DNA of 27,149 nucleotides, from IMG/VR virus record IMGVR_UViG_3300044625_002259, positions 1-27,149 of that record, one strand, 5' to 3'. The notes beneath the pieces are model-generated. The model had not been told where the DNA came from and ran no database searches. It saw nothing but the letters and a program-made list of their open reading frames with translations. Positions 1-27,149 of this stretch are shown here, piece after piece. A program made the translations under genes and the position numbers. The DNA comes from a virus. The number at the start of each line of letters is the position of its first letter. The first letter of the stretch is position 1.

Positions 1-59
1 GAAGAAATACATAAAGACGCTAGACTAAAAATCACAGTAAAAATATATACTCCGATCAT
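1..59 (-). CDS. Partial small hydrophobic protein, cut by the left window edge
   Basis: The ATG (57-59, minus) is preceded six bases away by a perfect AGGAG ribosome binding site (66-70). The visible 19 residues begin MIGVYIFTVIFSLASLC, a hydrophobic start typical of a membrane segment or signal peptide. It lies downstream of the 186-aa gene on the same strand and is probably the next gene of that operon. A 20-codon frame (62-124, minus) beginning MQELLQQVLY ends just before this ATG and could couple translation. The function is unknown. Confidence 0.45.
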   Translation of the reverse strand, partial: MIGVYIFTVIFSLASLCIS

Positions 60-131
60 AATTAACTCCTCGCAACCGCAATCTTAATAGTGAGGTATAG
101 AACTTGTTGTAGTAGTTCTTGCATAATGTTT

Positions 132-150
132 AGGCGGCATTGCGCCGCCT
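132..150 (-). other. GC-rich hairpin between operon genes
   Basis: AGGCGGC (132-138) pairs perfectly with GCCGCCT (144-150) around a five-base loop. There is no T-run on either side, so it is not a standard intrinsic terminator. It follows the stop of the 186-aa gene and precedes the partial gene, so it may stabilise or process the mRNA. A similar hairpin (GGCGC-TAT-GCGCC, 4898-4910) follows the stop of the last gene in the plus-strand operon. Confidence 0.55.
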
Positions 151-161
151 GTGAGTGTGGG

Positions 162-722
162 TTAGTGGTTAGGAAGTTGCTTAGGGACTCGAAGGGAAAC
201 AACTTTAAAATCTTTGACGTAGTTTCCAGATCCTGTTTTTTTGCGCCCCAAGAAAGTGATTTGATAAGGTTCGCCCGAAGTTGCTCCTTCAAAAGCATTA
301 ATCAAGATCGCGCCGCCGTTCATGTAGGCATCTACAGAGCCATCATCTTTACGCTCTAACCATGTAATGCACTTAATCTCCTTGAGTTCGCCAGATTCAT
401 TTTTTTGAATGCTCTTGAATCCCATGAATACAATGCGATGAGGGATCTCTTTATCCCCATCCTCAAATTCTTTGTAACGAGGTGTGAAGCTCATTCCTTC
501 ATCGTAGCTGTCAATTTCGTCTAAGGTGTTTAGCACGTTAGCAAGATTAACAAGAGGAACAACAACAGGGAAAGAAAGCAAGCTAGTATCTTTGTCTTTA
601 TCGTTTAGCAATGGTGAGGGGGCACTTACTGCTAATTCCGAGGATTCAGATTGATTAGCTTCGTACATTGCCATCAAATCTGTTTCAGACGCTTCCGTGA
701 ATTGTTCTTTAGCTTTCGCCAT
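162..722 (-). CDS. Hypothetical phage protein, 186 aa
   Basis: The function is not recognised. The frame is open further upstream only through a TTG. The ATG at 722, encoding MAKAKEQFTEAS, is preferred because AGGA lies about ten bases upstream. Residues 1-50 are acidic and polar, followed by a hydrophobic stretch (SFPVVVPLVNLANVLNT). The C-terminal half is beta-rich, with the segment PYQITFLGRKKTGSGNY followed by KDFKVVSLRV. Alternating basic and aromatic residues there would suit a nucleic-acid-binding beta barrel such as a phage ssDNA-binding protein, but this is an impression and no diagnostic motif is present. It is the most 3' complete gene of the minus-strand operon and is separated from its neighbour by 81 bases. 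Confidence 0.75.
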   Translation of the reverse strand: MAKAKEQFTEASETDLMAMYEANQSESSELAVSAPSPLLNDKDKDTSLLSFPVVVPLVNLANVLNTLDEIDSYDEGMSFTPRYKEFEDGDKEIPHRIVFMGFKSIQKNESGELKEIKCITWLERKDDGSVDAYMNGGAILINAFEGATSGEPYQITFLGRKKTGSGNYVKDFKVVSLRVPKQLPNH

Positions 723-803
723 AATAATTATTCCTTGTAAATAAATGACTCTGTATTGAGCCAATGCAATCGCCAAAATACTGCGAGGATGGCGATCGCT
801 GAT

Positions 804-1328
804 TTAATTGATAGTTGCTTTTTGGGCAATTGCAACCAAATCTTGAATGTCTTCTATTTCTTCTTTAGACAAGGGTTTTTGAGGTTCTATAATTGGTACT
901 GATTCAACAGGGGCATTATTCCTGATAGCGTATCCAAACTCCTTGCAGAGCTTATTAATTAACGATTGGTGAAGATCAATAATTTTAAGTTCCCATTTAC
1001 CCTCAAAAACTCTTTCTGATTCTCTTAACTCCATAAATAGAAATGGAATAGGTTTGTTAGTTTTTTTGCACTCGTAAGCGCTTTTAGTAAAGCGATCAAT
1101 CATTGCATTAGCATCTTTTTTAGTTGCAAATCCAATGTATGCAGTAACCTCCCATCCATGACGGGATAAAGGATCTGACATAACGACTAAGCGATCGCCT
1201 AAGATAGCTAACTCAAACCCTAAATCCGCTGATTCAGTAATTGCTAATTCTTTTTTTAATGAAATGATCGCATCATTTAAGGTGCTGATTTCTGTTTTTA
1301 GTACGGCTGATGCCGATGGTAAAGTCAT
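804..1328 (-). CDS. Hypothetical protein, 174 aa, N-terminal coiled coil
   Basis: The function is not recognised. Residues 1-35 look like a short coiled coil (LKTEISTLNDAIISLKKEL). Then follows a mixed alpha/beta part with YIGFATKKDANAMIDRF and a region ending in a proline-rich linker (VPIIEPQKPLSKEEIED). The start ATG overlaps the stop of the preceding 88-aa gene by one base (TAATG), a strong sign of translational coupling. The size and setting match an early phage operon gene, possibly one acting on host DNA or replication, but nothing in the sequence proves this. Confidence 0.75.
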   Translation of the reverse strand: MTLPSASAVLKTEISTLNDAIISLKKELAITESADLGFELAILGDRLVVMSDPLSRHGWEVTAYIGFATKKDANAMIDRFTKSAYECKKTNKPIPFLFMELRESERVFEGKWELKIIDLHQSLINKLCKEFGYAIRNNAPVESVPIIEPQKPLSKEEIEDIQDLVAIAQKATIN

Positions 1329-1594
1329 TATTGTTCACTCTCTAGCTCAGATTTATCAACTTTTTGACCGTACTTAGTAAACGATTCTGTATAGTCTGGA
1401 GTGTGTTTTTTGTAGCTTGGTGGAACGTTGATTTTAACTGTTTCCTTAGCTACTTCAAATAAGGTGTCAAACACTTCGCCAATGTCATCACCTTCATCGC
1501 AGCTAGCCCAAATAATAGCGCCGATCTCTGCTGATTCGTAGTTGCCTAAATTGAACTTACGCTTATATTCAGCTCCAACTTTTTCTAATCTCAT
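1328..1594 (-). CDS. Hypothetical protein, 88 aa
   Basis: This is a small acidic protein beginning MRLEKVGAEYKRKFNLGNYE, with a central acidic helix (CDEGDDIGEVFDTLFEVAKE). Its opening, "KRKFNLGNYESAEIGAII", resembles small phage proteins that sit next to ssDNA-binding or RecT-type genes, but I recognise this only as a loose pattern. It starts five bases after the 35-aa membrane peptide and overlaps the 174-aa gene by one base, so it is firmly within the operon. Confidence 0.75.
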   Translation of the reverse strand: MRLEKVGAEYKRKFNLGNYESAEIGAIIWASCDEGDDIGEVFDTLFEVAKETVKINVPPSYKKHTPDYTESFTKYGQKVDKSELESEQ

Positions 1595-1599
1595 GATGT

Positions 1600-1707
1600 T
1601 TACCTGTGCGGATTAATGTTAATAGCGATCGCCCAAATAATAGGCGATAAGAATGCGACGCAAAGCCAGTAAAGCATTTGCTGATGGAGATAGTCGTATG
1701 GAGTCAT
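1600..1707 (-). CDS. Micro-protein with one membrane segment, 35 aa
   Basis: Its ATG overlaps the stop of the 51-aa gene in an ATGA arrangement, and its stop lies five bases before the next ATG, so the frame fits exactly into the operon. It begins MTPYDYLHQQMLYWLCVAF and continues with a hydrophobic core (LSPIIWAIAINI), giving a single predicted membrane helix with a short polar N terminus. It ends in a basic NPHR. The function is unknown. It is supported by its position in the coupled chain and its amphipathic layout rather than by homology. Confidence 0.6.
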   Translation of the reverse strand: MTPYDYLHQQMLYWLCVAFLSPIIWAIAININPHR

Positions 1708-1859
1708 ACTTCTATCTCCGTTAGCTCATCATGTGTGACTGGTCTTTCAACCCTATTACCACAGCGGATCAAATAATCGTATCCAATTACGCTAGGGAGT
1801 GTATCAACGATTGTGGCGATCGCGCCTTGGTAAAGGACTTGCTGCGATGGTTGGTACAT
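1704..1859 (-). CDS. Micro-protein, 51 aa
   Basis: The ATG overlaps the stop of the 154-aa gene by one base (TAATG), and its TGA overlaps the ATG of the next gene. It begins MYQPSQQVLYQGAIATIVD and continues to YDYLIRCGNRVERPV. The middle (GAIATIVDTLPSVIGYDYLIR) suggests a short beta-rich fold like a small SH3-type or host-takeover peptide. No known family is recognised. The gene is real on the strength of two overlapping junctions. Confidence 0.6.
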   Translation of the reverse strand: MYQPSQQVLYQGAIATIVDTLPSVIGYDYLIRCGNRVERPVTHDELTEIEV

Positions 1860-2323
1860 TAAATCAAAGCTCCGCAACCGTAACGACCTGACAAAGCAAA
1901 AGCGTCATCACCAAATGTGTCGCGTGGTGAGTAGGTGGATTGAAAATCATCGGCTGTCAATGCGCCTTGAGCTGCGATACGAGCGGCGCGATCTAGCTCC
2001 CATTGATCAATAACTGGTAAAAGCTCTTGATAAGCTTGCTCAGCTACGGTTTCGCAGATATTGACGACAGGGGGAAGTAAATCGCTGATGGCTTGCTCGG
2101 ATTCAGTGGCGATCGCATCATCGCTTTTTGCGTCTAGTTTGCGCTGTGCGATCAGAGTGTTGATTGCTTGTAATGCATCCTTAGAATTATTGCTGCAACG
2201 GCTTACCGCTTGGGGCTTATCCCCCAATGTGGTGATTTGCGCTGATTGTCTGTACCCTAAGCCAGAAACATAGAAGTCGAACCCGTTATCGTTTGCGATT
2301 TTCTTTACTGCTTTGCTGATCAT
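1859..2323 (-). CDS. Hypothetical protein, 154 aa, first gene of the minus-strand operon
   Basis: The function is not recognised. It begins MISKAVKKIANDNGFDFYVS and has a helical centre rich in alanine and glutamine (EQAISDLLPPVVNICETVAEQAYQELL). It ends in a glycine- and cysteine-containing tail (SGRYGCGALI). It is the promoter-proximal gene: a TTGACA-N17-TAATAC promoter sits about 35-60 bases upstream. The leader ACAAGCAACAAGGCAAAC before the ATG matches the leaders of three genes at 15874, 16458 and 16758. It is probably an early regulatory or takeover gene, by inference only. Confidence 0.75.
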   Translation of the reverse strand: MISKAVKKIANDNGFDFYVSGLGYRQSAQITTLGDKPQAVSRCSNNSKDALQAINTLIAQRKLDAKSDDAIATESEQAISDLLPPVVNICETVAEQAYQELLPVIDQWELDRAARIAAQGALTADDFQSTYSPRDTFGDDAFALSGRYGCGALI

Positions 2324-2351
2324 GATGTGTTTGCCTTGTTGCTTGTCTATG

Positions 2352-2387
2352 AATAACAGTATTACATGCGATATGTTATTTTGTCAA
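2352..2387 (-). promoter_or_regulatory. Strong promoter with palindromic operator for the minus-strand operon
   Basis: On the minus strand, TTGACA (2382-2387) is followed after 17 bases by TAATAC (2359-2364). The arms AATAACA (2352-2358) and TGTTATT (2374-2380) form a perfect seven-base inverted repeat spanning the -10. This is a classic position for a repressor that blocks polymerase. The repressor is unknown; the candidate ribbon-helix-helix protein encoded divergently at 2457 is the simplest guess. Confidence 0.75.
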
Positions 2388-2399
2388 CACTTAAAATAT

Positions 2400-2428
2400 T
2401 TGACTTATGTTTTTGATTATGTTAAGGT
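2400..2428 (+). promoter_or_regulatory. Possible divergent promoter for the plus-strand operon
   Basis: TTGACT (2400-2405) is followed after 17 bases by TAAGGT (2423-2428), a weak -10. The first ATG of the operon lies 28 bases further on. Its -35 lies only 12 bases from the -35 of the divergent promoter, so the two promoters probably compete or share a regulator. Confidence 0.4.
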
Positions 2429-2456
2429 GTTTGCATGTTGTTAAAGAGTTGAATTT

Positions 2457-2645
2457 ATGGCAGTGCAAACAATGCAAGTAACTACAGGTAAGCATCAAAA
2501 TCTTAGGGTTCAGATTGAAGATCTTGATACCCTAAAAAGACTTAAGCGAGATGACGAAATCAGTCTTGCTGTAACCTTCCATCGCATCGTAGAAGCAGCA
2601 GAAATGTATGACGTAATCATGAAAGCTGGAGAGGCTAAATCATGA
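2457..2645 (+). CDS. Small ribbon-helix-helix-like protein, 62 aa
   Basis: The segment NLRVQIEDLDTLKRLKRDDE followed by ISLAVTFHRIVEAAE has the layout of a ribbon-helix-helix (Arc/CopG/MetJ) DNA-binding fold: one short strand (residues about 14-19), a helix (about 22-31), a turn, then a second helix (about 36-50). Proteins of this fold act as dimeric repressors or antitoxins. The gene begins the plus-strand operon, divergent from a promoter with a palindromic operator, which suits autoregulation. Its stop overlaps the next start (ATGA). The fold assignment is from pattern only. Confidence 0.65.
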   Translation: MAVQTMQVTTGKHQNLRVQIEDLDTLKRLKRDDEISLAVTFHRIVEAAEMYDVIMKAGEAKS

Positions 2646-2881
2646 TTGAAGGTGTTTTGATTTTTGTGATCGCGGTTTCCTATGGCAGCATCATTAAGAT
2701 TGTTTCTGACGGTAAATATTACTCAAGTAAATACAATTACTCAGGGACATATCTATATTGGTTTTTAGTTGGCTGGTTTGTATTTCCTTTTTGGGTTATC
2801 TATAAATTCTGGAAATGGTTTTTAACTGAGATGCCAAGTCAAATCAAGGAATGGAGAAGAGAAAGAAGATGCAGCAAATAG
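2642..2881 (+). CDS. Small membrane protein, 79 aa
   Basis: Two hydrophobic segments are visible: residues 3-20 (EGVLIFVIAVSYGSIIKIV) and about 38-57 (YLYWFLVGWFVFPFWVIYKF). They flank a polar tyrosine-rich loop and are followed by a basic tail (KEWRRERRCSK). This predicts a two-pass inner-membrane protein with a cytoplasmic basic end. Its ATG overlaps the stop of the 62-aa gene (ATGA). Its 3' end overlaps the next gene. The function is unknown. Superinfection-exclusion proteins of phages often have this size and shape, but there is no specific evidence. Confidence 0.7.
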   Translation: MIEGVLIFVIAVSYGSIIKIVSDGKYYSSKYNYSGTYLYWFLVGWFVFPFWVIYKFWKWFLTEMPSQIKEWRRERRCSK

Positions 2882-3366
2882 AAAATCAAAAAGTTCTACA
2901 CCCTGTCGAAAACCTTACGATCTTATACCGCGCTCGATACTATTGGTGTACGCCCGATCTTGCCGATCGGTATCAAGATCTTGCCGATCGGTATCAAGAC
3001 GTTTTTGATCGACTTGACGAAGTAGGCTTATTCCCATCAGAGTTTTTTGGTGAATTTATTTACGGATTTGTAGAGTCGCTAGAACGACAAATCGATCCTA
3101 ATTGTCAATCATCACGCATATTTTACGAGCCTTGCCCTGTAGTGAAAACTACTGCGATGGAAATCATCGTGGTATCGCAGAATATACCGCTTGATATTTT
3201 GGAGTTATTCCCAGACTTTTACAAGGGCGGTAGATTCCATGTCAACAAAGCCAAGCTACAGCAATCAGGCAGGGCTTATCACTCGCGACATGGTGAGTAT
3301 TTTTACATCAGCGCACCTGATAGCGCGATCGCATTGGGTGAGAGTAAGGAATTAGTGGAGGTGTGA
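2869..3366 (+). CDS. Hypothetical protein of a local three-member family, 165 aa
   Basis: The start is ambiguous. An ATG at 2851 directly abuts AAGGA, which is too close. The ATG at 2869 has GGAGAAGAG at usable spacing and is preferred. A perfect 21-bp tandem duplication (2956-2997) encodes two LADRYQD heptads (residues 31-44), probably a helix. The C terminus carries EYFYISAPDSAIALGESKEL (about 143-162), which resembles a segment in the proteins at 3369 and 9701 (hydrophobics, then xPxxDxxIxL). The function is unknown. The stop overlaps a GTG, and the next ATG follows two bases after the stop, so translation is probably coupled. Confidence 0.65.
   Translation: MQQIENQKVLHPVENLTILYRARYYWCTPDLADRYQDLADRYQDVFDRLDEVGLFPSEFFGEFIYGFVESLERQIDPNCQSSRIFYEPCPVVKTTAMEIIVVSQNIPLDILELFPDFYKGGRFHVNKAKLQQSGRAYHSRHGEYFYISAPDSAIALGESKELVEV
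2956..2997 (+). repeat. Perfect 21-bp tandem duplication inside a coding gene
   Basis: The unit GATCTTGCCGATCGGTATCA plus one A occurs twice without mismatch (2956-2976, 2977-2997). Because the unit is 21 bp, the frame is kept and seven residues are duplicated. The perfect identity points to a recent duplication. Confidence 0.95.
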
Positions 3367-3368
3367 TT

Positions 3369-3725
3369 ATGATTTACCAACTCAGTCGCGACTACGATCG
3401 CGCATGGCAATTGATACAGCAAGGCGAAAAGCTTGCGTGTTGGGTTGATTACGATTCACTTTTTAGAGATATTGCTCAGGCTTACAAATGGTTTGGAGCG
3501 ACAATGATTGTAGCGAGAGGGACTCAGTATGTTTATTTGTTTGAAGAGCAAAATAATTTTGATGATTTCGCCAAGCGTTGCACAGAGCTTAATGCTGAAT
3601 TTTATCTACCACTTGCTGACAATATGATCGTGATTTCTGAGGAGCGTTTAACAGAAATAACCTCAAAAGTCATTGACAGGAATTTTGAAAATTTAAAAAA
3701 ATATCGTAAGGGAGAAGCATCATGA
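3369..3725 (+). CDS. YQLSxDYD-family protein, 118 aa
   Basis: The ATG at 3369 is chosen because GGAGG (3357-3361) lies seven bases upstream; an in-frame GTG at 3363 is less likely. The N terminus, IYQLSRDYDRAWQLIQQGEK, matches the N terminus of the 249-aa protein at 9701 (YYQLSTDYDQADKLLSKG). Both continue with a conserved tryptophan (CWVDY / AWMVF). The segment FYLPLADNMIVISEERL (78-94) matches the same protein's LFLLPIPDPTIALQHSL. The two share a small domain of unknown function of about 95 residues. The gene ends in an ATGA overlap with the ASCH-like gene. Confidence 0.7.
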   Translation: MIYQLSRDYDRAWQLIQQGEKLACWVDYDSLFRDIAQAYKWFGATMIVARGTQYVYLFEEQNNFDDFAKRCTELNAEFYLPLADNMIVISEERLTEITSKVIDRNFENLKKYRKGEAS

Positions 3726-4390
3726 AAACCCCACCGATCGCATTCACAGAAGACAATTTTTGCGCTGTTCTCAACGGTACTAAAACCGAGACACGCCGCT
3801 TACTCGCGATCAAAGGCGAAACCCAAGACGAAGTGACTCAAATCTCAAAGATAGAGCGCAACGAAAAGGGCAACTATTTGTTCTTGGGCGACGAGCTTAA
3901 GCCTAAATACAACATAGGCGATCGCTGCTACCTAACAGAGCCAACGCAAAACCTAGCTGGCGCAGATTACACAAACAAAAAACTGCATATTCAGTATTTT
4001 TGGCATAATCCCGAAACTCGATGGGTAACTCCTACTGAGCAAGATTTGATAAAAATCAACAACCGCAAAACTGGCTTATACTCAAAACAAAACGCCCGTT
4101 TTATGTTGAAATCTTTCACCCGTTACTGGGTTGAGATTGTTGATGTGAAGTTAGAGCGATTGCTTGATATCACGACTGAGTCGGCGATCTCGGAAGGGAT
4201 TAAGAAAAGTATAGGCTACAATTTTGCTACAAACTACTATGACTATGTACTAAAAGAGTATGGTCATCGCGAAGATCCAATATCTTCTTACTTCTCCGAA
4301 ATTGAGATGCTCCACGGCAAGGAGATCGCTAATTCAAATCCTTGGGTATGGGTGTATAAGTTTAAATTTATAGGTAACAACAATGAGTGA
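3722..4390 (+). CDS. ASCH/PUA-like phage protein, 222 aa
   Basis: It belongs by eye to a common phage family with an ASCH-like (PUA-related) beta barrel. The typical signatures are all present in order: a GTKTETRR motif near the N terminus (19-26), YNIGDRCYLTEP (63-74), and TRYWVEIVDVKLERLLDIT followed by TESAISEGI (133-160). The tail includes NPWVWVYKFKF, which closes such domains. ASCH/PUA folds bind RNA or modified bases; in phages the target is unknown, with RNA processing or modified nucleotides proposed. It is coupled to the gene before (ATGA) and overlaps the gene after by eight bases. Family confidence is high and function confidence low. Confidence 0.75.
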   Translation: MKTPPIAFTEDNFCAVLNGTKTETRRLLAIKGETQDEVTQISKIERNEKGNYLFLGDELKPKYNIGDRCYLTEPTQNLAGADYTNKKLHIQYFWHNPETRWVTPTEQDLIKINNRKTGLYSKQNARFMLKSFTRYWVEIVDVKLERLLDITTESAISEGIKKSIGYNFATNYYDYVLKEYGHREDPISSYFSEIEMLHGKEIANSNPWVWVYKFKFIGNNNE

Positions 4391-4742
4391 ATTAGAACAA
4401 ATTGAGGACAGGATTTTAGAATGCAATGAAGAGTTTGGCAATTATTACCAGATTCAAGAATTGCAAGAAGAGGCTGAAAACATTAGAAATCAGCTTAAAA
4501 CCTACGGCGAATTGCTGGCAGAAATACAGCCCCAAGTCATCACCAATGATGCAGAAAATGACGCAAACCTAGCGCACATTGAGAGGCTGTGGAGCATTGA
4601 AAACCGCACACCAGAAGAAGAAAAGCTGTTTGATTTGCTGCTTTTGCTTTCAGAGCAATTTGAAGAAAAGGCTTATCCGATGGAGTCGTCATGGTATGCG
4701 GGGCTTTGGTATCGGATTCAAGCTTTTATTTTTAGGTGGTAA
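4383..4742 (+). CDS. Coiled-coil protein with HigA-antitoxin-like region, 119 aa
   Basis: Residues 1-48 form a likely coiled coil (EQIEDRILECNEEFGNYYQI...LQEEAENIRNQL). Residues 50-101 read PQVITNDAENDANLAHIERL, then WSIENRTPEEEKLFDLLLLL and SEQFEEKAYPM. This closely follows the N-terminal pattern of COG5499/HigA-type antitoxins (I-x-T-E-x-D-Y-x-x-A-L-x-x-I-x-x-L, ...TPE...L..L..L...YE...YP). The helix-turn-helix that normally follows is missing; instead there is an aromatic tail (WYAGLWYRIQAFIF). It may bind a HigB-like toxin without binding DNA. The similarity is from memory of the family, not a search. Confidence 0.65.
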   Translation: MSELEQIEDRILECNEEFGNYYQIQELQEEAENIRNQLKTYGELLAEIQPQVITNDAENDANLAHIERLWSIENRTPEEEKLFDLLLLLSEQFEEKAYPMESSWYAGLWYRIQAFIFRW

Positions 4743-4744
4743 CA

Positions 4745-4894
4745 ATGGCTAGGAAATCAGCACCCAAGAAAGAAGTAGCGATCGCACCAATGCCGATCAT
4801 TGAGCGATACCGATCGCGCCCGTGGAATGAGTTCGTGATGGAATTTGTACCAGCGGATAAATATCCAACTATGCGTGAAACTTATTTAAAGTAA
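4745..4894 (+). CDS. Small basic protein, 49 aa
   Basis: It starts two bases after the stop of the previous gene and runs 49 codons to TAA. It begins MARKSAPKKEVAIAPMPIIE and continues RYRSRPWNEFVMEFVPADKY. The N terminus is basic and probably disordered, followed by a short amphipathic segment. It matches in size, layout and operon-end position the 49-aa protein at 19397 (a basic, proline-containing N terminus, then a short helix), although sequence identity is low. The function is unknown. Confidence 0.6.
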   Translation: MARKSAPKKEVAIAPMPIIERYRSRPWNEFVMEFVPADKYPTMRETYLK

Positions 4895-4935
4895 AGCGGC
4901 GCTATGCGCCAACCAACAAACCCGCAAAACACAAC

Positions 4936-4980
4936 AAAAATCGCAACGAGAAATCAATGGTTTCAGGCGTTGCGATTTTT
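4936..4980 (+). terminator. Large intrinsic terminator ending the plus-strand operon
   Basis: AAAAATCGCAACG (4936-4948) pairs perfectly with CGTTGCGATTTTT (4968-4980). Inside the loop a second short stem forms (GAAATC/GGTTTC, 4950-4964). The run of T after the stem and of A before it make it usable in both directions. Confidence 0.9.
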
Positions 4981-5356
4981 ATTTTTATGTTTTGCGTTCA
5001 GACTATTAAAACCGAATCTGGAAGCGATGTTACATATGCAACTGTAATATCACTAAAAACAACCTCAAAGCGCTAGTTTAATAATAAACGAGTCGATTAG
5101 GCAAGTGGATAATTATCTACTTGCTTTTTGATTTATAGTATTTATCATAGGGTACGTTAGTACTATATGTCAACTTTGGATAAGTCACAATCGACCATAC
5201 AAAATCACAACAATTAACCTTGCAATAACTTTTTTTATTTGACCGTCATTTGACTACACCCGCAAATATTCACTTTTAGCCGATTAGCGTTAAAGCACTT
5301 TTTTCTATACAGCGCAAAGCTTTGAGTAATTGCGATGGTTTAAATCAGATTAGCTT
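4981..5356. other. Intergenic stretch with one further terminator and an imperfect direct repeat
   Basis: No convincing reading frame on either strand. It is AT-rich and contains a hairpin terminator (5101-5129) with no gene in front of it, and an imperfect repeat (about 5282-5304 and 5348-5370, core GATTAGC then AAGCACTTTT). A short RNA between the two terminators is possible, but I see no strong promoter for it. Confidence 0.5.
5101..5129 (+). terminator. Hairpin terminator without an upstream gene
   Basis: GCAAGTGGATAA (5101-5112) pairs with TTATCTACTTGC (5113-5124) with a single G-U pair, followed by TTTTTG. The tip must open to leave a small loop. It is 120 bases beyond the operon terminator, so it would end either read-through or a short RNA. 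Confidence 0.75.
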
Positions 5357-5557
5357 TTAAGCACTTTTATTCTGCCAATCGTGGCAGTCGTTAGCAGTAT
5401 AGAAACTAGCGCTATCCCGTGGCGGTACTTTGGTACAGAGCCGCCAATTATTAAATCGGCAGTTGTGGCAACCTTTCAGCGATCGCACGTCATGAGTATT
5501 TGCTAGCAGGACGGGGTAAGACTCTTGTACTTGGTATTCGGTAAGTTGTGGCGACAT
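5357..5557 (-). CDS. Small four-cysteine (zinc-binding?) protein, 66 aa
   Basis: Four cysteines are spaced CHNC (30 and 33), C41 and C58, with histidines at 31 and 59, in the segment KGCHNCRFNNWRLCTKVPPR then DSASFYTANDCHDW. This spacing would suit one zinc site. Small phage proteins of this type are common and usually unassigned; some bind DNA or host polymerase. The ATG has no clear Shine-Dalgarno sequence (AAAATAAAAC before it). It is a single-gene unit on the minus strand between terminators. The function is unknown. Confidence 0.6.
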   Translation of the reverse strand: MSPQLTEYQVQESYPVLLANTHDVRSLKGCHNCRFNNWRLCTKVPPRDSASFYTANDCHDWQNKSA

Positions 5558-5630
5558 GTTTTATTTTGTGTTTTAACAGTTATAATTTAAAAGCATTGTT
5601 ACCTTTGTTTAACTTGTTACTTTCTTGATC

Positions 5631-5669
5631 AAAGGCGGATCGCACTCCCTACAGCGATCCGCCTTTTTT
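5631..5669. terminator. Strong bidirectional intrinsic terminator
   Basis: AAAGGCGGATCGC (5631-5643) pairs perfectly with GCGATCCGCCTTT (5654-5666) around a ten-base loop, followed by more T. It lies upstream of the minus-strand 66-aa gene, so it shields that gene from transcription arriving from the 5742-6511 region. Confidence 0.9.
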
Positions 5670-5696
5670 ATTGTCTAATCACAACCTTTAAAACAT

Positions 5697-5742
5697 AAAA
5701 GTAAAGCACCTCTACCAAAATCGGTAGAGGTGCTTTACTTTT
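5697..5742. terminator. Second strong terminator, 20-bp perfect stem
   Basis: AAAA plus GTAAAGCACCTCTACC (5697-5716) pairs perfectly with GGTAGAGGTGCTTTAC plus TTTT (5723-5742) around the six-base loop AAAATC. It would end minus-strand transcription from the ribbon-helix-helix gene at 6511 through the remnant region. Only 27 bases separate it from the other terminator. Confidence 0.9.
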
Positions 5743-6268
5743 TAAACTTGAGGAGTTAGTATTGAATTACCACAAACAAAATCTAACGTCCCGTCTTTTT
5801 TATGTAAATCAATATTAGCAGCTAGCGTTATAGTTTTGCAAGTATTTGGCATAAGAATTTTGGGTTTTGTGGTCTACGCAGAGAAAGTGGTTAGCTGTAT
5901 CTCTGTAAGGTGAAAGCGTTGTGATGACTCAGTGCATAACAATTATTCCCCCTTACGCGTGTCAGAGCCTTTAGCAAAGGACAATGACGTAGACACGCAA
6001 GCAATAGGTCGATGGTGTCACCGTTGGATATAAGCCCCAATGCGTCTGACTTAATTAGGGAGGCATCCCGCAAATAAAAAGGCAAGCCATCCGCCAGATT
6101 AGCGTCACCTGTGATACTCAATACAAGAGTAATAAAAATGGGTTTAAATTACTGACTTAGGTGATTGAGTGAAAGACTCATAAATTTGTAGAGTGCTAAT
6201 AAAGACTCTACATAAGGCTCTGCATTGCTCAAATCTAGAGCATCAAACGGAATTAGCGAATTATCAAA
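5742..6268 (-). pseudogene. Apparent gene remnant with many short hairpins
   Basis: On the minus strand, one frame from 6268 to 5891 is open except for a single TAA (6149-6151). It reads like protein on both sides: SLIPFDALDLSNAEPYVESL before the stop, GLPFYLRDASLIKSDALGLI and SNGDTIDLLL after it. The second part loosely resembles a bacterial SH3 domain. Neither part has an ATG at its front. In another frame a 36-codon ATG frame (5742-5852, beginning MPNTCKTITLAANIDLHKK) ends exactly at the terminator. The same stretch is dense in short inverted repeats, so a structured RNA is the alternative reading. The remnant interpretation is tentative. Confidence 0.35.
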
Positions 6269-6283
6269 TCAAAAAAAAAGAAA

Positions 6284-6511
6284 TTAATCATTTTCAAGTT
6301 TTAATTTAATTTCTTTAACTTCCTGTTCTAAATTGGAAAGGCGATCGCTTAAATCTCCCCATGCATCGGCAGGCATGATTAAGCAAAGCTCATTAACCAA
6401 TTTAGTAAAATCAATTTCTTTGTCACCGTTTGATCTTCTACGCTCTAACTCTTTTATGAGTGATGCGTAAATATCTGGATAGAAACGAATGCTGCGCGGT
6501 ATACCTTCCAT
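6284..6511 (-). CDS. Ribbon-helix-helix-like repressor, 75 aa
   Basis: The N-terminal part (IPRSIRFYPDIYASLIKELE, then RRRSNGDKEIDFTKLVNELC) fits a ribbon-helix-helix DNA-binding fold: a strand at about residues 4-10, a helix at about 12-24, a second helix at about 33-44. Residues 50-75 are a short coiled coil (LSDRLSNLEQEVKEIKLKLE), likely for oligomerisation. It is transcribed divergently from the HTH-like gene at 6591, and a perfect palindrome lies between them. This is the arrangement of a self-regulating switch repressor. The fold is inferred from pattern; the role comes from context. Confidence 0.7.
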   Translation of the reverse strand: MEGIPRSIRFYPDIYASLIKELERRRSNGDKEIDFTKLVNELCLIMPADAWGDLSDRLSNLEQEVKEIKLKLEND

Positions 6512-6545
6512 ATTTTGCCAATATAAATTTATTTTACTTTAGCAC

Positions 6546-6575
6546 TTGACAAGCTAATACTACGAGCTGTAGTAT
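6546..6575 (+). promoter_or_regulatory. Promoter with embedded palindromic operator
   Basis: TTGACA (6546-6551) is followed after 18 bases by TAGTAT (6570-6575). The palindrome ATACTAC-GAGCT-GTAGTAT (6557-6575) covers the spacer and -10, so a bound dimer would block polymerase. The likely binder is the ribbon-helix-helix protein encoded next door on the minus strand. Confidence 0.7.
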
Positions 6576-6590
6576 CCTATTTCATAAGCC

Positions 6591-6857
6591 ATGACGCACA
6601 CGATCGCTCACGCTATGACGCACACTGAAAGCCATATAGAGCTTAGCGTTAAGCAGATTATTGAAGCATACGGATTTGCAAGATCAACTTTTGAGGATTG
6701 GCGCGATGCTGTTTATTCAGGAGTTGGCGATCCGCCTTATTCACAAGATGAATTGAAAATCATTCTTGAGTATGCTGAAAAGAGGTCTGCTAAAGCGTTT
6801 GGAGCTTCTAAAAACAAAAACACTCGTAAAATATCAAGGATCTTAAGATCGTTATGA
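6591..6857 (+). CDS. Small helix-turn-helix-like protein, 88 aa
   Basis: Residues 18-45 (ELSVKQIIEAYGFARSTFED and WRDAVYSG) fit a helix-turn-helix of the kind found in small phage DNA-binding and excisionase-like proteins. The C terminus is basic (SKNKNTRKISRILRSL). There are two possible starts, 6591 and 6615, both within a repeated ATGACGCACAC. Neither has a Shine-Dalgarno sequence, and the first lies about 16 bases after the -10, so the mRNA may be nearly leaderless. It heads the long plus-strand operon and overlaps the next gene (ATGA). Confidence 0.65.
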   Translation: MTHTIAHAMTHTESHIELSVKQIIEAYGFARSTFEDWRDAVYSGVGDPPYSQDELKIILEYAEKRSAKAFGASKNKNTRKISRILRSL

Positions 6858-7324
6858 CAACCCAATACAAGACTAAAGAACAAGTAAAAGCAGAACAAGC
6901 ATCTCAAGATAAGCCATCTCAAGATGCAAATAATACCTCTATTCCCGTTATTGAGGGGTTAGAAGGTAGTCTTGAGATGATTTACACTCATCAGCGCAAC
7001 AAAGCCCGTTCAGTTGTGCAAAGAATTAAATTTGAAGCATGGCGAGATGAGTTTGACAGTGCATTAGAGGAGCCAAAGATCGATCCTGATTTTTTTACCA
7101 ATTTGTCAAAAAATTACAGTCCGATCGCTCCGAATCATATGCCTATGCTATTGTCCATTCCGTCTTCCCTTGCTGAGTCTAAACCCGATCAAGAAATCGA
7201 AACACTTACAGCCCGCTTTGATGAGTTGGTGGCATTAGAAAAAAGTTCTGAAGCAACTAACGAGCAGTTATCAGAATTGGATGAGGTAGAAGCAAAGCTC
7301 AAGGCTTTAGGAATTATTAAGTGA
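6854..7324 (+). CDS. Hypothetical soluble protein, 156 aa
   Basis: The function is not recognised. The N-terminal 40 residues are polar and probably disordered (YKTKEQVKAEQASQDKPSQD). A compact middle follows (EMIYTHQRNKARSVVQRIKF, then EAWRDEFDSAL). The C-terminal 45 residues are an acidic helical pair (ETLTARFDELVALEK, LSELDEVEAKLKALG). It overlaps the HTH-like gene (ATGA) and the next membrane peptide (GTGA). It is a likely cytoplasmic partner of the membrane/ATPase module downstream. Confidence 0.7.
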   Translation: MTTQYKTKEQVKAEQASQDKPSQDANNTSIPVIEGLEGSLEMIYTHQRNKARSVVQRIKFEAWRDEFDSALEEPKIDPDFFTNLSKNYSPIAPNHMPMLLSIPSSLAESKPDQEIETLTARFDELVALEKSSEATNEQLSELDEVEAKLKALGIIK

Positions 7325-7509
7325 AAACCTCTCGCGACCTATCCACGCTTTCATCGGTCGAGCTGATCGAAAGACTACGCGCAAAGGATCAGATAATTGC
7401 CTTGCTCGTTTTGTCGATAATCTCTACTTTGATTACTGGCGTATCAGTTGGATTTGCGATTGGGTTTTCTTCAGGCTATACAGCATCACAAATACAGAGG
7501 GCAAAATGA
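7321..7509 (+). CDS. Single-pass membrane protein, 62 aa
   Basis: It starts with GTG in a GTGA overlap with the previous stop. A polar, charged N-terminal 25 residues (SSVELIERLRAKDQ) is followed by one clear membrane helix (IIALLVLSIISTLITGVSVG) and a short glycine/serine-rich end (FAIGFSSGYTASQIQRAK). It is the first of several tiny membrane proteins in this operon. The length and shape are those of a filamentous-phage coat protein or a small membrane anchor, but no homology is recognised. Confidence 0.7.
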   Translation: MKTSRDLSTLSSVELIERLRAKDQIIALLVLSIISTLITGVSVGFAIGFSSGYTASQIQRAK

Positions 7510-7616
7510 CTAACTTCTTTGTAAATTTCTTTAGTTGGATTTTAGGTATTCCCCCTGATTGGGATACAGACTGGGAAGCAAGGCAAGATCGCGATGTTAA
7601 TGATTGGGATGATTAA
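7506..7616 (+). CDS. Micro-protein, 36 aa, hydrophobic start and acidic Trp-rich tail
   Basis: Its ATG overlaps the previous TGA (ATGA), and its TAA lies within the start region of the next gene. It begins MTNFFVNFFSWILGIPPDW and ends in an acidic, tryptophan-containing tail (DTDWEARQDRDVNDWDD). The hydrophobic first half could insert in the membrane. The overlap at both ends is the main support. The function is unknown. Confidence 0.6.
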   Translation: MTNFFVNFFSWILGIPPDWDTDWEARQDRDVNDWDD

Positions 7617-7785
7617 ACAGATTATTTCAATCGTTTTGACCGTAGCGAGTTCAGGATATATCGGCTTTGCTGCTTACATCCTGAACTCGCTACCAGAGCA
7701 AATAACAGAATCAAAAGCAGCTTTCAAAAAGAATCAATTATTGCGAGAGATCCGCGATGCCTACAACCAGACAGCACAACCTTAA
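7609..7785 (+). CDS. Single-pass membrane protein, 58 aa
   Basis: The ATG at 7609 overlaps the region of the preceding stop (ATGATTAA), which favours it over the upstream in-frame ATGs at 7594 and 7600. One membrane helix (IISIVLTVASSGYIGFAAYI, residues about 5-24) is followed by a charged helix (EQITESKAAFKKNQLLREIR). The C terminus overlaps the next gene by 29 bases in another frame. The function is unknown; it is part of the membrane series leading to the ATPase. Confidence 0.65.
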   Translation: MIKQIISIVLTVASSGYIGFAAYILNSLPEQITESKAAFKKNQLLREIRDAYNQTAQP

Positions 7786-8062
7786 CCATGTACGAGCGAT
7801 CAGCACTTCCTTTTTAGTTGCCATGAGTTCTTGTGTTTTGTCTGGTGTTTGGCTTGCTGGTAGTTGGGTTTACTCTACCTATCTACAGCCTAAAGTTGCA
7901 GTAGTAGAAGTCTCGGAATCTCGCAAAGAATTAGAAAACAGACATCGCAAATTACTGGATAAATCTGGATTTAAAAGCGATGTCAATCTTAGATCTGTTA
8001 CTGATGAAAATTTAAAAGCTGCTAACCGCAAACTGGAAAAGGCACTGAGAGCAGGGCAATGA
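7757..8062 (+). CDS. Membrane-anchored coiled-coil protein, 101 aa
   Basis: The N-terminal 15 residues are polar and basic. A membrane helix (STSFLVAMSSCVLSGVWLAG, about 17-36) follows, then a helical charged region (ESRKELENRHRKLLDKSG and ENLKAANRKLEKALRAGQ) that is probably cytoplasmic. GAGAGA lies shortly before the ATG. The gene overlaps the previous one by 29 bases and the ATPase by four (ATGA). Its position directly before the ATPase suggests it is a membrane partner or assembly factor, which is inference. Confidence 0.65.
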   Translation: MPTTRQHNLNHVRAISTSFLVAMSSCVLSGVWLAGSWVYSTYLQPKVAVVEVSESRKELENRHRKLLDKSGFKSDVNLRSVTDENLKAANRKLEKALRAGQ

Positions 8063-9318
8063 ACTTAACAAAAGATTTCCATGTATCACAAGTAGCGCTA
8101 GTACTTATTACACAGCGCTACTCTCACTATGGGAGTCTTTCAAGTTCCTTTATCGCTTTTCTCCTATTCCTGTCTATCCCATTTCAATCAAATGATTTTG
8201 CTAAAGGATTCATCTTTATTTCTCAATTAGCAGCTACAGCCAATTGTTTTAAGCTCTCTAGGCTTAATCAATCCTTGTCTAGTGAAAACCATCTAAGTGT
8301 CATTGATAGAGCTAATGAGGGCTTATCCAATCATTTAGCAGTATCTTACGCGTCGCCAAAACGTGATGTAGTTGTGATGGAATCAGCTAAGCCTTTAGCA
8401 CCATTAGTTAAGGACGATATTAAAAAAGCTCTTTCCAAGCCTCATATTATGCTTTTAGGGGAAACAGGATCGGGTAAATCCACTTTAGTTAAATATTTGG
8501 TTTCCCAATCATCCGCCCCTGCGATCGTATTGGATGTTCATGCTGCCCCTGATGATTGGCAAGGCATGACAGTAATTGGTGCAGGGCGCAACTATAAAGC
8601 TGTTGGTGATGAGGTTAATCGATTAGTCCAATTGATGAACGATCGGTACGAATTACGAGGTAAAGGTAAAACAACTTTTGAGCCATTACTCGTAATTCTT
8701 GATGAATTTCCCGCTTGTGTTGCCAATCTTGGTAAAAAGTTTACTGAATCAATAATGCTATTGGTTCGTGAAGCTAGAAAAGTAGGTATTAAATTAATTA
8801 TTCTTGCCCAAGGGTCTGAAGTAAAAACATTGGGAATTGAAGGGCAAGGAGCGATCAGAGAATGCTTTGCTATGGTTACACTTGGTAAATTTGCAATCAA
8901 TGCAGCTAAATCGCTTAAAGATGAGCAAATTATTGAGTTTATCAACAATGCTCAGTATCCTGCAATGTTGGACGATCTGCCTTGTGATTTGCCCAGTATT
9001 GGCAACTTAAAGCTTAATTTGTTGCCAATGCCAAGCGATTATAATCCTACGCAATTATCATTACAACCTGAATCGATTACTGATAACTCTGACTTTGATT
9101 TCCTGCAAGATAGAGAGCCAATATTTTTAAAAATTGTTGACTTTCTAGATGGTAGGGATTGGGAGCGCGATAATTATATTCGTGAGTCAATTACCGACCT
9201 GAAAAGGAATAAAACACCGATCGCTGAAGTCCAAGGCTATCTGCAATATTTGGAGGTGCAGGGCTATGTGGAAACTCGTAACGCTGGAAGAAACGGATTA
9301 GAAGCAAGGAAAATATGA
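8059..9318 (+). CDS. Membrane-anchored FtsK/HerA-type P-loop ATPase, 419 aa
   Basis: Residues about 31-61 hold two hydrophobic stretches (FIAFLLFLSIPF and FIFISQLAATA), an N-terminal membrane hairpin. The Walker A motif is GETGSGKST (134-142) and the Walker B is LLVILDEFP (210-218). A later conserved segment, KLIILAQGSEVKTLG (245-259), matches the arginine-finger-side region of coupling-protein and FtsK/HerA ATPases. The last 70 residues (FLKIVDFLDG... and YLQYLEVQGYVETR) look like a winged helix. Such enzymes pump DNA through membranes (FtsK, TraD) or package genomes (FtsK/HerA packaging ATPases). Here it is surrounded by tiny membrane proteins in one operon. No relaxase is visible, so conjugation is not shown. 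Confidence 0.85.
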   Translation: MNLTKDFHVSQVALVLITQRYSHYGSLSSSFIAFLLFLSIPFQSNDFAKGFIFISQLAATANCFKLSRLNQSLSSENHLSVIDRANEGLSNHLAVSYASPKRDVVVMESAKPLAPLVKDDIKKALSKPHIMLLGETGSGKSTLVKYLVSQSSAPAIVLDVHAAPDDWQGMTVIGAGRNYKAVGDEVNRLVQLMNDRYELRGKGKTTFEPLLVILDEFPACVANLGKKFTESIMLLVREARKVGIKLIILAQGSEVKTLGIEGQGAIRECFAMVTLGKFAINAAKSLKDEQIIEFINNAQYPAMLDDLPCDLPSIGNLKLNLLPMPSDYNPTQLSLQPESITDNSDFDFLQDREPIFLKIVDFLDGRDWERDNYIRESITDLKRNKTPIAEVQGYLQYLEVQGYVETRNAGRNGLEARKI

Positions 9319-9503
9319 CATTAAATCAAAATATTCCATCAAAACTAAAAGAAGAACTTACTGAGCTTTTGATGCAAGTTTGCAACCCTCACAAAGTGGT
9401 TATTTCACCCAAGTTTGATGACAACTACAAGTATTATTTATTACCCGATGGCACGTACAGACAAGATAAACGGACTTTTGGAAACAATGGAAAACTCAAC
9501 TAA
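9315..9503 (+). CDS. Hypothetical protein, 62 aa
   Basis: It overlaps the ATPase stop (ATGA). The N terminus is helical and amphipathic (SKLKEELTELLMQVCN); the rest is tyrosine-rich and polar (PKFDDNYKYYLLPDGTYRQD). No family is recognised. Its 3' end overlaps the start of the next membrane protein by 17 bases. It is probably a cytoplasmic accessory of the ATPase module. Confidence 0.6.
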   Translation: MTLNQNIPSKLKEELTELLMQVCNPHKVVISPKFDDNYKYYLLPDGTYRQDKRTFGNNGKLN

Positions 9504-9678
9504 TTTACTTCTAATTCCAATCTCTCTAGTCGTTATCGCTTTTGTTTGCCGATGGCATACGGCGTTTGTGGAATCGCAGATTGAGGGTCGCGATCGCAGA
9601 TTGAGAGAGGTTGAGATCGCGTGGTTGCGTCGCTGTTATGCGGTAAGCATGGTCGAGCGATTGGACAGGACTTGGTAA
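9487..9678 (+). CDS. Single-pass membrane protein, 63 aa
   Basis: The ATG at 9487 has GGA (9480-9482) upstream and begins MENSTNLLLIPISLVVIAFV, giving one membrane helix at about residues 6-21. This start is preferred to upstream ATGs because they would place polar residues ahead of the helix and lack a binding site. The C-terminal part is strongly basic and helical (EGRDRRLREVEIAWLRRCYA). The segment SQIEGRD recurs as VQIEGRD in the 249-aa neighbour. The function is unknown. Confidence 0.6.
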   Translation: MENSTNLLLIPISLVVIAFVCRWHTAFVESQIEGRDRRLREVEIAWLRRCYAVSMVERLDRTW

Positions 9679-9700
9679 AAACAAACTATGGATGAATTTT

Positions 9701-10450
9701 ATGAGTAAATATTACCAACTCAGTACGGATTACGATCAAGCTGACAAGCTTTTGAGTAAAGGGCTGTCATTACCAGCATGGATGGTTTTTAACCAAAATC
9801 CTTTAGTATTTAATACCGATCACAAGCAATTAAGAGTGTTTTCTTCTTCTGATGAAAAACTATTTATTGACGGGTTGAAGCCTCCTTCTGATTTTACTTA
9901 CGAAAAGTATCAAGTTCTATTTTTGCTGCCGATCCCCGATCCCACAATCGCGCTACAGCACAGCCTTAAATTGGCATTGAATGAGTGTGATGAGCTGAGG
10001 CAAAAAAATGAAAATCTCAAGATCATAATTGAGGAGCTGCAAAGCGATCTTGACACCGCCAAAAACGATCTGACTGTTGCTGATGCCGCGATTGAAGAAT
10101 TAAAACCTGTAACCCTTGATCCTTATATTGCTAACCAAAAATTAGAATCACAGATCAAAGAACAAGATCGCACTATCTCCAATCTCAAAGTCCAGATTGA
10201 GGGGAGAGATGCGGCCCTGAGAGGTAGCACGATTGAATATAAAAAGCTATATCAACAGATTCAAATCCTGCAAGAAAACCTCACACGCTCTAACAGCGAT
10301 CGCCTATCAGAGCTAACAAGCATTATGCGCCTAATCCAAGCCCTAGACAAAACACCGCAAGCTAATCTAGTAGGCGCTATACACCTAATTAAGCGAGTGA
10401 TTTACGATGCAATCTGTAAGCTCGATCCTAGCCAAGCTGTTGACCCTTAA
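9701..10450 (+). CDS. YQLSxDYD-domain protein with long coiled coil, 249 aa
   Basis: The ATG at 9701 has GGA eight bases upstream; an in-frame ATG at 9692 lacks a site. Residues 1-90 form the local YQLSxDYD domain (KYYQLSTDYDQADKLLSKG, ending LPIPDPTIALQHSL), shared with the 118-aa protein at 3369. Residues 90-195 are a coiled coil (NECDELRQKNENLKIIIEEL and LKVQIEGRDAALRG). A short helical end follows. The shared domain may be a recognition module, here fused to an oligomerisation arm. The 3' end overlaps that of the convergent minus-strand gene by 23 bases. Confidence 0.7.
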   Translation: MSKYYQLSTDYDQADKLLSKGLSLPAWMVFNQNPLVFNTDHKQLRVFSSSDEKLFIDGLKPPSDFTYEKYQVLFLLPIPDPTIALQHSLKLALNECDELRQKNENLKIIIEELQSDLDTAKNDLTVADAAIEELKPVTLDPYIANQKLESQIKEQDRTISNLKVQIEGRDAALRGSTIEYKKLYQQIQILQENLTRSNSDRLSELTSIMRLIQALDKTPQANLVGAIHLIKRVIYDAICKLDPSQAVDP

Positions 10451-11141
10451 TCACTTTCTCTAAATCCTTTATCTCAACCCGCAACTGAGCAATCGTACCT
10501 GTGTACTGTTCGATGATGCGGGTTTCTGTTAGCTGAATAATGCGATTGCTTTCCTCAATCCTGCGATCAATACTATTTAAGGCAATTCTCAATTCTGATG
10601 CATAAATTTCTAATATAGATGCTGTCTCTGTGGGAATGCTAGCGATCGCTTGTTCCAATGCTTGAATTGCCTCGGTGTTGTGCCTAGTGGCATTAATTAA
10701 ATCTTCGTGCGCTTTATTTACTGACTCGTTAGCCTTAGCCAATGACTGTAAGGATTGAGCGTTTGCCGATGAAGTTTGGATCGCATCAGATACCAAATGC
10801 AATAAGTCTTTTGTGATGGCTGTAGTGGTATCCATTCCCCTTGTAGCAAGTTGGGATACGGTATCGGACAGACCTTGATTAATATCAATCTCTGCTTCTA
10901 GCTCTTGCCCTTTGCGGTTTTCGGATTGCAGTATCCTACTAGTCTGCGATCCTGACCATTGTTTCCCAATCTCTTTCCAATCCACAAAGCCAGATAGCTT
11001 AGTCAAAATTACAGACAAAACAACTAGTCCAGTCCCTACAGCCCCTGTCCCTAAATTTATAGGTATTTCATTACTAGATCCGCTATTTGGCGTAGACTGC
11101 GATTGTGGCTGCGATGTAGCCACTGCGATATAAGATTTCAT
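10428..11141 (-). CDS. Membrane-anchored coiled-coil protein, 237 aa
   Basis: The ATG at 11141 is preferred. The frame extends to a TTG at 11189, but that TTG is the first part of the -35 box. After a low-complexity N terminus rich in S, Q and P there is a hydrophobic segment (GAVGTGLVVLSVILTKLSGF, about 34-53). The remaining 180 residues are a heptad-rich helix (SVNKAHEDLINATRHNTEAI, RIEESNRIIQLTETRIIEQY). This resembles a phage or host membrane-tethered coiled-coil protein, perhaps involved in lysis or envelope remodelling. No domain is recognised. Confidence 0.65.
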   Translation of the reverse strand: MKSYIAVATSQPQSQSTPNSGSSNEIPINLGTGAVGTGLVVLSVILTKLSGFVDWKEIGKQWSGSQTSRILQSENRKGQELEAEIDINQGLSDTVSQLATRGMDTTTAITKDLLHLVSDAIQTSSANAQSLQSLAKANESVNKAHEDLINATRHNTEAIQALEQAIASIPTETASILEIYASELRIALNSIDRRIEESNRIIQLTETRIIEQYTGTIAQLRVEIKDLEKVIKGQQLG

Positions 11142-11160
11142 TATTGAAACAATAGGGAAA

Positions 11161-11189
11161 GTATTAGAATGATTATGGCACTTTTTCAA
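11161..11189 (-). promoter_or_regulatory. Promoter for the minus-strand coiled-coil gene
   Basis: On the minus strand TTGAAA (11184-11189) is followed after 17 bases by TAATAC (11161-11166), the same -10 as the promoter at 2352-2387. The ATG at 11141 lies 19 bases past the -10, giving a very short leader. The opposing gene at 11200 begins close by, so the two divergent promoters overlap. Confidence 0.65.
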
Positions 11190-11199
11190 GGAATTTCAA

Positions 11200-11355
11200 A
11201 TGAACTCTACACAATGGCTAACTGTTTTGGGTGTTGTCGCTGGAGCATCCGAGCTAGCGATCTCGAAAAATATCTATCCTGAATATGCGTCATGGGCTTT
11301 TGGCTTAAGCATTATCGGGATGGGTGCGTTAGGTAAAGGAGTTGAGGAAAAATAG
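11200..11355 (+). CDS. Small two-segment membrane protein, holin-like, 51 aa
   Basis: AAGGA (11188-11192) lies seven bases before the ATG. The protein begins MNSTQWLTVLGVVAGASELA; a second hydrophobic stretch (SWAFGLSIIGMGALG, about 31-45) follows a short polar turn and it ends in GKGVEEK. Two membrane helices and a charged tail at this size suit a phage holin, and it sits beside the tail genes, a common place for lysis genes. No lysin is seen nearby, so the call is a guess from shape. It ends just before the shared terminator. Confidence 0.55.
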   Translation: MNSTQWLTVLGVVAGASELAISKNIYPEYASWAFGLSIIGMGALGKGVEEK

Positions 11356-11356
11356 C

Positions 11357-11394
11357 AACAAAAAAGCGCTCTAAATTTAGAGCGCTTTTTTGTT
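11357..11394. terminator. Perfect palindromic terminator shared by convergent genes
   Basis: A 38-bp perfect palindrome centred between 11375 and 11376 (arm core AAAAAAGCGCTCTAAA, with its complement). A-runs and T-runs flank the GC core, so it works on both strands. It ends the plus-strand gene at 11355, and it overlaps the first base of the stop of the minus-strand gene at 11394. Confidence 0.95.
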
Positions 11395-11645
11395 TAAGAA
11401 ATCTTGCTAGTATAAGTGCCGATCGCTGAATGGATCGGAAAAGTACAAATCACTGATTCCCCGATCAATACTTCTTTTGTACCTTGGTTGTAGGCTGTAC
11501 GGATATCGCCATTAGCAAGCTGTACTTTGTTTGTTCCCAAATAAGTTGCACTTACATTTCGTTGCGCGTCATCAATTGTGAGCTTTCGGTTGATAGCTAG
11601 CACTGAATCCATGAATGCTGTTGATAGTAAGTTTTCTATGCTCAT
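11394..11645 (-). CDS. Hypothetical phage structural-region protein, 83 aa
   Basis: It is the last gene of the minus-strand tail block and starts three bases after the stop of the 268-aa gene. The N terminus is helical (MSIENLLSTAFMDSVLAINR); the rest is beta-rich (ATYLGTNKVQLANGDIRTAY, KEVLIGESVICTF), like a small SH3/OB-type barrel. In phages such small beta proteins at the end of tail operons are often tail-tip or fibre accessories. No family is recognised, and the assignment comes from position. Confidence 0.65.
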   Translation of the reverse strand: MSIENLLSTAFMDSVLAINRKLTIDDAQRNVSATYLGTNKVQLANGDIRTAYNQGTKEVLIGESVICTFPIHSAIGTYTSKIS

Positions 11646-11648
11646 AGT

Positions 11649-12455
11649 TTAGCTAAAAGTAATACTGTTTATTTCGATGTTGACCCAAACTTCAAACGGG
11701 GTAGCCCCGACAGCATAGGAATCTGTAAATATTTGAGGGCTTTCGGTCAAAGTTTCGTCAAAAGTCCAGTTAACAGGCGGGGTAGATTCTTCGGGCAACC
11801 CTTCTATTTTTATATAGCCAGTAATGGTTGTTGCGATCGCAAAAGTCGAGGCAGTAAATAAAGGGCTTGCGGTAGGCAAGCCTATTGCCACCCCTCTTTG
11901 TAGCGTTATCCCTATGGAGGTATTTTCAAAAGTAATTGCATGTTTGATATAGGGAATTGCATTTCTAAAAATAACTTCCCCTGTATATGCGTAATCGATA
12001 TCATCTGAGGATATTACCTCTTCGCGTTCGGTCACTGGGATATAATCACCCTCCAAATTATAGGCGGATTGCTCAAATGTAATAAATGTTTGAGTAGAGC
12101 CTCCCGTGTAGGTAATGAGAACTTCTTGAAAAAGTCCATCAAGGAGAAATGCAGGAATTATATCTGGGATATCGGGTTCAGTAGCACCGATAAAGCTCTT
12201 TTTATCTGCTTTACCTAATCCGCCTTGCACTGGCGTATAGTCTACAACCTCTCCCTGCCCATAGTACAAATTTGGCATAAATTCGGCTGGTGCATCGTCA
12301 CCGCTAAGCATTTTAATTTTGCCATCGGCTCCAATCGTTGCAATTTGGGGCGCATTTTTAAAGAGCCGATCGCGTATGGCTCTAGATTGAGAGTCATACG
12401 TCATACTTTTTTCGAGCTGTAATCGTACTTTTTGAGCAGGGGTGAGATTGTCCAT
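11649..12455 (-). CDS. Hypothetical phage virion-type protein, 268 aa
   Basis: Residues 1-60 are mixed and polar (AQKVRLQLEKSMTYDSQS). The remainder is beta-rich, with repeated aromatic/threonine strands (VLITYTGGSTQTFITFEQSA, GVAIGLPTASPLFTAST). It ends TPFEVWVNIEINSITFS. It is coupled by one base (TAATG) to the preceding 127-aa protein. The composition and position suggest a tail-tip or fibre component exposed on the particle. No named family is recognised. Confidence 0.65.
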   Translation of the reverse strand: MDNLTPAQKVRLQLEKSMTYDSQSRAIRDRLFKNAPQIATIGADGKIKMLSGDDAPAEFMPNLYYGQGEVVDYTPVQGGLGKADKKSFIGATEPDIPDIIPAFLLDGLFQEVLITYTGGSTQTFITFEQSAYNLEGDYIPVTEREEVISSDDIDYAYTGEVIFRNAIPYIKHAITFENTSIGITLQRGVAIGLPTASPLFTASTFAIATTITGYIKIEGLPEESTPPVNWTFDETLTESPQIFTDSYAVGATPFEVWVNIEINSITFS

Positions 12456-12838
12456 TACACAGGAGCGGCATAGGTAAAAGTATTTACAGACAGAGATCCG
12501 CCACTAACTAAAGTAGTGGTATTTAAAATGCATGAAGCGCCCGATCCTGATACTCCTACATTGCCTTGGAAAATGACAACATTATCGGAATCAGTAGCAG
12601 AAAAAGCTAACGCTGTACCGCTTGCTGATGCTGTAATTGGTGTGATTGCAGCGGCTGTAGCTTGCCCTGATGAAGCAGCTCCAAAGGCAGGATCGGCTAG
12701 GGTAAAAGTAGCAAGTAAAGTAGTTAAGCCAGTATCAGAATAAATCTTTAATTTACCTGCGCCCGATCCTTGGTCTAAAGCATCTACGGTGTAGTTACAA
12801 AGCCCGTTTCTAATCGTTGTGCTGTGAGTAATTGCCAT
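12455..12838 (-). CDS. Conserved phage structural protein, 127 aa
   Basis: The start MAITHSTTIRNGLCNY at 12838, four bases after the previous stop, is chosen over a longer in-frame start that overlaps the preceding gene. The sequence follows a pattern well known from phages: MAITHST-x-R-N, then GAGKLKIYSDTGLTTLLATF, LADPAFGAASSGQATAAAI, a variable loop, SDNVVIFQGNVGV, and a final beta strand (SLSVNTFTYAAP). Members are small beta-rich particle proteins encoded near tail genes, of unknown exact role. Recognition is by memory of the family pattern. An alanine/serine-rich composition is typical. Confidence 0.75.
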   Translation of the reverse strand: MAITHSTTIRNGLCNYTVDALDQGSGAGKLKIYSDTGLTTLLATFTLADPAFGAASSGQATAAAITPITASASGTALAFSATDSDNVVIFQGNVGVSGSGASCILNTTTLVSGGSLSVNTFTYAAPV

Positions 12839-12842
12839 AATT

Positions 12843-14867
12843 TTAAGGTGTGAAAGTACTAGAAATGATTGCAGTTGCTGGTTCGCATTGTGCGGTAACT
12901 GTTGCGGATACATTAACACCAATATCAATCGCCGCCGTTGCTGGTTCGCACTGGGCAAATATTACATCAAAGTTAATATTTGCGGATATAGCGACTGTTG
13001 CTGGTGATGCTTGTGCAATGCATTGAATAGAGTTAGCAACCGTTACAGGTCTATAAACTGTTGACGGTGTAGCAGCAGGACTAGTTGAGATGACATCGCA
13101 CATAAACCCGATAGATCGTTTTGTCAGATCCTGACTAAATGCGATCGCATCCGCCAAGCATCGATACAAAATCCCATTAAAAATAATATCGATCCTGCAT
13201 CGAGGGCGCAAATTTAAAAGAGCATCAGTCAAAGCCGTGACCATGAATCGGCATTGTTTGCGCCCGTTAATTAGCACAATTTCTAATTGTCCATACTCAA
13301 GAGCATGAGCATTACTGGTTAGCCAATCCACCAAAAGCGGTTGACGTTTTTCTTTGCTAGGCACGCCGCCCAAAGGTATCGCGTTTACCGTTGCTGTTAC
13401 TTCTTTGTTTTTAGTTTTTGCAGCCTCACTATAAGTAATTGATGGTGGTCTGGTCGAGCCATCGTTAGCAGTTTTTGGAGTGCGAGTTGCACCAACAAAA
13501 TTAGATGGGAGCCTATCATTGCCCGTGGTAAAGGCTGAATAAGTTACCCCATTACAAGTTATCGATCTAGCGATTGATCCTGATACACCGTCAAAATTAG
13601 TGCCAAAAGTCTCGACAAATTTTATCTGACTCCAATAAGGCAGATTAGGAGAATACTGGATAGTCTCACGACTCAAACTATATAAAGTTGCGAGAGTGCC
13701 TGATGTAGGGATTACGCCTGTATATACCGTTGTGATTATGTTTGAGGGATAACCATCAGGGTGATAAACATAATCGATAATTGTGCGCTCAATCTCAAAA
13801 AATGGTGTAGTTGCCGCTCCTGTAAAGCTATCAATTAACCTTTGGTATTTGCGTGTAATTTTCTGGGATAGGCGATTAGAGCTATCGAAGATGGTCAAGT
13901 CTTCTTTAATATTTGTTGCCACTAATGGACTGACAACCATTTCAGCCAAGCCGCCAACAACCGCAACAGAAACCAATCCACGCTCTTCAACCTCGACCGA
14001 ATAATTTTCACTGGTAATATTTAAGGTGTTTTGGCTTATTAAAAGTACAGTGCGTTTAGAACTGCCAATAACTCCATACTCTGCATATTGTGGAGTAATT
14101 ACCAATATCGGGTAATCGACACTATCAGGCTCTTGGACTACACCTGCGATCGTTAATTCAGTGACAGTGGGAATAGAGGATCCATCAACAGGATCAAAGC
14201 TAGCCTCATCAGAGCCGATTGTAAGGCTAGCGATCGGGCTTGCAGTCAAGTCTATTGGTGATGCTATTACCGTACCTGATGCATTGCAATAGAGTACATG
14301 TCGATCGGCTCCTACTAAATCCCCTGCAAATTTAATAGGCGATCCGCCCGTTTTTTGGATTGGTGTATTAAATGGATATCCAAGGGATGGAATTGAGTGA
14401 GATGTAATTCTCGCATTTTCAAGAACTCTGACCACAATTTCATCGCGATCGGTATTAGTACCAATCGTTACTCCACTTACATCGTTATCGGCTGTGCGCT
14501 GTGATTGGTATGCAAGGATATCGCCAACATCAATCTGTAATACTCCCTCGTTAAAGCCTATATTTGGAGGTGATGGCTCCTTTAGAATGAATCCCGTGAA
14601 GTAATTAACGAGCGTTCCTGACTCATTAGCAGTTTGGAAGACAACAGCCGCTTCTACAGCCCAATTAGCAGCCGTCACAGGATCGCCAATAGTTATAAAT
14701 TCGTTATATCTGAGAGGGTTAAAAGTTAAGGTAATCGATCCTGTAGTTGGCGCGTCTCTACGCTCTAATGTTGATGGTTGCGAGAGTGTGATAGATGCTA
14801 GCTCTGACGTGCGATCTACCCCTGCGATCGTGAGTAAAAAAGGCCTAGAGCTTAGGTTAATGGTCAT
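12843..14867 (-). CDS. Phage tail tip/baseplate hub-like protein, 674 aa
   Basis: The N-terminal 200 residues (PFLLTIAGVDRTSELASITL, NPLRYNEFITIGDPVTAA, DVGDILAYQSQRT) have the look of a baseplate hub or D/gp27-like protein, which joins tail tube to tip. The centre is long and beta-rich. A segment at about 530-600 (LINGRKQCRFMVTALTDALL) suggests a further globular domain. The last 65 residues contain three repeats of the type AQxxPATxAI about 20 residues apart (IAQASPATVAI, FAQCEPATAAI, TAQCEPATAII). The start overlaps the previous stop by one base (TAATG). The hub assignment is by size, fold impression and position. Confidence 0.65.
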   Translation of the reverse strand: MTINLSSRPFLLTIAGVDRTSELASITLSQPSTLERRDAPTTGSITLTFNPLRYNEFITIGDPVTAANWAVEAAVVFQTANESGTLVNYFTGFILKEPSPPNIGFNEGVLQIDVGDILAYQSQRTADNDVSGVTIGTNTDRDEIVVRVLENARITSHSIPSLGYPFNTPIQKTGGSPIKFAGDLVGADRHVLYCNASGTVIASPIDLTASPIASLTIGSDEASFDPVDGSSIPTVTELTIAGVVQEPDSVDYPILVITPQYAEYGVIGSSKRTVLLISQNTLNITSENYSVEVEERGLVSVAVVGGLAEMVVSPLVATNIKEDLTIFDSSNRLSQKITRKYQRLIDSFTGAATTPFFEIERTIIDYVYHPDGYPSNIITTVYTGVIPTSGTLATLYSLSRETIQYSPNLPYWSQIKFVETFGTNFDGVSGSIARSITCNGVTYSAFTTGNDRLPSNFVGATRTPKTANDGSTRPPSITYSEAAKTKNKEVTATVNAIPLGGVPSKEKRQPLLVDWLTSNAHALEYGQLEIVLINGRKQCRFMVTALTDALLNLRPRCRIDIIFNGILYRCLADAIAFSQDLTKRSIGFMCDVISTSPAATPSTVYRPVTVANSIQCIAQASPATVAISANINFDVIFAQCEPATAAIDIGVNVSATVTAQCEPATAIISSTFTP

Positions 14868-15601
14868 TAGATCTTAACCCCCGTCTCTTGCAACTCAACG
14901 ATCGCGGTAATATTACCAACCCCCGTATCTGGGCTAAACGTTGGCTCAATAGGCATTTTTACCTGTAACTTAGGGTAATAATTTACCCCGCCGTTTCGCT
15001 GGAAGGGAATGCCAACAGATGAACGGGTTTTAGTTGACGATGTTTTCCCCTCTTCAAAATACAGTGTGATTTCGTCAGTCAACTCTAAGTATGGTGAACC
15101 TGTTAGGGTCTGAGCTTCGCGCCTTATATTATTAGCTGTAGACCACATTGCGCTTAACTTTAGTGAATCAGCGATACTAACTTTTGCTTGAATATTGTAT
15201 TGTTGCGGATCTTCAAAACTAATGCCCGTATCGATGAAATTTCCGTTTACGCTAAAAGTCCCATTTCCTGATAACCGAGAACTTTGGCGGGGCGGGGGAG
15301 AATCAGAACTAAAATTCCTGAATACAACACTCAGATAAACGCGGATCGAGTGCGTACCACTGCCACCGCTAAGACTTATTGCGCTCCCCCCCTGCGTAGC
15401 TGATACGGTAATCGTTGCGCCTACACTGACCACATAATAGCTAGTATTAAGTGCTAGACCCGTTGGCAATGTGCCTGTGGTAGTAAAGCGCACAACGTCA
15501 TCAACCGCAAAAACTTGCGTCGATGGAGTAATGGCGCTACCCGAAAAAGTAAATGTGTAGCTACGCCCAAAATATACGAGTGTTAAGTCGCCGATCGCCA
15601 T
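14867..15601 (-). CDS. Phage tail protein with LPTGL-type beta domain, 244 aa
   Basis: Residues about 30-90 (VVRFTTTGTLPTGLALNTSY, YVVSVGATITVSATQGGSAI, then SLSGGSGTHSI) match a beta domain inserted in many tail and structural phage proteins (VxFTTTGTLPTGL...YYVV...FxVSxTxGGxAI...GTH). The rest (IDTGISFEDPQQYNIQAKVS, GVNYYPKLQVKMPIEPTFSP) is beta-rich and unassigned. It is the first gene of the tail-tip operon, with a promoter-like extended -10 shortly upstream. A particle component is likely; the exact role is unknown. Confidence 0.7.
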   Translation of the reverse strand: MAIGDLTLVYFGRSYTFTFSGSAITPSTQVFAVDDVVRFTTTGTLPTGLALNTSYYVVSVGATITVSATQGGSAISLSGGSGTHSIRVYLSVVFRNFSSDSPPPRQSSRLSGNGTFSVNGNFIDTGISFEDPQQYNIQAKVSIADSLKLSAMWSTANNIRREAQTLTGSPYLELTDEITLYFEEGKTSSTKTRSSVGIPFQRNGGVNYYPKLQVKMPIEPTFSPDTGVGNITAIVELQETGVKI

Positions 15602-15624
15602 TGTGAGTCAGGGGATTTTGATTA

Positions 15625-15633
15625 ATTATCGCA
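15625..15633 (-). promoter_or_regulatory. Possible extended -10 for the tail-tip operon
   Basis: On the minus strand TGC-GATAAT (15625-15633) is an extended -10 about 24 bases before the ATG at 15601. No good -35 is seen at 17 bases, so it may be weak or depend on a phage activator. A separate promoter is needed because transcription from the tape-measure block should stop at 22060-22100. Confidence 0.35.
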
Positions 15634-15752
15634 CATCAATCTATGGTACATTTTGATTGCGTTAAATATTGACTGACTTAGATTTTAAGGAGCGAACCGA
15701 AAAGCCGATTATTTTTGATTTGTGGATTTGTTAATGATTTTTTGAGAGTTTG

Positions 15753-15778
15753 AAGGCGATCGAGAGGTCGTCTTTTTT
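15753..15778 (+). terminator. Intrinsic terminator upstream of the accessory island
   Basis: AAGGCGATC (15753-15761) pairs with GGTCGTCTT (15766-15774), with two G-U pairs, around a GAGA tetraloop, and is followed by TTTT. On the plus strand it would stop antisense transcription coming through the tail-tip genes before it reaches the island promoter at 15808. Confidence 0.7.
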
Positions 15779-15807
15779 GTTGGGTAAAATTATTTTTGAT
15801 TTAGGTA

Positions 15808-15836
15808 TTGACATTAGTTGATTACTAAAGTAATGT
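15808..15836 (+). promoter_or_regulatory. Strong promoter with palindromic operator, start of accessory island
   Basis: TTGACA (15808-15813) is followed after 17 bases by TAATGT (15831-15836). The palindrome ATTACT-AA-AGTAAT (15821-15834) overlaps the spacer and -10. The transcript leader reads ACAAGCAA...AAGGCAAACGACA before the ATG at 15874, the same leader type as the genes at 2323 (minus), 16458 and 16758. Confidence 0.75.
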
Positions 15837-15873
15837 ATATACAGACAAGCAAATAACACAAAGGCAAACGACA

Positions 15874-16152
15874 ATGACACTTAAGCAAGCACAAAGATTT
15901 TACGATTTTGCGATTGGACAAATCACTTTAGATATTTACGGGAATCTTGCAATTCGCACCCTAAGTGGCAAGCTCTACGGAATGCCATCAACAGAGTCTT
16001 GCAGTGATCGCGCTTATCTTGGTTTTATGTGTGGTTTTTGGATTAATAAGAAGTCAGAAAAAATTAAAAATGTTGGCATATGTGGTGATGAACCTCAGCG
16101 CATGTCTGAATCAATTGTTAATTTTCTTTGGGAAGTTAACTACGCATACTAA
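15874..16152 (+). CDS. Hypothetical protein, 92 aa
   Basis: It begins MTLKQAQRFYDFAIGQITLD, has a short basic-polar centre (NKKSEKIKNVGICGDEPQRM) and ends helically (SESIVNFLWEVNYAY). Three cysteines are present, but they are not in a zinc pattern. No family is recognised. It is the first gene of the accessory island, behind a promoter with its own palindrome and a leader shared with other genes, suggesting independent repression. Confidence 0.7.
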   Translation: MTLKQAQRFYDFAIGQITLDIYGNLAIRTLSGKLYGMPSTESCSDRAYLGFMCGFWINKKSEKIKNVGICGDEPQRMSESIVNFLWEVNYAY

Positions 16153-16159
16153 TAACCCT

Positions 16160-16381
16160 ATGCCCAAACCTAACCCCGCAAACCCATACCATTGCGATCG
16201 CCCTATGCGCCGCAATGGTAAACAAGCCAAGTCAGGAGCAGTGCAATATCGCTGCAAATGTGGCTTTACCTGTACCGATAGCGATCGCCCCGCACACCGC
16301 CCCTTATTAGGTGATGCGCCTTTGACGCAAGTTGAAAGGAATCGTAGGTATAGAGCTAAGAAGAAAGCTAATTTAAATTAG
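16160..16381 (+). CDS. Small zinc-ribbon-like basic protein, 73 aa
   Basis: The ATG lies seven bases after the previous stop. The segment YHCDRPMRRNGKQAKSGAVQ, followed by YRCKCGFTC, has the flow of the zinc-ribbon found at the start of IS1-type transposase helpers (C..x..NGK...GxQxYRCKxCG). One of the usual first-pair cysteines is replaced by methionine. A basic C-terminal tail (ERNRRYRAKKKANLN) follows. It is a likely small DNA-binding protein; transposase activity is not suggested, because no catalytic domain follows. Confidence 0.65.
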   Translation: MPKPNPANPYHCDRPMRRNGKQAKSGAVQYRCKCGFTCTDSDRPAHRPLLGDAPLTQVERNRRYRAKKKANLN

Positions 16382-16394
16382 TTGTAAATAGTAG

Positions 16395-16423
16395 TTGACA
16401 AATACAGGATATCGATCAATAAT
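16395..16423 (+). promoter_or_regulatory. Promoter with inverted repeat over the -10
   Basis: TTGACA (16395-16400) is followed after 17 bases by AATAAT (16418-16423), a five-of-six match. CGATC (16413-16417) and GATCG (16425-16429) form an inverted repeat around it. The leader ACAAGCAAGGCAAAAGACA then leads to the ATG at 16458. Confidence 0.7.
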
Positions 16424-16457
16424 AGATCGTTGAGTTAAACAAGCAAGGCAAAAGACA

Positions 16458-16694
16458 ATGACTAACGTAATTACAAAAAAAGGTTCCAAGTCTGAAGTTA
16501 TGGAAAAGTTTATTGGAGCTTCAAGCGTAATGCAATGCAACGAATCAACTAACTTATTTGCTTTTGAGTTTGGAAGTAATGAAGGATGCTACATGACAAT
16601 TGACGGTTTTGTTTTTCGCAGCCATTTAGAAGGTGATGAAGCAATGAAAAGATTTAGAGATGCTATTAGTCTTTATCTGACAATCCAAAACTAA
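16458..16694 (+). CDS. Hypothetical protein, 78 aa
   Basis: It begins MTNVITKKGSKSEVMEKFIG, has a beta-like middle (NLFAFEFGSNEGCYMTIDGF) and a C-terminal helix (EAMKRFRDAISLYLTIQ). No family is recognised. It has its own promoter and the shared ACAAGCAAGGCAAA leader. A small inverted repeat (AAGGG/CCCTT, about 16708-16727) lies in the gap before the next gene and may act on the mRNA. Confidence 0.7.
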   Translation: MTNVITKKGSKSEVMEKFIGASSVMQCNESTNLFAFEFGSNEGCYMTIDGFVFRSHLEGDEAMKRFRDAISLYLTIQN

Positions 16695-16757
16695 CCACCC
16701 GCGCACATAAGGGAGTAGCGCCCCTTTCTACACATCAACTAAACAAGGAAAAACACA

Positions 16758-17153
16758 ATGACTATTAAATGGATTAGCTCAGTACATGCCAAAATCAATG
16801 ACTCTATACACGTTTATATTGAGTCTGATGATGGGAACTGGTTTATTTATACCAATAACATCCCATCTACAGATTTTGAAGATAACTCGTTTAAATCAAA
16901 ATATGACGCTCAAGATTTTGCGGAGAAACAAGCAAAAAAGATTGCTGCTATTGAGTTAGAAAAGATTACAGATCAATCATACGATGATGACGATGATGAC
17001 GATGATGATCTAAGTTGGGAAGATATTCATCGCATGAGAAAAGAACTCATTGCAAAGAATCCAAGTGCAAGTGCTGAATATGCCTATAAAAATATGTTTC
17101 CGCATATTCTCAAACGTGAATACGAAAATGTTTTTACTAATAAAAATGCCTAA
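16758..17153 (+). CDS. Hypothetical protein with poly-aspartate tract, 131 aa
   Basis: The leader AACAAGGAAAAACACA precedes the ATG, a version of the leader shared with its neighbours. The N-terminal half is beta-rich (SIHVYIESDDGNWFIYTNNI), followed by a helix (AQDFAEKQAKKIAAIELEKI). Nine aspartates follow at about residues 76-84, encoded by a GATGATGAC repeat (16983-17009). The C terminus is helical (EDIHRMRKELIAKNPSASAE). Such acidic tracts can mimic DNA or bind metal, but no function is recognised. It overlaps the next gene by eight bases. Confidence 0.7.
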   Translation: MTIKWISSVHAKINDSIHVYIESDDGNWFIYTNNIPSTDFEDNSFKSKYDAQDFAEKQAKKIAAIELEKITDQSYDDDDDDDDDLSWEDIHRMRKELIAKNPSASAEYAYKNMFPHILKREYENVFTNKNA

Positions 17154-17358
17154 ATCACGCACCGAAATAGATCGCGCCGCATATCTAAAGCGTACAGCAG
17201 ACAAACCACGCTACTACTGTACGCAATGCGATCGCCAACTCAGATCAGATTCACCTCTCACTATTTGCCGAGCCTGTTGGCTTAAAACGGATGATGGCAA
17301 GCTATACAAGCGACTGAAGAAAGCAGAGTCAAGAGCTAAGAATAAAGCTGAAAAGTGA
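17146..17358 (+). CDS. Small zinc-finger protein with two CxxC pairs, 70 aa
   Basis: The ATG overlaps the previous stop region (ATGCCTAA). The two pairs CTQC (25 and 28) and CRAC (41 and 44) lie in PRYYCTQCDRQLRSDSPLTI followed by CRACW, an ordinary treble-clef or zinc-ribbon spacing. Basic ends surround it (RTEIDRAAYLKRTADK; KRLKKAESRAKNKAEK), suitable for nucleic-acid binding. It is a second small zinc protein in the island. The function is unknown. Confidence 0.7.
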   Translation: MPKSRTEIDRAAYLKRTADKPRYYCTQCDRQLRSDSPLTICRACWLKTDDGKLYKRLKKAESRAKNKAEK

Positions 17359-17426
17359 TAAAATATTTGTGGCTTCGCGATGTTGACAGCATCCAAGCCC
17401 GTATAACCTACACAACAGGACTACAC

Positions 17427-18281
17427 ATGTCTAATCTTATCAAGAATTGGAATGATCGCGCCATCCGTATTCGCAGCGATCGCTATGTTTCATTAACCGA
17501 CATGGCTCAAGCCACGGGAAAGAGGGTCAATAATTGGCTTAGGCTTGATTCAACAAAATCTTATTTATCAGCACTTGAAAGCGTTACTCATTTAAGAGCA
17601 ACGGACTTACTGCAAGTGATTCAAGGCGGTGACTCGCAAAAACAAGGCACATGGGGACATCCTAAAGCCGCGATCCGTTTTGCTCAATGGTGTAGCGATG
17701 AGTTTGCGGTACAGGTAGACATTTGGACTGATGAACTTATGACGACTGGTAAAGTCGAGTTAGTCCCATCTCAACCCGCACTACCTCAAAACTATATTGA
17801 GGCTCTAGAGGCACATCTACAATCTGAGAAAGATAAAAAGGTACTTGCTGAAGCTAACCAGAAATTGATCGCCGCCAATCAATCCCTAGAAATCGAAGTA
17901 CAGACTTTAGAACCAAAAGCTGATCGTTATGATTTGATTTTGGCAACCGATGGATGGATGACGGGTGAAGAAATCTGCAAGCAATTGGCAATTCCTAAAT
18001 TCTCTAATCGCAAGCTCTATGATATTTTGCGTCAAGAGAAAGTATTGTTTAAGCGTCCCGATGGAACTAACTGCCCATATGCTGAATGGGTAAATGAGGG
18101 GCTTGCTAAGCTTCGTGATGGTCAATGCTTTGATGGTCGTATGAGATTTAGCCCTGCTTTCTCTTGGAAAGGATTGGATCGCATTCTTGACCTATTGCGT
18201 AAACATCAAGTTATTCCAAAGGATAAGCAATATAGGTTTAACTTTAATTCTGACAAAATTGTTGCAATGAAGAGGGCTTAG
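17427..18281 (+). CDS. KilA-N/KilAC phage antirepressor-type protein, 284 aa
   Basis: The ATG at 17427 is chosen because CAGGA lies six bases upstream; the longer frame to 17355 lacks a site. Residues about 10-105 form a KilA-N domain (YVSLTDMAQATGKRVNNWL, GTWGHPKAAIRFAQWCSDEF, VQVDIWTDELM). Residues 125-165 are a coiled-coil linker. Residues 165-265 form a KilAC-type domain (ILATDGWMTGEEICKQLAIP, KLYDILRQEKVLFKRPDG). Such proteins inactivate repressors or bind DNA directly in phages and large DNA viruses. It would be a natural switch for the palindromic promoters seen here. It starts a run of island genes, followed after two bases by the next ATG. Confidence 0.85.
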   Translation: MSNLIKNWNDRAIRIRSDRYVSLTDMAQATGKRVNNWLRLDSTKSYLSALESVTHLRATDLLQVIQGGDSQKQGTWGHPKAAIRFAQWCSDEFAVQVDIWTDELMTTGKVELVPSQPALPQNYIEALEAHLQSEKDKKVLAEANQKLIAANQSLEIEVQTLEPKADRYDLILATDGWMTGEEICKQLAIPKFSNRKLYDILRQEKVLFKRPDGTNCPYAEWVNEGLAKLRDGQCFDGRMRFSPAFSWKGLDRILDLLRKHQVIPKDKQYRFNFNSDKIVAMKRA

Positions 18282-18283
18282 TT

Positions 18284-18937
18284 ATGTTTGATAAAATTTA
18301 TACAACTGAAGAGCTAACTAAAATTCTAGAAACAGAGCAAATGGCTTGCGTCAATGGTCAGCGCACATTCCCTATGCCTGATAATGCCGAAGAAATCGCA
18401 AAGCAAACACCACTAGGCTCTATTTTGGGAGCGCAAAGATTATTTGAGGTTGGCTGTTATCATGAGTTTCGGGATCAAGTTCAGGAATATCAACTCACAA
18501 ATAACATCTCTGGGCTTGAAATTAAAGCTTGCATTATTGGCGACAAGATTTATAGATTCCCTATCCCTGTCTGCCAATTAGAGCTAACTAAGGATGATTA
18601 CCAAGTCCTGAAACTGGCTAAAGATGCTGTAGTTGACGCATTCCTTAGTGCTGTTGATGAGCTTACCTATTTGAGCTTTAGCCATGAAGACAAGTCCCAT
18701 GCACAATTTGACATCGAAACAACTATCGGGTATGTCAGGCACTTTGCGGATTTTTGTGATTGGGCTGAAATTGTTACAGCAGACGATCTTGAAACCACAA
18801 TAAATCTTGGCTATGGTGATTATCACGAATCTGCATATATTGCTGAGCATTCAGAAGCTGCAAAATATTCTGATTCTATGTATTTCTGTGCTGCTAAAGC
18901 TTGCAATATTAAGCAGCGATGCCAACAAATTCCGTGA
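18284..18937 (+). CDS. Hypothetical protein, 217 aa, possibly frameshifted at its end
   Basis: It starts two bases after the antirepressor stop. The N-terminal half includes FDKIYTTEELTKILETEQ and PLGSILGAQRLFEVGCYHEF; the C-terminal half includes AKDAVVDAFLSAVDELTYLS and ETTIGYVRHFADFCDWAE. No family is recognised. The end (ACNIKQRCQQIP) looks unnatural, and in the +1 frame a protein-like continuation runs to 19007 (ANKFREVQMAYETAINLLPE). A one-base indel or a +1 frameshift is likely, so the intended protein may be about 20 residues longer. Confidence 0.65.
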   Translation: MFDKIYTTEELTKILETEQMACVNGQRTFPMPDNAEEIAKQTPLGSILGAQRLFEVGCYHEFRDQVQEYQLTNNISGLEIKACIIGDKIYRFPIPVCQLELTKDDYQVLKLAKDAVVDAFLSAVDELTYLSFSHEDKSHAQFDIETTIGYVRHFADFCDWAEIVTADDLETTINLGYGDYHESAYIAEHSEAAKYSDSMYFCAAKACNIKQRCQQIP

Positions 18938-19026
18938 GGTACAGATGGCTTATGAGACTGCGATCAATTTGTTGCCTGAGTTGAGAAGGGCGAACAATCA
19001 GCATTAATATAAATCAAAGGAGAAAA

Positions 19027-19395
19027 ATGGATACACCTATTGGCATACATGCAATTTGGCTTGAGTCAAAAAAAGCTGCGAGTAATGTCGCAAGCTTTAG
19101 GAATGAGCGAGGGAATAGCCCTGAGTCTATAGAGATCCTTCAGGCCTTGGTGTTATTTGCCGCCAACCAGCCAGATCTAAAATTTCTTATCCCTTATTTG
19201 GATGGAGAAAAATCAGAAAAAGAACTTTCTCAATCTTTTAAATCAATGATCGAAGATGAAATCGAAGAACTAAGTTTGTATAGCAATTTACATAAAGCGC
19301 ATATCGCACTTTATGCTTACGAGCTAACCCGTAACAAGAAATTTCAAGAGCGATTGGTTAATGATACCAATTGCCAAAGGTGGATAGGTGAATAA
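19027..19395 (+). CDS. Hypothetical helical protein, 122 aa
   Basis: It has an excellent ribosome binding site (AAAGGAG, seven bases upstream). It is largely helical (SPESIEILQALVLFAANQPD, GEKSEKELSQSFKSMIEDEI, LHKAHIALYAYELTRNKKFQ) with an acidic middle. No domain is recognised. It sits between the 217-aa gene and a 49-aa peptide that begins one base after its stop. Confidence 0.7.
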   Translation: MDTPIGIHAIWLESKKAASNVASFRNERGNSPESIEILQALVLFAANQPDLKFLIPYLDGEKSEKELSQSFKSMIEDEIEELSLYSNLHKAHIALYAYELTRNKKFQERLVNDTNCQRWIGE

Positions 19396-19396
19396 C

Positions 19397-19546
19397 ATGG
19401 AACAATTCGACATCACCAAAGCCGTACCAAGGGCAAGCCCAAAACCCAAAGTACACAACCCGTTCCCTATCGATACGAGCGCATTAACCAAGCGCTTGAT
19501 CCGTGAGTATTATCCTGAGTTGGAGGGGCGGTTGATTCGGGATTAG
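19397..19546 (+). CDS. Small basic protein, 49 aa
   Basis: The ATG follows one base after the previous stop. It begins MEQFDITKAVPRASPKPKVH and continues NPFPIDTSALTKRLIREYYP. The N-terminal half is proline- and lysine-rich and probably disordered; the rest is an amphipathic helix. The same length and build occur in the operon-end 49-aa protein at 4745, with little sequence identity. The function is unknown. Confidence 0.6.
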   Translation: MEQFDITKAVPRASPKPKVHNPFPIDTSALTKRLIREYYPELEGRLIRD

Positions 19547-19571
19547 AAAACTAATAAGGAGTATATTAACC

Positions 19572-20372
19572 TTGAATAAATTCACTAAACAGGACTTTGA
19601 TAGTGCGATCGCTGATCTTGAGGCGCAAATCACTGAGTTAAAAGCTAAGTATCCAGAGTTTGCTAAAGCAAAAGCTAGTTCTTACTCAAGTGGATTTAGA
19701 GGTGTGTATAGAACACTGTCTGGACGTTATTCAGGTAGGTATGGAGGATCTAAAAACAGAACTAATATCGGTGTTTATTCTACGCCTGAAGAAGCGGCTA
19801 GAGCTTACGATCTAGCTGTCACAAAATTTTACGGTAAAGGATGTGTGACTAACTTTGCTGTAGAGGGCATAGAAACTAAAGTGCTGTTTCCTGATTACCT
19901 AGAAATTAAGCATCGTGCCATAGATCCTTTGATCTCTAAGGACATATCTAAATCCTTCATGCAACATACTGCTGCCATTGGAAGTAAATTTAAAGGTGTT
20001 TCAAAAAGTACCTGTTGTAGTAAATATCAAGCCCAATATTGCTATAAGGGGAAATTGTTATGGTTAGGCAATCATAACACACCAGAATCCGCCGCTAGAG
20101 CCTACGACCTAAAAGCTATAGAATTACGCGGTGAAGAATGTACTACAAATTTTGCAGTAGAGGGAGTAAAAACCAATGTACTATTCCCTGATTACTCCGC
20201 CACAAAGCGTTATGAAGTCAATAAGTCATTAGAGTTGGTTAGAGAGCCTATACAGCTAACTATGGCAACCGATGATGAAACCTATGACAATATCGAAGAG
20301 TCAGTATTTGATCGCATGAGGGCTTTTGCTTCTGAAAATGGCATCGAAATTAAAACGATGCAAACTGCTTAA
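19572..20372 (+). CDS. Double AP2-domain DNA-binding protein, 266 aa
   Basis: The start is TTG (19572), with AAGGAG upstream at somewhat long spacing. A short N-terminal helix (residues 8-35) is followed by two AP2/ERF domains. The first (about 42-95) reads FRGVYRTLSGRYSGRYGGSK, IGVYSTPEEAARAYDLAVTK. The second (about 140-194) reads FKGVSKSTCCSKYQAQY, LGNHNTPESAARAYDLKAIE. Each is followed by NFAVEG(I/V)xTxVLFPDY, so the whole unit of about 98 residues is duplicated. Bacterial AP2 domains usually come with HNH nucleases (homing endonucleases); none is present. It is probably a transcription or recombination-directing factor. Confidence 0.85.
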   Translation: MNKFTKQDFDSAIADLEAQITELKAKYPEFAKAKASSYSSGFRGVYRTLSGRYSGRYGGSKNRTNIGVYSTPEEAARAYDLAVTKFYGKGCVTNFAVEGIETKVLFPDYLEIKHRAIDPLISKDISKSFMQHTAAIGSKFKGVSKSTCCSKYQAQYCYKGKLLWLGNHNTPESAARAYDLKAIELRGEECTTNFAVEGVKTNVLFPDYSATKRYEVNKSLELVREPIQLTMATDDETYDNIEESVFDRMRAFASENGIEIKTMQTA

Positions 20373-20400
20373 TTTTTAAGCTTAGAATTGCTATAAAATA

Positions 20401-20432
20401 AAAGCTAGTTGTTTGCCGACAACTAGCTTTTT
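20401..20432 (+). terminator. Intrinsic terminator after the AP2 gene
   Basis: AAAGCTAGTTGT (20401-20412) pairs perfectly with ACAACTAGCTTT (20419-20430) around TTGCCG, followed by TTG. It separates the island's regulatory part from the AIPR-like gene. Confidence 0.9.
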
Positions 20433-20461
20433 GTAAATTTATTGATTTGTACCACAAACCT

Positions 20462-21640
20462 ATGACTAATACTGTAGAGCATACATACATGCTTAATGCG
20501 ATTGAAATTGTCGAATTTTCGTCGTACAGCGCAAAAAAGTTTTTGATAGTTGCGAGAGCGTCCGATCTCCTTACTGAGAGCGCTAATCCAGTTCCTCGGA
20601 CTGTACTGCCCATCCATGCCAATTTGCGAGAGCCAAAAGCTAAAAGTGCCTCTGTGCGCTCTATTTTGGCTAGTATTGAAAAAAATCTATTTCATGAAAT
20701 CAGTGACCCAATCCAAGTTGCTTGCAAGTCTGTAAAACAATATCTAGGAAAGCCCGTACAGGGGAAACCTCAAGAGCGTGGTTTGTTTATGCAGTTTGAC
20801 AATGTAACTGATGGTGTTATGGATGGTTCTCACAGGCTTCATGCTCTATGGCTTGCTAAGCTGCAAGGCTTTAATCTGGACAATGTGCGAGTCACTTTGA
20901 TGGTATCTGAAGGCGTAGACATCAAAGCTAAATGTGTAGAGCTAAACACTTATAGCGCCCCTAGTAAGATTGCTTTGATGGATAAAGCAGGGATCTTTGA
21001 TCATGTCAAAGCTTTGTATGCTGATTCATTCCCATTTATTCGATATCGCGACAATCAATCTGGTACATCCGACTATCCTTTGTGCGCGATAAAAAACGTG
21101 GATATGATGCTAAGACGTGTTACTGGACTTATCAATAAAGCATTTGTTGATACAGGCAGTAGGTTTAGCAATGTACGAGCTTTAGATGGGTCTGTTAGCA
21201 AAGATCCAAAGTATTGGGCTTTACTCCATGACATCTACCCTATGCTTACATTCCTGTTTGAGCTATTTGAGAAAGCTGCGATCGCACAAGAGAGTCGATT
21301 TCTTTCAGTTCCTCGCAATGCAAACCTCTATGCTCAACTCATGGATGGACATAAGTTTGCGGTCAAAGTCTCAAGTCAGCAATTGATTTATTTGTTGATG
21401 TCTGCTTTGTCGGTAAATTTTAATCGGGAAACAGGTTCTTGGAATGTGCCATTAAACAAGATTGGTAAAACCTTGATTAAAGCCGCTTGGCAAGAGTTTA
21501 AGGAGAAGCATACACAAAAGCGCTTTCATGGCTCTGCAAGTGCCGTCATTGCCGATCCCCGTATGGCTGAGCTTATATTGAGCGCCGCCGATCTTGCCTA
21601 TGCTAAATATGCAGATCGAGGCAGCGATATAGCTGCATAA
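20462..21640 (+). CDS. AIPR/DGQHR-like protein, candidate antiphage gene, 392 aa
   Basis: The ATG at 20462 is chosen; the frame also opens at a TTG (20447), and neither has a clear Shine-Dalgarno sequence. The motif NVTDGVMDGSHRLHALWLAK (114-133) is the form seen in AIPR (abortive phage infection) and DGQHR/DndB-type proteins, where DGxHR or NGGQ binds near the active groove. It is followed, as in that family, by CVELNTYSAPSKIALMDK, GIFDHVKALYADSFPFIRY and a helical C-terminal half. AIPR members act in phage exclusion, so it may guard the prophage against rivals. The family call rests on motif order, not on a search. It lies alone between two terminators. Confidence 0.6.
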   Translation: MTNTVEHTYMLNAIEIVEFSSYSAKKFLIVARASDLLTESANPVPRTVLPIHANLREPKAKSASVRSILASIEKNLFHEISDPIQVACKSVKQYLGKPVQGKPQERGLFMQFDNVTDGVMDGSHRLHALWLAKLQGFNLDNVRVTLMVSEGVDIKAKCVELNTYSAPSKIALMDKAGIFDHVKALYADSFPFIRYRDNQSGTSDYPLCAIKNVDMMLRRVTGLINKAFVDTGSRFSNVRALDGSVSKDPKYWALLHDIYPMLTFLFELFEKAAIAQESRFLSVPRNANLYAQLMDGHKFAVKVSSQQLIYLLMSALSVNFNRETGSWNVPLNKIGKTLIKAAWQEFKEKHTQKRFHGSASAVIADPRMAELILSAADLAYAKYADRGSDIAA

Positions 21641-21701
21641 GCTAAAATAACCATGCAAGGTTAAACACTATCTTTAGCGTTGAGTCAGCCCCTTGCAACA
21701 A

Positions 21702-21728
21702 AAAGCCGATCGCTTGTTGGTCGGCTTT
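21702..21728 (+). terminator. Hairpin terminator after the AIPR-like gene
   Basis: AAAGCCGA (21702-21709) pairs with TCGGCTTT (21721-21728). The T-run is broken (TGTTGATTG), so termination may be incomplete. A further long-range pairing TGCAAGG/CCTTGCA (about 21654-21698) precedes it. Confidence 0.6.
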
Positions 21729-21760
21729 GTTGATTGAAAATTATAAGGAGTAAACATTTA

Positions 21761-22051
21761 ATGAGTAACAAAGTACAGCTACATTTCACATGGGAAAACG
21801 GTATTGATGCGGAGCCAACCCTGTATACAATCGACGTTGATTTGCTCAGAGCAGATACGTCTTTATCTGGTAACGATGAAGCTGTTAGACTGGAAGTTCT
21901 TTCTGTGATTGATGGTGACAAGGATTACCTCGAATCTACATTAATGAATAAAATCTGGAAAGCTGAAGATGAAGGTGATTTTAATTTAGGCAAGTATTCC
22001 GTTAAAGACGATATTAGATGCATCACTCTCGAATCCTGTCAAGAACCTTAA
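21761..22051 (+). CDS. Hypothetical protein, 96 aa
   Basis: The ATG at 21761 is chosen over an upstream TTG because AAGGAG (21745-21750) lies ten bases before it. The protein is acidic and beta-rich (SNKVQLHFTWENGIDAEPTL, YTIDVDLLRADTSLSG), with a middle helical stretch (DKDYLESTLMNKIWKAED). No family is recognised. It is the last gene of the island and ends at a terminator shared with the tape-measure gene. Confidence 0.7.
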   Translation: MSNKVQLHFTWENGIDAEPTLYTIDVDLLRADTSLSGNDEAVRLEVLSVIDGDKDYLESTLMNKIWKAEDEGDFNLGKYSVKDDIRCITLESCQEP

Positions 22052-22059
22052 CTTGTAAA

Positions 22060-22100
22060 CTAAAAGCCCTGTCTTGACAATATCAAGACAGGGCTTTTAG
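22060..22100. terminator. Perfect 18-bp stem terminator shared by convergent genes
   Basis: CTAAAAGCCCTGTCTTGA (22060-22077) pairs perfectly with TCAAGACAGGGCTTTTAG (22083-22100) around CAATA. It ends the plus-strand gene at 22051 and the minus-strand tape-measure gene at 22102, using the A-runs and T-runs on either side. Confidence 0.95.
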
Positions 22101-22101
22101 A

Positions 22102-25100
22102 TTACATACTCAACGCCGCCGATCGTGCCATCTCCCTTTGAATCTGCAAAGCGATCTCTGTAGCGTTACCACTGCCTGTAGTTACATTTACGTTATAGGT
22201 TTTGTTACCGCCCGAATTGTTCAATACGTTCTTAGTCTGATTTGCAGGTAGGACATTAGAGCCTCTAGGCAATGTCACAAGCTCAGCACCTCGTTCTCCT
22301 ACCAATGCCATACCGCCGCGGAAGTTTATAACACCACTAGCAAAAGCAGGAACTTTAGAAGCGCCCGCACCCGTAGCGGCGCTAAGTGATGTTCCACCTT
22401 TAGTTACTGCCAACGCATCAATAATTTGCTGTGCAGACTTACCTAAAATTTGCTGTATCTCAATCGCAGACGCTTTATCTAGCGCCCTTTGTTGCTCTTT
22501 AAATACTCTCTCACGTTCGATTTTCTGATCCTCAAACGCCCGATCAAGCGCTAGCTCTTTCTCTTTTTGAGCTAACTTAATCGTCTCTAGCTCAGCATCA
22601 GCAGCTTTCCTGAGTGCTAAGTCCTCGTTGGTTTGCTGTAGTTTTAAAGCACGTTCTTCATCGGCTTGCTGCTCTTTAATTGCTGCAAGTTCACCTCTCT
22701 CGAAAGCTAATTTACTAGCCTGTAATTCAGCTTCGATTCTTTGCTTTTCAGGTTTGAGTACAGTGTTCTCAAAAGCCAACTTAGCAGCGTTTTGCTCAGC
22801 ATCAAAAGCCAACTTAGCAGCGTTTAATTCAGCTTCAAAAGCCTTGTCACTAGCTCTCTTGACCTCAGTGCGCTTTACATCTTCAGCTTTATCTATTTCA
22901 GCTTGTTTGGCTTTGTTGGCTTTCTCCAATTCGTCTAAGGCAAGCTGTACTTTTTTCTGCTCTTCACCCGTAGCGATCGCGGATACTTGAGCTATTTGCT
23001 TGGCTTGAGCAACCAATTGTTCTTGACTCTGTACCCCGCCCTGTCCTTGGGTAGCTGCTTGCGATCTAATGCGTTCTTCTTCTTCGATTTGCGCTGCAAT
23101 CCTAGCCCGATCTTCGGGCTTGACAGTAGCGATCGCGCCTTCATTACTTATTAATTGCTTAGCTTTTGACAAAGCCTCAGATGCTTGTTTATCACGTTGA
23201 GCGCGTTGCGCTGCAAATGCCTCATCGTCCTTACGTTGCTTATCGGCTCTCTGTTCTTTGAGTGCATTTTGCTTGTCATCAAAATCCTGCTTGAGTTTGT
23301 TTAGTTTCTCCTCGTTTGCACGTTTCTTGGCATCAAGAGCATCCTCAAGTTGTAGTTTTTTGGCATTCTGAGTGTCGTCAAATGCGCGTTGCTTATCTTG
23401 TAAAGCTAGGGTTTGCTTTTCCTTTAGTACCTCTGTTTCTAGCGCTTGCTTGCGATCTAGCTCACCTTTTGCGAGTGCATTTTTTTCTTCGATTGCTTTG
23501 ATAGCATCGGCATTTTCGCGATCGCGTTTGGCTTTGGTGTCTTCAAAGGATCGCTTGATTGATTTTTCTGCGTCTTGGTTTTGGGCTTCCCTGATTCTTT
23601 CAGCTTGCTTGCGTTGTTCATCGGTTACTTCAGCGATCGCTGATGCTTCCTTTGCTGCTGTACTATTTACCGCAGCAATTCGATCTTCTAAAAGTTTTTT
23701 GCGTTTGGAGAATATTGCAATCTCATTGTTTAGAAGTTTTTGTAAAGCAGGGTTATCAGAAGCGCCTTGAGCTTGCGCTTTCAAGGAATTAATAGCTAAA
23801 TCAATATTTTCAACCTGCTCCTTAGTTTCTTTATTGAATTTCGCTACTCCTTCGGCACCTAATCTATTTTTAGCCCCTGTAGCGTCAATGGCTACACCGT
23901 ATTTGTTCAATACGTTGAGTGATTCGTCGAGGGCTTTGGTGTATTCCTTTTGATTTTCAGCAAAAGCAATTACTTCTTTTTGTCGCCCCCTTTGCGCCCC
24001 AAAAATATCAAATGTTGCGCCTTGTCTTCCTAATCCGTCGTCAGTAGTTTGCTCAGGTGACGCTAGCTTACCGCGTAGCGCTTGTAATTCTGCTAATTTT
24101 TGCTTGTAATCCTCCAAACTTTTTGTCGATTCCGAAACATTAAAAGCTGATGATAATTGCTTACCTACTGCAATTAGTGGAATCGCAGCAACAACAATTA
24201 ACCCCAATGGCGTTGTCAGTGCATACGCCGCTACACTAGCAGCCGTGAGCGCACCTGTTAGCACTCCCGTACCTACAGCAAGTGCCCCTTGAGCGATCGC
24301 CGCTAATCCCGCTTTAGTGGTTAGCAGTGTAAAGGCATTACTAGCTAGGGTAGTCGCAAAGGTGAGGGCATTAGCACCAAAAGCTGCAATACCAGCCGCC
24401 CCACCAAATAACTTTAACCCCCCAACAAAAGCTGGAGCCGCCGCGCCGATCGCTGTAAGAGCCGCACCTAATGTAGCAATACCGCCAGCTAGTCCAATAA
24501 TCGCGCCTAAACCTACTTGAATTGGTGCAGGTAATTGGTTGAATACGTCAACAGCCGCGCCTACAACCGCTATTAATGGCGCAAATGCTGTTTGTGTACC
24601 ACGTCCTAAATTCACTAAAGCTTCATTGATTTTATTGATAGCTGCTGTAATTTGACCCTGAGCAGACTTGGCAACAATATCAAAGCCAGCTTGTGCTTTA
24701 CCTGACGCATTACCGATGGCTGCTAGATTCTCGTTGAACTTGCCTAGATCGCCACTAATCAAAGGCAATACAGCAGCTAGTCCGTCAACATCGGTAAAGA
24801 TCTTGGATAGCTGCTCTGAAGATGTAGCGCCGCTTGCTGACAGTCGTTTTAATACACCTGATAGCCCCTCAGTTTTTAGGATTGCAGCGCTGTTTGCAAT
24901 GCCATATTTCTCTAGTTCTTTTGCTGCTGCTGCTGTAGGTTTAAGCAATGTAACGATCGCCTGTCTTACTCCACTAACAGCACTTTCTGTTTTAATACCA
25001 GTAGCTGTAGTTGTTGCGATCGCCGCCGATACTTCGTCAAAACTTACACCCGCTGCTTTTGCTATTGGAGCGATTTTTCCTAGTTGCCCCGCAAATTGTC

Positions 25101-26055
25101 CGATCGTGGTTTTACCTTTATCTTGCACAACTGCAAATTTATCGACAATTAAAGCCGCATCGTTAGCAGCCAATCCATAGGCATTAAGCACTGATGTAGT
25201 TGCGTCAGCTACCGTAGCAGTATCGGTAAAACCAGCTTTAGCACCTAATACCGATACTCTCGTAATCTCTGAAGCGTCAGCTACATTACTGAATCCACTA
25301 GATAAAATCTCATATTGTGCGCCTAAAATCTCAGCGCTAGTTACCTGATTTTTTAGCTCACCTGATAGTTTGATCGCTACACCTGCAAAAGCGTCCGACT
25401 CGTTGGATAAAGTAGCAATCTTTGTTTTAGCTGTATCAAACCCCAAAAAAGCTTGATTAGCAGCGCTAGAAACTTGATTAAAAGTAGTTCCAATCCGTTC
25501 TAATGTCTGCGATGTATTTTGTAATTGCTCAGCTAAATCTCGCGCTTTCTCAGTAGTAGCGCCAATGAACTGATTAAAAGTTACAGGACTCGCATCGTCA
25601 AAACCTTTCTTGATTTTGTCGAGATTAAGTTTATTGATTTCACTCGCTAGAGCTTTAGCGTTAGCAATATCAGCAGGATTAATCAGCTTTGCATCTATAG
25701 CTGCTAATTGCTGTTTGTATCGTAGTAATTCTTGTGCAACTCGCGCCGCCTCTTTGTCAGCGCCATCTGATACCCGTACAGCGCTAGCTGCTTTTTGCCT
25801 CTCTAGTTGCGAAATAAAAGCAGCCGATCTAGTTGCATCATTTGCGCCGCTTTGTGCCTTTTTCTTCTCTAAAGCGTCTATTTCTAGCTGTAGTTTTTTT
25901 AGTGCAGCGACAGCTATGTTAGAAGCATCCGCGCCGCCCAAATTTAAGACGGGTGCTTTGATATTACCGATCGCAGATTGCAAAGTTTTGATGTCACTGA
26001 TCGCCTTGTCGATGCCATCAAAACTTACTCTAATTGCATAATTTTCATCAGCCAT
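22102..26055 (-). CDS. Phage tail tape-measure protein, 1317 aa
   Basis: The ATG at 26055 (MADENYAI) is chosen because GAGG lies nine bases upstream; a TTG 15 bases earlier is not needed. Residues about 205-430 match the TP901-type core (SAEILGAQYEILSSGFSNVA, AGFTDTATVADATTSVLNAY, VSGVRQAIVTLLKPTAAAA). Residues about 515-635 are a long hydrophobic, alanine/glycine-rich region, as in other tape measures. Residues about 830-1225 are a long charged coiled coil. Near the C terminus is the usual MALVGERGAELVTLPRGS. The protein sets tail length and is injected during infection. It is coupled to the preceding gene (TGA-T-ATG). Confidence 0.95.
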   Translation of the reverse strand: MADENYAIRVSFDGIDKAISDIKTLQSAIGNIKAPVLNLGGADASNIAVAALKKLQLEIDALEKKKAQSGANDATRSAAFISQLERQKAASAVRVSDGADKEAARVAQELLRYKQQLAAIDAKLINPADIANAKALASEINKLNLDKIKKGFDDASPVTFNQFIGATTEKARDLAEQLQNTSQTLERIGTTFNQVSSAANQAFLGFDTAKTKIATLSNESDAFAGVAIKLSGELKNQVTSAEILGAQYEILSSGFSNVADASEITRVSVLGAKAGFTDTATVADATTSVLNAYGLAANDAALIVDKFAVVQDKGKTTIGQFAGQLGKIAPIAKAAGVSFDEVSAAIATTTATGIKTESAVSGVRQAIVTLLKPTAAAAKELEKYGIANSAAILKTEGLSGVLKRLSASGATSSEQLSKIFTDVDGLAAVLPLISGDLGKFNENLAAIGNASGKAQAGFDIVAKSAQGQITAAINKINEALVNLGRGTQTAFAPLIAVVGAAVDVFNQLPAPIQVGLGAIIGLAGGIATLGAALTAIGAAAPAFVGGLKLFGGAAGIAAFGANALTFATTLASNAFTLLTTKAGLAAIAQGALAVGTGVLTGALTAASVAAYALTTPLGLIVVAAIPLIAVGKQLSSAFNVSESTKSLEDYKQKLAELQALRGKLASPEQTTDDGLGRQGATFDIFGAQRGRQKEVIAFAENQKEYTKALDESLNVLNKYGVAIDATGAKNRLGAEGVAKFNKETKEQVENIDLAINSLKAQAQGASDNPALQKLLNNEIAIFSKRKKLLEDRIAAVNSTAAKEASAIAEVTDEQRKQAERIREAQNQDAEKSIKRSFEDTKAKRDRENADAIKAIEEKNALAKGELDRKQALETEVLKEKQTLALQDKQRAFDDTQNAKKLQLEDALDAKKRANEEKLNKLKQDFDDKQNALKEQRADKQRKDDEAFAAQRAQRDKQASEALSKAKQLISNEGAIATVKPEDRARIAAQIEEEERIRSQAATQGQGGVQSQEQLVAQAKQIAQVSAIATGEEQKKVQLALDELEKANKAKQAEIDKAEDVKRTEVKRASDKAFEAELNAAKLAFDAEQNAAKLAFENTVLKPEKQRIEAELQASKLAFERGELAAIKEQQADEERALKLQQTNEDLALRKAADAELETIKLAQKEKELALDRAFEDQKIERERVFKEQQRALDKASAIEIQQILGKSAQQIIDALAVTKGGTSLSAATGAGASKVPAFASGVINFRGGMALVGERGAELVTLPRGSNVLPANQTKNVLNNSGGNKTYNVNVTTGSGNATEIALQIQREMARSAALSM

Positions 26056-26056
26056 A

Positions 26057-26797
26057 TCAATCACCCTCAATCAAACTTCTTAAAAAAGTGTCGAAATAAT
26101 TAACCAAAGAAACGGTTAAAGCTTCTTCTGCCCCTAGAGTTGGGGTCAAATACTTATGCCTTTTTTGCAACCATCTCAAAGCGATCGCTACATTTAGATC
26201 GTCTGTATCGCTGGAGGGTAGCCAGTGCTTAGCAACTAAGGCAAGGTGATTGGGGATGTCTTTGCGCTTTAGATCAAGGCTTTCTAAAATCTCCCTTCCA
26301 TCAAGAGGGTTATGAATAATTACTCGTCCGTTCTCTTCTTGTTCTATGCGTGGATTACACCAGCAAGAGCCGTCATTATTTTCATCGTGTTCTCTCAAGT
26401 CATCAATAGGGATAACATGGACTGATTCGCCTTTATACTCTAAAGATTTACGCCTTAGTTTTACTATTTCAGGTGTAAAACCAACATCTTTTAAAGTTGA
26501 CTCTATTAAAATTTCTACAATTTGCAAATCAACGCTTAATCCTTGATTTTGATCTAAAAAAGTATTCCGATTAGTATCAATCAAAAAACGAGACGGGGCT
26601 GCAATTATTAAATAGTTAGTAGAGTCACTCAATGGTTCATCGTATTGTTTAGTAATTGGCGCGATCGTTAAATCACTATTACCAATATTTTTTTCAATAC
26701 TCCAAAAACAACTAATTGTTAATGGATTATTGAGCCCAAAAATGTCGATAAATTCATCAGCAATATGATGCGATAAGACTGCATGGATGTTTTTCAT
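26057..26797 (-). CDS. Tail-region protein with embedded DLREH-CWC-DGRE domain, 246 aa
   Basis: It lies directly before the tape measure, where tail assembly chaperones are usually encoded. Residues about 126-170 contain VHVIPIDDLREHDENNDG, CWCNPRIEQEENGRVIIHNP and LDGREI. These form a small conserved module (DLREH...CxC.P...G..IHN..DGRE) known from many stand-alone phage proteins of unknown function, here inside a larger protein. Flanking parts are mixed (ADEFIDIFGLNNPLTISCFW; PNHLALVAKHWLPSSDTDDL). The C-terminal half may be the real chaperone-like part. The role is inferred from position. Confidence 0.7.
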   Translation of the reverse strand: MKNIHAVLSHHIADEFIDIFGLNNPLTISCFWSIEKNIGNSDLTIAPITKQYDEPLSDSTNYLIIAAPSRFLIDTNRNTFLDQNQGLSVDLQIVEILIESTLKDVGFTPEIVKLRRKSLEYKGESVHVIPIDDLREHDENNDGSCWCNPRIEQEENGRVIIHNPLDGREILESLDLKRKDIPNHLALVAKHWLPSSDTDDLNVAIALRWLQKRHKYLTPTLGAEEALTVSLVNYFDTFLRSLIEGD

Positions 26798-26799
26798 AT

Positions 26800-27149
26800 T
26801 TAATCACCAGCTAATAATTCAATCGTCTCGTAATCGCAAATTTCTACAACCCAATTCGGGATCTTGCCTTTCTTAAACAGCAAAGCAAACTTCTTGGCAA
26901 AGGTTACAGACATCCGCTTCTTAGCTTGCATTCTACGCAATGCTTGCAGTGAAGGGGTAAGCGATCTAAAGGCTTTCTCACGGTCTTTAAAATCACCAGT
27001 AGCTAACGTATTTCGCGCCGCTATCACCTCTAGTTCTGCCGATCGCTGTAACTCTTGCTCGTTAATATAAGCAAGATATTGCCTAATTACGCTGATTCGA
27101 GTAGACCCGAAATCTCCACTAAATTTGTCTCGGAATCTTGATCCTGTGA
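26800..27149 (-). CDS. Partial tail-region protein, cut by the right window edge
   Basis: On the minus strand this frame is open from the window edge to the stop at 26800, at least 115 residues. A GTG at 27027 is not the real start, because upstream residues look natural (FGSTRISVIRQYLAYINEQE, LQRSAELEVIAARN). The C-terminal part is basic (SLQALRRMQAKKRMSVTFAK) and ends in an acidic stretch (VVEICDYETIELLAGD). It precedes the 246-aa gene by two bases, so it is in the tail operon, probably a tail assembly or head-tail connector gene. The N terminus is missing. Confidence 0.6.
   Translation of the reverse strand, partial: TGSRFRDKFSGDFGSTRISVIRQYLAYINEQELQRSAELEVIAARNTLATGDFKDREKAFRSLTPSLQALRRMQAKKRMSVTFAKKFALLFKKGKIPNWVVEICDYETIELLAGD

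Follow-up and report, generated by a model that had tools for sequence, protein, structure and literature searches.

A coupled run of small genes with an exchangeable FtsK/HerA-type motor in a tailed cyanophage and on plasmids of filamentous cyanobacteria

A conserved gene run in a tailed-phage genome

We analysed a 27,149-nucleotide viral stretch (positions 1 to 27,149 of IMG/VR record IMGVR_UViG_3300044625_002259), referred to in full as the window. An operon occupies positions 6591-10450 on the plus strand, and a gene for a ribbon-helix-helix (RHH)-like protein diverges from it at 6284-6511. An earlier note, made from sequence alone, had described nine coupled genes encoding, in order, 156, 62, 36, 58, 101, 419, 62, 63 and 252 aa. 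That run is real and begins one gene earlier, with an 88-aa gene (6591-6857) that overlaps the 156-aa gene and forms the true operon start. Most joints between genes overlap by at least 4 bases. Features are listed below in window coordinates (TM, transmembrane; KD, Kyte-Doolittle).

6284-6511, minus: 75-aa RHH-like protein (strand-helix-helix followed by coiled coil), transcribed away from the operon
6591-6857, plus: 88-aa small protein, probable helix-turn-helix (HTH) DNA binder, opens the operon
6854-7324, plus: 156-aa soluble protein, no match in family searches
7321-7509, plus: 62-aa single-TM protein, KD 1.66
7506-7616, plus: 36-aa protein with an amphipathic N-terminus and an acidic Trp-rich tail, KD 0.67, no clear TM segment
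7609-7785, plus: 58-aa single-TM protein, KD 1.68, 72-100% conserved
7757-8062, plus: 101-aa protein with one TM segment and a C-terminal soluble domain (RKELENRH..TDENLKAANRKLEKALRAG)
8059-9318, plus: 419-aa membrane-anchored P-loop DNA-translocase-like ATPase, core type A
8059-8367, plus: ATPase segment 1, predicted membrane anchor of two helices, aa 1-103
8368-9120, plus: ATPase segment 2, motor core, aa 104-354
9121-9315, plus: ATPase segment 3, predicted winged-helix end, about aa 354-419
9315-9503, plus: 62-aa soluble protein, 92-100% in six relatives, no match in family searches
9487-9678, plus: 63-aa single-TM protein, KD 1.66, 81-100% conserved
9692-10450, plus: 252-aa coiled-coil protein, final gene of the run, coiled-coil matches only
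10428-11141, minus: 237-aa TM and coiled-coil protein, convergent, conserved, bounds the variable locus on its right

Membrane segments were called with a Kyte-Doolittle 19-residue scan. Five small proteins had been credited with a hydrophobic segment; one such segment is present in each of the 62-, 58-, 101- and 63-aa proteins (KD 1.66-1.68), and the 36-aa protein, at 0.67, has none. The 75-aa protein is 40-100% identical across all related contigs and has no Pfam RHH match of its own; we call it RHH-like from its position and pattern. The 88-aa protein (63-100% in relatives) matches Pfam HTH_23 below the cut-off (E 0.004), its counterpart in Planktothrix phage PaV-LD matches HTH_3 (1.8e-7), and it is probably a helix-turn-helix DNA binder.

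Six IMG/VR contigs keep the operon frames in synteny, with most identities at 80-100%, and in contig L117 identities span 29-88%. Window-to-L117 dN/dS values, approximate because the frames overlap, are 0.45 (62 aa), 0.43 (36), 0.31 (58), 0.22 (101), 0.22 (63) and 0.14 (156), which show that the small operon genes are under purifying selection. Conservation of the small frames, a check proposed by the earlier note, therefore goes beyond chance. The 156-aa protein aligns with its counterpart in L008 at 46% identity. In five of the six relatives the 36-aa protein keeps 89-100% identity, and tblastn found no match for its frame in L008. At the far end, the 252-aa protein varies among relatives, and the 237-aa border protein is 49-100% conserved. 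The N-terminus of the 252-aa protein resembles a 120-aa protein encoded at 3363-3725.

The operon lies, as had been proposed, inside a tailed-phage element: the genome encodes a tape measure protein (E 3.8e-41), and relatives carry terminase and DnaB. The phage family also encodes a portal-like protein and a terminase large subunit separate from the ATPase (Terminase_6N 2.9e-4, just below the cut-off). Seven phage records yielded no ParA/AAA_31 ATPase in a search that detected its control, and no integrase was found in the phage relatives. We also considered that the genome might be a phage-plasmid and rejected this when the markers CyRepA1, ParA and integrase were not found, the DUF3854 search having had no positive control.

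One anchor, one tip and three motors

The 419-aa protein had been read as a P-loop FtsK/HerA ATPase with N-terminal membrane segments and a winged-helix-like end, and both profile and model agree. It matches Pfam DUF87/HerA above the cut-off (2.3e-6). The AlphaFold2 model (pLDDT 66 overall, mostly 72-92 in the motor) places two N-terminal helices at 9-39 and 45-96 ahead of the motor, which is followed by a winged-helix-like end (354-418). Foldseek ranked TcpA best (6o1w, 8.6e-7) and also matched FtsK (6t8g, 8.6e-6) and EccC. By profile and fold, the ATPase belongs to the HerA/FtsK ring-translocase superfamily, and it is predicted to move DNA. A PHROG terminase match (6.6e-9) is restricted to the P-loop motor region. 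The tip was modelled as a separate domain (H-E-H-H-E-E, pLDDT 71.5); its best Foldseek match is not significant (E 0.17), which makes a tie to the FtsK gamma or TraB domain tentative. Two types of tip occur (EVQGYLQYLE.. and EIRxYFQWLA..), and each would recognise different sites on its own replicon.

At this one locus, within one phage family, a shared anchor and a shared winged helix flank one of three different motors. Core A, in the window, is HerA-like; core B occurs in contigs L006-L008; core C occurs in L117. As a type, core C is genuine FtsK (Pfam 1.8e-35 and 2.4e-29), with matches to FtsK 2iuu (8.9e-38) and TcpA 6o1x (1.8e-22). Core B by itself gave no match in profile searches. Core A is 26-30% identical to B or C, and across the same swaps anchors remain 61-94% and tips 67-89% identical. 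For the window ATPase against phage proteins with another core, the anchor figure is 67-94%; tips across cores in the phage family are also given at 77-88%. Judging from these alignments, the engine is replaced by unrelated engines while the anchor and the predicted DNA-binding tip are retained. Three unrelated motors on one anchor and one tip suggest a common job that FtsK can perform. The locus thereby provides a natural domain exchange, in which anchor and tip must stay and the engine is replaceable. In a fourth contig, G427, the module at this locus is replaced by one with a different ATPase, an M23+SLT peptidoglycan hydrolase and an SNase, again bordered by the 237-aa protein; the hydrolase may be a lysis gene.

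Related modules on plasmids of filamentous cyanobacteria

Homologous modules are present on small circular plasmids of filamentous cyanobacteria (Pseudanabaena, Planktothrix, Annamia and others), partially on Nostoc pDU1, and in phage PaV-LD. The layout, which the earlier note knew from no described tailed phage, also occurs on cyanobacterial plasmids: usually a divergent RHH gene, then small genes and membrane genes, then the membrane ATPase. Pfam RHH proteins occupy the position of the 75-aa gene on pDU1 (RHH_5, 2.6e-9), in P. galeata (2.6e-4), on ABRG53g (0.002) and on Annamia p01 (Antitox_RHH, 5.5e-4). The ATPase did not turn out to be an established gene for conjugation or partition in an ordinary neighbourhood; plasmid homologs are mostly annotated 'hypothetical protein', with one named 'type IV secretory system conjugative DNA transfer family protein'. 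Among the papers covered by a literature search, none described a cyanobacterial module of this kind.

The small proteins extend the likeness. The 101-aa protein is homologous to 98-108 aa proteins immediately upstream of the ATPases on plasmids (in a small sequence set, phmmer 5e-6 to 3e-4; 0/2000 shuffles reach the score); against 38 Pseudanabaena-family genomes it found no match, the query being too divergent. Its homologs track the anchor at rho 0.79 and the core at 0.54, a difference that adjacency would likewise predict. The 62-aa TM protein resembles a 56-aa TM protein of plasmid contig L088, a score reached by none of 2000 TM-preserving shuffles. Kinship of the 36-aa protein with an acidic 50-75 aa plasmid family is only suggestive (p 0.004-0.4). 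Hydropathy scans of the pDU1 and Tolypothrix modules show no clear TM helpers. Plasmids carry equivalent motor swaps; a plasmid core-C query matched no viral contig, and phage core C was reached through the 101-aa protein.

MOB-suite detected a relaxase on none of 24 plasmids with core A, core B or pDU1-type ATPases versus 65 of 213 CyRepA1 plasmids (Fisher 4e-4); relatives of the G427-type ATPase reside on plasmids that are mobilizable in 11 of 20 cases. All 24 module plasmids come from genera regarded as filamentous, Annamia among them, and at least 53 of the 213 CyRepA1 control plasmids come from unicellular genera. The set is phylogenetically uneven (10 of 24 are from Planktothrix), and filamentous strains may simply carry more plasmids. 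Annamia is the sole true filament former within the Chroococcales (PMC10751749).

We searched for repeats resembling the clt/TRS sites of TraB systems and found no 8- or 9-mer cluster near the ATPase within the window. Some plasmids (L086, L088) do contain repeat arrays; that of L088 comprises about twenty copies of the 11-base GTCTAYGGMRA just downstream of the ATPase and is centromere-like. An iteron common to several plasmids, TGTTTWACA, was set aside as a candidate: its neighbours are an RHH gene and a gene for a serine resolvase, not the ATPase.

Possible functions and likeness to known systems

A membrane-anchored FtsK/HerA-type motor encoded with tiny membrane proteins supports the earlier suggestion of DNA movement at a membrane, and we provisionally regard DNA export as the best reading of the operon. 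Specifically, we tentatively propose, as a possibility short of an even chance, a replicon-borne, TraB/Spd-like dsDNA translocase that moves its replicon between cells of a filament. The ATPase, expected to be hexameric, would be held in the inner membrane by its pair of N-terminal helices and assembled with the small single-TM proteins. Its winged helix would load it at sites of its own replicon, loading would be controlled by the divergent RHH-like and HTH proteins, and the plasmid or phage genome would cross the septum as dsDNA into the neighbouring cell. This proposal draws on the motor's matches to HerA, TcpA and FtsK (core C being true FtsK), on an anchor-motor-winged helix order resembling FtsK and TraB, and on small membrane genes directly upstream in both phages and plasmids. 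It also draws on the small circular, relaxase-free plasmids, on their presumably filamentous hosts (24/24), on the hydrolase and SNase of the G427 replacement, and on the precedents of TraB/Spd and Thermus TdtA. Counting against it are the lack of a clt/TRS-like cluster near the window ATPase, the non-significant fold match of the modelled tip, the pDU1 and Tolypothrix modules without clear TM helpers, the unevenness of the plasmid set, the possible lysis role of the G427 hydrolase, and the virions of the phage, which, lytic or temperate, make such spread unneeded. We think it unlikely that a tailed cyanophage sends its genome from cell to cell along the filament without virions through a plasmid-type septal pump of this sort, with motor exchange (anchor and DNA-reading tip kept) possibly evading motor inhibition.

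The same parts could serve segregation or stability, the ATPase acting like FtsK/SpoIIIE within one lineage to clear the division septum of plasmid or phage DNA or to anchor that DNA there; the RHH protein would be the centromere-binding partner, and no DNA would pass between cells. We consider this, the main rival, rather unlikely: an RHH gene adjoins the module in plasmids (the Tolypothrix PCC 7712 copy is annotated 'plasmid partition protein ParG'), the L088 array looks centromere-like and several plasmids also carry recombinases, but ParA is already encoded by several carriers (AAA_31 6e-30 in P. galeata; Annamia p01; ParA-like in L095). The phage relatives, which have neither ParA nor integrase, do not show a long-lived plasmid state, and multiple membrane helpers exceed the usual needs of a partition system. 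Quite unlikely, in our estimate, is a VirD4/TcpA-like coupling protein that feeds the replicon to a conjugation apparatus of the host or another plasmid; the absence of relaxases from the 24 plasmids speaks against what the TcpA (pCW3) fold match, the homolog named for type IV secretion and the mobilizable G427-type carriers would favour.

Hypervariability of the locus within one family is what a host- or competitor-facing function would produce, and the ATPase could have been recruited from plasmids for takeover, superinfection exclusion or genome entry. Such a phage-specific membrane function is nevertheless very unlikely, given that modules and swaps of the same kind occur on plasmids, which produce no virions, and that known defence modules matched only generic P-loop regions (for HerA anti-phage defence, PADLOC matched only there, and no SIR2/DUF4297-like partner was found). 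Packaging, also raised by the earlier note, fares worst. Membrane-containing and filamentous viruses have FtsK/HerA-type packaging ATPases, and some are among the weak BFVD fold matches; this family, however, has a tape measure, a portal-like protein and its own terminase large subunit, which speaks strongly against the ATPase as packaging motor, and homologs sit on plasmids. An engine that packages or extrudes the DNA of such a virus is highly improbable here.

Together, these observations suggest a previously undescribed DNA-transfer or DNA-sorting machine. If the septal dsDNA pump is correct, filamentous cyanobacteria gain a counterpart of Streptomyces single-motor dsDNA transfer, a conserved nameless gene block of many cyanobacterial plasmids is explained, including that of the vector replicon pDU1, and a tailed phage possesses a DNA-moving machine outside its virion.

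A close analogue is Streptomyces TraB/Spd (pSVH1, pIJ101; conjugation and intramycelial spread), in which TraB moves dsDNA alone, 3-6 spd genes are present and SpdB2 binds TraB (PMC4170104). Shared with it are a membrane-associated FtsK-type motor, small plasmids of a multicellular filamentous bacterium and, beside the motor, several small genes outside known families (PMC4170104), which in the present module are candidate counterparts of spd. The C-terminal end, which in TraB is a winged helix that reads plasmid sites, is here a predicted winged helix that may bind DNA. Unlike in TraB/Spd, no clt repeats were found in the window, for which reason we do not file the ATPase as a TraB member; the motor core is often HerA-like, the regulators are RHH/HTH, the hosts are Gram-negative and the module also occurs in tailed phages. 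TcpA of Clostridium perfringens pCW3 (PDB 6o1w), the top fold match to the window ATPase and a strong sequence match to core C, serves a T4SS-like apparatus (PMC5365140), whereas none is known beside the window ATPase. Thermus thermophilus TdtA is likewise a HerA/FtsK-class membrane-binding ATPase of a DNA-donating mobile element (PMC5365140), but it has no detected DNA-binding domain and adjoins NurA and a type IIG restriction enzyme. The neighbourhood of PaV-LD ORF127, an FtsK/SpoIIIE protein, has an equal order (RHH-like on the minus strand, HTH, soluble, two TM proteins, membrane ATPase), yet its ATPase is only about 26% identical over 39% and is assigned no function in the record. With FtsK/SpoIIIE the window ATPase shares the anchor-motor-winged helix order, and core C is a member by sequence; unlike them, it is about half as long, is borne by a mobile element, has small membrane partner genes and exchanges its segments independently.

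Operon and phage context

The window is a linear, probably fragmentary 27,149-base IMG/VR virus record. We identify the element from its sequence as a tailed phage, and genes for DnaB and the terminase large subunit occur in related contigs as long as 80 kb. Its host is likely a cyanobacterium, since the cyanobacterial HIP1 site GCGATCGC occurs 28 times (1.03 per kb, where composition predicts about 0.006 per kb).

6284-6511: 75-aa gene, divergent from the operon
6591-10450: operon encoding, in order, proteins of 88, 156, 62, 36, 58, 101, 419, 62, 63 and 252 aa, with overlaps at most joints
10428-11141: 237-aa gene, convergent to the operon
22102-26070: tape-measure protein (PHROG E 3.8e-41)

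Six related contigs hold counterparts of the operon and its flanking genes at the same positions, with identities mostly of 80-100%; contig L008 is an exception for the 36-aa frame, which was not found there. A dN/dS of 0.14-0.45 against the more distant contig L117 shows that the small frames are real genes. The hydrophobic segment that the earlier note assigned to each of five small proteins is clear in four, the 36-aa protein lacking one. The 252-aa protein (9692-10450) and a 120-aa protein (3363-3725) have similar N-termini (50% over 24 aa), by alignment a duplicated small domain. Perfect, terminator-like inverted repeats flank the module at 5697-5742 (20 bases per arm) and 11357-11394 (19 bases per arm). 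Elsewhere, an anti-repressor- or transcriptional-regulator-like protein (17355-18281; PHROG 129 and 63) suggests a temperate-type control circuit; no integrase was found in relatives of the phage, fragmentary records in which absence is not demonstrable. An HNH endonuclease with two repeated domains (19572-20372; PHROG 99) is probably a homing endonuclease.

Exchange of motors and of the module

Pfam matches the 419-aa ATPase to the HerA central domain (2.3e-6). Its AlphaFold2 model, built on a shallow alignment of six sequences and of moderate confidence (mean pLDDT 66), comprises two N-terminal helices, a RecA-like motor (mostly pLDDT 72-92) and a winged-helix-like end, and its best solved-structure matches in Foldseek were TcpA of pCW3 (8.6e-7), FtsK (8.6e-6) and EccC. 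Modelled by itself, the winged-helix part kept its topology (pLDDT 71.5) and had no significant fold match.

Compared with the window ATPase, contigs L006, L007 and L008 are 67-83% identical in the anchor (aa 1-103), 77% in the last 66 residues and 30% in the core between. L117, from the same phage family, is 94% identical in the anchor and 88% in the C-terminal tip but 26% in the core; Pfam identifies that core as a true FtsK motor (2.4e-29). With anchors and tips alike and cores different, alignment places three different motors at one locus in one phage family. Pseudanabaena plasmids and contigs carry the same three cores, and there the three parts recombine independently, as judged from pairwise identities: P. 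galeata shares its anchor (79%) but not its core (26%) with ABRG53g, and its core (91%) but not its anchor (37%) with L087; L087 (HerA-like core) and L093 (FtsK core) share a tip (82%) but not a core (28%); and L031 matches L087 in the anchor (94%) and in the core (82%) but differs from it in the tip (38%).

The 156-aa gene (6854-7324) has diverged in L008 to 43-46% identity beside a preceding gene that is 99% identical, and is another exchange spot. In G427, a large contig of the same family located via its portal-like gene, the whole module is replaced at the same locus (53014-58282): a different membrane ATPase (DUF87 2.4e-4) and membrane proteins lie between the conserved RHH-like and right-border genes, together with a peptidoglycan hydrolase (M23+SLT, membrane-anchored) and a protein carrying an SNase domain. 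Among portal-like-gene contigs of at least 50 kb (n=5), the anchor-type ATPase is present in four and the G427 replacement in one.

Plasmid relatives and their hosts

ATPase homologs occur on P. galeata pPg_01 (37% over 96%, 4e-69), Nostoc pDU1 (2e-36) and further small cyanobacterial plasmids (ABRG53g, Tolypothrix, Calothrix, Annamia, Allocoleopsis, Moorena and ten from Planktothrix). In two contigs from Pseudanabaena, of 8.6 kb and 11.0 kb, the gene runs off one end and continues at the other, as expected for small circular plasmids. The 101-aa protein is homologous to 98-108 aa proteins immediately upstream of plasmid ATPases, and the 62-aa protein resembles a 56-aa plasmid protein. Modules of Pseudanabaena, Planktothrix, Annamia and phage PaV-LD, whose FtsK gene type recurs in 16 viral contigs, resemble one another in order: a divergent small DNA-binding gene, DNA-binding or soluble small gene(s), membrane proteins and a membrane ATPase. 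RHH assignment of the divergent gene is firm in pDU1 and weaker in the others; the pDU1 and Tolypothrix modules contain no clear TM helpers.

About twenty tandem copies of the 11-base GTCTAYGGMRA, centromere- or clt-like, lie immediately downstream of one plasmid ATPase (L088, 6330-6570). Near another (L086, 6312-6772), GTACxGTA-type repeats with about 11-base phasing overlap a gene for a protein with an InsA-type zinc-ribbon end. A Tolypothrix PCC 7712 plasmid has an RHH gene, annotated ParG, upstream of a large ATP-binding protein (L169, 4700-4894). Plasmids of Nostoc and Tolypothrix also hold large-ATPase versions of the layout (about 600 aa), in some cases alongside MOBP relaxases.

After duplicate removal, 24 plasmids carried core A (HerA-like), core B (as in L006-L008) or pDU1-type ATPases; carrier genera other than Annamia are filamentous. 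Within Chroococcales, Annamia dubia is the one species reported to form true filaments (PMC10751749). All 24 come from filament-growing genera, against at least 53 of 213 control plasmids, found with the replication protein CyRepA1, from unicellular ones (Fisher p 0.003; weak at genus level, p 0.09), and MOB-suite detected relaxases in 0/24 versus 65/213 (p 4e-4); plasmid records are not independent, and these host and relaxase p values are indications.

Candidate functions

Because a true FtsK, a HerA-like and a third motor fill the same frame, the module's job may be one that FtsK can do, namely moving dsDNA. The small membrane genes track the conserved anchor (rho 0.79) more closely than the core (rho 0.54), although adjacency predicts the same; this suggests a single membrane unit made up of the anchor and these proteins. 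Retention of the predicted winged helix across swaps suggests that it recognises its own replicon.

We tentatively favour, over all rivals, a role in spreading the replicon between cells along the filament. Segregation at the septum is a possible though less probable role for the same machinery. Coupling to a foreign T4SS seems unlikely, a phage-specific membrane function slightly more so, and packaging, among the functions raised in the earlier note, very improbable.

Intercellular spread is preferred because Streptomyces TraB is the closest working model, and Thermus TdtA a HerA-class analogue (PMC5365140). We did not file the ATPase as a TraB member, since a search of the window gave no clt-like repeats. 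TraB transfers dsDNA as a single FtsK-type protein, aided by 3-6 spd genes, and the membrane product of one spd gene binds it (PMC4170104).
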